Assembly (NCBI GenBank): GCA_023100825.1
Contig: CP095846.1
Coordinates: 2,418,001 to 2,482,000 of the forward strand
Direction of reading: 5' to 3'
DNA length: 64,000 nucleotides
Source: Nocardioidaceae bacterium SCSIO 66511
Lineage (GTDB): Bacteria; Actinomycetota; Actinomycetes; Propionibacteriales; Nocardioidaceae
Shown here: piece after piece, positions 1 to 64,000 of the stretch
How positions within the stretch are numbered: position 1 is the stretch's first letter
Layout: every line of letters starts with the position of its first letter
Notes under the pieces: generated by a model
The model's database searches: none
Seen by the model: the letters and a program-made list of their open reading frames with translations, nothing else
What the model was told of the DNA's origin: nothing
Position numbers and translations under genes: made by a program

Positions 1-756
1 GAGGCGCTGGAGGCCGACGTCAGCGGCTGGGGTTTCGACTGGCTCGACGGCCGGGCGACGGAGGAACGTCCACCGTGGGGCTACGCGCGCCTGGTAGCGC
101 GACGACTCGCGGAGGTGCAGTCCGCACTCGACATCGACACCGGAGGCGGGGAGGTCGTCGGCGAGGCGCCCCTACTCCCCGACCGGATGGCCGTCACAGA
201 GAGCTGGGGGCCGAATCTCGAACGCGCGCGTACCCTCCTCGAACCACGCGGCGTGAAGGTCGTGGACACCGGCGACGAAGACACCCTGCCGTTTGCCGAC
301 CAGACCTTCGAACTCGTCACCTCACGCCATCCGGTGCGGCCGAACTGGGCTGAGATCGCGAGAGTCCTTGCGCCAGGCGGGCATTACTTCGCACAGCACG
401 TCGGTCCGGCATCGGCATTCGAGCTCATCGAGTACTTCCTCGGTCCTCTCCCCGCAGAACGAGAAGGCCGCCGCCCCGATCACGAGGCGGCAGCGGCGAA
501 GCGCGCCGGACTCGTCGTCGAGTCGCTGCAGACGGCGCGCTGCCGAATGCGCTTCCATGACATCGGAGCGGTCGTGTGGACCCTGCGAAAATGCGTGTGG
601 TGGGTACCCGACTTCTCCGTCGCCAAGTACGACCGGCAGTTACGGGCACTCGACGAGCAGCTGCGCGCCGGCGAACCGTTCGTCGCTCACTCGACCCGCC
701 ATCTCATCGAGGCATCGATCCCAGCACTGCAGAAAGACCCTGTTGCAGGTCGCTGA
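1..756 (+). CDS. SAM-dependent methyltransferase, 5'-truncated
   Basis: The frame is open from the first base, so the true start lies outside the window; 251 residues are visible. A glycine-rich DIDTGGGE stretch fits the SAM-binding motif I of class I methyltransferases, LPFADQTFELVTSRH fits the motif IV region, and EIARVLAPGGHYF is the usual post-motif element of the UbiE/Methyltransf_11 type. It should transfer a methyl group to a small molecule in the cytosol; the substrate cannot be told. Its last 53 bases overlap the 3' end of the convergent epoxide hydrolase gene. Confidence 0.8.
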   Translation, partial: EALEADVSGWGFDWLDGRATEERPPWGYARLVARRLAEVQSALDIDTGGGEVVGEAPLLPDRMAVTESWGPNLERARTLLEPRGVKVVDTGDEDTLPFADQTFELVTSRHPVRPNWAEIARVLAPGGHYFAQHVGPASAFELIEYFLGPLPAEREGRRPDHEAAAAKRAGLVVESLQTARCRMRFHDIGAVVWTLRKCVWWVPDFSVAKYDRQLRALDEQLRAGEPFVAHSTRHLIEASIPALQKDPVAGR

Positions 757-1879
757 CGAAGTACGCGGGGACTTCCAACGAGGGAAAGTGTCCCCCGGTC
801 TCAGGCGTACTCCACCGGACGATGTTTCGGTATCTCTCCTGCGCCAATGCGCGTGGGCTCTTCTCGACATCGCGCGGATACATCGTGAGCGCGGCCGGGA
901 CGTCGACCCGGAGCTCGGGGTCGAGCGAGTCGTGGCTCTCGTAGTAGATACGTGCGGCCGATGCCCCGGTCCGCGTCAACCAGTACAAGGTCACGTCGTC
1001 AAGCACGCGATCCCGCGAAATCGTCTCGAACGGGCTGTCCCCGGTGTCTGACCATTCGGCGAACTTGTCGAGGATCCACGCCAGCAGCCCGACGGGCGAG
1101 TCCACCAGCGAGTAGCCGATGGTCTGCGGTCGACTCGCCTGAAGCTTCGCGTACGCCGCGCGCCGGTGCCAGAAGTCATGCGTATCGGCGACCCACTCGC
1201 GCTCGACCGTCGTGAGCCCAGCGGTCGACAAGCCCGGCGGCGGCTCGGCGAACGTCGTGTGGATCCCGAGCACGTGCTGCGGGAACCTGCCGGCGAGGAC
1301 GGTGGTGATGTTGCCGCCCCAATCGCCACCGTGCGCAGCGAACTTCGAATAGCCGAGCCTGCCCATCAGCTCCACCCAGGCGGCCGCGACCTTCTCGGTC
1401 CCCCACCCGGTGGTAGCCGGCCTGTCGCTGTAGCCGAACCCGGGCAGCGACGGAGCCACGACGTGGAACGCCGGCAGCCTCTCCTCCTTGGGGTCTGTCA
1501 GCTCACCGATGACATCGATGAACCGGACGATGCTGTCCGGCCAGCCGTGCGTCAGGATCAGCGGAGTCGCATCTGCGCGTGGCGATCGGCAGTGCAGGAA
1601 GTGGATTCCCAGACCGTCGATGGTCGTACGAAACTGTCCGATCCGATTGAGCCGATCCTCGAATGAGCGCCAGTCGTAATCGGTGCGCCAGTAGCGCACG
1701 AGCTCGACGAGATCGTCGAGCGGGACGCCCTGGTCCCATCGGCGCGGGTCCGGGGCGGGGCGATAGACGGTCTCCGCCTCCGGGAGCCGCGCAGCCTCGA
1801 GCCGCGACCGCAGATCGTCGAGTTCGGCATCGGCGGCACGTGCTTCGAATGCTCGTACGTCGGTTGTCGGGCCAGACAT
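704..1879 (-). CDS. Epoxide hydrolase (alpha/beta hydrolase with EHN domain)
   Basis: A 391-residue protein of the microsomal-type epoxide hydrolase family, which opens epoxides to diols in the cytosol. The N-terminal about 110 residues (DLRSRLEAARLPEAET, WRTDYDWR) match the epoxide hydrolase N-terminal domain. HGWP (111-114) forms the oxyanion-hole loop, GGDWGG carries the nucleophile D186, and H364 in GGHFPSLEVP is the likely catalytic histidine. Length is normal for the family. The ATG lies 19 bases from a palindrome shared with the divergent CGNR regulator, which suggests that regulator controls it. The 3' end overlaps the methyltransferase gene. The natural substrate is unknown. Confidence 0.88.
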   Translation of the reverse strand: MSGPTTDVRAFEARAADAELDDLRSRLEAARLPEAETVYRPAPDPRRWDQGVPLDDLVELVRYWRTDYDWRSFEDRLNRIGQFRTTIDGLGIHFLHCRSPRADATPLILTHGWPDSIVRFIDVIGELTDPKEERLPAFHVVAPSLPGFGYSDRPATTGWGTEKVAAAWVELMGRLGYSKFAAHGGDWGGNITTVLAGRFPQHVLGIHTTFAEPPPGLSTAGLTTVEREWVADTHDFWHRRAAYAKLQASRPQTIGYSLVDSPVGLLAWILDKFAEWSDTGDSPFETISRDRVLDDVTLYWLTRTGASAARIYYESHDSLDPELRVDVPAALTMYPRDVEKSPRALAQERYRNIVRWSTPETGGHFPSLEVPAYFVSDLQQGLSAVLGSMPR

Positions 1880-1898
1880 GAGATCCCCTTCAGGCTAT

Positions 1899-1917
1899 GA
1901 ACCAGCTTAGATGGTTC
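1899..1917. promoter_or_regulatory. Candidate operator 1 for the CGNR regulator
   Basis: GAACCAGCTTAGATGGTTC has perfect 6-base arms (GAACCA/TGGTTC). Its core AACCnnCTnAGnnGGTT recurs at 1942-1958. It sits directly upstream of the epoxide hydrolase start in the 81-base divergent gap. That the CGNR protein binds here is inference. Confidence 0.5.
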
Positions 1918-1941
1918 TAGCAGAAGAGCCGACAGGTGCGC

Positions 1942-1958
1942 AACCGGCTAAGGTGGTT
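1942..1958. promoter_or_regulatory. Candidate operator 2 for the CGNR regulator
   Basis: AACCGGCTAAGGTGGTT matches the first site at 14 of 17 positions and keeps the symmetric core AACCnnCTnAGnnGGTT. It ends two bases before the regulator's ATG, so binding would block its own start. The two cores start 42 bases apart, about four helical turns. Confidence 0.5.
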
Positions 1959-1960
1959 CC

Positions 1961-2515
1961 ATGGGTACTGAGTTCCCCGATTTCCGGCTGGGTAGCGTGC
2001 TGGCGACGAGCTTCACGGCGACGCTGACCGAGCGCCAGGGCTCTTCCGTAGAACGGATTCCCGTGCCGCAACGGCTCGCCGACTGGCTGACGGTGAGCGG
2101 CCTACCGGTGGACTCCTGCACTCCGACGCAGCTCGAGCTCGCGCGCGAGCTACGGGAGTCGATTCACGCCGTGGCCACCGCAGCGGCGGCCCACGATGCT
2201 CTGCCAACGACTGCGATCCGGGTCATCAACGAGCGCAGTGCCGAGGGACGTGCCGCGGCAATTCTGACGCCGAGCGGCGAGCGCCGATGGCGCCTCGGAT
2301 CGGACTCTGGCGTCGAAGACGCGCTCGGCGTGATCGCCGCAGACGCGATCAACATCGTCACCGGCGAACGAGACGGAAAGTTGGCCTTGTGCGCGTCGCC
2401 GACCTGCCGAGCCGCCTTCTTCGACACCAGCCAGAGCCGCACCCGCAAATGGTGCGATATGAACACCTGCGGCAATAAGCAGAAGAAGGCGCGCTTCAAC
2501 GCCAACCGGCGCTAG
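1961..2515 (+). CDS. CGNR zinc-finger transcriptional regulator (ABATE domain)
   Basis: A 184-residue protein. The N-terminal about 130 residues fit the ABATE stress-response domain, and the C-terminal part carries a CGNR-type zinc finger with C144, C149, C165 and C170 (CASPTC then RKWCDMNTCGNK). The fourth motif residue is lysine rather than the eponymous arginine. Proteins of this family are presumed DNA-binding regulators in actinobacteria. It is divergent from an epoxide hydrolase with two matching palindromes in between, so a local repressor or sensor of hydrophobic or epoxide compounds is a reasonable inference. The ligand is unknown. Confidence 0.85.
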   Translation: MGTEFPDFRLGSVLATSFTATLTERQGSSVERIPVPQRLADWLTVSGLPVDSCTPTQLELARELRESIHAVATAAAAHDALPTTAIRVINERSAEGRAAAILTPSGERRWRLGSDSGVEDALGVIAADAINIVTGERDGKLALCASPTCRAAFFDTSQSRTRKWCDMNTCGNKQKKARFNANRR

Positions 2516-2571
2516 ACACCGTAGGGCCGGCGCTTGGCGGTCTACGACTGAGAGTGCTCAACAACTCGAAC

Positions 2572-3051
2572 TCACACCTGCCGATACATCACATGGAGGC
2601 CCACCCGGCCGTGCCGCGGATGCTCGAAGGCCTCGGGAACCGTGCCGACGATGTCGAAGCCGATCGCCTGCCACAGGTTCACCGCCGGTTCGTTCGTCTC
2701 GACGACTGCGTTGAACTGCATGGCGGCATAGTCTCGTTCGCGAGCCCACGCCAGCGCGTACTCACCGAGTGCGCGTCCCACTCCCCTCCCCCGTGCCTGC
2801 GGAGCGACCATGAAGCTCGCCGTAGAGACATGGGCGCCCGGGCCCGGACGGTTCGTGCCCATGCCGGCCGAGCCGAGCACGACTCCGTCATCTTCGGCAA
2901 CGACCAGGTGGTCGGGCGAAGTCCACACTTCCTTGGCTTGGGCCGACGTCCACGCCGGGTCGTACGGGAACGTCTCGCCGGCCTCGTTGATGGCGCGAAA
3001 CGTCGGCCAGAAGTCGTTCCAGTCGTCGTCGCGAAAATCTCGAATCTGCAC
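2572..3051 (-). CDS. GNAT family N-acetyltransferase
   Basis: A 159-residue single-domain acetyltransferase, GTG start. The acetyl-CoA pyrophosphate loop is APQARGRGVGRALGEYA (around residues 83-99, fitting the family signature Q/RxxGxG/A), preceded by a beta strand STASFMV and followed by NEPAVNLWQAIGFD, typical of motif B. It should move an acetyl group from acetyl-CoA to an amine of a small molecule or peptide. The substrate cannot be read from sequence. It lies 33 bases downstream of the alarmone synthetase stop in the same direction and may be cotranscribed with it. Confidence 0.85.
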   Translation of the reverse strand: MQIRDFRDDDWNDFWPTFRAINEAGETFPYDPAWTSAQAKEVWTSPDHLVVAEDDGVVLGSAGMGTNRPGPGAHVSTASFMVAPQARGRGVGRALGEYALAWARERDYAAMQFNAVVETNEPAVNLWQAIGFDIVGTVPEAFEHPRHGRVGLHVMYRQV

Positions 3052-3084
3052 GACCGCAACGCTATTGGGCGTCGGCCAATCCCG

Positions 3085-3915
3085 CTAGCGAGTTTGGTCG
3101 GAGCGCCAGGCTGCAAGCGTTTCGAGTACGTCCCGGGAGACGGGCAGTGGCTCCGGAGCGTCGGCGTCGACCAGATCGTCGTCGGCCTCGCCATCGAGTT
3201 CGGCGACGGCGTCGTGGAGGCGCTCCATCTTCTGGTCGAGGTCGTGCGCGGTGTCGGCGGCGGCTCTCAGCTCATGCAGGATCGAGTCGGGGACGGCACG
3301 GTCGTACTTGTAGTAGATCTTGTGCTCGAGGCTGGCCCAAAAGTCCATCGCAATTGTGCGGATCTGGATCTCGACGAAGACGTTCTCCACCCGATCGGAC
3401 ATATACACCGGGATCTCGACGATCACGTGCAGGCTCTTGTAACCGTTCGGTTTGGGATTCGCGATGTAGTCGCGAACCTCGACGACGCTCACATCGCGCT
3501 GACGCGTCAGCATGTCGCTGATCTCGTACGCATCGGAGATGAAACTGCAGGTGATTCGTACGCCCGCGATGTCGAGCAACGTCTTGCGGATGCCCTCGAA
3601 CGTCAGCGGGCTCTCCTTGCGGATCGCCTTACGTACGATGCTCTCCGGAGTTTTCAACCGCGAGCTCACATGCTCGATCGGGTTGTACTCATGGGCGTAC
3701 CCGAACTCGTCGCGCAGGATGTTGATCTTGGTCGTCACCTCGGCGAGACCGAACTTGTACGCCATCATGAAGCGATTGAACTCGCCCCTGAGCTCGCTGA
3801 TGCCGACCAGATCATTCACGCCTCCGAGTCTGCCAGGCGACTCCACATCGGCGAAGGGTTGGTTCGATCGGCTAACGTTCAACTGTGGGAAACCCAGGGG
3901 GGCTTGTTCGTTCAT
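3085..3915 (-). CDS. Small alarmone synthetase ((p)ppGpp synthetase, RelA/SpoT domain only)
   Basis: A 276-residue protein with a RelA/SpoT synthetase domain and no hydrolase or regulatory domains. SRLKTPESIVRK, DIAGVRITCSFISDAY, PNGYKSLHVIVEIP and VEIQIRTIAMDFWASLEHK are the standard synthetase motifs, ending in an acidic helix rich in Glu and Asp. It would make (p)ppGpp from ATP and GDP/GTP and act as a stress sensor independent of the ribosome. I chose the ATG at 3915 because GAGG sits eight bases ahead of it; an in-frame GTG nine bases upstream (3924) and one further in (about 3818) are alternatives. Its start region overlaps the divergent PAP2 gene. Confidence 0.85.
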   Translation of the reverse strand: MNEQAPLGFPQLNVSRSNQPFADVESPGRLGGVNDLVGISELRGEFNRFMMAYKFGLAEVTTKINILRDEFGYAHEYNPIEHVSSRLKTPESIVRKAIRKESPLTFEGIRKTLLDIAGVRITCSFISDAYEISDMLTRQRDVSVVEVRDYIANPKPNGYKSLHVIVEIPVYMSDRVENVFVEIQIRTIAMDFWASLEHKIYYKYDRAVPDSILHELRAAADTAHDLDQKMERLHDAVAELDGEADDDLVDADAPEPLPVSRDVLETLAAWRSDQTR

Positions 3916-4862
3916 CCACGTCACCTCGCGCCAGGGCCATCGCGTGCTCGGCGTACGTGGCGATGCTCGCGGTGTGGGTGTACGCGATCGGCGTACCGAC
4001 CGATGCAGTGCAGATCTTCGCTTGGCTTTGGCTGGCGACGATCGCCTGGAACATCGGCGCGCCGTGGCGTACGCATCTGCAGTTCGTCAAGGACTGGTGG
4101 ATACCGCTGATCATCTTGTTGTTGTATCTCTACAGCCGCGCGCTGTCCGACGACATCCAGGCGGTCGTACACATCACGGAGCCGATCCGCTTCGATCGTT
4201 GGATCGGCGGCGGCACGACGCCGACGGAGCACCTCCAGTCGGCACTGTGCGGTAATCCGTGCTCGACTGCGATCTCCCCGCGCTGGTACGACGAGCTCCT
4301 CACCGGCGTCTACTTCTCACACTTCGTCGTCGCGCCGGCGATCGCGGTCGTGCTATGGCTGCGCAGCCGCGCAGCATGGTTGCCGTTCATGCGCCGATAC
4401 ATCGCCATCAACCTCGCAGCATTGGTCGTCTACGTCGCCTACCCGATGGCTCCGCCGTGGATGGCCTCCGAAGACGGCTACCTGCCGTCCGACATCGATC
4501 GGCTCACCGGCCGCGGCTGGGACGACCTCGGCATGGGCGGCTTCCATCTGGCGTTGGCCAACGTCGGTAACCCCGTGGCCGCGATGCCGTCGCTGCACGC
4601 GGGGCTCGCCGCACTCGTCGCGTTCTACGGAGTGCTCAAACTTCGCAGCGCTTGGCGTTGGTTGCTGTTGCTGTACCCCCTCGCGATGTCGTTCATGCTC
4701 GTCTACTACGGCGAGCACTATGTGATCGACGTACTCGCCGGGTACGCGCTCGCGGGCGTCGTACTCGCCGGTTGCTCGTGGTGGGAGCATCGCCGCGACC
4801 GTCCGACCTCAGAGTCCGAACCCGCACAGGTCGGAGCGTCGTCACGCCCGGGTGTGTCGTAG
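3885..4862 (+). CDS. PAP2-superfamily membrane phosphatase/transferase
   Basis: Up to 325 residues with about six membrane segments. The catalytic signatures of the PAP2/AUR1-like fold are visible: AMPSLHAG (S236, H238) and GEHYVIDVLAGY (H278, D282). The classical first KxxxxxxRP motif is not evident, as in the inositol-phosphorylceramide-synthase-like branch. It should remove or exchange a phosphate-linked group on a lipid at the membrane. The GTG at 3885 lacks a good ribosome site and overlaps the alarmone synthetase start by 31 bases; GTG 3957 or ATG 3963 are possible but would begin inside the first membrane helix. Confidence 0.78.
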   Translation: MGNPGGLVRSSTSPRARAIACSAYVAMLAVWVYAIGVPTDAVQIFAWLWLATIAWNIGAPWRTHLQFVKDWWIPLIILLLYLYSRALSDDIQAVVHITEPIRFDRWIGGGTTPTEHLQSALCGNPCSTAISPRWYDELLTGVYFSHFVVAPAIAVVLWLRSRAAWLPFMRRYIAINLAALVVYVAYPMAPPWMASEDGYLPSDIDRLTGRGWDDLGMGGFHLALANVGNPVAAMPSLHAGLAALVAFYGVLKLRSAWRWLLLLYPLAMSFMLVYYGEHYVIDVLAGYALAGVVLAGCSWWEHRRDRPTSESEPAQVGASSRPGVS

Positions 4863-5231
4863 CCACCAGAGTCCGACAAAGGGCAACACGAGTGGTACGT
4901 ACCCGTACCCCTGGCCGAAGCCCGACCAGACCGTGTCGTCGGGGAACAGCTCCTCGTCGACGAGGCTGAGCGTGCCGACGGCGAGTACGCCGATCAGCTC
5001 GACCAGAATCGTCACCAGCGCGAGACCGCGCGTGCTGTCACGCCCGAGACCAAGGGCGATCGTCGCGACGATGTAGACGATGCCGGCGAACGCCGACAGC
5101 AGGTACGCGACCGGAGCCTCGTCGAAGCGCGTCGCGATCTGAACCAACGAGCGAGCCGTCGCCGCGAGCGCGAAGACCGCGTACACCGCGACAAGCACCC
5201 GACCGAAGCCATCCGCGGTCGACTCAGACAT
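4842..5231 (-). CDS. Four-helix integral membrane protein
   Basis: A 129-residue protein with four predicted hydrophobic segments (VLVAVYAVFALAATA, AYLLSAFAGIVYIVATIAL, LALVTILVELIGVLAVGTL and a C-terminal YVPLVLPFVGLWWL). I do not recognise a catalytic motif. It starts at ATG inside the stop of the upstream membrane gene (ATGTCTGA overlap), so the two are translationally coupled and probably form one small membrane complex. Its last 21 bases overlap the convergent PAP2 gene. Function unknown. Confidence 0.75.
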   Translation of the reverse strand: MSESTADGFGRVLVAVYAVFALAATARSLVQIATRFDEAPVAYLLSAFAGIVYIVATIALGLGRDSTRGLALVTILVELIGVLAVGTLSLVDEELFPDDTVWSGFGQGYGYVPLVLPFVGLWWLRHTRA

Positions 5232-5589
5232 AGCGTCCGCCCCACAGGTCGAGCAGACGCAAGCACAGTACTGCGACGGTGATCATGCCGATCACCATGA
5301 CGCCGGTCCCCCATCGGCTCTTGTCGGAGACGCCCCACAACACGGCGACCACCGGAACCACGACTACGGTCACGAGGTACGCGACAAAAGTGACGCCATC
5401 GATGTCGCGGGAGGTCTGCGCCAACGCGATGCAACCACCCACGAGCTGGGCGATCAGCAGGACCTCCACGGCAGCGACCGCGTAGAACAGACCGTTGCTG
5501 AATGGTCGCTCTCGCGCTGTCAGCCATCCCGCGTACGCGGAGACGACGAGCGCCAGTGCGCATAGGCCGTACGCCGTCAGGTCCGTCAC
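5224..5589 (-). CDS. Four-helix integral membrane protein
   Basis: A 121-residue GTG-start protein with four hydrophobic segments (LCALALVVSAYAGWL, LFYAVAAVEVLLIAQLVGG, VTFVAYLVTVVVVPVVAVL, TGVMVIGMITVAVLCLRLL). It lacks recognisable motifs. The eight-base overlap with the next membrane gene implies coupled translation and a joint role, perhaps as a two-subunit membrane assembly. No function is assigned. Confidence 0.72.
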   Translation of the reverse strand: MTDLTAYGLCALALVVSAYAGWLTARERPFSNGLFYAVAAVEVLLIAQLVGGCIALAQTSRDIDGVTFVAYLVTVVVVPVVAVLWGVSDKSRWGTGVMVIGMITVAVLCLRLLDLWGGRYV

Positions 5590-5620
5590 GGCGCCAGCCT
5601 ATGCAGTGGCGCTCAGCGGG

Positions 5621-6259
5621 TCAGCAGCGGTCGAGCATCTCCGACAGCGCGGCCTTCTCAGCCTCGTCGACCGTCAGCTCGTAAACGAACTTGGTGTCGA
5701 TCCACTCGCGCGAGTAGACGCACCAGACGTTCTCGTTCTCCGGCTTCCACTCGGCAGGATCATCATCGCCCTTGCTCATATTGCTGCTCGCACTCACGGC
5801 GATCAGCTGCGAATGGGTGAGGTCGTTCGCGAACTCCTCACGGTGATCCGTCGTCCACTCGTTCGCGCCGGACTTCCATGCCTCCGACAGGGGCACGATG
5901 TGGTCGATGTGTACGTCGGACGGATCGGTGAACGTTTCGCCGTCGTACACGCTGTACCACGATCCGTCCGTCGGGTAGCAGTCGTCGCCGGTGGAGACGT
6001 CCGTACCGTCACGCTTCAGCACCGTCTCGCGGGTATCGCAGGTGCCCTCGACCGTGTGCCAATGCGGAAAGAGGTCGCGGTCGTAGTCGTCGCCGCTGCC
6101 GGGCGTCGCGACGGTGAGCTCGTCGAGGTGCGCGCGAGCGGTCGCCTCGTCGGGTGGGTCCGGCGGATACGCAGATGCCGTCGTTGCCCCGGAGAGCCCG
6201 AGAGTGACGAGCAGGGCGAAGGCGAGTGCGAGCAGACCGAGGGCGCGACGCGGGTTCAT
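5621..6259 (-). CDS. Secreted HNH-type endonuclease (DUF1524/GmrSD C-terminal type)
   Basis: A 212-residue protein with an N-terminal signal peptide (MNPRRA, a leucine/alanine core, then cleavage near TTASA-YP). HIDHIVPLSEAW is the catalytic His-Asp-His element of the HNH/DUF1524 fold, and SNMSKGDDDPAEWKP provides the second metal-binding part. Four cysteines may form disulfides (CDTRE, DDCYP, VWCVY, DRC). It is a probable extracellular DNase used for nutrient recovery or competition; no immunity gene is visible beside it. Actinomycetes commonly carry such secreted nucleases. Confidence 0.86.
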   Translation of the reverse strand: MNPRRALGLLALAFALLVTLGLSGATTASAYPPDPPDEATARAHLDELTVATPGSGDDYDRDLFPHWHTVEGTCDTRETVLKRDGTDVSTGDDCYPTDGSWYSVYDGETFTDPSDVHIDHIVPLSEAWKSGANEWTTDHREEFANDLTHSQLIAVSASSNMSKGDDDPAEWKPENENVWCVYSREWIDTKFVYELTVDEAEKAALSEMLDRC

Positions 6260-6322
6260 GTCGGTGACCTTCCCTGCGAGGAGATCGCCGAAACGTCGGC
6301 TCAGGTGAACATCGCGTGCGGC

Positions 6323-7867
6323 TCAGTCGCCGTCGACGCCCGCTTCCACGGCCGGCCGATCACCCGGGTGGCGAAGAGCCGCGACCAGCGCGACCGCGAG
6401 TGCGATCGCCATCGCGATGAGAACGGCTCGCATTCCGAGTGCGAAGTCATGCGCCGCCGCGTGCTCGATCGAAGCCCGTAGCGACTCCGAACCGTGCGAC
6501 GACGACTCCGGCCCGGCGCCGGTCGCTGCCTCCTTCGCGACCTTCGACGCCTCGGAGTCGGATAGGCCGAGGCCGGTCAGCGACGACTTGAAACGGTCGC
6601 TGAAGACATGGGATGCGAGCGTACCGAGAATCGCGAACCCCAGCGACGCGCCGTAGTTCCGGACGGTCTGGTTCAGCCCGGTGACCTCTCCGTACGACGC
6701 GCCGGCCGCCCGCGAGACGGCGTCGGCGCTCACGGGGCCCATCAGCATGCCGATGCCGGCTCCTGCGAGCAGCATCGGGTACGTCTGCGCATGCGACGTC
6801 AGGGTCGTCACGTTGTCTGCCCACCAGCCGAACCCGGCTATCGCAAGTACACAACCGAGTACGACCGCGGGTTTCGCGCCGCGTGCATCGAAGATGCGCC
6901 CGCCCACTTGAGCGGCGATCAGGTAGCCGAGGAAGAACTGCAGCAAGAGAATGCTCGACTGGTGTGCGTTGAGCCCCAATGAGACGTCGGCATAGATACT
7001 CAGGAAATAGGAAACGGGTACGAACGCCATCATTGCGAAGAACAGAACCAGCGAATCGACTCGCATCCCTGCGGATCGGAAAATGTCCAGCCGGATGAGC
7101 GGAATTACTGTCCGTCGTTCCACCACCACGAAGAGTGCAAGCAAAACCAATCCGCCCGCTATCGCAACCCAGGTCGCGGGACTTTCCCAGCCCCAATCCG
7201 CAGACTGGGAAAACCCGAGGACGCTCAACGCCATCCCCGCTGCGACCAGCACCGCCCCACGCCAGTCGATCCGCTCGTCCCGACGCGCGTCGGCGACGCC
7301 GACAACCGATGCCAACACGAACGCAACCACCGCGATCGGGACGTTGATCCAGAAGATCGCCCGCCAGCTGATCTCCAGCAGGTATCCGCCGAGGAACGGC
7401 CCGAGCGCCGTGAACGCACCGCTCAGGCCGAAGAAGGTGGCCAGCGATTTGCCGCGTCGCTCCGGCGCTGCCGAGGCGAACACGATCGCGATTGCTGCCG
7501 GCAGCAATACAGCCGCGAACGCACCCTGTGCGACGCGTGCCGAGACCAGCCACCACTCCGCCCAGGACTCGTTCGGCGTCAGCGCGCACAGTGCCGACGA
7601 GATCGCGAAGCCGGCGATGCCGACAAGGACCACACGCCGCGATCCCAAGACATCCGCGACCCGGCCGCCGAGCGCGAACGTCGCCGCGAGCGCGACGAGA
7701 TAGGCATTGATCACCCAATGTCCTTGTTGTGTCGACAACGACAGATCGGCCTGGAGCTCGGGCGAGGCTATCGCCACGATCGTCTGGTCGATGAATGTCA
7801 TCGACACGGCGAGAATCATTGCCAGAAAGACAAATCGACTCGTCTGGGTGCTGGTTGTAGTCGCCAT
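6323..7867 (-). CDS. DHA2-family (EmrB/QacA) MFS drug exporter
   Basis: A 514-residue protein with about 14 membrane segments, the size of the DHA2 proton-coupled drug-efflux family. FIDQTIVAIASPELQADL in helix 1 is the family D1-type motif, and LGGRVADVLGSRRVVLVG in loop 2-3 is the MFS motif A. The ATG at 7867 is preceded by GAGG eight bases upstream, which decides it over an open frame extending 29 codons further. It should export a hydrophobic compound from the cytoplasm. No adjacent TetR/MarR regulator is seen; the nearest upstream gene is divergent pepN. Confidence 0.87.
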   Translation of the reverse strand: MATTTSTQTSRFVFLAMILAVSMTFIDQTIVAIASPELQADLSLSTQQGHWVINAYLVALAATFALGGRVADVLGSRRVVLVGIAGFAISSALCALTPNESWAEWWLVSARVAQGAFAAVLLPAAIAIVFASAAPERRGKSLATFFGLSGAFTALGPFLGGYLLEISWRAIFWINVPIAVVAFVLASVVGVADARRDERIDWRGAVLVAAGMALSVLGFSQSADWGWESPATWVAIAGGLVLLALFVVVERRTVIPLIRLDIFRSAGMRVDSLVLFFAMMAFVPVSYFLSIYADVSLGLNAHQSSILLLQFFLGYLIAAQVGGRIFDARGAKPAVVLGCVLAIAGFGWWADNVTTLTSHAQTYPMLLAGAGIGMLMGPVSADAVSRAAGASYGEVTGLNQTVRNYGASLGFAILGTLASHVFSDRFKSSLTGLGLSDSEASKVAKEAATGAGPESSSHGSESLRASIEHAAAHDFALGMRAVLIAMAIALAVALVAALRHPGDRPAVEAGVDGD

Positions 7868-8032
7868 GGGTATAACCTCGCGAACCGGCCCGCCCGAGTA
7901 CGAGCAAATGGTCAATCGGACAATCGTTGCACCGCACATCGGCTTATGGACCATTTCGACGAAATTGACAACTCCCCGGGCCTACGCGGACATCGTGTTT
8001 CGGCGCATGACCCGGCGGCATACGCTGGGCGG

Positions 8033-10471
8033 GTGGCCAACCTCAATGTCGACGAGGCTCGCGTACGCGCAGAGCTGATCACCGTCCATGCGTACGACGT
8101 AGCGCTCGATCTCGATACGGGCGCGGATTCGTTCGACTCGCGCACCACGATCCGCTTCGATGCGGCCGCGAACGCCGAGACGTTCGTAGAGCTGCGCGCA
8201 GAGCAGGTGCATGAGCTCGTTCTCGACGGCGATCCGCTCGACCCGGGCTCCTGTGTCGACGGCCGGGTCCCGCTGGCGGTGACCGCGGGATCCCATGTGC
8301 TCGAGGCACGCGCCACGATGGCGTACAGCAACGACGGCGAGGGCATGCATCGGGCAGTCGACCCGATCGACGGCGAGCCCTATCTGCACGCGATGTCGTT
8401 CCTGGACGCCGCACCCCGGATCTTCTGCTGCTTCGACCAGCCCGATCTGAAGGCTCCGTACACGATCGAGGTACGCGCACCGCGCCACTGGGTGGTGATC
8501 GGCAATGCGCGTGCCGATCGCAGCGCCGACGGTCTATGGCGTCTCGCTGAGACCAAGCCGCTGTCCACGTACTTCGTGACGCTCGTCGCCGGTCCGTACC
8601 ACGTACTCACCCGTGATCACGACGGCATCCGCCTCGGCCTGGCCGTACGCCAGTCGATCGCACCGCATCTCGACAAGGACGCCGAGGAGCTGTTCACAGT
8701 CACGGCGCAGTGCTTCGACGCGTACCACGAGATGTTCGGCATTCGGTACCCGTTCGGCGACTACTTCCAGTGCTTCGTACCCGAGTTCAATGCGGGCGCG
8801 ATGGAGAACCCCGGATGCGTCACCTTTCGCGACGATATGATCTTCCGCTCCCGGGTGACGCGCGCCGAGCGCGGCACCCGAGCGCGCGTGATCGCGCACG
8901 AGATGGCTCACCAGTGGTTCGGCGATCTGGTGACGATGCGGTGGTGGGACGACCTGTGGCTCAACGAGTCGTTCGCCGAGTACATGGGCACCCGAGTGAC
9001 CGACGACGCCACCGAGTTCACCGACAGCTGGGTCGACTTCGCCAGCGCTCGCAAGCCGTGGGGTCTACGAGCCGACCAGCGACCGTCGACGCATCCGGTC
9101 GCCGGTAACGGCGCACCCGACGGTGCCAGTGCACTCGCCGACTTCGACGGCATCTCGTATGCGAAGGGTGCATCGATCCTCAAGCAACTCGCGGCCCATC
9201 TCGGCGACGACGTCTTCCTGGAAGGCGTACGCGACCATCTCCGCCGGCACTCGTACGGCAACGCGACTCTGCATGACCTCTTCGACGCGTGGCGTCGCGC
9301 CGGCGCCACCGACCTCGATGAGTGGGCTCAGGCGTGGCTGCGTACGGCTGGCGCCGACGTCATTCGATCCGACCGGACGACGGTCGCGGTCGAGTCACCC
9401 GACGGCACCATCCGGCCGCATACCTTCAAGGTCGGCATCCTCGACGATGCCGGGATCACCACCCGTCCGATCTCTCTCGACGGCGCGCCGCAACCGATCG
9501 AGGTGCCCGAACGTGCCGCGCTGCTCCTCGATACCGCAGACGACACCTGGGCCCGCTTCCGCCACGATCCGCAGACCCTGTCGACCCTCGTCGACGCCTG
9601 GCCACGGATCACCGATCCGGTGACTCGGGCGAGCCTGTGGCTAGGCCTGCGTGACGCGGTCGACGGTGGAGACATCCACACCGACCAGGCGGTGGCTCTG
9701 TTGGAGAGCGCGGTCCCCCACGAGACGGAGGACATCACCCTCCTGATGCTCGCGTCCTGGGCCGAGCAGTCGCTGCTGAGCCGATATGTTGCAGACCCGG
9801 CGTCGGCCCGTCACCGCCTCGCGCACGCCTATGCATCGCGGCTCGCCACCGCCGCACCGGGCTCCGCGCTACAACTCGCGGCCGCACGAGGGCTCGTCAC
9901 CCTCAGCTCCGACACCGCGTTGCTCGACCGATGGATCGCCGGTGACGGGCCGGACGGCCTCGCGATCGACGATGAGCTTCGTTGGCGCATCGTCACGCGC
10001 CTCGCCCGCTGGGGCGCCATCACGGCTGACTCGATCGACCGCGAGTTCGAGCGTGACGGTTCCAGTTCCGGCCTGATCCACGCGACCCGTGCCCGCGCTG
10101 CGCTTCCCGACGCTGATGCGAAGGCGAGCGCGTGGCGGGACCTCACCACCGACACCGGTCTGTCGAACTACCTGCTCTACGCGACCGCAGAGGGATTCTG
10201 GTGGCCGGAGCAGGCGGCACTGCACGCGTCGTACGTCGAGCGGTATTTCGCGGAGATTCCGCCGACACAGGAGTTTCGTTCGGGCTGGGTCGTCGCAGAG
10301 GTGGCGGGTTCGGCCTTCCCGTTCGTCGCCATCAACGAGCGTACGCTCGCCACTGCCGAGCACACGCTCGAACGCGACGACCTCGTACCCGGCCTTCGAC
10401 GCAGCATCGCCGATGAGACGGCCGATCTGGCCGATGCGCTCGAGGTACGGCGTCGGGCTCGGGAGTCGTGA
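8033..10471 (+). CDS. pepN: Aminopeptidase N (M1 zinc metallopeptidase)
   Basis: An 812-residue cytosolic M1 aminopeptidase that removes N-terminal residues from peptides. GAMEN (255-259) is the exopeptidase signature. HEMAH (H289, E290, H293) plus E312 form the HExxH-x18-E zinc site, followed by the ERAP1-like C-terminal helical domain. Length fits the actinobacterial PepN group. I chose the GTG at 8033 (reading MANLNVDEARVRAELI) because homologs begin in this way; the longer upstream frame has no family sequence. The stop overlaps the fdhD start by one base (TGATG), implying coupled translation. Confidence 0.92.
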   Translation: MANLNVDEARVRAELITVHAYDVALDLDTGADSFDSRTTIRFDAAANAETFVELRAEQVHELVLDGDPLDPGSCVDGRVPLAVTAGSHVLEARATMAYSNDGEGMHRAVDPIDGEPYLHAMSFLDAAPRIFCCFDQPDLKAPYTIEVRAPRHWVVIGNARADRSADGLWRLAETKPLSTYFVTLVAGPYHVLTRDHDGIRLGLAVRQSIAPHLDKDAEELFTVTAQCFDAYHEMFGIRYPFGDYFQCFVPEFNAGAMENPGCVTFRDDMIFRSRVTRAERGTRARVIAHEMAHQWFGDLVTMRWWDDLWLNESFAEYMGTRVTDDATEFTDSWVDFASARKPWGLRADQRPSTHPVAGNGAPDGASALADFDGISYAKGASILKQLAAHLGDDVFLEGVRDHLRRHSYGNATLHDLFDAWRRAGATDLDEWAQAWLRTAGADVIRSDRTTVAVESPDGTIRPHTFKVGILDDAGITTRPISLDGAPQPIEVPERAALLLDTADDTWARFRHDPQTLSTLVDAWPRITDPVTRASLWLGLRDAVDGGDIHTDQAVALLESAVPHETEDITLLMLASWAEQSLLSRYVADPASARHRLAHAYASRLATAAPGSALQLAAARGLVTLSSDTALLDRWIAGDGPDGLAIDDELRWRIVTRLARWGAITADSIDREFERDGSSSGLIHATRARAALPDADAKASAWRDLTTDTGLSNYLLYATAEGFWWPEQAALHASYVERYFAEIPPTQEFRSGWVVAEVAGSAFPFVAINERTLATAEHTLERDDLVPGLRRSIADETADLADALEVRRRARES

Positions 10472-11304
10472 TGGCACGCCGGCCGGGCCCGACCCGGCGA
10501 GTCCAAGTGCTCGAGATCGACGGCTCGCGAACGCTGCGCCACGAGGACCGGCTGGCGACCGAGGAACCACTCGAGCTTCGGGTCGACGCTCCCGGGCTGC
10601 CGACCGAACGCTTCGGTGTGACGATGCGTACGCCCGGTCACGACTTCGAGCTCGCCGCCGGCCTGCTCTTCGCCGAGGGGGTGTACGAAACACGCGACGA
10701 TCTCCGCTCGATCGCCTACTGCACCGACGCAGATCTGCGGGAGGAAGAAGAGTTCAACGTCGTCACCGCACACCTGAGCACCAGTCCGGCAGCCGGTTGG
10801 CGTCCACGTGAGGTCTCGTCGGCATGTGGCGTGTGTGGCAAGGAGTCGGTATCCGACGTGGTGGCCGTCGCCGGCCCGATCCGCTCCGACCTCCGCGTCG
10901 ACGCCGACGTCCTGGCCACGCTGCCCGATCGGCTGCGCAAGGAGCAGCAGGTCTTTTCGACCACCGGCGGGCTCCACGCGGCCGGGATCTTCGACTCCGA
11001 TGGCAATGCCCTCGTCGTACGAGAGGACGTCGGCCGACACAACGCCGTCGACAAGGCGATCGGCCATTGCCTTCTCGACCAGCGGCCCCTCGACACCTCC
11101 GTGCTCTGCGTGAGCGGACGCGTTGCGTACGAGATCGTGCAGAAAGCGGCCGTCGCCGGCATCGGCCTGGTCATCGCCGTCGGTGCGCCGTCGTCGCTTG
11201 CCGTCGATGTCGCCAAACAGGTTGGTATCGCAGTGGTCGGTTTCGTACGCGACGGGCGGATGGTCGTCTACAGCCGCCACGATCGCGTAGACCTACCCGG
11301 CTGA
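10471..11304 (+). CDS. fdhD: Formate dehydrogenase accessory sulfurtransferase FdhD
   Basis: A 277-residue sulfurtransferase that carries sulfur from a cysteine desulfurase to the molybdenum/bis-MGD cofactor of formate dehydrogenase. ACGVCGKES contains the active cysteine pair C119 and C122. FSTTGGLHAAGIFD, EDVGRHNAVDKAIG and SGRVAYEIVQKA are the other conserved blocks. The ATG at 10471 overlaps the pepN stop by one base, so fdhD appears coupled to pepN instead of sitting with the formate dehydrogenase genes that begin near 61 kb. It is presumably needed for that enzyme. Confidence 0.93.
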   Translation: MARRPGPTRRVQVLEIDGSRTLRHEDRLATEEPLELRVDAPGLPTERFGVTMRTPGHDFELAAGLLFAEGVYETRDDLRSIAYCTDADLREEEEFNVVTAHLSTSPAAGWRPREVSSACGVCGKESVSDVVAVAGPIRSDLRVDADVLATLPDRLRKEQQVFSTTGGLHAAGIFDSDGNALVVREDVGRHNAVDKAIGHCLLDQRPLDTSVLCVSGRVAYEIVQKAAVAGIGLVIAVGAPSSLAVDVAKQVGIAVVGFVRDGRMVVYSRHDRVDLPG

Positions 11305-11421
11305 GTCTCCGGATCCGGGGTTGAAAGGCCCTTGCGACTTGCACATCGTGGGTGTGCAGATCGCTGAAGTTCCATGCGCCCGGGGCGTTCACCAAACGGC
11401 GACGGTCGCTCACGGGTCCTC

Positions 11422-11442
11422 TGGGTTGGTTTCACCAACCCA
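11422..11442 (+). terminator. Hairpin between fdhD and tldD
   Basis: Perfect 9-base arms TGGGTTGGT and ACCAACCCA around a 3-base loop, about 118 bases after the fdhD stop. A second hairpin with GCGGAC/GTCCGC arms follows at 11452-11470. No T-run follows, so it may be a terminator or an RNA element in the tldD leader. The 218-base gap shows nothing else clear. Confidence 0.45.
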
Positions 11443-11522
11443 AGGCCCACTGCGGACACGGATAGTCCGCTTCAGGAGGTGCAACGCAGGGTGGTGTCAT
11501 TACCCCCGATAGTGTCGCTCGC

Positions 11523-13022
11523 ATGGCTGACGTCGACCCGACCTTCACCGAGCTGCCGCTGCATCGCCTGGCCGATGCGGCGCTGCAGCGCGCACGAGAC
11601 TTCGGCGCGACGCATGCCGATTTCCGGATCGAACGTCTCCGCTCGCAGACGATCGCGATGCGCGACGGCTCCCTGGAGGGCACGCATGACGGCGAGCAGC
11701 TCGGCCTGTGCGTCCGCGTCATCGTCGACGGTACGTGGGGTTTCGCGTCGACCTTCGACCTGACGACCACCTCGGCCGTACGCACCACAGAGGAAGCCGT
11801 CCGCGTCGCCCATGTGTCGGCACCGGTCAGCCCGCAGCGCATCGAGTTGGCGCCGGAGCCCGTGCATCGCCGTGCTGTCTGGGTTTCGGCGTACGACGTC
11901 GACCCGCTCGCCGTACCCCTCGACGACAAGGTCGCCCTGCTCCGCGACTGGAGCGAGGGTCTCCGCGCGGCACCCGTCGTCGCCCACGCCATCGCGTATC
12001 TCGAGCAGTACGTCGAGAACAAGTTCTACGCAGACCTGTCCGGTACGAGCACGACCCAACAACGCGTCCGGCTGCACCCCGAGCTCGAGATCCACGGCGA
12101 GCGCGACGGCCGGATCGACTCGATGCGTACGATCGCGCCGCCGGTCGGCCGCGGGTGGGAGTACCTCACCGACGGTTCGTACGACTGGGCCGGCGAGCTG
12201 GCGGCCATGCCCGACCAACTCGCCGAGAAGCTCGCCGCACCGAGCGTCGAGCCGGGTACGTACGATCTCGTGATCGAGCCGACCAACCTCTGGCTCACCA
12301 TCCACGAGTCGATCGGCCACGCGACCGAACTCGACCGCGCGCTCGGCTACGAGGCCAACTTCGCCGGCACCTCGTTCGCGACGTACGACCAGCTCGGAAA
12401 GCTCCAATACGGCTCTCCCATCATGCACGTCACCGGCGACCGCACGGTCGAGCACGGGCTCGCGACCATCGGCTACGACGACGACGGTGTCGAGGCACAG
12501 TCGTGGGATCTCATCCGGGACGGCGTTCTCGTCGGATATCAGCTCGACCGATCCACCGCGGCGCTGAAGGGCTACGACCGCTCCAACGGCTGTGCCTTCG
12601 CCGACTCCCCCGCGCATGTTCCGCTCCAGCGGATGGCCAACGTCTCGCTGCAGCCGGCCGCCGACGGGCCCGACACCACAGATCTGATCGCGGATGTCGA
12701 ACGCGGCCTGTACGTCGTCGGTGACAAGTCCTGGTCGATAGATATGCAGCGCTACAACTTCCAGTTCACCGGTCAACGGTTCTACCGGATCGAGAATGGC
12801 GAGCTGAAGGGTCAGGTACGCGATGCGGCGTACCAAGCCACGACCACCGACTTCTGGCGCTCGATGTCCGCGGTCGGCGGTCCGCAGACCTGGCAGCTCT
12901 GTGGCGCGTTCAACTGCGGCAAGGCGCAGCCGAGCCAGGTCGCGTCAGTCAGTCACGGTGCGCCGAGTGCGCTTTTCCGCGACGTCTCAATTCTGAACAC
13001 CCAAGCCGAGTCGGGACGTTAG
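11523..13022 (+). CDS. tldD: TldD metalloprotease subunit
   Basis: A 499-residue member of the TldD/PmbA (PmbA/TldA) family. It carries the zinc motif HESIGH at 261-266 (HExxxH), followed by the typical ELDRALGYEANFAGTSFA. TldD forms a heterodimer with TldE/PmbA that degrades unfolded or leader peptides; it is best known for microcin B17 maturation and CcdA antitoxin turnover. The partner gene starts 10 bases downstream, so the pair is an operon. In actinobacteria the physiological substrate is unknown. The nearby toxin-antitoxin module makes an antitoxin substrate thinkable but unproven. Confidence 0.9.
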   Translation: MADVDPTFTELPLHRLADAALQRARDFGATHADFRIERLRSQTIAMRDGSLEGTHDGEQLGLCVRVIVDGTWGFASTFDLTTTSAVRTTEEAVRVAHVSAPVSPQRIELAPEPVHRRAVWVSAYDVDPLAVPLDDKVALLRDWSEGLRAAPVVAHAIAYLEQYVENKFYADLSGTSTTQQRVRLHPELEIHGERDGRIDSMRTIAPPVGRGWEYLTDGSYDWAGELAAMPDQLAEKLAAPSVEPGTYDLVIEPTNLWLTIHESIGHATELDRALGYEANFAGTSFATYDQLGKLQYGSPIMHVTGDRTVEHGLATIGYDDDGVEAQSWDLIRDGVLVGYQLDRSTAALKGYDRSNGCAFADSPAHVPLQRMANVSLQPAADGPDTTDLIADVERGLYVVGDKSWSIDMQRYNFQFTGQRFYRIENGELKGQVRDAAYQATTTDFWRSMSAVGGPQTWQLCGAFNCGKAQPSQVASVSHGAPSALFRDVSILNTQAESGR

Positions 13023-13032
13023 GACGCAGTCG

Positions 13033-14421
13033 ATGCAGAAGACCACACCCCAGGACCTCGTCGAACGGGGTCTCGAGCAGTCCACGGCGGACGGCTGCGT
13101 CGTCATCGTCGACCGGTCGTCGAACGCCAACCTGCGTTGGGCCAACAACACGTTGACCACGAACGGCGTCGCCCGTGGATCAACCGTCACTGTCATCTCG
13201 ACGGTCGACGGCAGTTCCGGCACGGCGGCCGCGTCATTGTCCCGGAGCGCCTCGGCTCTCGATGAGGTGGCCGCCCTCGTCGAACGCGCCGACCGGTCCG
13301 CGCGTGAGGCGTCACCCGCCGACGATGCCGCGCCGCTCATCGACGGCGAGGCCGACGACGACTGGTCGGCCGCCGCGGAGACGACCACCATCGACGTGCT
13401 CGAGCCCGTCGCCCGTCAACTCGGTAACGCGTTCGCCCGGGCACGGAGCAGCGACCGCCTGCTCTTCGGGTACGCCGAGCACGATCTGACCACCACGTAC
13501 CTCGGTTCGTCGACCGGGTTGCGCCGGCGCCACGTACAGCCCGGTGGCCATATCGGAATCACCGGCAAAGACTCGACGCTGACCCGATCCGCGTGGGTCG
13601 GGCAATCCACCCGAGATTTCGCCGACGTCGACGCACTCGCCCTCGACTCCGAGCTCGATCGCCGCCTCGGCTGGGCACAGCGCTCGGTCGACCTCGACGC
13701 AGGGCGCTACGACACCGTCCTTCCGCCAACGGCGGTCGCCGACCTGATGATCTACGCGTACTGGTCGGCAGGCGGGCGCGAGGCGTACGACGGACAGTCC
13801 GTCTTCTCCCGCCCCGGCGGGGGTACGCGGATCGGCGACCGACTGTCCGACCGCCCGGTGCAGGTCTTCTCCGATCCGGCCGCACCCGGACTCGAATGCA
13901 GTCCGTTCGCCGTCGAGCACGCCTCCGCGAGCAGTTCATCGGTGTTCGACAACGGCCTGCCGCTGCACCGTACGAACTGGGTCGCCGACGGCGAGCTCCG
14001 CGCACTTCGCCAGTCTCGGCACTCCGCCGCGCTGAGCGGTCACGATGCCACACCGGGCATCGAGAACCTCCTCGTCGAGGTCGACGACGCGACCGGCACC
14101 ACCGAGGAACTCGTTGCCGACGTCGAACGCGGCCTACTGCTGACCTGCCTGTGGTACATCCGCGAGGTCGACGCGCAGACGCTGTTGCTCACCGGCCTCA
14201 CCCGCGACGGCGTCTATCTGGTCGAGAACGGCGAGATCACCGGAGCCGTCAACAACTTCCGCTTCAACGAGAGTCCGGTCGATCTACTAGACCGCTTCTC
14301 GCATGCAGGCGCCTCCGTTCCGTCGTTCAGCCGGGAGTGGGGCGATGAGTTCCTGCGTACATCGACCCCGGCACTGCGCGTGCCCGACTTCAACATGAGC
14401 AGCGTCAGCCAGGCCCGCTAA
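13033..14421 (+). CDS. pmbA: PmbA/TldE metalloprotease partner subunit
   Basis: A 462-residue TldE/PmbA-type protein without the HExxxH zinc site, as expected for the non-catalytic subunit of the TldD-TldE heterodimer. LRRRHVQPGGHIGITGKD, GREAYDGQSVFSRPGGGTRIG and the C-terminal NFRFNESPVDLLDRF are family blocks. It lies 10 bases after tldD. Its stop codon lies inside the first copy of a 22-base direct repeat that brackets the following toxin-antitoxin genes. Confidence 0.88.
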   Translation: MQKTTPQDLVERGLEQSTADGCVVIVDRSSNANLRWANNTLTTNGVARGSTVTVISTVDGSSGTAAASLSRSASALDEVAALVERADRSAREASPADDAAPLIDGEADDDWSAAAETTTIDVLEPVARQLGNAFARARSSDRLLFGYAEHDLTTTYLGSSTGLRRRHVQPGGHIGITGKDSTLTRSAWVGQSTRDFADVDALALDSELDRRLGWAQRSVDLDAGRYDTVLPPTAVADLMIYAYWSAGGREAYDGQSVFSRPGGGTRIGDRLSDRPVQVFSDPAAPGLECSPFAVEHASASSSSVFDNGLPLHRTNWVADGELRALRQSRHSAALSGHDATPGIENLLVEVDDATGTTEELVADVERGLLLTCLWYIREVDAQTLLLTGLTRDGVYLVENGEITGAVNNFRFNESPVDLLDRFSHAGASVPSFSREWGDEFLRTSTPALRVPDFNMSSVSQAR

Positions 14422-14434
14422 AGCTCCCGGTCAC
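14413..14434. repeat. 22-bp direct repeat, copy 1 (left edge of toxin-antitoxin module)
   Basis: This 22-base stretch, which contains the last codons and TAA stop of pmbA, recurs at 15087-15108 with one mismatch (G against A at position 18). It also contains a TCA at the exact offset that serves as the reverse-strand stop of the PEBP gene in copy 2. The pair looks like a duplicated target site. Confidence 0.85.
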
Positions 14435-14444
14435 CGGCCCATAG

Positions 14445-14463
14445 TGTGTATGCTGTGTGTATG
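14445..14463 (+). promoter_or_regulatory. Direct repeat GTGTGTATG x2 overlapping the antitoxin start
   Basis: Two copies of GTGTGTATG at 14445-14453 and 14455-14463, ten bases apart (one helical turn); the second supplies the start codon region. Toxin-antitoxin pairs are usually autorepressed at such repeats, so this is a candidate antitoxin operator. There is no obvious Shine-Dalgarno, so translation may be leaderless. Confidence 0.4.
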
Positions 14464-14688
14464 GCACGAATCAACGTGTGGGTCCCGGATGATCTGGCCG
14501 CCGACGCCCGGCATGCAGGCCTGAATGTCTCGGCGCTCACCCAGGCGGCGCTCTCGGCTGAACTCGCCGGGCGCGCTACCGACGCTTGGCTCGACACGTT
14601 GCGCGAACCCCGCACCAACGGCCCGTCGAACGAGGCCGTACTCGATGCAATCGACGATGCTCGCGAAGAGTTCGGAAGCAGGCGGTGA
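14461..14688 (+). CDS. Antitoxin (ribbon-helix-helix, VapB-like)
   Basis: A 75-residue protein starting MARINVWVPDDLAADAR, the beta strand and first helix of a ribbon-helix-helix fold, followed by NVSALTQAALSAELAG as second helix. The acidic tail (VLDAIDDAREEFGSRR) should wrap the toxin. It overlaps the toxin gene by GTGA. The ATG at 14461 is chosen because it starts the ribbon; an upstream in-frame GTG adds only five residues. It would neutralise the PIN toxin and repress the pair's promoter. The module is flanked by a 22-base direct repeat. Confidence 0.82.
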   Translation: MARINVWVPDDLAADARHAGLNVSALTQAALSAELAGRATDAWLDTLREPRTNGPSNEAVLDAIDDAREEFGSRR

Positions 14689-15095
14689 GCGATCATCCCG
14701 ACCGCGAGCGGGTCGTGCTCGATGCGTCTGCCCTGGTCGATCTGCTCATCGCGGCACCGAGTGCCGGTGCGATTAGAGAACGCCTCCGTGGAACACTGCT
14801 CCACGCCCCAGCACACTTCGATGCAGAGGTTCTTTCCGCACTCGGTCGGCTGCATCGAAGTGGAGACCTATCCGTCTCCGAAGTCGATCAGGCACTCGCA
14901 CACCTTTCGGCGATGCCGGTCACCCGGCATCCCATTGCGGATCTGTTGACCGGCGCTTGGGCACGACGAGACGGACTACGGCTGGTCGACGCGCTGTACG
15001 TCGAGCTGGCGGCCCGGCTCGGAGCACGACTATTGACACTTGATCAGCGGCTCGCTCGGGCCTGCCCGATCGCCGATGCGATCACCGCCCGCTAA
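14685..15095 (+). CDS. PIN-domain toxin (VapC-like ribonuclease)
   Basis: A 136-residue PIN-domain protein. The acidic metal-binding residues appear as VLDASALVDLL (first Asp), HFDAEVLSALGRL (Glu), RLVDALYVELAARLG and LLTLDQRLARA (C-terminal Asps), the VapC pattern. It should cleave RNA, typically tRNA or rRNA, when free of antitoxin. The GTG start overlaps the antitoxin stop by four bases. Its stop codon lies in the second copy of the flanking 22-base repeat. Target RNA is unknown. Confidence 0.86.
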   Translation: MSDHPDRERVVLDASALVDLLIAAPSAGAIRERLRGTLLHAPAHFDAEVLSALGRLHRSGDLSVSEVDQALAHLSAMPVTRHPIADLLTGAWARRDGLRLVDALYVELAARLGARLLTLDQRLARACPIADAITAR

Positions 15096-15108
15096 AGCTC
15101 CCGATCAC
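15087..15108. repeat. 22-bp direct repeat, copy 2 (right edge of toxin-antitoxin module)
   Basis: Matches 14413-14434 at 21 of 22 positions. Here it supplies the stop codon of the PIN toxin (TAA) on the plus strand and the stop of the PEBP gene (TCA read on minus). In copy 1 the same bases end pmbA. Removing one copy plus the module would leave pmbA and PEBP correctly convergent. Confidence 0.85.
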
Positions 15109-15668
15109 TTCGCCGAGTAGAGCCCGACGAGCTGTCCGTGCTCGGTGGCATGCTCGGCAACCGCGTCGAGTGCGGTCTCCAGCGACGCACCCTCGTCGAG
15201 GCCGGTCGGCTCGTCCAGTGCGTACAACTTGAACCGGTAGCGATGGGTGCCGCTCGGCGGACACGGACCGCCGTACGACGCATCACCCCAAGAGTTCTCT
15301 GCCTGAACACCGCCCTTAGGCACACCGGCCTCGTGGCTCACCCGTGTGGTGCGCGGAATGTCGAGCACCACCCAATGGGTCCACGTGCCGCCCGGGGCGT
15401 CCGGGTCGTCGACGACCAGCGCAAGCGCCTCGGCCTTCTTCGGGATGTGTCGCCAATGCAGAGTGGGCGACACGTCAACGCCGTCACAGGTGAACTTCGT
15501 CGGCACTGTTTCGCCTTGATCGAACGCCTTGCTGGACACCGTGATCGGCTTGTCCGCATGCGGGTTGCGCTGTCTGTCGGCGGAGTGGCCCTGCGCACAA
15601 GTTGCGCCGACCAGGACCAGGACGGCGGTCGCAGCGCCGACAGTGGTGACTCGATTTCGTACGTGCAT
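15105..15668 (-). CDS. YbhB/YbcL-type phosphatidylethanolamine-binding-like protein, secreted
   Basis: A 187-residue protein with an N-terminal signal peptide (MHVRNRVTTVGAATAV, a hydrophobic core, then ATCAQG). The PEBP fold is marked by VSPTLHW, ALVVDDPDAPGGTWTHWVV, a NSWGDASYGGPCPPSGTHRY block and RFKLYALDEP. Bacterial members resemble Raf kinase inhibitor protein; their role is poorly known, perhaps ligand binding or protease inhibition. The ATG follows the serine hydrolase stop by five bases, so the two secreted or peripheral proteins are likely cotranscribed. The stop codon lies in the toxin-antitoxin flanking repeat. Confidence 0.87.
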   Translation of the reverse strand: MHVRNRVTTVGAATAVLVLVGATCAQGHSADRQRNPHADKPITVSSKAFDQGETVPTKFTCDGVDVSPTLHWRHIPKKAEALALVVDDPDAPGGTWTHWVVLDIPRTTRVSHEAGVPKGGVQAENSWGDASYGGPCPPSGTHRYRFKLYALDEPTGLDEGASLETALDAVAEHATEHGQLVGLYSAK

Positions 15669-15673
15669 GCGCG

Positions 15674-17029
15674 TCAGCGTACTGCTGGTTCGTCTCCCTT
15701 GCCGGGATACGCGACGCTCGGATCGTACGGGATCCTGGTGTAGCAGAACGTACCAAGGTCGAGGTGGCTGATGTCGCCGTCGGCGCGGCGTACGACTCGC
15801 ATGGTCTCGGCGTTCTGGTAGCCGGCGAGTCCGCGGAACGTATCGGGCCCGGTCTGCTCGAACCGAAAGCCACTGCCGCCACCCAACGGTGTGAGCGACA
15901 GTCGTGTGCCGTCGGTCGTCATGCGGTACGGCCGGTTTCCCCAGTGCCACATCCCGACCAGTTCGGTGTGTGGTCCGGGAACGGACGCGGTCGGCTCCCA
16001 CTCGTCAGCGAGGACGGGTTCGTGCGCCAGTGTCGTCTCGATCAGCTCACGCGGAACGGATTCAACCTCGAGTCCGTAGCCGGTGTTGGCCAGTACGATC
16101 GCGCCGACTCGCGAGACCGGGTCGACGAACAGCCCGGCGAGAAAGCCCGGCATCGATCCGGTGTGTCCGATGAGCAGCCGGTCGCCTCCCCGGAAAAGCC
16201 GCAAGCCGAGACCGTACGCGCCGCTCAGTCGTTCGTCGGGGTCGGCCGAATGCGGAGTGGACATGGACGTCAGCGCCGAACCGCTGAGCACGTCTGGATA
16301 CTCGCCCAGCAGCGCGGCGCCGAACGACGCGAGATCGCCGGCCGTACTCCACAGTTGGCCGGCCGGCGCCATCGCGCCGGTGTCTTGATGCGGTTCGGGC
16401 GTGAGCGCGCCGGTGAGCGCTTCGACGGAGTAACCCTGTGCATGCGGGGGTTCCGCGGAGTACGTGGTGCGACTCATGCCGAGCGGGCGAAGCACTCGCG
16501 ACTCGACGGCCTGCATCCACGGCTGCCCGCGGCGTACTTCGATGACCCGGGCGAGCACGCCGAACGCGGTGTTCGAGTAGTGATACCGCTCGGCGATCGG
16601 CAACACCCGGGACACGTCGGTGTTGGCCTTCACCAGGTCGTCGTACGAGCCGCCGGGGCTGCGTTCCCACCAGGGCCCGCGGGGTTCGGCCGGTATCCCT
16701 GCGCGATGGGCGAGCAGGTCTCGCAGTGTTGCGTCGGTGAACGGCCCTTCCGGAACGTGCGAACCCACCCGGTCGTTCAGGTCGAGCTCGCCCTCGTCGC
16801 GCAACTGCAGGACGAGCGCGGCAGTGACGGTCTTGGTGATCGACCCGATCCGGAACTGCGTGTCATGGTCCGGACGTATTCGCTCGCCCGGACGTACTGC
16901 GACACCACGACCGCTCGACCACGCGAGCGTTCCGTCGCGAATCACCCCAGCGACCATCGACGGAACCCGGCCGTCGGCCTGTGCTCGCGCGACGATCGCG
17001 TCCAGGTGCGGTCTGGTCGACTCGATCAA
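15674..17029 (-). CDS. Beta-lactamase-family serine hydrolase
   Basis: A 451-residue class C beta-lactamase/esterase-like hydrolase. SITK (S63, K66) carries the nucleophile, YSN is at 151-153 and HTG at 289-291 replaces KTG, giving all three family motifs. There is no clear signal peptide. The C-terminal about 120 residues form an extra beta domain (ELVGMWHWGNRPYRM and onward) seen in related esterases or peptidases. The start is a TTG with GGAG seven bases ahead, located in the end of gcvP, so it is probably translated from the gcvP transcript. The substrate is unknown. Confidence 0.82.
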   Translation of the reverse strand: MIESTRPHLDAIVARAQADGRVPSMVAGVIRDGTLAWSSGRGVAVRPGERIRPDHDTQFRIGSITKTVTAALVLQLRDEGELDLNDRVGSHVPEGPFTDATLRDLLAHRAGIPAEPRGPWWERSPGGSYDDLVKANTDVSRVLPIAERYHYSNTAFGVLARVIEVRRGQPWMQAVESRVLRPLGMSRTTYSAEPPHAQGYSVEALTGALTPEPHQDTGAMAPAGQLWSTAGDLASFGAALLGEYPDVLSGSALTSMSTPHSADPDERLSGAYGLGLRLFRGGDRLLIGHTGSMPGFLAGLFVDPVSRVGAIVLANTGYGLEVESVPRELIETTLAHEPVLADEWEPTASVPGPHTELVGMWHWGNRPYRMTTDGTRLSLTPLGGGSGFRFEQTGPDTFRGLAGYQNAETMRVVRRADGDISHLDLGTFCYTRIPYDPSVAYPGKGDEPAVR

Positions 17030-17033
17030 GTGT

Positions 17034-19910
<2,877 letters not shown>

Positions 19911-19925
19911 CGCGATCTCCAAGCA

Positions 19926-19950
19926 GAGGCGTCGGTATGTACTACGCCTC
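19926..19950 (-). promoter_or_regulatory. Hairpin in the gcvP leader (possible riboswitch expression platform)
   Basis: Perfect 7-base arms GAGGCGT/ACGCCTC around an 11-base loop, between the glycine aptamer and the gcvP ribosome site (GGAG 19917-19920). No T-run follows, so translational control is more likely than termination. The switch mechanism is inference. Confidence 0.5.
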
Positions 19951-19972
19951 CCCCTCAGTCACGGATCTACCG

Positions 19973-20075
19973 CTCCAGAGTTGCCTGGTACGTGTGGTCC
20001 TTGCAGCCTGAGAGGTTCCGGGGAGGAGTTGCCCCTTCGGCGCTGCGCAACGGGAGTGCAGACTCTCCCACACGT
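19973..20075 (-). ncRNA. Glycine riboswitch
   Basis: Read on the minus strand, this holds the conserved aptamer segments: GGAGAGTC, then GCGCCGAAGGGGCAA, then CCTCTCAGG, and a final CTCTGGAG. The 8-base outer stem is perfect (20068-20075 with 19990-19997). This matches the glycine-aptamer pattern, and its location ahead of gcvP is the classical one, where glycine switches on the cleavage system. I see one full aptamer; the stretch after it (to 19973) may be a vestigial second half. It begins 22 bases after the stop of the upstream merR gene. Confidence 0.93.
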
Positions 20076-20090
20076 CATCGACGGCTCTTT

Positions 20091-20105
20091 CAGGCTATCA
20101 GCCTG
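20091..20105 (-). terminator. Short hairpin at the end of the second merR gene
   Basis: CAGGCT/AGCCTG arms with a 3-base loop span the merR stop codon and are followed by AAAG on the minus strand. It may end the merR transcript or simply separate it from the riboswitch. It is weak because there is no T-run. Confidence 0.3.
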
Positions 20106-20703
20106 CGCGCTTGGCCCTCCGACGGGCGGCGAGCTCGTCACCGGCGTCTTCGCCGACCTGATCGTCGGCACGCTCACTCGGCAGCGCGGCCAGCGAACCT
20201 TCGATCTCGCGCCACACGCCGCCGATCGCGATGCCGAAGACGCCCTGACCGCCCTGGAGCAGGTCGATCACCTCGTCGGGCGAGCGGCATTCGTACACGC
20301 TCGCGCCGTCGCTCATCAAGGTGACCTCGGTGAGATCGTCGGTGCCCCGGTCGCGCAGATGAGAGACGGCCGTGCGGATCTGCTGTAGGGAGACTCCGGC
20401 GTCGAGTAGCCGCTTGATGATTTTCAGCAGCAGGATGTCGCGGAAGGAGTACAGCCGCTGGGTGCCGGATCCGCCGGCAGAGCGAACGGTCGGCTCGACA
20501 AGACCGGTGCGTGCCCAGTAGTCGAGCTGACGGTAGGTGATATCTGCCGCGTTGCATGCGGTCGGGCCACGAAAGCCCGTGTCGTCGGGCATCGGCGACA
20601 GATCGTCGTCGAATAGCAGACCCTGGTCGCCGGCGTCTTTGATCGCCTGCGCCTCACGCGCCGCATCGATCTTATGTGTCGCCTCGTCGCCGTGGTTGTT
20701 CAC
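20098..20703 (-). CDS. MerR-family regulator (Rv1830-like)
   Basis: A 201-residue MerR protein corresponding by position to mycobacterial Rv1830. The helix-turn-helix and wing are at GPTACNAADITYRQLDYWA, LVEPTVRSAGGSGTQRLY and SFRDILLLKIIKRLLDAGV (residues about 45-115), followed by a C-terminal part without ligand-binding cysteines. I chose the GTG at 20703 because GGAAGG sits seven bases before it. In Mycobacterium this gene belongs to the garA-gcvH neighbourhood and has links to growth control. A palindrome at 20836-20852 upstream matches one ahead of garA-ftsR. Confidence 0.85.
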   Translation of the reverse strand: MNNHGDEATHKIDAAREAQAIKDAGDQGLLFDDDLSPMPDDTGFRGPTACNAADITYRQLDYWARTGLVEPTVRSAGGSGTQRLYSFRDILLLKIIKRLLDAGVSLQQIRTAVSHLRDRGTDDLTEVTLMSDGASVYECRSPDEVIDLLQGGQGVFGIAIGGVWREIEGSLAALPSERADDQVGEDAGDELAARRRAKRAG

Positions 20704-20835
20704 GTACTCGCCTTCCGAAACCACAGATCACCACTGTGGAGTTACAGGGCCGATGTTCCTCATTCAAGGTAGGCCGCGCCGCCTGGCGGGTCAACGACCT
20801 GCTGGTCACACGGGCGTGTCGCGTTCACGGCAAGT

Positions 20836-20852
20836 CTCAACCTCTACTTGAG
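20836..20852. promoter_or_regulatory. Candidate MerR operator B
   Basis: CTCAACCTCTACTTGAG has symmetric ends CTCAA/TTGAG and matches the site at 22659-22675 in 13 of 17 bases. It lies between the nuclease gene and the second merR gene, 133 bases from the latter's start. MerR proteins bind such 17-20 base palindromes; which of the two MerR proteins binds here is unknown. Confidence 0.5.
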
Positions 20853-20868
20853 GGTGACCCCTGGTCGT

Positions 20869-21339
20869 TCAGGACTCCTTCTCGAAGTCCTCGGGGCTGA
20901 TCTGGTCGAGGAACTCGCGGAACTTCTCGACCTCGGCCTCTTCCTCGTCCGGAACATTCACCGAGGACTCGTCCAGCACGTCTTCGGCGCATACGATTCG
21001 CGAGCCGGTGCGCAGTGCCAGCGCGATGGCATCGGACGGTCGTGCGTCGACCTCGAGGCCGGACTCGAAGGCGAGGATCGCGTAGAAGGTGTTCTCGGTG
21101 ACCTCGGTGATGCGCACCTCGTCGAGCTCCTGATCCATCGCACCCAACAGATCGCGCATCAGGTCATGGGTCATCGGTCGCGGGGGTACGACCCCTTGCT
21201 GGGCGAACGCGATCGCGGTCGCCTCGACCGCGCCGATCCAGATCGGCAGGTAACGCGCGCCCTCGACCTCACGCAGCAGCACCAGTGGGGTGTTGGACGG
21301 CATCTCCACGCGTACACCGACTACATCGAGCTCTCGCAC
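20869..21339 (-). CDS. Bifunctional nuclease family protein (DUF151)
   Basis: A 156-residue DUF151 protein, the Rv1829 equivalent. VRELDVVGVRVEMPSNTPLV, YLPIWIGAVEATAIAFA and ARPSDAIALALRTGSRIV are the conserved blocks. Related plant and bacterial proteins have reported RNase and DNase activity, though the role in actinobacteria is not settled. The GTG at 21339 is chosen because homologs start with RELDVVGV and GGTGAG lies just upstream; another GTG is nine bases earlier. It sits between ftsR and the second merR gene as in Mycobacterium. Confidence 0.88.
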   Translation of the reverse strand: MRELDVVGVRVEMPSNTPLVLLREVEGARYLPIWIGAVEATAIAFAQQGVVPPRPMTHDLMRDLLGAMDQELDEVRITEVTENTFYAILAFESGLEVDARPSDAIALALRTGSRIVCAEDVLDESSVNVPDEEEAEVEKFREFLDQISPEDFEKES

Positions 21340-21408
21340 ACTTCTCACCCTACTCTTGCCCGGCAGACGACACACGCGGGTACGACCGACTGAGAGCTCG
21401 GGTGGATC

Positions 21409-22149
21409 TCAGTCCCGCTTCTGCAAACCGTGCTTGACGAGGGTCGTGTGCAGGCGTACCGAAAGTGCCGCCAGCTCGCGGATCGTCTCCTCCGCGCGGG
21501 CGCTCGCCGTCGGATCCCCGCGCCGGTGCTGGGTCGAAACGATCTGCTCGAACAGACCGATCTCGCGGTCTGCGGCGGTCTTGAACGCGCGCAGATGTCG
21601 TGGCTCGACTCCGTACGCGGCCAATGCCCCGACAGTCTTCGCGACCGTGAGGTCGACACCGTCGTAATGCTGATGGTTCAGCCGAGGTCGCAGCAGACCG
21701 AACTGCTCCATCGCCCCCAGCATTGCGTCGTCGATCTCGGCGGCTTCGAGCAACTCCGCGCGCGACAGCCTGATCTCGTGTCTGCTCGGACGGAATGAAT
21801 CGCCGGTCGGGTAGCCGTCGTCGGCGAGCACGATCTTGGGCACGGTCGGCGTGCCCGTGTCTTCGTTGGCCTGGCTCGGCTCCAAGCCGCGGTCCATGGC
21901 CTCGAGATTCTTACGGATCTCGCGTAGTGGGTAGAACCTGTCGCGCTGCATCGTCAGGACGTACCGCAACCGCTCGACGTCGGTTGTCGAGAACTTGCGA
22001 TACCCGGATGGGGTGCGTTCGGGTTCCACGAGCCCTTCGGACTCGAGATACCGGATCTTGGAGACCGTGATGTCCGGGAACTCCGAACGCAACTCCTGCA
22101 GCACGTCGCCGATGCTCATCCGATCGCGGGACGGCACCGCCTGGGTCAC
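21409..22149 (-). CDS. ftsR: MerR-family cell-division regulator FtsR
   Basis: A 246-residue protein with an N-terminal MerR helix-turn-helix (MSIGDVLQELRSEFPDITV, IRYLESEGLVEPERTPSGYR) and a second, similar helical domain after residue 120 (RLSRAELLEAAEIDDAML), the arrangement known for Rv1828/FtsR. The Corynebacterium homolog regulates ftsZ and cell growth. The GTG start overlaps the garA stop by four bases, so garA and ftsR are cotranscribed and coupled. The palindrome upstream of garA is a candidate autoregulatory site. Confidence 0.9.
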   Translation of the reverse strand: MTQAVPSRDRMSIGDVLQELRSEFPDITVSKIRYLESEGLVEPERTPSGYRKFSTTDVERLRYVLTMQRDRFYPLREIRKNLEAMDRGLEPSQANEDTGTPTVPKIVLADDGYPTGDSFRPSRHEIRLSRAELLEAAEIDDAMLGAMEQFGLLRPRLNHQHYDGVDLTVAKTVGALAAYGVEPRHLRAFKTAADREIGLFEQIVSTQHRRGDPTASARAEETIRELAALSVRLHTTLVKHGLQKRD

Positions 22150-22634
22150 TGCCGGGTACCGCCCTGGGTGCTCGGGTAGTACACCAGCCGGTACTTGCCG
22201 ATCTGCACCTCGTCACCGCCGGACAGCAGCACCTCGTCGATGCGGTCGCGGTTGACGTACGTGCCGTTCAGACTGCCGACGTCGGTCACGGTGAAGCCGC
22301 CACCTTGGACCCGCGAGAACACCGCGTGCCGCCTCGAGACGGTGACGTCGTCGAGGAAGATGTCGCTGTCGGGATGGCGTCCCGCCGTCACCTGGTCGGT
22401 GTCGAGCAGGAACCGTGAACCTGCGCTCGGCCCGCGCTGTACGAGGAGCAGGGCGCTGCCACCCGGGAGCGCCTCCAACGCCGTGGCGTCCTCGTCGGTC
22501 AGCTCACCCGGCTTACCCTCCAGATCCGCCCCTGTCTGAGGGATCGGAATGGTCGATGTGACCTCACTCGGTGACTCAGCGCTCGGGAACTCTGGCTCGC
22601 CAGACCCATCCCGGCCGCCGCTGCTATCAGCCAT
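22146..22634 (-). CDS. garA: FHA-domain glycogen/TCA regulator GarA (OdhI)
   Basis: A 162-residue FHA protein. A flexible N-terminus carries EVTSTIPIPQ with Thr26 and Thr28 as likely phospho-sites for PknB/PknG-type kinases. The FHA fold (about 70-155) shows AGRHPDSDIFLDD, VSRRHAVF and VGSLNGTYVN, the phospho-threonine-binding loops. Unphosphorylated GarA/OdhI inhibits 2-oxoglutarate dehydrogenase and tunes glutamate metabolism. The ATG at 22634 has GGAGGAG upstream. It is coupled to ftsR and sits next to gcvH. Confidence 0.93.
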   Translation of the reverse strand: MADSSGGRDGSGEPEFPSAESPSEVTSTIPIPQTGADLEGKPGELTDEDATALEALPGGSALLLVQRGPSAGSRFLLDTDQVTAGRHPDSDIFLDDVTVSRRHAVFSRVQGGGFTVTDVGSLNGTYVNRDRIDEVLLSGGDEVQIGKYRLVYYPSTQGGTRQ

Positions 22635-22658
22635 GGCGATCTCCTCCCGCTCCGGACT

Positions 22659-22675
22659 CTCAAGCATCACTTGAG
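22659..22675. promoter_or_regulatory. Candidate MerR operator A
   Basis: CTCAAGcatcaCTTGAG is a perfect 6-base inverted repeat with a 5-base centre, 25 bases ahead of the garA start. It shares CTCAA-n7-TTGAG with the site at 20836-20852. FtsR autoregulation is the simplest reading, untested. Confidence 0.55.
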
Positions 22676-22693
22676 GTTGATACCTAGAACCTA

Positions 22694-23071
22694 TCACTCG
22701 CCGAGTTGCGCTTCGTAGGCCTGCGCATCCATCAACCCGTCGAGGTCGTTGCTGTCTGCGAGGCGCAGCTTGATCAGCCAGCCCTCGCCGTACGCATCGC
22801 TGTTGACGACCTCCGGGCTGCTCTCCAGCAACTCGTTGCGCGCGATGACCTCGCCCGCGAGCGGAGCGAACAGATCGCTCACCGACTTCGTCGACTCCAG
22901 CTCTCCGATGACCGACCCGGGCTCCACCTGCTCGCCCGCCTCGGGCAGGGACACGTACACGATGTCACCGAGCTCGCCCTGGGCGTAGTCGGTGATGCCG
23001 ACCGTCGCGGTGTCGCCGTCGACGCGCACCCACTCGTGGTCGGAACTGTACTTGAGGTCGTCGGGGGTCAC
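22694..23071 (-). CDS. gcvH: Glycine cleavage system H-protein
   Basis: A 125-residue lipoyl carrier protein. K62 in ELESTKSVSDLFAP is the lipoylation site, and DHEWVRVDGDTATVGITDYAQ and LPEAGEQVEPGSVIGELES are typical of the family. It shuttles the aminomethyl group between GcvP and GcvT. The GTG start has GGAG five bases ahead. The gene lies between the DUF881 protein and garA, separated from gcvP by the regulator genes, the usual actinobacterial layout. Confidence 0.96.
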   Translation of the reverse strand: MTPDDLKYSSDHEWVRVDGDTATVGITDYAQGELGDIVYVSLPEAGEQVEPGSVIGELESTKSVSDLFAPLAGEVIARNELLESSPEVVNSDAYGEGWLIKLRLADSNDLDGLMDAQAYEAQLGE

Positions 23072-23095
23072 GGAGTCTCCTTCGGTGCGCCGGGC

Positions 23096-23842
23096 TCAGG
23101 ATGCCGGTTGAGCGTACTCGGGTTCGCGGGGGTCGGACAACGCAGTGATCTCTATCGAATCGAGTTGTTCGACCTTCGCCTCGCCTCCGACGAGCTGGAC
23201 CTCGTCGATCAGGCCCCCGCGGAAGCCGACTGCGTCGCGCAGGGTGTCGGCGTCGCCGATCACATCGAGCACGAGCGGCCGGGTCAGCTCACGGCCGTCG
23301 ACGCGGATACCGCGGTCGGAGTCCACGAAGTAGGACTGCGCGATGATCCGGACGACACCGTTGATCGAGATGGCCTCCGCGCCCGCGTCCCGCAACTCCT
23401 CGATGGCGTTCAGCAGGGTCGAGGCGCCGACGGAGTTCTCTTCGTCGGTGATGGTGATCCGGATGCCCGGCCCGGTCACGGGAACCGTGCCGGCGAGGAT
23501 CGACAACCGCTCCGCTTCCTTGGCGGCGGCCTCACGTGCGGCCTTGGTGCGCTTCGTCGACGACTGCAGGTCTGCGCGGGTGTCGTTGAGGTCCTCGAGG
23601 TCGGCGGAGACGCGTTCGTGTGCCGCGTCAAGGGAGTCCAGGAGCTGGACCAGATCGCCGCGCCGGTAGCCGGCGAAGTCGTCGTCCTCGCGTACGGTCT
23701 GGACCTGCATGACGGCAGCGAAGCCGAGAATGCCGAGCAGTACGGCCACGACGGTCTGCGCACGCCCCGGCCGCCTCTTCATCGCGTTCAGCAGCCGCGT
23801 ACGTCCGGTCGGCCGGTCGGGCTCGGGTGTCTGGTCAGGCAT
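23096..23842 (-). CDS. DUF881 membrane-anchored protein
   Basis: A 248-residue protein with a short cytoplasmic tail, one membrane helix (TVVAVLLGILGFAAVM), a coiled coil (LDSLDAAHERVSADLEDLND onward) and a DUF881 domain (GPGIRITITDEE, NAIEELRDAGAEAISING, DTLRDAVGFRGGLIDEV). The ATG overlaps the sbp stop by eight bases. The family is found beside Sbp and division genes in Gram-positives; a structural role at the envelope is suspected. It is a paralog of the 24164-24985 gene. Confidence 0.88.
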   Translation of the reverse strand: MPDQTPEPDRPTGRTRLLNAMKRRPGRAQTVVAVLLGILGFAAVMQVQTVREDDDFAGYRRGDLVQLLDSLDAAHERVSADLEDLNDTRADLQSSTKRTKAAREAAAKEAERLSILAGTVPVTGPGIRITITDEENSVGASTLLNAIEELRDAGAEAISINGVVRIIAQSYFVDSDRGIRVDGRELTRPLVLDVIGDADTLRDAVGFRGGLIDEVQLVGGEAKVEQLDSIEITALSDPREPEYAQPAS

Positions 23843-24167
23843 GGAAGACATGCCTTCGTACCGCCGCCGCGTTGGCGAAGATGCGGATGCCCAACACGAC
23901 GACGACGCCTGTCGAGAGCTGGCTGCCGACGCCGAGCTGGTCACCGAGGTACACGATGATTCCGGCAATCAGCACATTGGACACGAAGGAGACGACGAAC
24001 ACCTTGTCGTCGAACTTGCCGTCGAGGAACGCCCGGAACGCGCCGAAGACGGCGTCGAGCGCCGCCACAACTGCGATCGGCAGGTACGGCTGCAGCCCGA
24101 TGGGAACGGTCGGCTCGAACACGAGGCCGAGCACGACGCCGATGATGAGGCCACCGATGGCAATCAT
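23835..24167 (-). CDS. sbp: Small basic protein Sbp (DUF1290)
   Basis: A 110-residue protein with three membrane helices: LIIGVVLGLVFEPTVPIGL, a central YLPIAVVAALDAVFGAFRAFLDGKFDD with the conserved Asp/Phe pattern, and FVSNVLIAGIIVYLGDQLGV. It is the Sbp/DUF1290 family, found with DUF881 genes and near ftsZ in firmicutes. Function is unsettled. It overlaps both neighbours by four and eight bases, so the three genes are translated as a set. Confidence 0.9.
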   Translation of the reverse strand: MIAIGGLIIGVVLGLVFEPTVPIGLQPYLPIAVVAALDAVFGAFRAFLDGKFDDKVFVVSFVSNVLIAGIIVYLGDQLGVGSQLSTGVVVVLGIRIFANAAAVRRHVFHA

Positions 24168-24985
24168 TGGTTGTCCCCTTCGACCTGTGCGTGCCGCACC
24201 GTGACTCGACCCTTTGGCGCCGCCGGCAACTCGAGGTCGGCCTTACTGCTGACCTCGAACTGCATACCGTAGTTGTTCGCCAGCGTCGACCACGTGGCAC
24301 CGGCCTGCGTGTCGATGAACCTGGCGGCGAGCGTATCCATGTTGCCGACCGCCTCGACAGTGTACGGAGCCGACAGCGAACGGTAGTTGACGGTGATCGC
24401 CTCCCCCGCCGAGCGGATGGAGGTCAACGTCGTCACGCGCTGACCGTTCACCGCGATCGCCTCCGCCCCGGCGTGCCACAGCCCGTTGACAAGCAGCTGT
24501 AGATCGGTGTCACGGATACGTCCCTGAGGCTGCGACTCGTAGTCGTCGGCGTTGTCGGCGACCACCACGGCTCCCGGGCCTTCGACGGGCACCAGGCCGA
24601 CCGCGATCTGCTCGTTGACGACTCGCTGGTCGTACTCGGGATCGGAGGCACCCGCCTGCAGCGCCTCCACGTCGTCGCGCGCTTGCTCGACGGAGTCCTG
24701 CAGTGCGGCGACCGACGACTCGCGTTCGTGGATCTGGTCGACCAGTGCCTCTCGCTCCACTTCGGCCTGAGGTTCGCGGTCGTTGGTCTGCAGCGCGGCA
24801 AGCGTGAGCAGTAGTGCGAACGCGGCGAGCGCCGCGACCGTTGCGACTCGTCGGCGACGCGGGTTGCCGATCTGCGGGTCCTCGCGCCGCTCCGCTGCGA
24901 CGTAGTAGTCGTCGTCGATCGAGTGCTCCACCAGCTCCTGGAGGAGGTTCATCGAGTCGCCCGGACGACCGAGGGAGCCGCTCAT
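24164..24985 (-). CDS. DUF881 membrane-anchored protein
   Basis: A 273-residue protein with an approximately 48-residue cytoplasmic tail, a membrane helix (VATVAALAAFALLLTLAAL), a coiled coil (EREALVDQIHERESSVAALQ) and the DUF881 domain (GLVPVEGPGAVVVADNADDY, LLVNGLWHAGAEAIAVNGQR). It starts seven bases before the phosphatidyltransferase stop region and overlaps sbp by four. It is paralogous to 23096-23842; the pair may form a heteromer around Sbp. Confidence 0.87.
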   Translation of the reverse strand: MSGSLGRPGDSMNLLQELVEHSIDDDYYVAAERREDPQIGNPRRRRVATVAALAAFALLLTLAALQTNDREPQAEVEREALVDQIHERESSVAALQDSVEQARDDVEALQAGASDPEYDQRVVNEQIAVGLVPVEGPGAVVVADNADDYESQPQGRIRDTDLQLLVNGLWHAGAEAIAVNGQRVTTLTSIRSAGEAITVNYRSLSAPYTVEAVGNMDTLAARFIDTQAGATWSTLANNYGMQFEVSSKADLELPAAPKGRVTVRHAQVEGDNQ

Positions 24986-24991
24986 CTCGAC

Positions 24992-25591
24992 TCAGCCCGT
25001 CCTGGTCGGCGGGCTCGTGGAGATGAGCTTGCGTACCTGCCAGGCGTACAGGAGGCCGGCCCACCAGTACAGCCCGGCGCCCCAGATCGTGAACGCCCAG
25101 CCGAACACGTCCGCGAGGTCGGCGATCGTGCCGGAGTCATCACCGAGGAGCAGCAGCGGAAAGGCGTACAGCAGACATGCCGTCGCGGCCTTGCCGAGGA
25201 AGTGCACGGGAAGTGAGCTGTAGCCCCGAGTACGAAGGAACGGCACCAGGCTGAACAGGAACACATCGCGCAGCGGAAGCAGGATCGCCAGCCACAGCGG
25301 GATGATGTCTCGCCAGGTGAGGCCGACCACGACGGCCAGGATGTACAGCCGGTCGGCAACGGGGTCGAGGATCGCGCCGAGTTTGGAGATCTGCCCGAGC
25401 GATCGAGCGAGCTTGCCGTCGAGATAGTCGGTCAGACCGGAGATCATCAGGACGAGTAGCGCCCATTCGTCTTCCTCCGGCCCGAGCACGAGCCAGAGGA
25501 AGAGGGGTACGCCCAGCAGTCGCAGGAAGCTCAGCAGATTGGGAACCGTGAACACCTGTGCAGAGGTCGCGTCGCCGTGGGCAGTGCTCAC
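24992..25591 (-). CDS. CDP-alcohol phosphatidyltransferase (PgsA2-like)
   Basis: A 199-residue membrane enzyme with the complete catalytic signature D55-x2-D58-G59-x2-A62-R63-x8-G72-x3-D76-x3-D80 in GLTDYLDGKLARSLGQIS and LGAILDPVADR, plus five to six membrane helices. It condenses CDP-diacylglycerol with an alcohol, probably glycerol phosphate or another polyol. By synteny it equals mycobacterial Rv1822 (pgsA2). The GTG start has GAGGAG four bases ahead; an upstream extension of 35 residues is not family-like. It heads the DUF881-sbp-DUF881 run. Confidence 0.88.
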   Translation of the reverse strand: MSTAHGDATSAQVFTVPNLLSFLRLLGVPLFLWLVLGPEEDEWALLVLMISGLTDYLDGKLARSLGQISKLGAILDPVADRLYILAVVVGLTWRDIIPLWLAILLPLRDVFLFSLVPFLRTRGYSSLPVHFLGKAATACLLYAFPLLLLGDDSGTIADLADVFGWAFTIWGAGLYWWAGLLYAWQVRKLISTSPPTRTG

Positions 25592-25725
25592 AGAACTCCT
25601 CTGCAGACGGTGATGGCGGCTGGTTTGCGGGACAAGCCTAACCGGGTGCGCTCTTGCCTCCGCGATGGTCCTGAGAGACTGTTGCCACAACGACAATCTC
25701 GTCGCATTCGACTTGGGAGGATTGA

Positions 25726-26346
25726 GTGGCTGAGTACACCCTGCCCGATCTGCCGTATGACTACGGCGCGTTGGAGCCGCACATCTCCGGCACGATCATG
25801 GAGCTGCATCACGACAAGCACCACCAGACGTATGTGACGGGCGCGAACACCGCACTGGACAAGCTCGCCGAGGCGCGCGACGTGCAGGAGTTCGGCACCG
25901 TCAACATGCTCGAGAAGAACCTCGCGTTCAACCTCGCCGGTCACGTCAACCACTCGGTCTTCTGGCCGAACATGTCCCCCGACGGCGGCGACAAGCCCGA
26001 CGGCGACCTCGGCGCGGCCATCGACGACCAGTTCGGCTCCTTCGACGGCTTCCGTGGCCAGTTCGAGGCGAGCGCGCTGGGCATCCAGGGCTCCGGCTGG
26101 TCGATCCTCGCCTGGGACTCTCTCGGTCAGAAGCTGCTCATCTGCCAGCTGTACGACCACCAGGGCAACCTCCCGGTCGGGCTGACGCCGCTGCTGATGC
26201 TCGACATGTGGGAGCACGCGTTCTACCTGCAGTACAAGAACGTCAAGGCCGACTACGTCAAGGCGTGGTGGAACGTCGTCAACTGGGCCGACGTCACCGA
26301 GCGCTTCGCTACCGCGCGTACGGTCCACAACATCACCAAGGGCTGA
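25726..26346 (+). CDS. Iron/manganese superoxide dismutase
   Basis: A 206-residue cytosolic Fe/Mn superoxide dismutase converting superoxide to oxygen and peroxide. The metal ligands are H28 (MELHHDKHH), H76 (NHSVFW), D160 and H164 ([11 protein letters not shown]). The length is normal. The GTG has GGGAGGA ahead of it. The residues that separate Fe from Mn preference are not decisive by eye. It is divergent from the phosphatidyltransferase and ends before a strong hairpin terminator. Confidence 0.95.
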
Positions 26347-26364
26347 CCCCCTCGATACGCAAAG

Positions 26365-26398
26365 CAGCCTGCCCCGCCGATCACGGCCGGGCAGGCTG
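26365..26398. terminator. Bidirectional GC-rich terminator
   Basis: Perfect 10-base arms CAGCCTGCCC/GGGCAGGCTG around a 14-base loop, 18 bases after the sod stop and 41 bases beyond the end of the convergent copper gene. It lacks a T-run, as is common in actinomycetes. Confidence 0.85.
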
Positions 26399-26439
26399 TC
26401 GCGTCTCGGCGCGCAGTCCGTTGCGTGGGGCGTTCTGCC

Positions 26440-28458
26440 CTAGCGCGAGCGGTCGCCCTCGTTCAACGAGGCGAGGTACTCGTTGTAGTCGTCCAGCGCG
26501 GTGTCGTCTTGCCGATCGAAGCGCTTCATCTCGCGCCGGTCGGTACGGAACCACTGGATGAACAGCGCAATCATGACGATCAACAACGGGAGCTCGCCCA
26601 TCGCCCAGGAAACGCTCCCGCCGAGGTTCTGGTCGGCGAGCAGGTCGGTCTGGTACGGACGATCCAGGCTCTGCCAGTACGACTCGGCGAGAACGTTCGA
26701 CGACGACATGATGGTCACCGAGAAGAATGCGTGGAACGGCATCGACACCAGCAGCACTGCGAATCTGCCGAGCGGCGGCACCTGTCTCGGAGACGGGTCG
26801 ACGCCGACGATGACGTAGTAGAACAACGATCCGACGGCCAGGAAATGCAGCTCCATCAACGCGTGTCCGCTGTGGCGCTCCATCATCAGCGTGAACAGCC
26901 CGGAGAAGTAGAGCGCGTACAGGCTGATGATGAAGAGGAAGGCCGCGACCGCCGGATGCGTGATGACCACTGCGATCCGCGAATGGAGCGCCTTGACCAG
27001 CAGCTGCCGCGGCCCGATCTCACCGGGTTCGCGCGGCCCCGGCAGGGTACGTAGCGCGAGGGTGACCGGCGCCGCGAGCACCAGGAAGATCGGCGCGACC
27101 ATCGACAGCAGCATGTGCGAGACCATGTGGGCGCTGAACAGCACATGCGCGTACGCGCCGAGTCCGCCGAAGGTCGCCCACGCGATGATCGCCAATCCGA
27201 CGAACCAGGAGATGGTCCGCCCGATCGGCCAGACGTCACCGCGGCGACGCATGACCACGAGACCGGCGACGTACAGCGCCGCGCCCAGCGAGACGATGGC
27301 GAGTCCGACGCCGTTCGGGCTGAAGCTCCACAACACTCGCCCGACGGTCGGCGCGAGCGGCATCGGCTCACCCAGTAGCTCCGTCACCGGATCGGTGTAG
27401 AGGTCATCCGGGATGGGCGGTGGCGTACGTGACAGGGCGACGGCCAACCCGACCGTCGCGAACATGACCAACAACTCTGTCGCGGCGAGCCCGAGGAACG
27501 TACGCCCGGCGCGTTCTGCGCGTTCGAGTTTCGGAATCACCCAGCGTCGATGGCACAGTCCGAAAGCGCCGAGCGCGAGGAGCGCAAACGTCTTGGCGAG
27601 CACGAGATTGCCGTAATCGGTCGTGAACACCTGACCGAGCTTCTCGATCCGCACGCTTGCGTTGACGACTCCGGACAGTCCCACGATCGCGATGCACCAG
27701 GCCGCAAGTGCCGAGTAGCGACGCACGGCGGCCGGCAGGCGTTTGCTGCCCAAGGTCGCTACCCAACCGAGCGCGACGAGGCCACCGACCCACAGCGATG
27801 CCCCAGCGACGTGGAGCAGCAGGCTCGCGACGGCGAGCATATGCGAGCCGGAGGATGCCGAATGACCGGTGAGCACGGGCGGTACGAGCGTCACCAGCGC
27901 GAGCCCGAGGACGAGCGTCAGCCACGGGATGGAGAGGGTCCAGCGAGCGAGCACGGCGACGCAGATGGCGAGCGCGCCTTGGATGACGAGTGCCCGGCCG
28001 TTGTCCGTGTCGAGAATGAACGAGCTGATCTCCGCGTACGTCAGGTTGCCGACGGGTACGGCGAAGATGTCGGAGATCGAGAACGCGAGCTCGACGAAGA
28101 CGGCGGCTGCCCACACCCAGGCCGTGGCCGATGCGTGTCGCACCGCCTGCGCGGCGTGGCCTTGTGCTCCCCCGCTCGGCGCGGGGAGCAAGAACGCCGC
28201 TGCCAACAGGAAGCCGATGCTGGCGTACCCGGCCAGATCAGCGACGACGCGGCTGATCGGCAGGCCCCAGCCGGTCAGCGCTCCTGGGTCCTCGATCGTG
28301 TCAGGTAGTTCTTCGGGTGCGGCGTGGCCGTACATCATCGCCAGGTAGAACACCGCGCCGGTGAGCAGCAGGGCCGCAACCGACCAGCGCACAACGCCGC
28401 CACCGCCACCTGCACGAGCGGGCGTACCTGGCTTTGAACCTGCCTTCTTACTGTCCAC
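26440..28458 (-). CDS. CopD-CtaG fusion membrane protein (copper transport / cytochrome oxidase assembly)
   Basis: A 672-residue protein with about 14-16 membrane helices. The N-terminal half (about 30-345) fits copper-resistance protein CopD, with SASSGSHMLAVASLLLHVAG as the His-bearing helix. The C-terminal half (about 360-640) fits the caa3-type CtaG copper chaperone, with FSAHMVSHMLLSMVAP, HPAVAAFLFIISLYALYF and SGHALMELHFLAVGSLFYY carrying histidines. It likely moves copper across the membrane for oxidase assembly. copC starts upstream and overlaps by 11 bases. Confidence 0.88.
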   Translation of the reverse strand: MDSKKAGSKPGTPARAGGGGGVVRWSVAALLLTGAVFYLAMMYGHAAPEELPDTIEDPGALTGWGLPISRVVADLAGYASIGFLLAAAFLLPAPSGGAQGHAAQAVRHASATAWVWAAAVFVELAFSISDIFAVPVGNLTYAEISSFILDTDNGRALVIQGALAICVAVLARWTLSIPWLTLVLGLALVTLVPPVLTGHSASSGSHMLAVASLLLHVAGASLWVGGLVALGWVATLGSKRLPAAVRRYSALAAWCIAIVGLSGVVNASVRIEKLGQVFTTDYGNLVLAKTFALLALGAFGLCHRRWVIPKLERAERAGRTFLGLAATELLVMFATVGLAVALSRTPPPIPDDLYTDPVTELLGEPMPLAPTVGRVLWSFSPNGVGLAIVSLGAALYVAGLVVMRRRGDVWPIGRTISWFVGLAIIAWATFGGLGAYAHVLFSAHMVSHMLLSMVAPIFLVLAAPVTLALRTLPGPREPGEIGPRQLLVKALHSRIAVVITHPAVAAFLFIISLYALYFSGLFTLMMERHSGHALMELHFLAVGSLFYYVIVGVDPSPRQVPPLGRFAVLLVSMPFHAFFSVTIMSSSNVLAESYWQSLDRPYQTDLLADQNLGGSVSWAMGELPLLIVMIALFIQWFRTDRREMKRFDRQDDTALDDYNEYLASLNEGDRSR

Positions 28459-28954
28459 GGCGTCGGATCCAGGGCCACGCGAGGAGCCCGACGGCTACCA
28501 CGACCGCGGCGCCGCCGACCGCCAGATGCGTTGCGTGGCGCTCCGCGAAGGACTCATCGTCCTTCGTCGCGGTCTCGTCGACCTGCTCTCCGCTGGTGAC
28601 GTCGTACGTCAGCTCGCCAGTGATCGGATGGCCGTCGGCCGATACGACCCGGTACGCGATCGTGTACGTGCCGGCGATCCCGGCCGAGTCGACCGACTGG
28701 GTCACTTTGGTGCCGTCGACCGTCGGGTCTTCAGCAGCGAGAGTGGAGCCGTCGGGCGCCGTCACCTGCAGCTGCGCCGGGGTCGAGACGTCCTCGTTGA
28801 ACGTGAGGGACACCGTCGCCGGCTCGGAGTCGAGGGCCGCGCCGTCTTTCGGGTTCGAGCTCACCAACGTAGCGTGCGCGGTCGCGGGGCCGGCCGTCGA
28901 GACGAGCACGAGGAAGAGGGCCGCAAGGACCGCGGCAGGCATGCGCAGGGACAT
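28448..28954 (-). CDS. copC: CopC-domain copper-binding protein, secreted with C-terminal anchor
   Basis: A 168-residue protein with signal peptide (AVLAALFLVLVSTAGPATA) cleaved before HATL, which leaves an N-terminal copper-binding histidine, as expected for CopC. The second site is DGHPITG. The domain core is SLTFNEDVSTPAQLQV and GTYTIAYRVVSADGHP. A C-terminal helix (LAVGGAAVVVAVGLLAWP) and RRRGQ tail anchor it in the membrane. The ATG at 28954 begins the signal peptide; the longer frame is unlikely. It overlaps the CopD-CtaG gene, so both act together in copper delivery. Confidence 0.92.
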   Translation of the reverse strand: MSLRMPAAVLAALFLVLVSTAGPATAHATLVSSNPKDGAALDSEPATVSLTFNEDVSTPAQLQVTAPDGSTLAAEDPTVDGTKVTQSVDSAGIAGTYTIAYRVVSADGHPITGELTYDVTSGEQVDETATKDDESFAERHATHLAVGGAAVVVAVGLLAWPWIRRRGQ

Positions 28955-29047
28955 CGTGTATCCAGCGTAGGAGGTGCCGGCGAGCGTCCGTCTCGCGGGA
29001 TGACCGAATCGGTAGCGGCCGATGCCGGCATCACGCACACTGTGCCC

Positions 29048-30274
29048 ATGACGACGTACGCCCAGGACATGTCAACGCCCGCCGAGGAGTTCATTGCTCT
29101 CGACGAACGTTGGAGCACGCACAACTATCACCCGCTTCCGGTCGTCATCGCCGAAGCGGACGGCGCGTGGGTCACCGACGTCGACGGCAACCGCTACCTC
29201 GACTTCCTCTCCGGCTACTCCGCGCTGAACTTCGGACACCGCCACCCCGCTGTCGTGACGGCTGCCGTCGAACAGCTCGGCCGGGTGACCCTGACCTCGC
29301 GCGCCTTCCACCACGACCAGTTCGGCCTGTTCTGCAAGGAACTTGCCGAGCTCACCGAAACCGACATGGTGCTGACGATGAACTCCGGCGCCGAAGCGGT
29401 CGAGTCCGCGATCAAGGTCGCTCGCAAGTGGGCGTACCAGGTCAAGGGCGTGCCCGCCGACGAGGCGCAGGTCGTCGTCGCCGCATCGAACTTCCACGGG
29501 CGCACCACCACGATCGTGTCGTTCTCCGACGACGAGACCGCACGGGCGGACTTCGGACCGTTCACGCCCGGCTTTGGCCAGGTTCCGTACGGCGATGCCG
29601 ACGCTCTCCGCGCCGCCGTCAACGAGCGCACGGCAGCGTTGCTGCTGGAGCCGATCCAGGGCGAGGCGGGTGTCATCACTCCCCCGCCCGGCTACTTCGC
29701 CGAGGCAAGGCGCATCGCAGACGACGCCGGAGCGTTGTTGATCGCCGACGAGATCCAGTCGGGTCTCGCCCGCACCGGACGGCTCCTCGCACTCGACCAT
29801 GAGGGCGTACGCGCCGATCTGTACACGCTCGGCAAGGCACTCGGCGGCGGCATCCTCCCGCTTTCGGCGGTCGTCGGGCGCCGCGATGTGCTCGATGTGC
29901 TTCGCCCCGGTGAGCACGGCTCCACCTTCGGCGGCAACCCCCTCGCGTGTGCTGTCGGCCGTGCCGTGATCGGGCTGTTGCGTACGGGTGAGTTCCAGGA
30001 GCGCTCGGCGAGCTTGGGGCAGCACCTGCACCAGCGGCTCGGCGAGCTCGTCGGCAGCGGCGTCACCGAGGTACGCGGGCGCGGGCTCTGGGCCGGCGTC
30101 GACATCGCACCCGGCGGCCTGTCCGGACGCGACGCATCCGAGTCGCTCGCCAAGCACGGTGTGCTCTGCAAGGAGACACACGGGAGCACGCTGCGGGTCG
30201 CTCCGCCGCTGGTGATCGACCGCGAGGACCTCGACCGAGGGATCGACGCGATTGCGACTGTCGTGGCCCAATGA
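29048..30274 (+). CDS. rocD: Ornithine aminotransferase
   Basis: A 408-residue class III PLP aminotransferase. STHNYHPLPVVIAEADGAWV and RYLDFLSGYSALNFGHRHP mark ornithine-oxo-acid transaminase. K263 in YTLGKALGGGILP binds PLP, and LLIADEIQSGLARTG holds the cofactor-stacking Asp. It converts ornithine and 2-oxoglutarate to glutamate semialdehyde and glutamate in arginine breakdown. Two ATGs seven codons apart (29048, 29069) are possible; neither has a strong ribosome site. It is divergent from copC. A DeoR gene follows 45 bases later but may be unrelated in function. Confidence 0.93.
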   Translation: MTTYAQDMSTPAEEFIALDERWSTHNYHPLPVVIAEADGAWVTDVDGNRYLDFLSGYSALNFGHRHPAVVTAAVEQLGRVTLTSRAFHHDQFGLFCKELAELTETDMVLTMNSGAEAVESAIKVARKWAYQVKGVPADEAQVVVAASNFHGRTTTIVSFSDDETARADFGPFTPGFGQVPYGDADALRAAVNERTAALLLEPIQGEAGVITPPPGYFAEARRIADDAGALLIADEIQSGLARTGRLLALDHEGVRADLYTLGKALGGGILPLSAVVGRRDVLDVLRPGEHGSTFGGNPLACAVGRAVIGLLRTGEFQERSASLGQHLHQRLGELVGSGVTEVRGRGLWAGVDIAPGGLSGRDASESLAKHGVLCKETHGSTLRVAPPLVIDREDLDRGIDAIATVVAQ

Positions 30275-30319
30275 ATGGAAATGTTCGTTTTTGATCAGCC
30301 AATGGAGTAGCGTTCGGGC

Positions 30320-31084
30320 ATGTTTGCCGCCGAACGACAGCGCGTGATCGTCGAGCACGTACGCGAGCGCGGCGCCGTTTCGATCAAGGATCTCGCCGCG
30401 CTCGTCGGCTCGTCCGAGGTGACGGTGCGGCGCGATCTCAAGCAACTGGAGGCGGCCGGAGAGCTCCGTCGCGAGCACGGGGGTGCCGTCCCGACCGTCG
30501 AGCAGCCGCGCGAGCCGACGTACGCCGAGAAGACCCGTACGGCCGCGCGGCAGAAGCGTGCGATCGCCAGGCTCGCGGCAAGCCTCGTCGACGACGGCGC
30601 GGCGATCGTGATCGGAGCCGGCACCACCACGATGGCGCTCGCCGAACAGCTGCGCAGCCGAAACGAGCTCACCGTGATGACGAACTCTCTCCTTGTGGCA
30701 CAGGCCTTTGCCGATTCGCCACGGATCGAGGTCGTCCTGACCGGCGGAATGTTGCGTGGTTCGATCCTCGCGGTGGTCGGCAGCGCCGCCGAGCGTTCGC
30801 TCTCCGGGCTGCACGCCGACCGTACGTTCCTGTCCGGCAACGGTCTGACCGCTCGCAACGGTCTTTCGACTCCCAACCAGATGGTCGCCGGGGTCGACCG
30901 CGCGCTCGCCGAGGCGGGCAACGAGGTGTGCGTGCTCGCAGACCACACCAAGATCGGACGCAACTCGGTCATCCAGACGGTGCCGACGGAGCACATCGAC
31001 ACGATCGTCACCGATGCGACTTCCTCGACCGAGGAGCTCGACCGGTTCCGGGCGGCCGGGACCCAGGTGCAGGTCGCAACCTGA
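30320..31084 (+). CDS. DeoR-family transcriptional regulator
   Basis: A 254-residue DeoR/GlpR protein. MFAAERQRVIVEHVRERGAV, SIKDLAALVGSSEVTVRRDL and LEAAGELRREHGGAV form the winged helix-turn-helix (1-60). The sugar-phosphate-sensing DeoRC domain follows (VIGAGTTTMALAEQL, VVLTGGMLRGSILAVVG, CVLADHTKIGRNS). It is expected to repress the downstream transporter and glycosidase genes until a phosphorylated sugar accumulates. A palindrome around a consensus -35 box lies just after it. Confidence 0.92.
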   Translation: MFAAERQRVIVEHVRERGAVSIKDLAALVGSSEVTVRRDLKQLEAAGELRREHGGAVPTVEQPREPTYAEKTRTAARQKRAIARLAASLVDDGAAIVIGAGTTTMALAEQLRSRNELTVMTNSLLVAQAFADSPRIEVVLTGGMLRGSILAVVGSAAERSLSGLHADRTFLSGNGLTARNGLSTPNQMVAGVDRALAEAGNEVCVLADHTKIGRNSVIQTVPTEHIDTIVTDATSSTEELDRFRAAGTQVQVAT

Positions 31085-31102
31085 TCGTGATCTGTCTCTT
31101 TT

Positions 31103-31141
31103 GAGTGATTCATTGACAACTTCTGATCACTCGTGAATGAT
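31103..31141 (+). promoter_or_regulatory. Promoter and candidate DeoR operator of the sugar transport operon
   Basis: TTGACA (31113-31118), 17 bases, then AATGAT (31136-31141) make a good sigma-70-type promoter. The inverted repeat GAGTGAT (31103-31109)/ATCACTC (31126-31132) brackets the -35 box, fitting repression by the adjacent DeoR protein. The ribosome site GAGGAGG follows before the ATG at 31175. Confidence 0.55.
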
Positions 31142-31174
31142 TCTGTGATCCAGGTCTCACGAGGAGGTTGTCGG

Positions 31175-32254
31175 ATGACCACCATCCATCCCGTCCGTAC
31201 ATTCGCCGCCGTCGCCTGCACGGCGGCGCTGGTGGTCAGCGGCTGTACGAAGTCCGAGGACTCCGGCGCAGCCGATACCTCCGGCGACCCGGAAGCGGGT
31301 GCTCAGCAGGTCAAGTCAGCAGGTACGAACGGCCCCGAGTGCTCACTCGACAAGTACGGCGCGGAGAAGCTCGACTTGGCCGACGCCACGGTCGGCTTCT
31401 CCCAGTCCGAGAAGGAGGACAACCCCTTCCGAATCGCCGAGACCGAGTCGATCACCCAGTCGGCCGAAGAGGCCGGCGTCAAAGACTTCATCAAGACGAA
31501 CGCACAGACCCAGCTGTCCAAGCAGATCGCCGATATCCAGGGCATGATCTCGCAGGGCGTCGACGTGCTGATCGTCGCACCGCTCAACTCCGACGGCCTG
31601 GAGCCTGCGCTCAATGCCGCTAAGGACAAAGGCATTCCGGTCCTCACGGTCGACCGCAAGCTGAATGCCGAACCGTGCGAGGACTACATCTCCTTCCTCG
31701 GCTCCGACTTCACCGAGCAGGGCAAGCGCGCCGCCGATCAGGTCATCGAGGCGACCGACGGCAAGGCCAATGTCGCGATTCTGCTCGGCGCCTCGGGCAA
31801 CAACGTCACCACCGAGCGTACGAAGGGCTTCGTCGACCAGATCGGCGCCGAGGCACCCGAGATCGAGATCGTTGCGCAGCAGACCGGTGAGTTCGCCCGC
31901 GACAAGGGCCAGCAGGTCACCGAGCAGCTGCTGCAGTCCAACCCCGAGATCGACACCATCTACGCCGAGAACGATGAGATGGGGCTCGGTGCACTCGCCG
32001 CCATCCGCGCCGCGGGCAAGCAGCCCGGTGAGGACATCAAGATCTTCTCCGTCGACGGCACCCGCAACGCCGTCAGCGAGATCACCAAGGGCACGTACAA
32101 CGGTGTGATCGAGTCGAACCCGCGCTTCGGCCCGCTCGCGTTCGACACGCTCGAGAAGTTCTACGCCGGCGACCCGGTCACCGACGAGATCGTGATCGAG
32201 GACCGCGAGTACACCCCGGACAACGCCGAGGAGCTCCTGGACTCGGCGTACTGA
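31175..32254 (+). CDS. Sugar ABC transporter substrate-binding lipoprotein (YtfQ-like)
   Basis: A 359-residue lipoprotein with signal peptide and lipobox VVSGC (C24). The periplasmic-binding fold 4 domain shows VGFSQSEKEDNPFRIAETES, DVLIVAPLNSDGLEPAL, IPVLTVDRKL and a YAENDEMGLGALAAIRAAG block that closely resembles E. coli YtfQ, the galactofuranose receptor. It should capture a monosaccharide at the cell surface for the two permeases downstream. The stop overlaps the ATPase start by one base. Confidence 0.9.
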   Translation: MTTIHPVRTFAAVACTAALVVSGCTKSEDSGAADTSGDPEAGAQQVKSAGTNGPECSLDKYGAEKLDLADATVGFSQSEKEDNPFRIAETESITQSAEEAGVKDFIKTNAQTQLSKQIADIQGMISQGVDVLIVAPLNSDGLEPALNAAKDKGIPVLTVDRKLNAEPCEDYISFLGSDFTEQGKRAADQVIEATDGKANVAILLGASGNNVTTERTKGFVDQIGAEAPEIEIVAQQTGEFARDKGQQVTEQLLQSNPEIDTIYAENDEMGLGALAAIRAAGKQPGEDIKIFSVDGTRNAVSEITKGTYNGVIESNPRFGPLAFDTLEKFYAGDPVTDEIVIEDREYTPDNAEELLDSAY

Positions 32255-33774
32255 TGCAGCCCGTCCTGCAGGCGCGGGCGGTCGGCAAGCAGTTCTCGGG
32301 TGTCATCGCGCTCGACGGAGTCGACTTCGCCCTCGCGCCCGGTGAGAGCCACGCGCTCGTCGGCGAGAACGGCGCCGGCAAGTCCACGTTGATCAAACTG
32401 CTGACCGGCGTGTACCGGCCGGACTCGGGCTCGATCGCGATGGACGGCGAGACGGTTCAGTTCTCGCGGCCGGTCGACGCCCAACGCGCAGGGGTCAGCA
32501 CCATCTACCAAGAGGTCAACCTGATCCCGCAGCTGTCTGCGGCTCGCAACATCTACCTCGGTCGCGAGCCGAAGACGCGGCTGCGCCTCGTCGACTACGC
32601 CGAGATGAACGAACAAGCCGCAGAGCTCCTTGCCGAGTACGGCATCGAGGTCGACGTACGACGGCCGCTGCGCGAGCTCGGCCTCGGTGCCCAGCAGATG
32701 GTGGCACTCGCCCGCGCCATGAGCATCAACGCCCGCGTCGTGATCATGGACGAGCCGACGTCCTCGCTCGAGCCTCGCGAGGTGAAGACGCTGTTCGACG
32801 TCGTTCACCGCTTGCGCGAACGCGACGTGGCGGTGGTGTACGTCAGCCACCGGATGGACGAGCTGTACGAGGTGTGCGAGCAGGTCAGCGTGCTGCGCGA
32901 CGGGAACCTCGTGCATTCCGGAACTCTCGCTGACGTCTCGCGGCTCGAGCTTGTGTCCCTGATGCTGGGCCGCTCGGTCGACACCTTGCGTACGCGCGGC
33001 CTCACCGAGCTGCAGACCGAGCATGCCGAGTCGCAGACTCCACGATTGGTTGCGCGAGGTCTACGCCGACGCCATCGCATAGACGGCGTCGACCTGTCCG
33101 TACGCCCGGGCGAGGTCGTCGGGCTCGGCGGGCTGCTCGGATCCGGTCGCACCGAGACCCTGAAGGCCGTTGCGGGCGCCATGCCCCTCGACGAGGGGAC
33201 CGTTGACGTCGACGGCAGCGACGTACGCTCCGGGTCCGTCGGCGCAGCGATCCGGGCCGGCATCGTGATGCTGCCCGAGGACCGCAAGGCTGAGGGCATC
33301 ATCCCGCATCTCTCCGTACGCGAGAACATCGTGCTCGCCGCGCTCCCCCGCCTCTCTACGGCCGGTTTCGTCTCGAAGCGTAAGCAACGCCGGGTCGTCG
33401 AGGTGATGATGGAACGCCTGCGGATCAAGGCGTCCAGCCCCGAGCAGCCGGTCTCGGAGTTGTCGGGAGGCAACCAACAGAAGGTCATGGTGGCGCGGTG
33501 GCTCGCGATGAGCCCGACTGTGCTGCTTCTGGACGAGCCGACTCGTGGCATCGATGTCGGCGCGAAGGCCGAAGTGCAAGCCCTGATCGACGAGCTGGCG
33601 GCCGAGGGGCTGGCGATCGTGCTCGTGTCGTCGGAGATCGAGGAGGTCGTCGAAGGCGCGAGTCGAGTCGTCGTGCTCAAGGACGGCGGAGTCGTCACGG
33701 AGCTGACGGGTGAGGACGTCTCCGAGAATGGCTTGCTCGCGGCGCTCGCCCAGGCGGCAGAGGTGCCCGCATGA
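32254..33774 (+). CDS. Sugar ABC transporter ATP-binding protein (tandem ABC, YtfR-like)
   Basis: A 506-residue protein with two ABC cassettes, as in RbsA/MglA/YtfR importers. Walker A of domain 1 is GENGAGKST (37-45), with its signature region LGLGAQQMVALARA and VIMDEPTSSLEP as Walker B. Domain 2 has a degenerate Walker A (GLLGSGRTE) but an intact SGGNQQKVMVARW signature and LLLDEPTRGIDVGAK. It drives import by the two permeases. It overlaps the receptor gene by one base and the next permease by four. Confidence 0.95.
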   Translation: MQPVLQARAVGKQFSGVIALDGVDFALAPGESHALVGENGAGKSTLIKLLTGVYRPDSGSIAMDGETVQFSRPVDAQRAGVSTIYQEVNLIPQLSAARNIYLGREPKTRLRLVDYAEMNEQAAELLAEYGIEVDVRRPLRELGLGAQQMVALARAMSINARVVIMDEPTSSLEPREVKTLFDVVHRLRERDVAVVYVSHRMDELYEVCEQVSVLRDGNLVHSGTLADVSRLELVSLMLGRSVDTLRTRGLTELQTEHAESQTPRLVARGLRRRHRIDGVDLSVRPGEVVGLGGLLGSGRTETLKAVAGAMPLDEGTVDVDGSDVRSGSVGAAIRAGIVMLPEDRKAEGIIPHLSVRENIVLAALPRLSTAGFVSKRKQRRVVEVMMERLRIKASSPEQPVSELSGGNQQKVMVARWLAMSPTVLLLDEPTRGIDVGAKAEVQALIDELAAEGLAIVLVSSEIEEVVEGASRVVVLKDGGVVTELTGEDVSENGLLAALAQAAEVPA

Positions 33775-34733
33775 CTGCGGTCGAGTCGGCTCCGCGTACG
33801 CGCCGCACGACCGATCTCACCGCGTTCGCCCGCGACTACGGCGTGTACGCCGCGTTGGTGATCGTCCTTGTCTACAACACGTTCTTCACCGACGGGTTCA
33901 TCTCCGGCGACAACCTTCGCGTGCAGCTGATACAGGTCGTCCCGGTGCTGCTGGTTGCCCTCGGCATGGCGCTGGTCATCGGGACGGAGGGCATCGACCT
34001 GTCGGTCGGTGCGGTCATGTCTCTTGCCGCCGCGGTCCTTCCGCTCTATCTCGGCTACGGGTTCGTTCCCGCTGTGCTCGCTGCGCTGGTCTGCGGTGCG
34101 TTGGTCGGCCTCGTCAACGGTTCGATGGTCGCGTTCGTCGGACTGCAGCCGATCGTCGCAACTCTGGCCCTGATGATCGCCGGCCGGGGTATCGCGCTGG
34201 TCGTCTCCGACGAGCAGATGACCAGCGTCGACAACTCGCAGATGCTCGCTCTCGGCATCGACTCGATCCTCGGGATCCCTTACACCGTTGCCGTTGCTCT
34301 TGTCATCACGCTTGCCATGGTTGTGCTCGTCTCGCGCACGACGTACGGCCGCCAGCTCGTCGCGATCGGCGGCAACCGGCGTGCCGCCGAGCTCGCTGGG
34401 TTGCCCGTACGCCGGATCCTGGTGACGACCTATGTGGTGTGCGGTCTGCTCGCCGCTGTCGCGGGAATCATCGTCACCGCCCGATCCGGGGCGAGCGTAC
34501 CCTCGACGATCGGCAACCTGATCGAGCTTTCGGCGATCACCGCCGTCGTGATCGGCGGCACTCCCCTGTCCGGCGGGCAGGTGCGCATCGTCGGCACCGT
34601 TGCCGGAGCGCTGCTGATCCAAGTCATCATCGCGACCTTGAGCCAGCACAACGTGCCGCCTTCGTACTCGCAGATCGTGCAGGCGCTGATCATCGTCGTC
34701 GCCATCTACATCCAGCGCGGGAGGTCGGCATGA
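33771..34733 (+). CDS. Sugar ABC transporter permease (YtfT-like)
   Basis: A 320-residue permease of the RbsC/YtfT family with 8-10 membrane helices. GTEGIDLSVGAVMSLAAAVL is the conserved region after helix 3, and GNRRAAELAGLPVRRILV is the coupling-helix motif that contacts the ATPase. GGTPLSGGQVRIVGTVAGALL is typical. It forms a heterodimeric channel with the next permease, to which it is translationally coupled (ATGA). Confidence 0.93.
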   Translation: MTAVESAPRTRRTTDLTAFARDYGVYAALVIVLVYNTFFTDGFISGDNLRVQLIQVVPVLLVALGMALVIGTEGIDLSVGAVMSLAAAVLPLYLGYGFVPAVLAALVCGALVGLVNGSMVAFVGLQPIVATLALMIAGRGIALVVSDEQMTSVDNSQMLALGIDSILGIPYTVAVALVITLAMVVLVSRTTYGRQLVAIGGNRRAAELAGLPVRRILVTTYVVCGLLAAVAGIIVTARSGASVPSTIGNLIELSAITAVVIGGTPLSGGQVRIVGTVAGALLIQVIIATLSQHNVPPSYSQIVQALIIVVAIYIQRGRSA

Positions 34734-35707
34734 GCATCGCGATCGATCCTGCAGAGCGCCGACGCCAGCGGGTCGCCTCCATCGCGCAGAAGCAGGGTGC
34801 GTTCGTCGTACTCGCGCTGCTGCTGGTGATCGGCAGTCTCACCTTCGACACGTTCGCCACCCGCTACAGCCTGACGAACATCGTGGTCGAGCAGTCGTTC
34901 CTCGCGATCGTCGCACTCGGGATGACGTTCGTGATCCTCACCGGCGGGATCGACCTGTCCGTCGGCTCGGTGTTCGCACTCGGCGGAGTGCTCGCCGCGT
35001 ACGGCTCGGAGTACGGATTCCTCGGTGCACTCCTGCTTCCGGTCGTCGTATGCGGTGCGATCGGTGCGCTCCAGGGCTTCTGTATCGCGTACGGACGGAT
35101 GGCACCGTTCATCGTCACCCTCGCCGGGTTGTTGGGCGTACGCGGCCTCGTCTTCGCGATCACCGACGAAGGTGCGGTCACGCCCGACGTCGAGTCGGAC
35201 GCCTTCGTCTCGCTCGGCCAGGACGGACCGCTCGGGTTCACCTGGTCGGTTGTGCTGATGATCGTCGCGTACGCGGTCGCCGCCGTCATCTTGCATCGCA
35301 CGAGTGCAGGACAGTCTGCACTGGCCATCGGCGGCAGCGAGGACGCCGCCAACCTGATGGGGCTTCCCGTCCCTCGGATCAAGCTGACGGTCTACCTGAT
35401 GTCGGGAGTGCTCGCAGGTCTCGCCGGCGCGCTCAATGCCGCTCGGTCTTCGTCGGGGGTGACGACCGTCGGAGTCGGCATGGAGCTGGAGGCGATTGCG
35501 GCCGTCGTGATCGGCGGCACTCTGCTGACCGGCGGTCGCGGCGGAATCGCAGGCACGCTCGCCGGTGTGCTGTTGCTCGGCGTGATCCAGAAGTACATCA
35601 ACTTGATCGGCGACCTCAGCTCGTCGTACCAGAACGTCGTCAGCGGGCTCTTCCTGCTCGCGGTCGTCGTGGTTCAGACCTATCTGTCCCGTAACCGAGA
35701 CCCGTAA
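34730..35707 (+). CDS. Sugar ABC transporter permease (YjfF-like)
   Basis: A 325-residue RbsC-type permease. TGGIDLSVGSVFALGGVLA and GGSEDAANLMGLPVPRIKLT are family elements. The four-part set (receptor, tandem ATPase, two distinct permeases) is the YtfQ-YtfR-YtfT-YjfF arrangement known for galactofuranose uptake in E. coli. The ATG at 34730 overlaps the previous stop. The secreted GH2 glycosidase begins 37 bases downstream, so uptake and hydrolysis are in one operon. Confidence 0.93.
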   Translation: MSIAIDPAERRRQRVASIAQKQGAFVVLALLLVIGSLTFDTFATRYSLTNIVVEQSFLAIVALGMTFVILTGGIDLSVGSVFALGGVLAAYGSEYGFLGALLLPVVVCGAIGALQGFCIAYGRMAPFIVTLAGLLGVRGLVFAITDEGAVTPDVESDAFVSLGQDGPLGFTWSVVLMIVAYAVAAVILHRTSAGQSALAIGGSEDAANLMGLPVPRIKLTVYLMSGVLAGLAGALNAARSSSGVTTVGVGMELEAIAAVVIGGTLLTGGRGGIAGTLAGVLLLGVIQKYINLIGDLSSSYQNVVSGLFLLAVVVVQTYLSRNRDP

Positions 35708-35744
35708 GAGATTCGCCACTAACAACCCAGTTGGAGTGTCCCTG

Positions 35745-38273
35745 ATGAACCGCCTCAGAAACGGCGTGATCGTAGGTGCTTCGGCGGCAGTAGCCGCAGC
35801 CCTGCTCTCGGTAGCGCCCTCGCCAGCCAGCCCCGAGAGCAGCGCCTGGGAACCCAAGGATCCCGAGCTGACCACCCCGTGGACTTCGGCCGTCGGGCCG
35901 GACAACGCGTTGCCGGACTACCCGCGCCCGCAGCTGCGTCGAGCACAGTGGAAGAACCTCAACGGACTATGGGAGTTCGCGGCTGCCGCCGAGGGCGATG
36001 AGCCGCCGGTCGGCGAGGAGCTCGACGAGCGCGTACTCGTCCCGTACCCGATCGAGTCGGCTCTGTCGGGGATCAAGCGGCACGAGGATCGGATGTTCTA
36101 CCGGCGTACGTTCAAGGTGCCTCGCAACTGGCAGTTGAACGGTCGACACGGCAAGCGTCTGCTGCTGCACTTCGGTGCTGTCGACTACGACGCCAAGGTC
36201 TGGATCAACGGCGATCTGGCGACCGAGCACCGAGGCGGGTTCGACCACTTCACCGTCGATGCCACCGACCATCTCCACCGAAGAGGCCCCCAGGAGATCG
36301 TCGTCGGGGTCAACGACCTGACCGACGGATTGAAGCAACCGGTCGGCAAACAGCGCATCCCCGCGATCGAGAATCCGGGCGGCATCTTCTACACCCCTGC
36401 CTCCGGCATCTGGCAGACGGTCTGGATGGAGCCGGTACGCGCGGCGCATATCGAGGACGTGACGGCGACGACCCGCAAGAACCTCCGCGAGGTCGATGTC
36501 ACGGTCGACGCCGCCGCGGCGCGTGGGCAGAAGGTCCGGCTTCAGGCACGGCGCAACGGCAGGGTCGTCGCCCGCGGAGAAGGTGTGCCGGGCAAACCGA
36601 TCCGGCTCGAGATCCGACGGCCCGAGCTGTGGACGCCTGACCATCCGAACCTCTACGACCTCCGTGTCGCGCTATACGACCGGTCGGGTCGACGCGCAGA
36701 CAAGGCAGACTCGTACTTCGGCATGCGTACGGTCGACTCCGTCGTCGGCAAGGACGGGAAGCGACACATCGTCCTCAACGGCGAACCGACGTTCGTCAAC
36801 TCGACGCTCGACCAGGGCTACTGGCCCGACGGGATCTTCACGGCACCGACCGACGAGGCACTGGCGTTCGACCTCAAAGCGCATAAGAAGCTGGGGTTCA
36901 ACGCCGTACGCAAGCACATCAAGGTCGAGCCCGACCGCTGGTACTACTGGGCCGATCGCCTCGGCCTGATGGTCTGGCAGGACATGCCGTCGATGCAGAA
37001 CGGCCGCAAGCCCGATCCCGAGCAGCCGGCACGCGACCAGTTCGAAGCCGAGTTGAAGACGATGATCGACCAGCACGACGGCTGGACGTCGATCATCGGC
37101 TGGGTGCCGTTCAACGAGGGCTGGGGCGAATGGGATGCCGAGGAGACCGGCCGGATCGCCGACTCGGTCAAGGCCGCCGATCCGACCCGACTCGTCAACG
37201 CACACAGCGGATACAACTGCTGCGACTCCGAGGGCGACTCGGGCCGCGGCGACATCATCGACTGGCATCAGTACACCGGTCCCGCCGCGCCGTCGCCGAC
37301 CGCCGACCGCGCGGCAATCGACGGTGAGCACGGCGGCTACGGCCTCGTCGTCGACGATCATCTGTGGCCGGGCGAGCCGGGGGCGTACCAGATGGCGGAG
37401 TCCAAGCAGGAGCTGACGGATCTGTACGTACGCAACCAGTCCAGACTGTTGGAGCTCAGCCGCAAGTGCGGGTTGTCCGGCGGCATCTACACCCAGATCA
37501 CCGATGTCGAGACCGAAGTGAACGGGTTCTTCACCTACGATCGCAAGGTCGAGAAGATGTTCCGCGGACCTGTACGCAAGATCAACGAGAAGCTGTCGCA
37601 CTCGGGCAATCTGGGGCCGACGCCGCCCGATCCCGACGACGGCACGCCCGGTCTCGACGGCATCCACCGCTGGAGCCTCGACGACGGATCCGGTACGACC
37701 GCGGCCGACTCCGTTGGCGACGATGACCTGGCCGTGCAGGACGGCGCAACCTGGGCCGAGGGGAAGGCCGGCAAGGCGCTCGCGCTCGACGGCACCGGTT
37801 ACGCCGACTCCGACGGTCCTGTCGTCGACACCCAAGGCAGTTTCTCTGTCTCGGCCTGGGTGAAACTCGACGAGACCGGCGGCGGCTTCCAGACGGCAGT
37901 CAGCCAGGACGGCGCTGACGCGTCGACGTTCTTCCTCCAGTACGACGGCGGCCAGAACAAGTTCGCGTTCAGCACGCTCGGCGGCCGCGCGTACGCGGAT
38001 CAGACCGCCGAGGCGGGTCGCTGGTACCACCTGGTGGGCGTACGCGATGCCGCGTCGGGCACGTACCGACTCTATGTCGACGGGCAACCCGAGGGCACGT
38101 TGTCGCAGTGTCTCGGCGAGAACTCGACTGGCCCGTTGGCAGTCGGTCGGGCGAAGTACAACGGCGACAACGTCGATTTCCTCGGCGGAGCCGTCGACGA
38201 CGTCCGCGTGTACGACCGTCCGCTCGATGATGCCGAAGTCACGGAGCTGTTCGAGGGTGCCGCCAGCCATTGA
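35745..38273 (+). CDS. Secreted GH2 glycosidase with C-terminal LamG-like domain
   Basis: An 842-residue exported enzyme. The signal peptide is 1-28 (VIVGASAAVAAALLSVAPSP). GH2 sugar-binding and Ig-like domains (about 45-340) precede the TIM barrel, where FNEGWGEWD carries the acid/base E458 and DGEHGGYG holds E528, probably the nucleophile. Residues about 645-840 form a concanavalin/LamG-like carbohydrate-binding domain. The ATG has GGAG eight bases ahead. GH2 includes beta-galactosidases, glucuronidases and bacterial galactofuranosidases; the YtfQ-like transporter just upstream favours a galactofuranosidase or galactosidase, which is inference. Confidence 0.88.
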   Translation: MNRLRNGVIVGASAAVAAALLSVAPSPASPESSAWEPKDPELTTPWTSAVGPDNALPDYPRPQLRRAQWKNLNGLWEFAAAAEGDEPPVGEELDERVLVPYPIESALSGIKRHEDRMFYRRTFKVPRNWQLNGRHGKRLLLHFGAVDYDAKVWINGDLATEHRGGFDHFTVDATDHLHRRGPQEIVVGVNDLTDGLKQPVGKQRIPAIENPGGIFYTPASGIWQTVWMEPVRAAHIEDVTATTRKNLREVDVTVDAAAARGQKVRLQARRNGRVVARGEGVPGKPIRLEIRRPELWTPDHPNLYDLRVALYDRSGRRADKADSYFGMRTVDSVVGKDGKRHIVLNGEPTFVNSTLDQGYWPDGIFTAPTDEALAFDLKAHKKLGFNAVRKHIKVEPDRWYYWADRLGLMVWQDMPSMQNGRKPDPEQPARDQFEAELKTMIDQHDGWTSIIGWVPFNEGWGEWDAEETGRIADSVKAADPTRLVNAHSGYNCCDSEGDSGRGDIIDWHQYTGPAAPSPTADRAAIDGEHGGYGLVVDDHLWPGEPGAYQMAESKQELTDLYVRNQSRLLELSRKCGLSGGIYTQITDVETEVNGFFTYDRKVEKMFRGPVRKINEKLSHSGNLGPTPPDPDDGTPGLDGIHRWSLDDGSGTTAADSVGDDDLAVQDGATWAEGKAGKALALDGTGYADSDGPVVDTQGSFSVSAWVKLDETGGGFQTAVSQDGADASTFFLQYDGGQNKFAFSTLGGRAYADQTAEAGRWYHLVGVRDAASGTYRLYVDGQPEGTLSQCLGENSTGPLAVGRAKYNGDNVDFLGGAVDDVRVYDRPLDDAEVTELFEGAASH

Positions 38274-38304
38274 CGGAACGCCCCGAGTGGGGTGAAGTCA
38301 GAGG

Positions 38305-39567
38305 ATGACGACGCAATCGGAAAGTGCAGAGCAGTCGTACGTGATCGTTGGCGGCGGCCTCGCGGGGGCGAAGGCCGCCGAAACCCTTCGTGCGGAGGGC
38401 TTCGACCAGCGCATCGTGCTCCTGTGCGAGGAGGCCGAGGTGCCGTACGAACGGCCTCCTCTGTCGAAGGGTTACCTGCTCGGCAACGATCCGCGCGAGT
38501 CCGCGTACGTCCATGAGGCCGAGTGGTACCGCGAGCACGACATCGAGCTGCGGACCTCCACCCGGGTGCGCCGTATCGACCGGTTCGCCTCGGAGGTCGT
38601 GCTGACCGACGCGGAGAGGGTGCATTACGACCGACTACTCCTCGCGACAGGCTCCGAGCCGCGCCGGCTCGATGTGCCCGGCGCGGATCTCCAGGGTGTC
38701 CGCTACCTTCGTACCCTTCCCGACTCCGATGCGATCAAGCAGACCATCGAGGCCGGAGGACCGATCGTCGTGGTCGGCGCCGGCTGGATCGGTCTCGAGG
38801 TCGCGGCGGCCGCACGCGAGAACGGCGTCGAGGTCACCGTGCTCGAAGTCGCCGACCTGCCACTGCAGCAGGTTCTCGGCGACGAGGTGGCATCGGTGTT
38901 CGCCGACCTCCACCGCGAGCACGGCGTCGACCTACGGCTCGGCACGGGCATCGCATCGATCGAGGGTACGGACGGTCGGGTGTCCGCGGTGACCACGAGC
39001 GACGGGTCGTCGGTTCCGGCGGCCGCGGTCGTCGTCGGCATCGGTGCGTCTCCGCGTACCTCGCTCGCCGAGGACGCCGGACTCGTAGTCGACAACGGAG
39101 TACACGTCGATCCGCATCTCTTCTCCTCCGACCCGGTGATCCTCGCCGCCGGCGATATCGCAGCGGTCGAGCATCCGGTACTGCACCAGCGCATCCGCGT
39201 CGAGCACTGGGCCAATGCACTCGCGACCGGCCCGCATGCTGCGCGCTCGATGATGGGCCAAGACGTCGTGTTCGAGGAGCTGCCGTACTTCTTCACCGAC
39301 CAGTACGACCTCGGCATGGAATACATCGGCTACACAACACCCGGCACGGTTGACGAGGTCGTACTCCGCGGCGACGTCGCCGGCCGAGCCTTCTACGCTT
39401 TCTGGCTCACATCGGGCCGGGTCGCTGCCGCGATGCACGTGAACCTGTGGGACGACGGCATCGACCCCGCCAAGGCGCTGATCCTCGACGGCGGACCCGT
39501 GGACACAGCGAAACTCGCCGACCCGTCCGTGCCTCTCGCCGAGACCCTCGTACGCTCTGAGGGTTGA
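38305..39567 (+). CDS. FAD-dependent pyridine nucleotide oxidoreductase (ferredoxin reductase type)
   Basis: A 420-residue flavoprotein. YVIVGGGLAGAKAAETLR is the FAD-binding Rossmann motif, IVVVGAGWIGLEVAAAAREN binds NAD(P)H, and VILAAGDIAAVEHPVL is the second FAD motif. The C-terminal reductase domain (YFFTDQYDLGMEYIGY) matches rubredoxin/ferredoxin reductases of the dioxygenase-partner family. It should pass electrons from NAD(P)H to an iron-sulfur partner; none is encoded nearby. It follows the GH2 gene by 31 bases and may share its transcript. Confidence 0.92.
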   Translation: MTTQSESAEQSYVIVGGGLAGAKAAETLRAEGFDQRIVLLCEEAEVPYERPPLSKGYLLGNDPRESAYVHEAEWYREHDIELRTSTRVRRIDRFASEVVLTDAERVHYDRLLLATGSEPRRLDVPGADLQGVRYLRTLPDSDAIKQTIEAGGPIVVVGAGWIGLEVAAAARENGVEVTVLEVADLPLQQVLGDEVASVFADLHREHGVDLRLGTGIASIEGTDGRVSAVTTSDGSSVPAAAVVVGIGASPRTSLAEDAGLVVDNGVHVDPHLFSSDPVILAAGDIAAVEHPVLHQRIRVEHWANALATGPHAARSMMGQDVVFEELPYFFTDQYDLGMEYIGYTTPGTVDEVVLRGDVAGRAFYAFWLTSGRVAAAMHVNLWDDGIDPAKALILDGGPVDTAKLADPSVPLAETLVRSEG

Positions 39568-39736
39568 GCGACGACCAGACCGCTTCCTGGGTTGACACTT
39601 TCATCGTTTCCCGTACGTCTCGGTGCAGACCGCATTGGCGGCGACGAGGATCCCGTTCCGGTGGGTTCGGTTGCTCGTCGGCTGACCCGATCCGCTGGTT
39701 TCCCGGTTGCCGGTCTGCCCTCAGCTGACCGGCCGA

Positions 39737-39763
39737 GAAGATTCTTCAAGAATCTTCGTTTTT
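39737..39763 (+). terminator. AT-rich palindromic hairpin with T-run
   Basis: Perfect 10-base arms GAAGATTCTT (39737-39746) and AAGAATCTTC (39748-39757), followed by GTTTTT. It resembles a classical Rho-independent terminator, unusual here because the other terminators are GC-rich without T-runs. It lies 169 bases after the reductase stop and just before the HNH gene. The rest of this 257-base gap shows no other clear element. Confidence 0.65.
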
Positions 39764-39824
39764 CCTTGTGGATAAGGCCTTCTGGCCCCCGATGTTGTCA
39801 GTGGCGGCTGGCATGATGTGGGTT

Positions 39825-41216
39825 ATGAGGACGGCGAATCTGATCGACGATGTCGAGACCACCGATGGTCTCGACGTCGCTGCGGCCGCTCGTGCTCAGC
39901 TCGCCCGCATCGAGGCTGCGCAGTTCGATGCGGTGTTGGCGTATCTGCGGCAGATCGCGTCGGAGCCGCTCGCCCAGGCCGGTGGGGTGAATGAATGGAC
40001 CCGTTACGGCGGATCCGGGACACCGTCGGTGTCGGAGTATGCGGTCGCCGAAGTCGGACCCGTCCTCGGCCTGTCCGCCAACGGCGCCCGTGCGCTGATC
40101 GCCGATGGCCTGGATCTGGCGTATCGGCTGCCGCGGCTGTATGCGTGTCTGCATGACGGGAGTGTGGATGGGTGGCGGATCCGGAAAGTCGCGCGTGCGA
40201 CGCGGGGGTTCACCATCGCCCAAGCCTCCGATGCCGACCGGCGGTTGTCGGCTGCGAATGTCGACGGAACGCCGTTGATCGCACGGATCACCATGCCCCG
40301 GCTACAGCTGGTGCTCGATCAGATCCGGTTCGTCGACGACCCCCACGGCGCCGAAAAGAAGCGCCGTGAGGCACGCAGGCAGCGGGGTGTGACGATCTGG
40401 TTCGAAGACGGCGTCGCCCACCTCTCCGGCACCCTGACCGTCGACGACGGACAACGACTCGACCAACGACTGGACCAGTTGGTGGAGTCGATGCGGTTCC
40501 TCGGCGACACCCGCCCCGACCACATCCTCCGATCCGTCGCGATGGGCATGGTCCACGAACCCGACAGCCTCGACGACCTCTACACCCTCGTCGCCGACAA
40601 AACCGACGACGCCACCGGCGCGGACGTACCCGCCGAGCCCGAGACTGAGCCTGAGGCCGAGTCTGAGCCGAAGCCGTCGAAGCGGCGCCGCAGCAGAAGG
40701 CGTGGGCTGCGGGAGACGGTGCTCTACCTTCATTACGACCGGTGCTGGGGCACCTGGTCACTCGACGACGTCGGCGCCATCACCCGGTCGGAGGCCGAAC
40801 AGATCCTCGGCAAATCGTCGCGGATCGTGGTGAAGCCGGTGATCGATTTGGAGACCACGATCTCGACCACCGGCTATGTCGCACCGCCCCGGCTACGCGA
40901 GCAGACCGCGCTGATGAACGCCCTCACCTGCACATTCCCCTATTGCAACCGTCCGGCGAAACTCGGCGACTACGACCACATCCGTAACTACGCCGACGGC
41001 GGACCGACCGACTCACGAAACGGACACCGGCTCTGTAGGTTCCACCACCGGGCAAAGACCTTCACCGCCTGGACCGTCACGTCACCTGCGCCCGGAATCT
41101 GGTTATGGCTCTCCCCAGCAGGACGGTCGTACCTCGTCACCGCCGGCACCACCACCAAACTCCCCGGCAGAGTCGCCACCACCGACCCGCCAAAACGAAA
41201 ACCCGCTGCCGCCTGA
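39825..41216 (+). CDS. DUF222/HNH endonuclease (13E12-type repeat family)
   Basis: About 463 residues. The N-terminal DUF222 domain (AQLARIEAAQFDAVLAYLR onward) is joined by an acidic then basic linker (EPETEPEAESEP, KRRRSRRRG) to a C-terminal HNH domain with CTFPYCNRPA, DYDHIRNYADGGPT and LCRFHHRAKT. This family exists in many copies in actinobacterial genomes and may be a mobile or nuclease element. The start is uncertain: ATGs at 39813, 39816 and 39825 lack a clear ribosome site. The neighbouring AT-rich hairpin and the GC-rich terminator after it isolate the gene. Confidence 0.85.
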   Translation: MRTANLIDDVETTDGLDVAAAARAQLARIEAAQFDAVLAYLRQIASEPLAQAGGVNEWTRYGGSGTPSVSEYAVAEVGPVLGLSANGARALIADGLDLAYRLPRLYACLHDGSVDGWRIRKVARATRGFTIAQASDADRRLSAANVDGTPLIARITMPRLQLVLDQIRFVDDPHGAEKKRREARRQRGVTIWFEDGVAHLSGTLTVDDGQRLDQRLDQLVESMRFLGDTRPDHILRSVAMGMVHEPDSLDDLYTLVADKTDDATGADVPAEPETEPEAESEPKPSKRRRSRRRGLRETVLYLHYDRCWGTWSLDDVGAITRSEAEQILGKSSRIVVKPVIDLETTISTTGYVAPPRLREQTALMNALTCTFPYCNRPAKLGDYDHIRNYADGGPTDSRNGHRLCRFHHRAKTFTAWTVTSPAPGIWLWLSPAGRSYLVTAGTTTKLPGRVATTDPPKRKPAAA

Positions 41217-41218
41217 TA

Positions 41219-41248
41219 CCCCGCCACCTGAGCACCACCGTGGCGGGG
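41219..41248 (+). terminator. GC-rich terminator after the HNH gene
   Basis: Perfect 9-base arms CCCCGCCAC/GTGGCGGGG with a 12-base loop, directly after the stop codon. There is no T-run. Confidence 0.8.
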
Positions 41249-41382
41249 CACAGGCATGCCCACGCAAGGCAGCGTCGTCATTCGATTCCAAAGGCAACCA
41301 AGTTGTGGGGTCTGACGTCTACCTGGGTACATCGCGATGCCGGGGTGGTCCCGGCACGCGCATTCACTCAGGGGGCAACACC

Positions 41383-41787
41383 ATGAACAATCTCCGCAGG
41401 ATCACTGTGTCCGGAGCCGCCGGGCTCGCGCTCGTGGCGCCGGTTCTCATCTCGGGCCCCGCGCATGCGGGCTACGACGCACGGGTCACGATCCACGTAA
41501 GCGACACGACCGTCCACTCCGGTCAACAGTTCCGCGTACACGGCAAGTACCTCTTCGGCGACAACACGCCGGTCGTCGGAAAGCGGATCCGCGTCCAGTC
41601 CAAGAGCCCCAAGGGCAAGTGGACCAACATCAAGGGGGCAACGCTGCGTACGAACGCCGAAGGCCACTACAGGATTCGGGTGATCCTGTCGCGCAAGGGC
41701 AACCGGATGCTGCGGGTCAAGGCACAAGGCCCCGACTCCCAGACGGCACCGCTACGCAGTAAGGCGATCAAGGTTCGGGTCCGCTGA
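41383..41787 (+). CDS. Small secreted basic protein with Ig-like fold
   Basis: A 134-residue protein with signal peptide (ITVSGAAGLALVAPVLISGP, cleaved after AHA). The mature part alternates short beta strands (DARVTIHVSDTTVHSGQQF, GKRIRVQSKSPKGKWTNIK, HYRIRVILSRKGNRMLRVK) and looks like a bacterial Ig-like or carboxypeptidase-regulatory-like fold. It is rich in Lys and Arg. GGGGG precedes the ATG. A hairpin (TGCCGGG/CCCGGCA, 41338-41356) lies in the leader. No precise function is recognised; surface binding is a guess. Confidence 0.75.
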   Translation: MNNLRRITVSGAAGLALVAPVLISGPAHAGYDARVTIHVSDTTVHSGQQFRVHGKYLFGDNTPVVGKRIRVQSKSPKGKWTNIKGATLRTNAEGHYRIRVILSRKGNRMLRVKAQGPDSQTAPLRSKAIKVRVR

Positions 41788-41813
41788 CCGAGTTCCCGTC
41801 GTCTCCAACCGAC

Positions 41814-41855
41814 ACGACCGGGGCGCGTCGCTCTCCAGCGGCGCGCCCCGGTCGT
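41814..41855. terminator. Strong GC-rich terminator
   Basis: Perfect 14-base arms ACGACCGGGGCGCG/CGCGCCCCGGTCGT around a 14-base loop, 26 bases after the secreted protein's stop. It is one of the strongest hairpins in the window. Confidence 0.9.
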
Positions 41856-41930
41856 CTGTCGGCAGCGCCTTCTTCATCTGTGGACAGACCCGGCTAAGGT
41901 CGTACTGAGACGATCAGGAGGGTGCGACGG

Positions 41931-42992
41931 ATGAGCGGACAGCCCGAACAGGGGTTGTCGATCTTCGAATGGGTCGACGATCCCCGGTTCCCGACCGTTC
42001 GACGCTACGGCTACGACACGGTCGCGGTCGACGCGTACGTACAGTCGCACGCCGCCGACTCCGAGAAGGCGCGGTCCCAATCCGATGGCGCACGCGCCGA
42101 GAGCGAGTCTCTACGCGCCGAGATCCGGCGGTTGCATGCCGATCTCAAGGAAGCTGGCATACCCACCGAATCGGAGATCGTCGGCCAAGTCACTACTCGG
42201 CTGATCGATGCTGACACGCGGGCCAAGCAGATTCTGGCCGACGGCGATGCGGCCGCAGAAAAGATCAGGCGCGATGGCCGGATCGAGGCCGATGAGCTCC
42301 GCGCGAAGGCGTCCGAGGAGCTCGCCGCGGTTCGCGCCGAACGTCTCGGCGAGGTCGAGCGGGACCGGTCGAAGGCGTCCGAGGACGCCGCCGAGACGCG
42401 TGCGGCCGCCCGGTCGGCGGCCGAGAAGATCGTCGGCGATGCCCGACGCGACGGCGACCAGCTCCGTCGGGCGAAGCAGGAGGAGGCAGCCTCGCTGCGC
42501 GCCACTGCAACTAAGGAGTCCGATGACGCGCGGGCGAAGGCCGATGCCGAGCTCGCCGAGGCCCGTCGCAACATCGAGGCCGAGCGCACCCTCCATCAAC
42601 GTGAGGCGCGGGAAGCGCATACGACCACACGCAAACGCGCCCAGGAGCTCGCCGAACGCGCAGAAGGTCGCGTACGCGAGGTCGAAGAGCGGCTCCGGGC
42701 CGCGTCGACACAGGCACGAGAGCACCTCGATGCGAGCCGCGCCGAGGCGGATCGCCTCCTTCGACGCACGCGACGTCTCGCCGAGCAACGCATGTCCGAA
42801 GCACGCACCGCCGCTGCGGAGGCGGTCACTGCCGAAATCGCGCAGCTCGAACAACGCAAGGCAGACCTCGAAGCACGGATCGAGCACTATCGGCGGCGTG
42901 ACGACGGCATGCGTACGCGGATCAGCGAGCTTCGCTCGATGGCGGCAGACCTCAGTGGGATCGAGGACGACGAGTCCGAACAGCCTCGATGA
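41931..42992 (+). CDS. DivIVA-like coiled-coil protein
   Basis: A 353-residue cytoplasmic protein. The N-terminal 50 residues (FEWVDDPRFPTVRRYGYDTV, VDAYVQSH) resemble the membrane-binding DivIVA motif, and residues 60-345 are a long Ala/Glu/Arg coiled coil broken by glycines. Such proteins act as polar or filament scaffolds (DivIVA/Wag31, Scy-like) in actinobacteria, organising growth or cell division. The ATG follows AGGAGGG by eight bases. Its last 41 bases overlap the convergent MBL hydrolase gene. Exact partner and site are unknown. Confidence 0.8.
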   Translation: MSGQPEQGLSIFEWVDDPRFPTVRRYGYDTVAVDAYVQSHAADSEKARSQSDGARAESESLRAEIRRLHADLKEAGIPTESEIVGQVTTRLIDADTRAKQILADGDAAAEKIRRDGRIEADELRAKASEELAAVRAERLGEVERDRSKASEDAAETRAAARSAAEKIVGDARRDGDQLRRAKQEEAASLRATATKESDDARAKADAELAEARRNIEAERTLHQREAREAHTTTRKRAQELAERAEGRVREVEERLRAASTQAREHLDASRAEADRLLRRTRRLAEQRMSEARTAAAEAVTAEIAQLEQRKADLEARIEHYRRRDDGMRTRISELRSMAADLSGIEDDESEQPR

Positions 42993-43698
42993 CCGCGTTC
43001 ATCGGACCCGGCACGACGGGTCCGTGACCGGGCAGAACCACCTCGACGTCCAGGTCGACGAGCACGCTCAGGTTCGCCGCCGCCTGTTCGGGGTCGGTAT
43101 GGAAGAAGTCAGGTAGGAGTTGCGGCCCGTCTACGCGCGACGTCGCATGTGCCGTGGCGATCGCGTCTCCGGCGACGAGCGCACGCTCGCGCTCGAAGTA
43201 GTACACCGTATGCCCGCTCGTGTGCCCGGGTACGACGATCGGTAGCGGAGAACCCGGAAGGGACCCAGCCTCGTCTATGCTCCGTGCGCTCTGCACGCCG
43301 AGGCCTGCGCGGCCGCGCATCAGGATCGAGATCTCACTCGCCCATCGGAGCACGCCCGGCCGTAGGACGTTGCGGACGATATCGCGCGGTCCCGCCTGCT
43401 CGAGGAACTCCCTGCGGATGTGCGCCGCCTCACGGTCGCCGGAGTACACCGGCGTGCCGTACGCCTTGGCGAGCCAGGTCAGCCCGCCGATGTGATCGAC
43501 GTGGCCGTGTGTGACGAGCGCTGCGGCGGCGTCGGCCGGGCGGTGACCGAGCTCTCGAATCGAGCGTTCGAGCAGGTCGCGCTGCCCGACGTACCCGCCG
43601 TCGATCAGCAGGAATCCGTCGGGCCCGTCGTACGCGACCCAGTTCACATGCTTGGTACGTACCAGCCGGAGCGAGTCGCTCGCCGGGGTGATCTCCAC
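42952..43698 (-). CDS. MBL-fold metallo-hydrolase
   Basis: A 248-residue metallo-beta-lactamase-fold enzyme. THGHVDHIGG (H-x-H-x-D-H) provides the first metal ligands, VPGHTSGHTVYY the next histidine, ALVAGDAIATAH the bridging Asp, and VLPGHGPVV the last His. This is the glyoxalase II/lactonase-like branch. There is no signal peptide. It hydrolyses an unknown thioester, lactone or phosphoester. The 3' end overlaps the DivIVA-like gene by 41 bases. Confidence 0.88.
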   Translation of the reverse strand: MEITPASDSLRLVRTKHVNWVAYDGPDGFLLIDGGYVGQRDLLERSIRELGHRPADAAAALVTHGHVDHIGGLTWLAKAYGTPVYSGDREAAHIRREFLEQAGPRDIVRNVLRPGVLRWASEISILMRGRAGLGVQSARSIDEAGSLPGSPLPIVVPGHTSGHTVYYFERERALVAGDAIATAHATSRVDGPQLLPDFFHTDPEQAAANLSVLVDLDVEVVLPGHGPVVPGPMNAVIEAVRTRRPRSH

Positions 43699-43786
43699 GT
43701 TGTCGACGATACCGCCGGGTGGTCACGCATTGTGAGGGAACTTGTGCCGACCACCCCCGGTAATGGCATCATCGGTGTGTCGGTCG

Positions 43787-43826
43787 GAAACTCCCGGCCA
43801 CGGGGAACGAAACAACTCGGAGTTTC
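43787..43826 (+). promoter_or_regulatory. Leader stem-loop before a 58-residue ORF
   Basis: GAAACTCC (43787-43794) and GGAGTTTC (43819-43826) are perfect 8-base inverted arms. The right arm abuts the ribosome site GGAGG (43827-43831), so folding could affect translation of the next small gene. An RNA-level switch is a guess. Confidence 0.4.
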
Positions 43827-43836
43827 GGAGGACACT

Positions 43837-44013
43837 ATGACGACTACACAGAACGGCAGCCCGGCCGGATCGGAGCTGCCGATCTACCAGGGGCTGCTCA
43901 ACGACCTCGAGCCCGCCGCGCGCGCGACCGTGATCGCACAACAGGGCGAGGGACACGATACAGAGCCGCAAACACCGGACGAAGGGCATCAGCACCTGGC
44001 ACAGCCCAGCTGA
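43837..44013 (+). CDS. Small acidic protein of unknown function
   Basis: A 58-residue ORF with a strong ribosome site (GGAGG, 5-base spacer) and ATG. LPIYQGLLNDLEPAARATVI looks like an amphipathic helix, followed by an acidic His/Gln-rich tail (GEGHDTEPQTPDEGHQH). It has no signal peptide or membrane helix. It is not recognised by family. The structured leader and good start suggest it is real; it could be a small regulatory or toxin-like peptide, but nothing shows this. Confidence 0.55.
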   Translation: MTTTQNGSPAGSELPIYQGLLNDLEPAARATVIAQQGEGHDTEPQTPDEGHQHLAQPS

Positions 44014-44125
44014 GCGGACACACCCCTCCACAGATCTCGCAGAGGTCAATGTCTAGACCTGAACCGGCGCCCCATTAGGGTGTAGCGGCGGCGCCAGCCG
44101 CAGGTAGACAATTGGAGGGAAGTCC

Positions 44126-44632
44126 ATGAGTAAACCGATTTTGCGCACCGTGGCAGTTGCGGTTGCGAGCGTCGGGCTGACTGCAGGGTCGATCGCAGGC
44201 GCACAGGCCCAGTCCACATCGTGGGGTGACTCGGGCGGGAGCGGCCCGCTCAACATCAAGTCCTCGAAGGTGGCGCACGGCAAGAAGAAGGTGACGGTCA
44301 GTACCAAGATCGCCGACCTTCAGAAGGCCAGGAACCAAGGAGTCGCGTTCCACCTGCGCACGGCGCCGAAGAAGAAGCGCTACGCCGCCGTGGTGTCGGT
44401 CCGTAAGAAGGTCACGACCGTCCTCCTCAAGTCCAAGGGTGGGTCGTTCGTACCGGTCAAGTGCAAGGCCCTCAAGACCAAGCTCAACTTCAAGCGTGAC
44501 CGTGCCAAGGTCGTGATCCCGCGCAAGTGCGTCGGGAAGCCCGGCAAGGTGAGCGCACGGGTCGAGACGGGCAAGGTCGGCGGTAAGCGCCACGATATGA
44601 CCGCTTGGAGCAAGTACGTCAAGCGCGGTTGA
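44126..44632 (+). CDS. Secreted lysine-rich protein
   Basis: A 168-residue exported protein with signal peptide (VAVAVASVGLTAGSIAGAQA, cleaved near AQS). The mature part is strongly basic (KKKVTVSTK, APKKKRYAAVVSVRKKV, KCKALKTKLNFKRD) with two cysteines (VKCKA, PRKCVG) that may pair. It appears to form beta strands. It may bind the cell wall, DNA or acidic polymers; no family is recognised. A GGAGGGAA ribosome site precedes the ATG and a perfect terminator follows. Confidence 0.75.
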   Translation: MSKPILRTVAVAVASVGLTAGSIAGAQAQSTSWGDSGGSGPLNIKSSKVAHGKKKVTVSTKIADLQKARNQGVAFHLRTAPKKKRYAAVVSVRKKVTTVLLKSKGGSFVPVKCKALKTKLNFKRDRAKVVIPRKCVGKPGKVSARVETGKVGGKRHDMTAWSKYVKRG

Positions 44633-44650
44633 ACGAATCTTCTGGCCTGC

Positions 44651-44679
44651 GGCCCGCGCGCTCGGTGAGCGCGCGGGCC
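44651..44679 (+). terminator. GC-rich terminator
   Basis: Perfect 13-base arms GGCCCGCGCGCTC/GAGCGCGCGGGCC with a 3-base loop, 18 bases after the lysine-rich protein's stop. Confidence 0.9.
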
Positions 44680-44704
44680 GTTCGTCAGGGGTAGCCTCTG
44701 CTTG

Positions 44705-46243
44705 ATGCCCCAGGAGCCGCTGGCCGACTACCACCGCAAGCGCGACTTCACACGCACGCCGGAGCCCGCTGGCCAGGTTGCCACGCCCGACGGCGAGCGA
44801 CCGCGTTTCGTCGTGCAGCGTCATCGCGCCTCTCGGCTGCACTATGACCTGCGGTTCGAGATCGACGGCGTGCTCGTCAGCTGGGCGGTGCCGAAAGGAC
44901 CGACCCTCGACCCCGATGTGAAGCGGATGGCGGTCCACGTCGAGGACCATCCGATCGAGTACCTCGACTTCGAGGGTGTGATCCCGTCGGGCGAGTACGG
45001 GGGCGGCGACGTGATCGTCTGGGACATCGGCACCTGGGAGCCCCATGCCACCGACGATCCGGCCGCTGCAGTAGCGGATGGCGACTTCCACGCGGACCTG
45101 TACGGCACCAAGCTGCAGGGACGCGTCATCATCGTTCGTCGGGGCCCGCCCGGGGACAAGGAGCAGTGGCTGCTCCTGCACAAGCACGACGAGCACGCCG
45201 TCTCGGGCTGGGACCCGGAGGATCATCCGCGCTCAGTGCTGTCGGGGCGTACGAACGACGAGGTGAGAGCCGATCCCGATCGGCTCTGGCGCTCCGACCT
45301 ACCCGCGGAACGCGCCACGATCACGGTGCACTCCCCTGGCCCGAGCGCCGACGAGCTGGCGGCTCTTGACGACCTCGGCGAAAACGGAACGTGGAGCGTC
45401 TTCGGCCACGAGATCAGGCTGACGAACCTCGATCGGGTGATGTTCCGTGCGCGTCACGATGAGCAGCCGATCACGAAACGTGAGTTGATGGCGTACGCTG
45501 CACGCATCGCGCCGACGCTGCTCCCCCAGCTGGCCGGGCGGCCGATCCTCCTGCACCGCTTTCCCAACGGTGCGCACGTGCACGGCAGCTGGCAGCGACG
45601 GCCTCCCGAAGCTGCACCCGCCTGGTTGCCCCGGGTGCTGGTTCGCGGCGGCGACAACGCCACGGCGTACCTCGCGGCCAACGATCCGGCCGGTCTCGTC
45701 TGGGCCGCAAACCGCGGCGCGCTGGAGTGGCACACGTGGGCGTCGACGGCCGAGTCGCCCGATAGGCCGACGTACGCCCTGATCGAGATCGACCCGTCGC
45801 ACCACGGCGCATGGGACGACGTACGCGCCGCGGCCCGGCTCCATCGGACGGCGTTCGAGCATCTGGGCATTGCGGGTTATCCCAAGCTGACCGGTCGCAC
45901 CGGCCTCGAGGTCTGGGTGCCGGTCACGTCCGGCCCGAGTTTCGATGACACCCGTGACTGGGTGCAGCGGCTGGCCGAGACCATCGCAGGTGTGCAAGCA
46001 GGCGTACGAGTGAAGCTTCGGGCCAATGCAAACGTCTTCGGCCGGACGCTGCCGGCGCCGTACAGCCCGGTGGCATCCGACGGCGCACCGGTATCGACGC
46101 CGGTCGAGTGGGAGGAGCTCGACGACCCGGGTCTGCGCCCCGACAGTTTCACCATTCGCAACGTACTCGACCGGTTGGCGGATCGTGGCGATCCGTTCGG
46201 ATCCATCCGGAGCATTCGCCAGTCGCTGCCGGACTTCCGCTGA
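44705..46243 (+). CDS. LigD-like protein: 3'-phosphoesterase plus polymerase domains, no ligase
   Basis: A 512-residue protein of the LigD end-joining family. Residues 1-165 are the phosphoesterase domain with the expected catalytic set H40, H46, D48, R50 (QRHRASRLHYDLR) and H82, Y86 (DHPIEYLDFE). Residues about 228-500 are the primase-polymerase domain, but the metal motif reads LIEIDPS (E361, D363) instead of D-x-D, and GLH is GLEVW (E402). No ATP-dependent ligase domain lies between. It may trim or extend DNA ends with Ku and a separate ligase, neither seen here; polymerase activity is uncertain. Confidence 0.85.
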   Translation: MPQEPLADYHRKRDFTRTPEPAGQVATPDGERPRFVVQRHRASRLHYDLRFEIDGVLVSWAVPKGPTLDPDVKRMAVHVEDHPIEYLDFEGVIPSGEYGGGDVIVWDIGTWEPHATDDPAAAVADGDFHADLYGTKLQGRVIIVRRGPPGDKEQWLLLHKHDEHAVSGWDPEDHPRSVLSGRTNDEVRADPDRLWRSDLPAERATITVHSPGPSADELAALDDLGENGTWSVFGHEIRLTNLDRVMFRARHDEQPITKRELMAYAARIAPTLLPQLAGRPILLHRFPNGAHVHGSWQRRPPEAAPAWLPRVLVRGGDNATAYLAANDPAGLVWAANRGALEWHTWASTAESPDRPTYALIEIDPSHHGAWDDVRAAARLHRTAFEHLGIAGYPKLTGRTGLEVWVPVTSGPSFDDTRDWVQRLAETIAGVQAGVRVKLRANANVFGRTLPAPYSPVASDGAPVSTPVEWEELDDPGLRPDSFTIRNVLDRLADRGDPFGSIRSIRQSLPDFR

Positions 46244-46252
46244 CCACCGGGC

Positions 46253-46531
46253 TCAGCCGAGAATGCGGCTCTTCTGCGCCTCGAACTCCGCCTCCGACAG
46301 CACGCCTCGCTCCTTGAGCGCGGCCAATTCCTTGAGCTGCTCGATCCGCGCGTCCATGGCGGGAGCCGCCGGTGGCGCGACCTGCTGTTGGGGTTGCTCG
46401 TAGGCATAGGCACGCTGGGCGTCTTGCTCCGCCCACCGGCCGGCCTGTCGGCGCGAGACACGGTTCGACACGGCGGTCGCCGTACCCGCGATCGCGGCGG
46501 TTCTCACGACACCACGGAGGAGACCAGGCAT
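46253..46531 (-). CDS. SHOCT-domain protein
   Basis: A 92-residue protein ending in the SHOCT motif (IEQLKELAALKERGVLSEAE then FEAQKSRILG), a short oligomerisation or membrane-association element. The N-terminal part (LLRGVVRTAAIAGTATAV) is weakly hydrophobic, followed by an Ala/Gln/Pro linker. It lies 12 bases after the DUF6325 gene, and the two families are commonly paired in actinobacteria, so a shared role is likely. Function unknown. Confidence 0.85.
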   Translation of the reverse strand: MPGLLRGVVRTAAIAGTATAVSNRVSRRQAGRWAEQDAQRAYAYEQPQQQVAPPAAPAMDARIEQLKELAALKERGVLSEAEFEAQKSRILG

Positions 46532-46543
46532 GACATTGCCTCT

Positions 46544-46990
46544 CTATTCGGCTGCTTCGACGGCGTCGGCCAGAGCCTGCATCGGGATGCGGCCGCTCGC
46601 GACCAGCTGCGCGCCCCCACGACGGAGCGCTGCGGCGAACGGCGCGGCCCAGAGGTTCTCGTACACCAGGATGCCCGCTGAGCTGTCCGCCTCGAGGATG
46701 CCCGACGCCTCGTTGATGTCATCCTCGTCGAGGAGACCGGACGCGGCTCCGTCGAACTCGGCGAAGTCGAGCGTGCCGTCACCGTCGAAGTCGGCTACTT
46801 CCAACCGCGAGACCGAACCGTCGGCTGACTTGGTGACGAAGACGAGGTCGAGGATCCGGATGATGCCGCGGTCCACGAGATCAACGAGCATCGGGAGGCC
46901 TTCGCCCGTCATCTTGTTACCAGGGAACTCCACGACCAGATAGTCGACGGGTCCCATCACGTCCGAGGGCGGGTCTGCTTGCTGTGTCAT
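46544..46990 (-). CDS. DUF6325 family protein
   Basis: A 148-residue protein: MGPVDYLVVEFPGNKMTG, then a predicted ferredoxin-like alpha/beta part (LVDLVDRGIIRILDLVFVTK) and an acidic stretch (FDGDGTLDFAEFDG, LLDEDDINEA) that looks like a metal or calcium-binding loop but is probably structural. GILVYENLWAAPFAAALRRG is the family's most conserved region. It is upstream of the SHOCT gene in the same unit. No function is known. Confidence 0.82.
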   Translation of the reverse strand: MTQQADPPSDVMGPVDYLVVEFPGNKMTGEGLPMLVDLVDRGIIRILDLVFVTKSADGSVSRLEVADFDGDGTLDFAEFDGAASGLLDEDDINEASGILEADSSAGILVYENLWAAPFAAALRRGGAQLVASGRIPMQALADAVEAAE

Positions 46991-47074
46991 CGTGCCTCCT
47001 CGAGGCCGTACGACCGACGAGTGATCGTGATTCTACCGGCGATTCGTTGCCAGCGGTCGGTTTCTCGGGTGACG

Positions 47075-48031
47075 ATGGCCCACGTGACGTTGCGCGCTGA
47101 GGCCGATGAGCTGTACGGGCTGCCGCTCGAGGAGTTCGTCGCTTCCCGCAACGCTCGTACGAAAGAGGTACGCGCGAGCGGCGATCGGGCGACCGCTGCG
47201 CAGATCGCAAAGTTGCGCAAGCCTCGACGCGTTGCCTGGGTCCTGAACATGTTCGTCCGCCGGCAGCCCGAGGACGTCGACCGCCTCGTCGATCTCGGCT
47301 CACAGATCCGTACCGCGCAAGGAGACGCCGACCGGGACGAGCTCAGGAGCCTCGACCGGGCCCGCCGCGACCTGACGGCGGAGCTGACCCGGCGGGCGCG
47401 TTCGATAGCCGGTGAGCTCGGCCACGACATCGACGATCTGCTCGCCGCGGAGGTCGAAAACACCCTCCGAACGGCCATGGCCGACGCTGCCGGTGGGGCC
47501 GCGCTTCGTACTGGCCTGCTACTCGACGGGTTCGGTACCACCGGATTCGAGCCGGTGGACATCGAGAAGGTCGTCGCCGTTCCCGATGCCGCCTCGATCC
47601 CTGCCGAATCGCGCGCGGCGCCCGCACCGCCGCAAGGCCGGCATCTGCGCGCCGTACGAACCTCTGAACCGGCACGCGAGAAGAAGCCGGCGAACCGACC
47701 CGATCCGCGAGCAGCCGCCCGGGCACGCGCTCAGCAGGATCTCGACCAGGCACGACGCACGCTCGACCAGGCACGACGCACGCTCGCCGAGGCCGATGCG
47801 GTACGCGAGCAGGCCACCAGCGGCCACACCGAGGCGACGAACCGTCGCGAGTCTCTGGAGTCCGAACGACTTACACTCCAGGAGCGCCTTCGCGCACTGG
47901 ACCGCGAGCTCGCCCAGGCACATCGCGCCGAAGACAAGGCCGAACGCGAGCGAGACCGCGCGGAGCGTGCGCAGGCCGCGGCGCAGCGGGCGGTCGACAC
48001 CGCTGAGCGCCGCAGCAAGCAGACACGCTGA
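47075..48031 (+). CDS. Coiled-coil protein of unknown function
   Basis: A 318-residue protein. The N-terminal domain (EADELYGLPLEEFVASRNAR, AAQIAKLRKPRRVAWVLNMF) is helical and recurs in actinobacterial hypothetical proteins. The C-terminal half is an Arg/Glu/Ala coiled coil. It contains a perfect 21-base tandem duplication giving LDQARRT twice. The ATG at 47075 is the first plausible start. It is divergent from the DUF6325 gene and 36 bases ahead of an MFS gene. Function not recognised. Confidence 0.72.
   Translation: MAHVTLRAEADELYGLPLEEFVASRNARTKEVRASGDRATAAQIAKLRKPRRVAWVLNMFVRRQPEDVDRLVDLGSQIRTAQGDADRDELRSLDRARRDLTAELTRRARSIAGELGHDIDDLLAAEVENTLRTAMADAAGGAALRTGLLLDGFGTTGFEPVDIEKVVAVPDAASIPAESRAAPAPPQGRHLRAVRTSEPAREKKPANRPDPRAAARARAQQDLDQARRTLDQARRTLAEADAVREQATSGHTEATNRRESLESERLTLQERLRALDRELAQAHRAEDKAERERDRAERAQAAAQRAVDTAERRSKQTR
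47741..47782 (+). repeat. 21-bp perfect tandem duplication inside the coiled-coil gene
   Basis: Two identical 21-base units (47741-47761 and 47762-47782) encode a seven-residue, heptad-length repeat containing LDQARRT. It adds exactly one heptad to the coiled coil and keeps the frame. Confidence 0.9.
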
Positions 48032-48067
48032 CTGCTCGATGTCGGTGGGGGCTGCGAGGATTCGTAG

Positions 48068-49288
48068 GTGAACTTCGGCGTCTACCCAGCTCTGCTTCGA
48101 CGCGACGGCGTCACCCGTACGCTGCTCGCTGCGCTGCTGTCGAGAAGCGCCGTGATCATGCAGGCAATCCCCGTCTCCTTCCTGGTGAAGGACCTCACCG
48201 GCACCTTCGCTTGGTCCGGGATCGTATTGGGCGTCTACTCGCTCGGCGCAGGCATCGGCTCGCCGCTGTGGAGCCGCCGTGCCGACCGTACGAGCGCGCG
48301 TACGGTCTTGACGCTCACCGGCATCGGCTGGGGCGTGAGCGTCGTGCTGATGGCGTTCGCCGGAGAGATCTGGTTCGGGTCGGTGCTGATCCTTGCGCTC
48401 GCCGGCGGCTTGCTCCAACCACCGACGGGTCCGATGTTGCGCACCGCGTGGCCTCGGATGGTCGCCACCCGCGAGCTACGCACGGCGTACTCCCTCGACG
48501 CGACCGCCCAGGAGCTGATGTTCATGGTCGGCCCACTCACCGGGGCGACCCTCGTCAGCATCGCCAGCCCGCAGGCGGCGCTGGTGCTCGCCGGTCTGAC
48601 CACCGTTGCCGGCACCGCGTGGTTCGCCCGCCAGCCGGCGATCGATCGCTCGGCACGAGCGGTATCGGAGCACCTCGGGTTCGTCGAGACCGTTCTCGTC
48701 CGTGACCGGCTGCTCATCCTGATCGCCTTCTGTTGCGCCGTCATCGGTTTGGCCTCGGTCTCGCTCGGCATCGTGGCGTACGCCGAGCACGAAGACTGGC
48801 GGATGCTGTCCGGCCTGCTGGAGCTGATCTGGGCTGTCGGCAGCTTCGTCGGGGGCCTGGTCGCCGGAGCGTTGCCCGGGCGCCGACGCAGTCACGCGTG
48901 GCGGCGGGCGGCAATCGCGGCGGTCATCTTCGCGGCATGCGGACTAGCGACTGCCTCACCCTGGCTGCTGGGCCTCGGGCTCTTGGCGGCCGGTTCGATG
49001 ATCGCGCCCGTGATGGCGTCGGCATCGGAGCGGCTGGGCGCCCTCACAACCGAGGCGGCCCGTGCCGAGGTGTTCGGTTGGATGGCAACGGCAGGCACGA
49101 TCGGCATGGCCGTCGGGTCTGCCGTCGCCGGCTCGGTCGTCGAGTGGGCCGGTGTGCCCTGGGTCTTCGCGTTGACCGCCCTGATGCTGCTCGCAGCCAC
49201 GATCGCGCTACTCCCCGTCCCGCCACTCGAGCCCGACGACGCCGACGACGCCGTCACTTCGGTGGATTCGGACGCACCCGCGGCCTGA
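48068..49288 (+). CDS. MFS transporter
   Basis: A 406-residue protein with 12 predicted membrane helices. LGAGIGSPLWSRRADRTSAR after helix 2 is the MFS motif A (G-x-x-x-D-R). Helix-rich repeats include VVLMAFAGEIWFGSVLILAL and GSMIAPVMASASERLG. The substrate is unknown; the family includes drug and sugar exporters. It uses a GTG start and follows the coiled-coil gene by 36 bases. Confidence 0.88.
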   Translation: MNFGVYPALLRRDGVTRTLLAALLSRSAVIMQAIPVSFLVKDLTGTFAWSGIVLGVYSLGAGIGSPLWSRRADRTSARTVLTLTGIGWGVSVVLMAFAGEIWFGSVLILALAGGLLQPPTGPMLRTAWPRMVATRELRTAYSLDATAQELMFMVGPLTGATLVSIASPQAALVLAGLTTVAGTAWFARQPAIDRSARAVSEHLGFVETVLVRDRLLILIAFCCAVIGLASVSLGIVAYAEHEDWRMLSGLLELIWAVGSFVGGLVAGALPGRRRSHAWRRAAIAAVIFAACGLATASPWLLGLGLLAAGSMIAPVMASASERLGALTTEAARAEVFGWMATAGTIGMAVGSAVAGSVVEWAGVPWVFALTALMLLAATIALLPVPPLEPDDADDAVTSVDSDAPAA

Positions 49289-49307
49289 TCGCGAGATGCT
49301 TTCAGGC

Positions 49308-50147
49308 ATGGAGCAGAGCCGGGTCGTGCGCGTCGCCCACCGATCCGCAGCCACCGCGCTATGGCTGCTGCAGCGGTTTCTGCTCATTGCCGTGGTCCTG
49401 ATCGTCGGATGGGCCGTCTACCACCTGCTCGTGGTGCCCATCGTCGACGATGACGACCAGATCGCAATCTTCCTTGCCTTGTGGCTCGTACTGGCCTACA
49501 TCGTGCTCCCCCGCCTGCAACGGATCCTGGCGAAGATCTACGTACCCGACTACTTCGTCGGACGCACCCGTACGAGCGAGGGGCTGCTCGGCGATCCGGT
49601 CAACCTCGCGTTCCTGGGCTCGGAGTCGCAGCTGACGGGCGCGATGCTCGCTGCGGGTTGGACTCGCGCCGATGACCTCACCTGGCGCACCGGCCTGCGT
49701 CTCGCATCCTGTGCGGTGCTGCGCCGCCCGTACCCCGCGGCGCCGGTGAGCCCGCTGTTCGTCTTCCAGCGCAAGCAGGACTTCGCCTTCGAGCAGGCGA
49801 TCGGAGACAAGGTGTCGCAGCGCCATCACGTTCGGTTCTGGCGGTGCCCCGAGGGCTGGTTCATGCCCGGCGGCCTGCGCGTCGAATGGATCGCCGCCGG
49901 TACGTACGACCGCAGCGTCGGGTTGTCGCTGTTCACCCTGCAGATCACCCACAAGATCGGCGCCGACGTCGACCTCGAACGCGACCACATCGTGGAGACG
50001 CTCAACGGCTCGGGCGTGCCCCACACGGTGCGCTGGGTGCAGGACTACTTCTCCGGCTTCAGAGCCCGCAACGGCGGCGGCGACGCGATCAGCACCGACG
50101 GCAACCTCCCCGTCATCGACCTCGGCGGCGCGGCACTAGATCAGTGA
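49308..50147 (+). CDS. LssY C-terminal-domain membrane protein
   Basis: About 279 residues. Two N-terminal membrane helices (FLLIAVVLIVGWAVYHLLVV, IFLALWLVLAYIVLPRL) are followed by the LssY_C domain: VNLAFLGSESQLTGAMLAAG, WTRADDLTWRTGLRLA, RHHVRFWRCPE and SVGLSLFTLQITHKIG. LssY is tied to a type I secretion locus of Legionella; the domain's chemistry is not known. ATG 49296 is an alternative start four codons upstream. The 3' end overlaps the convergent ROK gene by 12 bases. Confidence 0.83.
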   Translation: MEQSRVVRVAHRSAATALWLLQRFLLIAVVLIVGWAVYHLLVVPIVDDDDQIAIFLALWLVLAYIVLPRLQRILAKIYVPDYFVGRTRTSEGLLGDPVNLAFLGSESQLTGAMLAAGWTRADDLTWRTGLRLASCAVLRRPYPAAPVSPLFVFQRKQDFAFEQAIGDKVSQRHHVRFWRCPEGWFMPGGLRVEWIAAGTYDRSVGLSLFTLQITHKIGADVDLERDHIVETLNGSGVPHTVRWVQDYFSGFRARNGGGDAISTDGNLPVIDLGGAALDQ

Positions 50148-51290
50148 GTCCCGAGCGACCTCGAGACCGCTCAGCAATGCGCCCCGCAGCACCGGATCGT
50201 CGGCGACCTCCGTCGGCAGTACGCGCGGCTGGTTCGGGCACATACCTGCGATCGCGTCCTCGACCCGCGTGGCAAGGGCCGCGCCTCCTGCGCTGCCGAC
50301 GTCACCGGACAGCACGCAAACCGCCGGGTCCAGTACGACGCAGACGCCCGCAAGACCGGTTGCGAGGCGGGTTGCCAACTCGTCCAGAAACTCGCCTCCG
50401 CGGTCCGGATCGGCTACCGCCCTCTGCACGCAGATCGTTGCGTCGGCACCACGGATCCCGTGCTGCCTCGCCAGCCGGCGTACGCCCTCCGCGCCGACCA
50501 ACGACTGGAACGCCGCGTTGCGCGGATTGGTCACGCCGCGCGGGCTGGGCGCACCCGGGACGGGAAGGTAGCCGATCTCGCCCGCTCCCCCGGCGACGCC
50601 GCGATGCAGGCGGCCGTTGACCACGATTCCGATACCGATGCCTCGGCCGAGCCAGGCGAGCACCACATCGTCGACCCCCTTGCCCGCACCGGCCGATCGT
50701 TCCGCGAGCGCCGCGAGGTTGACGTCGTTCTCGATCACGACCGGCCGCCGGAACCCGCGGCGGAGCGCCTCGTGCACGCCGGCCTGCCAGTCGGGAAGGT
50801 CGAACGCGTACCGCACGTCGCCGGACTTCGGGTCGACCATGCCGGGCGTACCGATCGACAGGCACCGCACACCGGACATCGGTACGCCCGCCCGGCGCGC
50901 AACCTTCTTAACGGCGCCGCGTACGACCGAGATCGGGTCCGACGAGTCGTTCGGATCGACGGAGAGACGACCCAGGATCGCACCGGTGATGTCGGCTACT
51001 GCGGCGGTGACCTCGTTCGGCCCGATATGTAGTCCGGCGACGTAGCCGCTCGACGGCACGACCGCGTACAGCGCCGCGCTCGGCCCGCGTGTGCCGCCCT
51101 GCGAGCCGACGACATGCACCAGGCCACGGCCCTCGAGCCTCGACAGCAACTGTGCGGCGGTCACCTTGGACAGGCCGGTGACCTCGGCGAGCCTCGTCTT
51201 CGTGACCGGCCCCGACGAGAGCATCAGGTCGACCGCCGCGCGGTCGTTCAGCTCGCCGATGAGGCGGGGCGTACCTGGCCGGTTGGCCAT
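50136..51290 (-). CDS. ROK-family transcriptional regulator
   Basis: A 384-residue ROK repressor. Residues 1-70 hold the winged helix (GPVTKTRLAEVTGLSKVTA, LEGRGLVHVV), and the sugar-binding kinase-like domain follows (GYVAGLHIGPNEVTAAVADI, VIENDVNLAALAERSAG, GVAGGAGEIGYLPV). The Cys-rich zinc motif usual after GEIG in this family is replaced by APSPRGVTNPRNAAF, with no cysteines. It is divergent from two chitinases and a glucanase, and shared palindromes in the gap suggest it controls them and itself. The inducer is unknown, perhaps an aminosugar or glucan product. Confidence 0.9.
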   Translation of the reverse strand: MANRPGTPRLIGELNDRAAVDLMLSSGPVTKTRLAEVTGLSKVTAAQLLSRLEGRGLVHVVGSQGGTRGPSAALYAVVPSSGYVAGLHIGPNEVTAAVADITGAILGRLSVDPNDSSDPISVVRGAVKKVARRAGVPMSGVRCLSIGTPGMVDPKSGDVRYAFDLPDWQAGVHEALRRGFRRPVVIENDVNLAALAERSAGAGKGVDDVVLAWLGRGIGIGIVVNGRLHRGVAGGAGEIGYLPVPGAPSPRGVTNPRNAAFQSLVGAEGVRRLARQHGIRGADATICVQRAVADPDRGGEFLDELATRLATGLAGVCVVLDPAVCVLSGDVGSAGGAALATRVEDAIAGMCPNQPRVLPTEVADDPVLRGALLSGLEVARDSLI

Positions 51291-51330
51291 TCGATCAATC
51301 CTCTCGATCCGCCGACGGGAATGTTTCAGC

Positions 51331-51345
51331 AAGGACTCTTAACAG
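51331..51345. promoter_or_regulatory. Candidate ROK operator 1
   Basis: AAGGACTCTTAACAG matches the second site's AAGGACTGCTTACAG at 12 of 15 positions. It lies 41 bases ahead of the ROK start and would serve autoregulation. Confidence 0.45.
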
Positions 51346-51417
51346 TTAACGCGACTCTATCCTTCCTGGTCACGCCCGACTTCAGAGTACGTGCCATTTA
51401 GTTGCCGTAGATGTTTT

Positions 51418-51436
51418 CTGTAAGGACTGCTTACAG
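51418..51436. promoter_or_regulatory. Candidate ROK operator 2 (perfect palindrome)
   Basis: CTGTAAGGACTGCTTACAG has perfect 7-base arms CTGTAAG/CTTACAG. It ends nine bases before the ATG of the first chitinase, so binding would block initiation of the chitinase-glucanase transcript. Confidence 0.6.
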
Positions 51437-51445
51437 TGTGGCGCC

Positions 51446-52459
51446 ATGAGGCACCCATTCAGATCCGCCCTGGCCATCATCGCGACCACCCTGCTGCTCT
51501 GCGCGGCTGGCGCAACCACACCGTTCACCGCGACCGCCGACTCCGGTGCAGCCTCACCGGCTTTGCCGAAGCACTTCCTCACCGGGTACTGGCACAACTT
51601 CGTCAACGACGCGGGCGCCCTGCGGCTCGGCGACATACCCGACGAATACGACCTCGTCGCCGTCGCGTTCGGCGAGGCGACCACGACCCCCGGGGAGGTC
51701 GCGTTCACGATCGACCCGGACCTGTCGGCAGCGCTCGGCGGTTACAGCGACGACGACCTGAAGTCGGACATTCGCACGCTGCAGGAGCGCGGCAAACGCG
51801 TCATCGTCTCGGTCGGCGGCGAACTCGGTCAAGTACGGGTCGATGACGCAGCCTCGGCAACCGCTTTCGCCGACAGCGTGTACTCACTGATGCAGGAGTA
51901 CGGCTTCGACGGCGTCGACATCGACCTCGAGAACGGACTGCAGCCCGACTTCATGGCCCAGGCTCTGCGCAGCCTGAGCGAGCAGGCGGGCTCCGAGCTG
52001 ATCATCACGATGGCACCGCAGACGGTCGACATGCAGTCGACGGACGGGTCGTACTTCCAGCTGGCGACTCAGATCAAGGACATCCTCACGGTCGTCAACA
52101 TGCAGTACTACAACTCTGGCAGCATGCTCGGCTGCGACGGCCAGGTGTACGCGCAGGGATCGGTCGACTTCCTGACCGCGCTGTCCTGCATCCAGCTGGA
52201 GAACGGCCTCCGGCCCGACCAAGTCGCGCTCGGGCTTCCCGCCGGGCCGGGCGCGGCCGGGGGCGGCGTCGTCGATCCGGCGGTCGTCACCGATGCACTC
52301 GACTGCCTCGCGTCGGCAAGCCGGTGCGGCTCGTTCACGCCACCGCGTACGTACCCCGACATCCGGGGAGCGATGACCTGGTCCATCAACTGGGACGTCG
52401 CCAACGGCGGAGCATTCGCCGACGCGGTCGGACCTCACCTCGACACCCTGCCCCAGTAA
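51446..52459 (+). CDS. Secreted GH18 chitinase-like glycosidase
   Basis: A 337-residue exported GH18 enzyme with signal peptide (SALAIIATTLLLCAAG to about 33). The catalytic motif DGVDIDLE (155-162, acid E162) is intact, the preceding barrel strand is KRVIVSVGGE, and MTWSINWD is a late barrel strand. It appears to be a bare catalytic domain of the ChiC/ChiD or EndoH-like size. It should cut chitin or chito-oligomers outside the cell. It opens a three-gene run after the ROK operator. Confidence 0.9.
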   Translation: MRHPFRSALAIIATTLLLCAAGATTPFTATADSGAASPALPKHFLTGYWHNFVNDAGALRLGDIPDEYDLVAVAFGEATTTPGEVAFTIDPDLSAALGGYSDDDLKSDIRTLQERGKRVIVSVGGELGQVRVDDAASATAFADSVYSLMQEYGFDGVDIDLENGLQPDFMAQALRSLSEQAGSELIITMAPQTVDMQSTDGSYFQLATQIKDILTVVNMQYYNSGSMLGCDGQVYAQGSVDFLTALSCIQLENGLRPDQVALGLPAGPGAAGGGVVDPAVVTDALDCLASASRCGSFTPPRTYPDIRGAMTWSINWDVANGGAFADAVGPHLDTLPQ

Positions 52460-52476
52460 CCCATCGGAGGAAAGCA

Positions 52477-53727
<1,251 letters not shown>

Positions 53728-53728
53728 C

Positions 53729-54895
53729 ATGTTGACGAGAAGAACGATCCTGCGCAGCATTCCTGCGGCGGCAGCCGCGACCGCATTCGCCGGTTCGCAG
53801 TGGCCGGCATCGGCAGTGCCCCAACACCGACCCTTACGCCGAGCCCAAGCGGGTCTCTCCCTACGTTTCGTCAACAACACCGGCGCGTACGACAACTCGT
53901 CGATCAACTTCTACATCGTCGGAACGGACCTCGGCAGCGGGCAGCAGGTCCACGTCACACCGGACGGCGTCATGCAACCCGTCTCGCCGTCGGACAACGG
54001 GCCGGACGGATACGCCGACTACGCGGTCCCGTTCGCCGGATCCGGCGACACGACCGCCACGCTGCCAGACAACATGTCGGGCCGGATCTACTTCTCACTC
54101 GGTGACAAGGTGAAGTTCAAGGTCAACGAGGGCAACGCGCTCGCGTACCCGGCCGGGTGGGTCGAGGCCGACCCGAACTTCGGCGTCCTGCACGACTGCG
54201 TGGAGTTCACCCACAAGGACGGTCGGATCTACTGCAACACCACGATGGTCGACATGTTCAGCGTCCCGCTGTCGATTGCGCTCACGGGCGAGCAGTCACC
54301 GTCGACCGGGACCTTGGTCGACGGCGGTCGCGCGAACATCTTCGGCGCCGTAGGCGGCCATCCCGACTTCGCTCAGCTCGTCGTGGACGAGACGCGAGTC
54401 ATCGCGCCGGGACACGGACTCGAGACCGGACGCTTCTCGGACACCTACTTCGACGCCTATGTCGGCGAGGTCTGGAGCGCGTACGAAGGCAAGCCGCTGA
54501 CGGTGAATGCGAACAACAAGGTCTTCACCGGTCAGGTGACCGGCGGCCAGTTCACTTTCGACGGCGGTGTCCAGTCGTTCGCCCGGCCGTCCACGCGTGA
54601 CGTGCTGTTCTGCGACGGGGCGCTGGCGGCGCCGAACGACGGGGTCACCGGCCCGGTCGCCGCGGTGCTCGGCGCCGCGCTCAACCGCACGACGTTGCTC
54701 GAGCACGACCAGCAGCCGACCACGGACCCGGCCGGCTTCTACCAGAACCAGATCACACACGTGTACTCCAAAGCGATGCACGACAACAGCGCCGACGGCA
54801 AGGCGTACGGCTTCCCGTTCGACGACGTCGCAGGATTCGCTTCGTACGTCGAGGACAACGCAACCGAGATGGCGGTGACGTTGACACCGTTCTGA
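53729..54895 (+). CDS. Secreted GH64 endo-beta-1,3-glucanase
   Basis: A 388-residue protein of the GH64 laminaripentaose-producing glucanase family (thaumatin-like cleft). The N-terminus LTRRTILRSIPAAAAATAFA resembles a twin-arginine signal. SLRFVNNTGAYDNSSINFYI, GRIYFSLGDKVKFKV, DCVEFTHKDGRIYCNTTMVD and AFARPSTRDVLF-like blocks (VQSFARPSTRDVLFCDG) are family elements. It would cut beta-1,3-glucan, a main fungal wall polymer. It starts one base after the chitinase stop, so all three hydrolases share a transcript. Confidence 0.92.
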   Translation: MLTRRTILRSIPAAAAATAFAGSQWPASAVPQHRPLRRAQAGLSLRFVNNTGAYDNSSINFYIVGTDLGSGQQVHVTPDGVMQPVSPSDNGPDGYADYAVPFAGSGDTTATLPDNMSGRIYFSLGDKVKFKVNEGNALAYPAGWVEADPNFGVLHDCVEFTHKDGRIYCNTTMVDMFSVPLSIALTGEQSPSTGTLVDGGRANIFGAVGGHPDFAQLVVDETRVIAPGHGLETGRFSDTYFDAYVGEVWSAYEGKPLTVNANNKVFTGQVTGGQFTFDGGVQSFARPSTRDVLFCDGALAAPNDGVTGPVAAVLGAALNRTTLLEHDQQPTTDPAGFYQNQITHVYSKAMHDNSADGKAYGFPFDDVAGFASYVEDNATEMAVTLTPF

Positions 54896-54911
54896 GGGGC
54901 GGTTTGCCGGG

Positions 54912-54924
54912 AAACTGTTAGTTT
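54912..54924. promoter_or_regulatory. Small palindrome before the DyP-encapsulin genes
   Basis: AAACTGTTAGTTT has 5-base arms with a 3-base centre, in the 37-base gap before the DyP start. It may be an operator or part of a promoter; the evidence is weak. Confidence 0.3.
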
Positions 54925-54932
54925 TGGCAGGG

Positions 54933-55952
54933 ATGGCTCAATCACAAGACGTTCTGGTGCCCTTCCCGAAGGCAGCGATCTTCCTCGTCGTCACGGTGCG
55001 ACCCGGTGCGGAAGCTGCTGTCGGCGAGGTGCTCGCCGACGTCGCAGATCTGAAGCGGGCCGTCGGTTTCCGGTCGCCGGAGGGCCAGTTGAGCTGCGTC
55101 GTCGGCATCGGCTCGCAGCTGTGGGACCGCCTCTTTGCGGCCGTCCCCAAACCCGCTGGTCTCCATCCGTTCCGAGAGCTGGTCGGCGACAAGCACACGG
55201 CGGTGAGTACTCCGGGCGACCTGCTCTTTCACATCCGAGCCCAGCGCGCCGACCTGTGCTTCGAGCTCGCGCGGCTGCTGATGGGGCGGCTCAACGGCAT
55301 GGTCGACGTCGCAGACGAGGTGCATGGGTTCAGGTACTTCGACGTACGCGATCTGATGGGCTTCGTCGACGGCACCGAGAACCCCGAGGGACAGGACGCC
55401 GCCGACGCAGTGTGGATCGGCGCCGAGGACGCCGCCCACGCGGGCGGCAGCTACGTGATCGTGCAGAAGTACCTGCACGACCTCGACACCTGGGAGGCGA
55501 TCTCGACCGAGGAGCAGGAGCGGGTGATCGGTCGTACGAAGCTCAGTGACATCGAGCTCGACGACGACGCGAAGCCGACCAACTCCCACGTAGCGCTCAA
55601 CACGATCACCGACGACGACGGCAACGATCTCGACATCATGCGCGAGAACATGCCGTTCGGCTCGGTCGGCGCCGCCGAGTTCGGCACGTACTTCATCGGG
55701 TACTCGTCGACGCCCGACGTGACGGAGCAGATGCTGGAGAACATGTTCCTCGGCGACCCGCCCGGCAACTACGACCGGATCCTCGACTTCTCGACGGCGG
55801 TCACCGGCACCCTGTTCTTCGTACCCACCGCAGACTTCCTCGCGGAGCAGCAGGTGAGCTCCGTCGAGGAGCCCTCCACCACCATCCCCGACGAGCCGCC
55901 GTCCGATGGCTCGTTGGCAATCGGAAGCTTGAAAAGGAGTGAGGATTCGTGA
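54933..55952 (+). CDS. DyP-type heme peroxidase, encapsulin cargo
   Basis: A 339-residue dye-decolorising peroxidase. GFVDGTENP holds the catalytic Asp (D146), SHVALN the proximal heme ligand H219, and DIMRENMPFG the distal Arg. The C-terminal 35 residues form a flexible Pro/Ser/Thr linker ending in DGSLAIGSLKRSEDS, which matches the known encapsulin-targeting peptide. It oxidises bulky substrates with peroxide. The ATG at 54933 is preferred to an in-frame TTG. The stop overlaps the encapsulin GTG by four bases, ensuring coupled synthesis. Confidence 0.95.
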   Translation: MAQSQDVLVPFPKAAIFLVVTVRPGAEAAVGEVLADVADLKRAVGFRSPEGQLSCVVGIGSQLWDRLFAAVPKPAGLHPFRELVGDKHTAVSTPGDLLFHIRAQRADLCFELARLLMGRLNGMVDVADEVHGFRYFDVRDLMGFVDGTENPEGQDAADAVWIGAEDAAHAGGSYVIVQKYLHDLDTWEAISTEEQERVIGRTKLSDIELDDDAKPTNSHVALNTITDDDGNDLDIMRENMPFGSVGAAEFGTYFIGYSSTPDVTEQMLENMFLGDPPGNYDRILDFSTAVTGTLFFVPTADFLAEQQVSSVEEPSTTIPDEPPSDGSLAIGSLKRSEDS

Positions 55953-56749
55953 ACAACCTCCACCGGGAACTCGCGCCGATCTCCGACGCCGCCTGGAGCG
56001 AGATCGAGGACGAAGCGCGACGTACGTTCGAGCGCTGGATCGCCGGACGCCGCGTCGTCGACGTCTTGGGACCAGAGGGCACCGAGCTGTCCGCGGTCGG
56101 CACCGGTCATCTGCGTACGCTCGACGCGCCCGCCGAGGGCGTGACCGCGCGGCAGCGCGAGGCGCAGCTGGTGATCGAGCTGAAGGCGCCGTTCTCCGTG
56201 ACGCGCGAAGCGATCGACGACGTCGAACGCGGGTCTCGCGACTCGGACTGGCAGCCGGTCAAGGACGCCGTCAAGCAGATCGCGCTGGCCGAGGACGGCG
56301 TCATCTTCCACGGCTCCGCGCCCGCAGGCATCGGCGGCATCGCGCCCGGGAGCTCGAACGCCCCGGTCCCCTTGCCGTCTGACGTACGCGAGCTGCCCGA
56401 CACGATCGCCCAGGCCGTGACCGAGCTTCGACTCGCCGGCGTCGGCGGTCCGTACAGCCTCCTGCTGTCGGCCGAGCGTTACACCGACGTCTCGGAGACC
56501 ACCGACCACGGATTCCCGGTTCGAGAGCACATCGCCCGGCTGATCGACGGCGAGATCATCTGGGCCCCGGCTTTGGAGGGCGCACTGCTGTTGTCGACCC
56601 GCGGCGGCGACTTCGCGCTGCACCTGGGGCAGGATCTCTCGATCGGCTACAGCTCACACGACGACGAGCAGGTCCGGCTGTATCACCAGGAGACGCTGAC
56701 GTTCTTCGCGCTCACCGACGAGGCGAGCGTCGCGCTCCCGGAGAAGTGA
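55949..56749 (+). CDS. Encapsulin nanocompartment shell protein (family 1)
   Basis: A 266-residue HK97-fold shell protein (linocin/CFP29 type). NNLHRELAPISDAAWSEIE, ARRTFERWIAGRRVVDV, PFSVTREAIDDVERG, LLLSAERYTDVSETTDHGFP and GEIIWAPALEGALLLSTRGG are family blocks. Family 1 shells are usually about 24 nm T=1 cages that take up DyP peroxidases through the C-terminal peptide seen on the upstream gene. Translation is coupled (GTGA). Its last 38 bases overlap the convergent selB gene. Confidence 0.96.
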   Translation: MNNLHRELAPISDAAWSEIEDEARRTFERWIAGRRVVDVLGPEGTELSAVGTGHLRTLDAPAEGVTARQREAQLVIELKAPFSVTREAIDDVERGSRDSDWQPVKDAVKQIALAEDGVIFHGSAPAGIGGIAPGSSNAPVPLPSDVRELPDTIAQAVTELRLAGVGGPYSLLLSAERYTDVSETTDHGFPVREHIARLIDGEIIWAPALEGALLLSTRGGDFALHLGQDLSIGYSSHDDEQVRLYHQETLTFFALTDEASVALPEK

Positions 56750-58535
56750 CCTCCCGGTGACCGGCGTCTATTCGCCGGGTCCACCCACGACTGTCGAGAT
56801 GTTCGAGTAGCGGGACGGCGACTCGACGGGTGGTGTCCAGAGCCTGGCGCGCGGCGCTGGTGGTGAACGGTTGCGCCAACGCCGACAGCTCGCGCATCGC
56901 AAGGGCGGGAGCGGACGGCAACAGCACGACGTCCTCGCGGAGTCGGAGCAGGCGCCCGGCACGTTCGGCCGCGGCAAGTTCTCGTACGCCGAGCGAGAGC
57001 GCGGCGAGGTCACCCGCCTCGGGTGCCCGGAACGGCGACTCTCCCAGCCGGCGCTCGAGTTCAGTCACGGAGGCTTCGATGGGCCCCAGATCGTCGCTGC
57101 CGGGCAGGCGTACGTATCCGCGCCGCTGCTCGAGACCGGCATCGGTCACGAGCTGCTCAACTAGTCGTTCGTCCGGCAGCGAGAGCACGTCGCGCACCGC
57201 ACCCTGCGACAACCCGGCGGTCAGCGGGTCGCCGGCGTACAGGTCCTCGAGCGACGCGCGAAGCCGCCGCTGCCAGGACCCGTATGTCTCGACGTCGACC
57301 CACCAGCCCCCGACGGCGCGCACGCCATCGGGAACGGACTCGCCGTCCGAGACGATTCCGAGCAACCGCAGTCGCTGTTCACTGACCGCTCCGTGCCGAG
57401 CGATCTCGGTCGCGATGTCTCCGGTGGCGTCGATACCGGCGAGCGTATGCGCCCGCCTGTTTCCGTCGCCGCGTCTGCGCAGCGCGGGCGGATCGGCGTC
57501 GAGGATCTGTACGCCGGCCAGCACTCTGCGACCGCCCGGATCCCGCAGCACCAGGCGATCGCCCACGACCAGTGGAAGCGACCGCGTGAGCCCGAGTCGA
57601 GCGTGATCATCATCGAACGGCCGCACGCGCACGGGTACCGTCAGAGTGCCGACATGAGCGGTGAGCTGCGCGGGCACTTCGCCCAGTACGCGCCCCGAAG
57701 CCCGGCGTACGTCGAGCGAACGAGTTGTCGGCCAGCGGTCGATCGAGACCAGCACGTCACCGCGGTGGACGTCGCCGATGCCGACACCGCGGAGATTGAC
57801 CGCGACCCGGCTGACCGGACCGACGGTCGAAAGCGGCGATCCGCCGCTCTGTAACCCGCGTACCGTGACCCGGCGACGGCGACCGTCACCGATGAGCTCC
57901 AACTCGTCGTCGGCCGAGATCGCGCCGGCGCCAAGAGTGCCGGTCACGACGGTTCCGGCGCCGGCGATCGTGAACGCGCGGTCGATCCACAGCCGTACGC
58001 GATCCGCTGCCGCGGGCGCCGGGACATTGCCGAGTACGTCGTCGAGCACGTTGCGCAGCCGGTTGATCCCGGTGCCGTCGACCGCGGAGACCTCGACTGC
58101 GGGCGCGTCCCGTAGCCCGGTGTTCGCCAACTCATCGCGTACCTGCGCGAGGACGTCGCGGGTGGGATCCTGCGCGCGATCGATGCGGCTGAGCACGATC
58201 AAGCCGTGGTCGATCCCGAGCGCCTCGATCGCGTCCCGATGGTCACTCGACTGCTGCTGCCAGCCTTCGTCCGCGGCGACGACGAAGCAGACCACCGGTG
58301 CGGGGCCGATCCCCGCGAGCATGTTGCCGATGAACCGTTCATGCCCGGGTACGTCGACAAACGCCACCGTGCGCCCCGACGCAAGCGTCGTCCACGCGAA
58401 GCCGAGGTCGATCGTCAGGCCCCTGCGCCGCTCCTCGTCCCAACGGTCGGGTTCCATTCCGGTGAGGGCGCGAACCAGCGTGCTCTTGCCGTGGTCGACA
58501 TGGCCCGCCGTCGCCACGACGTGGGCGTCAGCCAT
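56712..58535 (-). CDS. selB: Selenocysteine-specific elongation factor SelB
   Basis: A 607-residue translational GTPase that brings Sec-tRNA to UGA codons marked by a SECIS hairpin. GHVDHGKST (11-19) is the G1 loop, DVPGHERF (61-68) the G3 loop, and RIDRAQD replaces the usual NKxD-type G4. Domains II-III follow, and the C-terminal third contains winged-helix domains that bind SECIS. The ATG overlaps the selA stop by eight bases (ATGGCTGA). It is the last gene of the fdh-sel unit, and its tail overlaps encapsulin. Confidence 0.95.
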   Translation of the reverse strand: MADAHVVATAGHVDHGKSTLVRALTGMEPDRWDEERRRGLTIDLGFAWTTLASGRTVAFVDVPGHERFIGNMLAGIGPAPVVCFVVAADEGWQQQSSDHRDAIEALGIDHGLIVLSRIDRAQDPTRDVLAQVRDELANTGLRDAPAVEVSAVDGTGINRLRNVLDDVLGNVPAPAAADRVRLWIDRAFTIAGAGTVVTGTLGAGAISADDELELIGDGRRRRVTVRGLQSGGSPLSTVGPVSRVAVNLRGVGIGDVHRGDVLVSIDRWPTTRSLDVRRASGRVLGEVPAQLTAHVGTLTVPVRVRPFDDDHARLGLTRSLPLVVGDRLVLRDPGGRRVLAGVQILDADPPALRRRGDGNRRAHTLAGIDATGDIATEIARHGAVSEQRLRLLGIVSDGESVPDGVRAVGGWWVDVETYGSWQRRLRASLEDLYAGDPLTAGLSQGAVRDVLSLPDERLVEQLVTDAGLEQRRGYVRLPGSDDLGPIEASVTELERRLGESPFRAPEAGDLAALSLGVRELAAAERAGRLLRLREDVVLLPSAPALAMRELSALAQPFTTSAARQALDTTRRVAVPLLEHLDSRGWTRRIDAGHREVTSPGARRSPRR

Positions 58536-59847
58536 CCGTGCCGCCGAGGCCGGCCAGTGCCGCGCGTACGGCCTCGAGCAGCCGCTCGTCATCGTCGGGC
58601 GGAACACAACGGAGGTCCACCAGGCACTCGCCGTCGTGCGTCCGCGCGAGCACGGCCGGGTCGCCGAGGCGCAATGCGGCCGCCGCGGCTTCGGGTAGCC
58701 GGACCGCCCACCCCGGGAGAGGTACGCCCGGCGCTCCCCCGCCTCCGACGCGACCGTCATGCGGGGTCACGGGCATCCCGACTGCATCCGCGAGCCTCTC
58801 CGCACGGTGTCGCAATACCCCGGCATCCGCGTGGATCGCCGCGACGACCGGTGCGATCGGCCCGGCGACCGTGGCCTCAACCGCCGCAAGCGCGAGCTTG
58901 TCGGCGCGTACCGCTCGGGCCAATGGATGCACGGCCAGAGTGCCGATCGTCTGGGCCGTGCCGAGCAGCAGGCCCGCCTGCGGACCGCCGAGAAGCTTGT
59001 CACCGCTCGCGGTCACGACATCGGCTCCGTCGGCGAGTGTCGTGGTGGCATCGGGTTCATCGTCGAGCAGCGGGTCGGGGCTCAACAGGCCACTGCCCAG
59101 GTCCGCAACCAGCGGTACGCGGTGCTCAGCGGCGAGACCGGCCAGCTCCGCGACGGACACCGCGGAGGTGAATCCGTCTACCCGGAAGTTGCTGGGATGC
59201 ACCTTGAGGATGCACCCGGTGTCGGGGCCGAGCGCATCGGCGTAGTCGCGAAGATGCGTGCGGTTCGTCGTACCGACCTCACGAAGCCGTGCGCCGGTCG
59301 ACGCGATCAGATCGGGCAGTCGGAATCCCGCGCCGATCTCGATGAGCTCGCCGCGGCTGACGACGATCTCGCGTCCGGCGGCGAGCGCCGTGGTTGCGAG
59401 TACGAGGGCCGCCGCCCCGTTGTTGACCACCAAGGCGTCCTCGGCCACCGGGCAGGCGGCGAGCAACGCCGCGCGGGCGGCTTCGCCTCGGCGGGAGCGC
59501 ACGCCGGTGGCGAGGTCCAGCTCGACGTCGACATAACCCGCCGCGGCGACGAGCGCCTCGACCGCGGCCTCCGACAACGGGGCTCGTCCGAGGTTGGTGT
59601 GCACGACGATTCCCGTTGCGTTGAGGACCGGTCGAAGGGACGTCGTCCGGCGTGCGGACAAGGCTGCCAGCAGCTCAGTACGTACGTCCGCAGGATCGAT
59701 TTCCCCTTGCCGGGCGCGGTTCTGAGCCACGCGTACCGCTGCGCGTACGACGTGCTCCCCCAACCGGGTACGCGCGGCGCTCACCTCGGCGAGTGCGAGG
59801 AGATCGTCGGTGCGCGGGATCCGCCGCCGCGGATCGGTCTCTGCCAT
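58528..59847 (-). CDS. selA: L-seryl-tRNA(Sec) selenium transferase SelA
   Basis: A 439-residue PLP enzyme converting Ser-tRNA(Sec) to Sec-tRNA(Sec) with selenophosphate. LNATGIVVHTNLGRAPLSE is the SelA signature, and K284 in ASGDKLLGGPQ is the PLP lysine. The N-terminal domain binds tRNA-Sec. The AGGAG before ATG 59847 decides the start. It lies 29 bases downstream of the tRNA-Sec gene and overlaps selB. Confidence 0.96.
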   Translation of the reverse strand: MAETDPRRRIPRTDDLLALAEVSAARTRLGEHVVRAAVRVAQNRARQGEIDPADVRTELLAALSARRTTSLRPVLNATGIVVHTNLGRAPLSEAAVEALVAAAGYVDVELDLATGVRSRRGEAARAALLAACPVAEDALVVNNGAAALVLATTALAAGREIVVSRGELIEIGAGFRLPDLIASTGARLREVGTTNRTHLRDYADALGPDTGCILKVHPSNFRVDGFTSAVSVAELAGLAAEHRVPLVADLGSGLLSPDPLLDDEPDATTTLADGADVVTASGDKLLGGPQAGLLLGTAQTIGTLAVHPLARAVRADKLALAAVEATVAGPIAPVVAAIHADAGVLRHRAERLADAVGMPVTPHDGRVGGGGAPGVPLPGWAVRLPEAAAAALRLGDPAVLARTHDGECLVDLRCVPPDDDERLLEAVRAALAGLGGTDG

Positions 59848-59876
59848 GCTCGCTCCTCGCAGCCCACGCTTCACGG

Positions 59877-59972
59877 TGGCGGAGGCGGACGGGAATCGAA
59901 CCCGCCAGGCCGAGCTACTCGACCTCACCGGCTTTGAAGGCCGGGGGGACCACCAGGAACCCAGACGCCTCC
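59877..59972 (-). tRNA. selC: tRNA-Sec (anticodon UCA)
   Basis: On the minus strand the 96-base gene starts GGAGGCG and ends CGCCTCC-G-CCA, with the 3' CCA encoded. The anticodon arm CCGGCCTTCAAAGCCGG carries TCA, which reads UGA. A long variable arm (GAGGTCGAG, loop, CTCGGCCT) and a T arm GCGGGTTCGATTCCCGT complete the tRNA-Sec architecture. It lies between selD and selA in the same direction with no separate terminator, so it is probably processed from the operon transcript. Confidence 0.96.
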
Positions 59973-59995
59973 CTGTGCCCCAACCTAACCAGGTC

Positions 59996-60982
59996 TCAGC
60001 GAATCTCGATGCCGGGCGTGCCCACAGTGTGTCCGATCACGGGATGGCCGGGCAGCTCGCCGACGACCAGCAAACCGCCGGAGGTCTGCGCATCCGCGAG
60101 CAGCAGCAGGTCGTCCTCTCCGGTCGATGCCGAGGTACGCAGGTGCGGGCGAACCCAGTCGAGGTTGCGCCGAGTGCCGCCGGAGACGAAGCCGTCGCGC
60201 AATGCGTCGTCGGCACCGTCGACCGTCGGCACTGCCGCACGGTCGATGACGGCGCCGATGCCGGATGCCCGGCAGAGCTTGTGCAGGTGCCCGAGCAGTC
60301 CGAATCCGGTGACATCGGTCGCCGCCCGGATGCCCGCTCCGACCGCCGCCTCTGCTGCCTCGCGGTTGAGGCGGGTCATCGTCTCGACCGCCGCGGCGAA
60401 CACCTCACCCGTCTGCTTGTGCCGGTTGTTCAGGAGGCCGACGCCGATCGGCTTGGTGAGGGTGAGCGGCAGTCCCACCTCGGCTTGGTCGTTGCGCAGC
60501 AGCCGATCCGGCTCGACGACGCCGGTGACCGCCATCCCGTACTTGGGCTCCGGATCGTCGACGGAATGCCCGCCGATCACCGGACAGTCGACCTGCGAAG
60601 CGACTGCGAGGCCGCCGCGCAGCACCTCGGTCATCAGCTCCATCGGGAGTACGTCGCGCGGCCACCCGACCAAATTGATCGCGACGATCGGGCGGCCGCC
60701 CATCGCGTACACATCGGACAGTGCGTTGGCGGCTGCGATGCGACCCCAGTCGTACGGGTCGTCGACGACAGGCGTGAAGAAGTCGGCCGTCGACAGCACC
60801 GCAACCTCGTCGCTCAGGCGCACCGCGGCCGCGTCGTCACCGTCGTCGAGCCCGACGATCACGTCACCAGCGGACTGTCCGCGCAGACCGCTGACCGCGT
60901 CCTCCAGCTCACCCGGCGGAATCTTGCAGGCGCATCCGCCGCCATGCGCATAACCGGTCAGCCGTACGCCCTCGACACCCAC
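59996..60982 (-). CDS. selD: Selenophosphate synthase SelD
   Basis: A 328-residue enzyme making selenophosphate from selenide and ATP. GGGCACKIPP contains C17 and K20 at the classical positions; C17 is cysteine, not selenocysteine. TADFFTPVVDDPYDWGRIAA, TKPIGVGLLNNRHK and ATDVTGFGLLGHL are ATP-binding blocks. The GTG start has no ribosome site; a GCCGAG/CTCGGC hairpin sits just ahead (60986-61001). It is 28 bases after nrfD and followed by tRNA-Sec, linking fdh and sel genes. Confidence 0.95.
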   Translation of the reverse strand: MGVEGVRLTGYAHGGGCACKIPPGELEDAVSGLRGQSAGDVIVGLDDGDDAAAVRLSDEVAVLSTADFFTPVVDDPYDWGRIAAANALSDVYAMGGRPIVAINLVGWPRDVLPMELMTEVLRGGLAVASQVDCPVIGGHSVDDPEPKYGMAVTGVVEPDRLLRNDQAEVGLPLTLTKPIGVGLLNNRHKQTGEVFAAAVETMTRLNREAAEAAVGAGIRAATDVTGFGLLGHLHKLCRASGIGAVIDRAAVPTVDGADDALRDGFVSGGTRRNLDWVRPHLRTSASTGEDDLLLLADAQTSGGLLVVGELPGHPVIGHTVGTPGIEIR

Positions 60983-61010
60983 GATGCCGAGCGTACTCGG
61001 CGCAGTGCGC

Positions 61011-62102
61011 TCAGGTCACGGTCGTGATCGAGTCCTCGGTCGTACCCTCTGCGCGGCGCGCCTCTAGGCGCCGCTTCTGCGGGTCGATCGTGTATCGCGG
61101 GTGTTTGGCCGACTCGATCCCGGCCTCGAACACCCCGAACCGGGTCAGTGCAGACGCCGTCAAGAGCGCGGCACCGGAGAGCGCCGCAACCCCGCGGTTG
61201 CGCCCGGCGACAAGGGTGCCGAGGCCGCCGGCCACTGCGAGCGCCTCGCTCAGACGCAACCACCGCCCTGCTTTGCCTTCGTGCAGCGGAACAGCGACAA
61301 CTGGGTCCATCCGCTCCTCCATGACCCGCATCGCGGCGATATCGCCGACCACGCCGAGCACAGCCATCGTCCGTGCCGGTCCGGTTTCGTCGACCGGCGT
61401 GGTGATCATGGCGAGGCCGGCCGAGGCCAATCCCGCCGAGCTCACGAACACGAACGGGAGCTCCTCGCGAGCGGCGTTCCACGTGGGCGTCGCGGTATCG
61501 GTGAGCAGCACTGCCGTGTACGCCGCCAGCGGCGGGCCGAATGCACCGGCACCGATACCGGCGACGCCCTCCAGTCCGCGCAGCAACGTGCGTAGCGGCC
61601 CGAGCGGGAGTCGCTCCCCCAGCAGTCGATCGACCTCGGCCGCGGCGGCGACTCCCGCACCGGCGCCGAAGGCACTGAGGATCCACGTACCGACGCTCAT
61701 CGGCGAGGTGAGCTTGACGGTTCGCATCATGTTGAGGAACCGCTCCGGCCTGCCGAGGTCGGCTACCAGCGCACCGCCGCTCAAGCCCGTCGCCACCAGT
61801 GCCGCGATGCGCGCGTTGCGGCGGAGCTTCTTGCGTCCGGTCAGCTGAGCACCGGCGGCGAGGACACCGGACCCGCCGGCAACACCGCCCAGAAACAGGT
61901 ACGCCGCGATCTCGTGCCCCCACGGCGCCGGCTTGACCACCGGCCGGTCGTAGTACGACGTGAACTCCGGCTCCGGCACCATCGGCATCTCACGCGAGCC
62001 GTCACCTCCCCCGCGTGGGCCCCCGCGCCGTCGACGGCGCCTGCCACCACGCCGCCGATTGGGCTCGGGCGGTCGAAGGCTGTCGTACTCGGACGTACTC
62101 AC
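61011..62102 (-). CDS. NrfD/PsrC-like membrane subunit of formate dehydrogenase
   Basis: A 363-residue membrane protein of the NrfD family that should pass electrons from the iron-sulfur subunit to quinone. About eight to nine helices include AAYLFLGGVAGGSGVLAAGA and VTELTSPMSVGTW-like (KLTSPMSVGTWILSAFGAGA). An unusually arginine-rich cytoplasmic head ([18 protein letters not shown], residues 17-35) precedes them. The GTG overlaps the fdhB stop by four bases. It takes the place of the cytochrome b subunit of FdnGHI-type enzymes. Confidence 0.9.
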   Translation of the reverse strand: MSTSEYDSLRPPEPNRRRGGRRRRRRGGPRGGGDGSREMPMVPEPEFTSYYDRPVVKPAPWGHEIAAYLFLGGVAGGSGVLAAGAQLTGRKKLRRNARIAALVATGLSGGALVADLGRPERFLNMMRTVKLTSPMSVGTWILSAFGAGAGVAAAAEVDRLLGERLPLGPLRTLLRGLEGVAGIGAGAFGPPLAAYTAVLLTDTATPTWNAAREELPFVFVSSAGLASAGLAMITTPVDETGPARTMAVLGVVGDIAAMRVMEERMDPVVAVPLHEGKAGRWLRLSEALAVAGGLGTLVAGRNRGVAALSGAALLTASALTRFGVFEAGIESAKHPRYTIDPQKRRLEARRAEGTTEDSITTVT

Positions 62103-63082
62103 GGCCGCCTCCGCAGGAACGCGATTGCGGACGCAGCGAGCATCCCGGCCGCGGCCATACCTGCCCGCTTGAACATCTGCGGAAGATCGGCGGTCGGCAC
62201 ACGGGGGTCGGGCGGCAGCCCGTACACCTCGGGCTCGTCGAGCAACAGGAAGATCGAACCGGTGCCGCCGACGCCGTCGTTGTCGTTCGCACCGTAGAGC
62301 CGCGCCTCGGTCAGGCCGTCCTCGTGCAGCTTCGCGACCCGGTCGCGGGCCTTGTGAACCATCTCGTCGCGGTCGCCGAACTTGATCGAGGTGGTCGGGC
62401 AGGTCTGTGCGCACGCGGGAGTCTGGTCGTCGAGCAACCGGTCGTAGCAGAGGGTGCACTTCTGGGCGACGCCGACATTCGGTACGTCGGACTGCGCGCC
62501 GCGTTCGGTCTTCGGCTCTGCAGTGCCGTCGGTACGACGCTCGATCACGCCGAACGGACAGGCCGCGACGCAGTACCCGCATCCGTTACACACATCGGGC
62601 TGTACGACCACGGTGCCGAACTCGGTCCGAAACAGCGCACCCGTCGGACACACATCGAGGCAGCCCGCGTGAGTGCAGTGCTTGCACACATCCGACGACA
62701 TCAGCCAGCGGAACTCCGCGGTGTCCGGAGGCGTGGTGTCGGCTGCGGCAACCGGCTGCTCCTCGGGCGGACCGACCGTCGGCATCCCGAGATCGACCAG
62801 CGCCTGACCCGACGCGCGCGCCTGCTCGATCCGCTCCTGCCCCTGCTCGACGAACGCCACGTGACGCCACGTGCTCGCACCGAGCGAGCCTGTGTTGTCG
62901 TACGAAGAGCCGAGCAGCTCCAGGTCGCCGTCGCGCGGGACGTGGTTCCACTCCTTGCACGCCACCTCGCATGCCTTGCACCCGATGCAGATCGAGGTGT
63001 CGGTGAAGAAGCCCTTGCGCGGCTTGACATCCGCCCATCGCGCATCGGCGGCCGGGTCGGTCGGTCCGGCGAGCTGTCCCAT
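62099..63082 (-). CDS. fdhB: Formate dehydrogenase iron-sulfur subunit
   Basis: A 327-residue ferredoxin-like protein with four cysteine clusters: CIGCKACEVAC (C32, C35, C38, C42), CKHCTHAGCLDVCP, CNGCGYCVAACPFG and CTLCYDRLLDDQTPACAQTC, giving four [4Fe-4S] centres as in FdnH. A C-terminal helix (GMAAAGMLAASAIAFLRRRP) anchors it to the membrane. It carries electrons from FdhA to the NrfD subunit. ATG overlaps the fdhA stop by one base. Confidence 0.95.
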   Translation of the reverse strand: MGQLAGPTDPAADARWADVKPRKGFFTDTSICIGCKACEVACKEWNHVPRDGDLELLGSSYDNTGSLGASTWRHVAFVEQGQERIEQARASGQALVDLGMPTVGPPEEQPVAAADTTPPDTAEFRWLMSSDVCKHCTHAGCLDVCPTGALFRTEFGTVVVQPDVCNGCGYCVAACPFGVIERRTDGTAEPKTERGAQSDVPNVGVAQKCTLCYDRLLDDQTPACAQTCPTTSIKFGDRDEMVHKARDRVAKLHEDGLTEARLYGANDNDGVGGTGSIFLLLDEPEVYGLPPDPRVPTADLPQMFKRAGMAAAGMLAASAIAFLRRRP

Positions 63083-64000
63083 CAGTCGCGCTCCCTTCTC
63101 GTGTTGCCCGTCTCGACCGTCGTCTCGGAGCGCTGCTGGTACTCGGCGACCAGGCGCAGCAGTTCCTCACCGCGCGGACGACGGCCGGGCCGAATATCGC
63201 AGGAGCCCGCTTTCGACTCCTGGATCAGCACGTTCGGATCCAGCGTGACACCGAGCAGGTCGTTTGCGGCGTCACCGGTGACGACGGCGTGGCCGCCGAC
63301 GCCCCAGTGGTACGGCAGCCCGATCTGGTGCACGGTGCGGCCGCCCACCTCGAGCGCGGTCATCCGCTCGGTGACCAGTACGCGGGCCTCGATCGCCGCC
63401 CGCGGGGAGATGAGCGTCGCCCAGCCGTACGGCTCGATCCCGCGTTCGGCTGCCAGCTCGGGCGAGATCTCGCAGAACATCTCCGGCTGCAGCTCGGAGA
63501 GGTACGGAAGCCAGCGACTCATGCCGCCGGCAGTGTGGTGCTCGGTGAGGCGGTAGGTGGTGAAGACGTATGGATACACGCCGACGCCTGGCTCGCCCGC
63601 GCTCGGTGCACTCAGGTTGTCGGTGCGTGGGAACACGATGCGCGCGGGGTTCTGCTGCTGTGAGTAGAGCGCATTCGCGACCGGAGACTCCTGGGGTTCG
63701 TAGTGCGTCGGCAGCGGCCCGTCGACCATGCCGCGCGGTGCGAACAGCCACGCCTTGCCGTCGGCCTGCATGACGAACGGATCGTCGCCCGCGAGCGCGT
63801 CCGGGCCGCCGACGGACGGATCGGGACGGTCGCCCGGCGCCCGGTCGGCGACGAAGTCGGGCACGTCGTCTCCGACCCAGCTCCCTTGCTCGTCGTCCCA
63901 CCACACGTACCGTTTGCGTTCGCTCCACGGTCTGCCTTCGGGATCGGCGGACGCCCGGTTGTACAGGATTCGCCGGTTCGCCGGCCACGCCCAGCCCCAT
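63082..64000 (-). CDS. fdhA: Formate dehydrogenase catalytic subunit, C-terminal part
   Basis: The last 305 residues of a molybdopterin oxidoreductase; the frame is open to the window edge. WGWAWPANRRILYNRASADP and PWSERKRYVWWDD match the C-terminal region of FdnG/FdoG-type formate dehydrogenases, as do YVFTTYRLTEHHTAGGM, QPEMFCEISPELAAERGI and ADDLLGVTLDPNV-like (ANDLLGVTLDPNVLIQESK), the pterin-binding C-terminal domain. The catalytic residue, expected to be selenocysteine given the sel operon, lies outside the window and cannot be checked. It heads the fdh-sel unit. Confidence 0.93.
   Translation of the reverse strand, partial: WGWAWPANRRILYNRASADPEGRPWSERKRYVWWDDEQGSWVGDDVPDFVADRAPGDRPDPSVGGPDALAGDDPFVMQADGKAWLFAPRGMVDGPLPTHYEPQESPVANALYSQQQNPARIVFPRTDNLSAPSAGEPGVGVYPYVFTTYRLTEHHTAGGMSRWLPYLSELQPEMFCEISPELAAERGIEPYGWATLISPRAAIEARVLVTERMTALEVGGRTVHQIGLPYHWGVGGHAVVTGDAANDLLGVTLDPNVLIQESKAGSCDIRPGRRPRGEELLRLVAEYQQRSETTVETGNTRRERD

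What the first reader, a model, noticed from the sequence alone, without database searches (positions are those of the whole stretch)
20836..22675. Shared 17-bp palindrome before garA-ftsR and before the second merR gene
CTCAA-n7-TTGAG occurs at 22659-22675 and 20836-20852, each ahead of a MerR gene unit. It suggests FtsR and/or the Rv1830-like protein control both units, coupling cell growth, 2-oxoglutarate flux and the nuclease.
Basis: partly seen in the sequence, partly recalled or inferred. Interest (0 to 1): 0.5.

Follow-up and report, generated by a model that had tools for sequence, protein, structure and literature searches.

The report
FtsR operators at garA-ftsR and merR2
Two matching DNA palindromes are very probably docking sites for the cell-division regulator FtsR, placed so that it can control its own operon (shared with a metabolic switch protein) and the neighbouring second regulator gene, a circuit seen in many related bacteria.

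Summary
In detail: CTCAA-n7-TTGAG occurs twice in the window, as stated, and three times in the 4.6-Mb genome. A 25-bp FtsR site published for Corynebacterium glutamicum ftsZ ranks these two places first and second in the window, so FtsR is the likely binder. The Rv1830-like protein is unlikely: the published Rv1830 motif differs, and two genomes that kept this gene but lost ftsR lack the palindrome at merR2 and ftsZ.
In the own family (taken as Nocardioidaceae, with 21 named relatives) the merR2 site is in 49 of 50 stretches and the garA site in 42 of 51 (two genomes counted twice). In the family of a Rhodococcus the merR2 site is kept (22 of 30), the garA site not (0 of 30).
At garA the site sits just after the -10 box (inferred: self-repression). 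At merR2 it lies upstream of -35 beside a GACACG box (inferred: activation or joint control). At ftsZ it follows a conserved TTGACATAAC. The nuclease lies upstream of the second site and could be reached only through the first.
Binding and direction are untested. The motif is known; these two targets were not found in the papers searched.

The parts
22656..22678 (-). FtsR operator 1 (extended 23-mer AACCTCAAGTGATGCTTGAGAGT; core 22659-22675), in front of garA-ftsR-nuclease
   Evidence: site of score >=12/16 in 42 of 51 stretches of the own family and named relatives
20833..20855 (-). FtsR operator 2 (extended 23-mer ACCCTCAAGTAGAGGTTGAGACT; core 20836-20852), in front of merR2
   Evidence: site of score >=12/16 in 49 of 50 stretches
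22688..22696 (-). garA promoter, extended -10 (TGATAGGTT), ending 9 nt before operator 1
   Evidence: -10-like hexamer before 39 of 42 sites; transcription start inferred, not mapped
20814..20821 (-). CGACACGC box like the WhiB2 box of the mycobacterial mcdR promoter, between operator 2 and -35
   Evidence: 4 such boxes in the window, fewer than the 15.8 expected, so one box alone proves nothing; GACACG follows 43 of 49 merR2 sites, 26 of them 3 nt after the palindrome
20789..20794 (-). merR2 promoter -35 (TTGACC)
   Evidence: -35/-10 pair with 17-18 nt spacing after 49 of 49 sites versus 48 of 2000 random stretches
20766..20771 (-). merR2 promoter -10 (TACCTT), 17 nt from -35
22146..22634 (-). 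garA/odhI, FHA-domain 2-oxoglutarate dehydrogenase inhibitor
   Evidence: PF00498; NCBIfam OdhI 174.7 bits, under that model's cut-off of 200
21409..22149 (-). ftsR, MerR-family regulator, overlaps garA by 4 nt
   Evidence: NF050798 275.5 bits, cut-off 150
20869..21375 (-). bifunctional nuclease-domain protein, third gene of the garA-ftsR unit
   Evidence: PF02577; co-transcription inferred from the 33-nt gap
20098..20724 (-). merR2, second MerR regulator (positional counterpart of Rv1830 ResR/McdR); start codon uncertain
   Evidence: PF13411; gene order as described in PMC6683498

Best explanation
The two palindromes are operators for FtsR. A dimer binds ACCCTCAA-n7-TTGAGGGT. Shown by comparison: likeness to the known FtsR site, conservation at these promoters, and absence where ftsR is absent. 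Inferred: (1) at garA-ftsR-nuclease the operator lies just downstream of the -10, on the likely transcription start, so FtsR represses its own operon and GarA with it; (2) at merR2 the operator lies upstream of a normal 17-18-nt-spaced promoter and next to a GACACG box, so FtsR activates merR2, or shares its control with a WhiB/WhiA protein; (3) at ftsZ it activates, as published for C. glutamicum.
For: Published C. glutamicum FtsR 25-mer (ChAP-seq and EMSA, PMC6683498) scores 19/25 at merR2 and 17/25 at garA, first and second in the window; the best score of 30 shuffled motifs was 15 (16 motifs), 16 (12) or 17 (2). 23-mer score >=13/16 in 32 of 108 garA and 40 of 89 merR2 upstream regions across actinomycetes, 0 of 110, 0 of 95 and 0 of 92 for ftsR, nuclease and gcvH; 279 permuted half-sites average 0.23 and 0.30 (max 12 and 11); gap 7 scores highest of gaps 0-15. 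Among 61 own-family genomes, 17 of the 18 listed sites with <=1 mismatch lie within 3 kb of ftsR. ftsZ promoters: >=12/16 in 29 of 30 FtsR genomes (70 permuted half-sites average 1.36, max 14) and 9 of 9 more. Two genomes without ftsR but with garA, nuclease and merR2 score 10 around merR2 and 9 at ftsZ. Promoter geometry.
Against: No binding or expression data here. The garA site's 17/25 was equalled by 2 of 30 shuffled motifs. None of the nine C. glutamicum ChAP-seq peaks in Table 1 is at odhI-ftsR or cg1633, and the garA site is missing in the Rhodococcus family (0 of 30). In the seven loci named Streptomyces the merR2 region is at background (8-10 of 16). One genome without a detected ftsR still has a 13/16 stretch before ftsZ (G059, 90% complete). 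The two genomes that lost ftsR are probably one event. In an open count of all 5-mer palindromes CTCAA-n7 came third at merR2 (44 of 89), behind TCCTC-n15 (56) and CCTCG-n13 (45), which I did not trace, and fourth at garA, behind shifted versions of itself. Directions of control rest on geometry alone.
Confidence: 0.82

Rival explanations
1. The Rv1830-like MerR2 binds the palindromes, alone or competing with FtsR (self-control and cross-control).
For: MerR proteins bind inverted repeats; of the two window targets the merR2 site is the more widespread.
Against: Published Rv1830 motif AATnACAnnnnTGTnATT differs (PMC9040748); in the window it occurs only with 3 mismatches, at chance level and elsewhere. 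The palindrome is absent in two genomes with merR2 but no ftsR. The same motif is at ftsZ, an EMSA-supported FtsR target in C. glutamicum.
Confidence: 0.07
2. The sites are FtsR operators but act in the opposite sense at one or both: activation of garA-ftsR, repression of merR2.
For: Transcription starts were not mapped here. In C. glutamicum FtsR seems to act both ways: activation of ftsZ from an upstream site, possible repression of cop1 from one reaching past the -10 (PMC6683498).
Against: A -10-like hexamer was found before 39 of 42 garA sites and ends 9-18 nt upstream of the site in 38 of the 39; the merR2 site lies upstream of -35 in 49 of 49. These are the usual places for repression and activation.
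Confidence: 0.2
3. Chance palindromes or a structural element (terminator, hairpin) of no regulatory meaning.
For: One site follows the nuclease stop codon, where a terminator could sit.
Against: Conserved letters, not just pairing; a preferred 7-nt gap; a conserved place against promoters; absence from three other gene starts of the same loci.
Confidence: 0.01

Closest known systems
FtsR site of the ftsZ promoter (C. glutamicum FtsR / Rv1828; PMC6683498: sections 11 and 14 and passages seen)
   Same: Same 25-bp inverted repeat (19/25 and 17/25 identical), FtsR ortholog beside it, own ftsZ promoter carries a copy too.
   Different: Targets here are garA-ftsR and merR2, which are not among the nine tabulated ChAP-seq peaks; both sites match the 23-mer slightly better (14/16) than the ftsZ site of the same genome (13/16).
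McdR(ResR)-WhiB2 loop of mycobacteria (PMC9040748: passages and sections 8 and 10 seen)
   Same: The merR2 promoter here has a cGACACGc box upstream of the -10, as the mcdR promoter does.
   Different: An FtsR operator sits close beside it; the McdR motif itself is not at these promoters.
SoxR and HspR (HAIR) sites of other MerR-family proteins (recalled, no call)
   Same: CTCAA/TTGAG half-sites, MerR-family dimers.
   Different: As recalled, SoxR has a 6-nt gap and HspR has the half-sites in the opposite order.

Membership tests
FtsR operator | Match to the published FtsR 25-mer better than chance | tested here: met
   19/25 and 17/25, ranks 1 and 2 in the window; best of 30 shuffled motifs 15-17, two of them 17
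FtsR operator | FtsR ortholog in the genome | tested here: met
   NF050798 275.5 bits over cut-off 150
FtsR operator | Absent where ftsR is absent | tested here: met
   G096 and G126: merR2 region best 10/16, ftsZ best 9/16; G027, G054, G124: ftsZ 9, 9, 11; exception G059 with 13; G166 had no ftsZ match
FtsR operator | Bound by FtsR protein | not testable with these tools
   No binding data for this lineage
ResR/McdR (Rv1830) operator | AATnACAnnnnTGTnATT at the site | tested here: not met
   Nearest matches in the window have 3 mismatches, at 32093, 54751 and 55191; 3 found, 2.26 expected
Classical MerR promoter | Operator inside a 19-20 bp spacer between -35 and -10 | tested here: not met
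   merR2: operator upstream of a promoter with 17-18 nt spacing in 49 of 49; garA: downstream of the -10 hexamer where one was found, 39 of 42
FtsR family (protein) | NCBIfam equivalog cut-off | tested here: met
   Rv1828 chain 5YDC matched over residues 125-242

The most novel reading that the evidence does not exclude
FtsR is the hub of a small, old division-control circuit: it represses its own operon together with the 2-oxoglutarate switch GarA, drives ftsZ, and drives the second regulator (ResR/McdR type) from a site set beside a WhiB/WhiA-type box, so that metabolic state, FtsZ level and the ResR-WhiB2 loop are set by one protein. The link to the second regulator is wider than the self-control, which comes and goes between families.
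Probability: 0.5. Interest if true: 0.65.

Novelty: new member of a known kind. Interest (0 to 1): 0.5.

Why it matters
FtsR (Rv1828) is called essential in the title of Singh 2018 (seen only in a reference list) and activates ftsZ in C. glutamicum, but how FtsR itself is controlled, and how it relates to the neighbouring regulator ResR/McdR, I found in none of the papers seen. Conserved operators at both make a direct test possible and suggest a physical link between FtsR, GarA and the ResR-WhiB2 division loop. They might also explain the conserved 'region_1' of the mycobacterial mcdR promoter, whose deletion had no effect on WhiB2 activation (PMC9040748); I did not see that sequence, and no named Mycobacterium was examined.

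Tried and rejected
MerR2 as the binder: rejected on its published motif and on the two ftsR-less genomes. Chance: rejected by shuffles, permuted half-sites and control regions. FtsR spacer-type activation at merR2: rejected because the -35/-10 spacing there is 17-18. Spacer activation at ftsZ stays open: in many of the aligned promoters a GAGGGT-like stretch lies 19 nt after TTGACA (by eye), but no transcription start is known. A wider FtsR regulon in this genome: the 13 sites with <=3 mismatches are not far above the control of 8. In 12 genomes, 21 sites have <=2 mismatches (reversed control 10); by coordinates 16 of the 21 are the garA or merR2 sites. Rv1830-type motif elsewhere in the genome: 9 sites with <=2 mismatches against 3 in the control, none before an ORF that I recognised by eye as whiB2; the motif of MerR2 in this lineage stays unknown. 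A search of viral contigs for FtsR found no relative.

Rows dropped or unequal: L068 left out of the garA count (stretch unusable); L236 has no usable garA start and counts as a miss; L214 has no merR2 in its stretch; L084 (a Nocardioides) was not put into the set; L051/L219 and L048/L220 are the same stretches twice; L182 is the Rhodococcus L114 again.

Full report
Observation. The window holds exactly two copies of CTCAA-n7-TTGAG, at the stated places, with none in 100 shuffles. The genome has three; the third lies inside a reading frame that looks like a permease. On the minus strand, the direction of the genes, the sites read CAACCTCAAGTGATGCTTGAGAGTC before garA and CACCCTCAAGTAGAGGTTGAGACTT before merR2. 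The genes are, in order, gcvH, garA, ftsR (NF050798), a bifunctional nuclease, merR2, a glycine riboswitch and gcvP. The second site lies after the nuclease gene and precedes only merR2.

Which protein. In C. glutamicum, FtsR binds AACCCTAAAGTAAAGGTTGAGGGTA in the ftsZ promoter in vivo and in vitro (PMC6683498; sections 11 and 14 seen). Used as it stands, that sequence ranks the two window sites first and second among all positions on both strands (19/25 and 17/25; best of each of 30 shuffled motifs 15-17, two of them 17). This test does not depend on a motif derived here. This genome's own ftsZ promoter carries a copy (13/16 of the 23-mer; the window sites have 14/16) and shares CACCCTCAAGTAGAGG with the merR2 site. 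The published motif of the Rv1830 protein is AATnACAnnnnTGTnATT (PMC9040748), which is unlike it.

Conservation. I collected 110 loci: the window, 29 unnamed and 80 named genomes. The 23-mer scores at least 13 of 16 in 32 of 108 garA and 40 of 89 merR2 upstream regions, and in 0 of 110, 0 of 95 and 0 of 92 upstream regions of ftsR, the nuclease and gcvH. All 279 permutations of the half-site average 0.23 and 0.30 (max 12 and 11). Gap 7 gives the highest mean of gaps 0-15; the next are 13 at garA and 1 at merR2. In an open count of 5-mer palindromes CTCAA-n7 ranked fourth at garA, behind shifted versions of itself, and third at merR2, behind two others that I did not trace.

By family. For one search I took the window, the 29 own-family loci and 21 named relatives. 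Sites of at least 12/16 are in 49 of 50 merR2 and 42 of 51 garA stretches; without the two duplicated genomes, 47 of 48 and 40 of 49. In the family of the Rhodococcus L114 the merR2 site is in 22 of 30 and the garA site in 0 of 30. In the seven loci named Streptomyces it is the reverse: garA 12-14 in six of seven (the seventh 10), merR2 8-10. In the twelve loci named Amycolatopsis, Prauserella, Thermocrispum, Herbihabitans, Crossiella and Actinokineospora, garA is at background (8-10) and merR2 11-13 in ten (9 in the other two).

Specificity. Across 61 own-family genomes, the listed sites with at most one mismatch lie within 3 kb of ftsR in 17 of 18 cases; with two mismatches, 27 of 57 do (the listing was cut). 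Of the 31 distant ones I looked at nine: three are ftsZ promoters (L260, L261, L265) and two, in one genus, precede a gene that I read as an NlpC/P60-type hydrolase (L266, L267) (identified by eye).

ftsZ. Thirty genomes were asked for ftsZ and 29 gave it; with the own genome that makes 30 promoters, of which 29 score at least 12/16 and 16 at least 13 (70 permuted half-sites average 1.36 for >=12, max 14).

Joint loss. Two genomes of the Rhodococcus family (G096, G126) have gcvH, garA, nuclease, merR2 and gcvP in order but no ftsR between garA and the nuclease (read by eye from the translations). There the best score upstream of the nuclease and downstream of it, merR2 region included, is 10/16, and at ftsZ 9/16. 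Nine FtsR-bearing genomes of the same family score 12-14 at ftsZ. Other genomes without a detected ftsR score 9 (G027), 9 (G054) and 11 (G124); G166 gave no ftsZ; one (G059, 90% complete, 100 contigs) scores 13, against the rule unless its ftsR is merely missing from the assembly. G096 and G126 probably share one loss. merR2 being present while the motif is absent argues that merR2 is not the binder.

Promoter anatomy and mechanism. merR2: palindrome, then GACACG in 43 of 49 (26 of them 3 nt after it), then a -35/-10 pair with 17-18 nt spacing in 49 of 49, against 48 of 2000 random stretches. GACACG matches the box through which WhiB2 activates mycobacterial mcdR; in this window the single box CGACACGC is not rare (4 found, 15.8 expected), so its weight comes from conservation. 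garA: a TA[GA][GT]TT hexamer before 39 of 42 sites, most often ending 12-13 nt upstream, so the site covers the likely start of transcription. ftsZ: TTGACATAAC upstream of ftsZ in 28 of 30, just before the site. From these places I infer repression at garA, activation or joint control at merR2, and activation at ftsZ; only the last is published. The spacer mechanism of classical MerR proteins (review PMC9909328, passages) does not fit merR2 or garA.

Literature. Searches for FtsR, Rv1828, Rv1830, ResR, McdR, garA, odhI and the motif letters (listings seen, several of them capped) showed no report of FtsR sites at garA-ftsR or at the second merR gene. The library is open-access only. The Rv1828 paper of Singh 2018, the ChIP-seq data sets and the supplements were not seen, so a report there cannot be excluded.

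Verdict. It is a new pair of targets for a known regulator with a known motif, with good evidence for FtsR as the binder and weaker, geometric evidence for the direction of control. On recheck I lowered the main confidence from 0.83 to 0.82 and raised that of the MerR2 rival from 0.06 to 0.07, because the garA score alone is within reach of shuffled motifs.

Noticed in passing
window 19985-20080 (-): Glycine riboswitch (RF00504, 64.2 bits) between merR2 and gcvP, so gcvP probably has its own control behind merR2.
   Followed up: no
L047/L012 and ftsZ loci L137-L164: TTGACATAAC with nearly fixed following sequence is kept in 28 of 30 ftsZ promoters; the FtsR site there allows two overlapping registers.
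   Followed up: partly
garA promoters of L216-L219, L224 and others (not in the window): An extra CAACC-n-TC half-repeat stands just before the garA operator in many relatives; possible second contact.
   Followed up: no
L266, L267: FtsR-like site (2 mismatches) before a coiled-coil gene read by eye as NlpC/P60-type in two genomes of one genus; possible further division target.
   Followed up: partly
L128, L130, L134 (own genome): Rv1830-type motif AATnACAnnnnTGTnATT (1-2 mismatches) beside an oriC-like stretch, a possible peptidoglycan hydrolase gene and an nrdR-like gene (identified by eye).
   Followed up: partly
G096, G126 (L257, L256): Natural absence of ftsR from inside the conserved garA-ftsR-nuclease-merR2 cluster.
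   Followed up: yes
window 14586-15095 (+): ORF that looks like a PIN-domain (VapC-type) protein; no family search was made.
   Followed up: no
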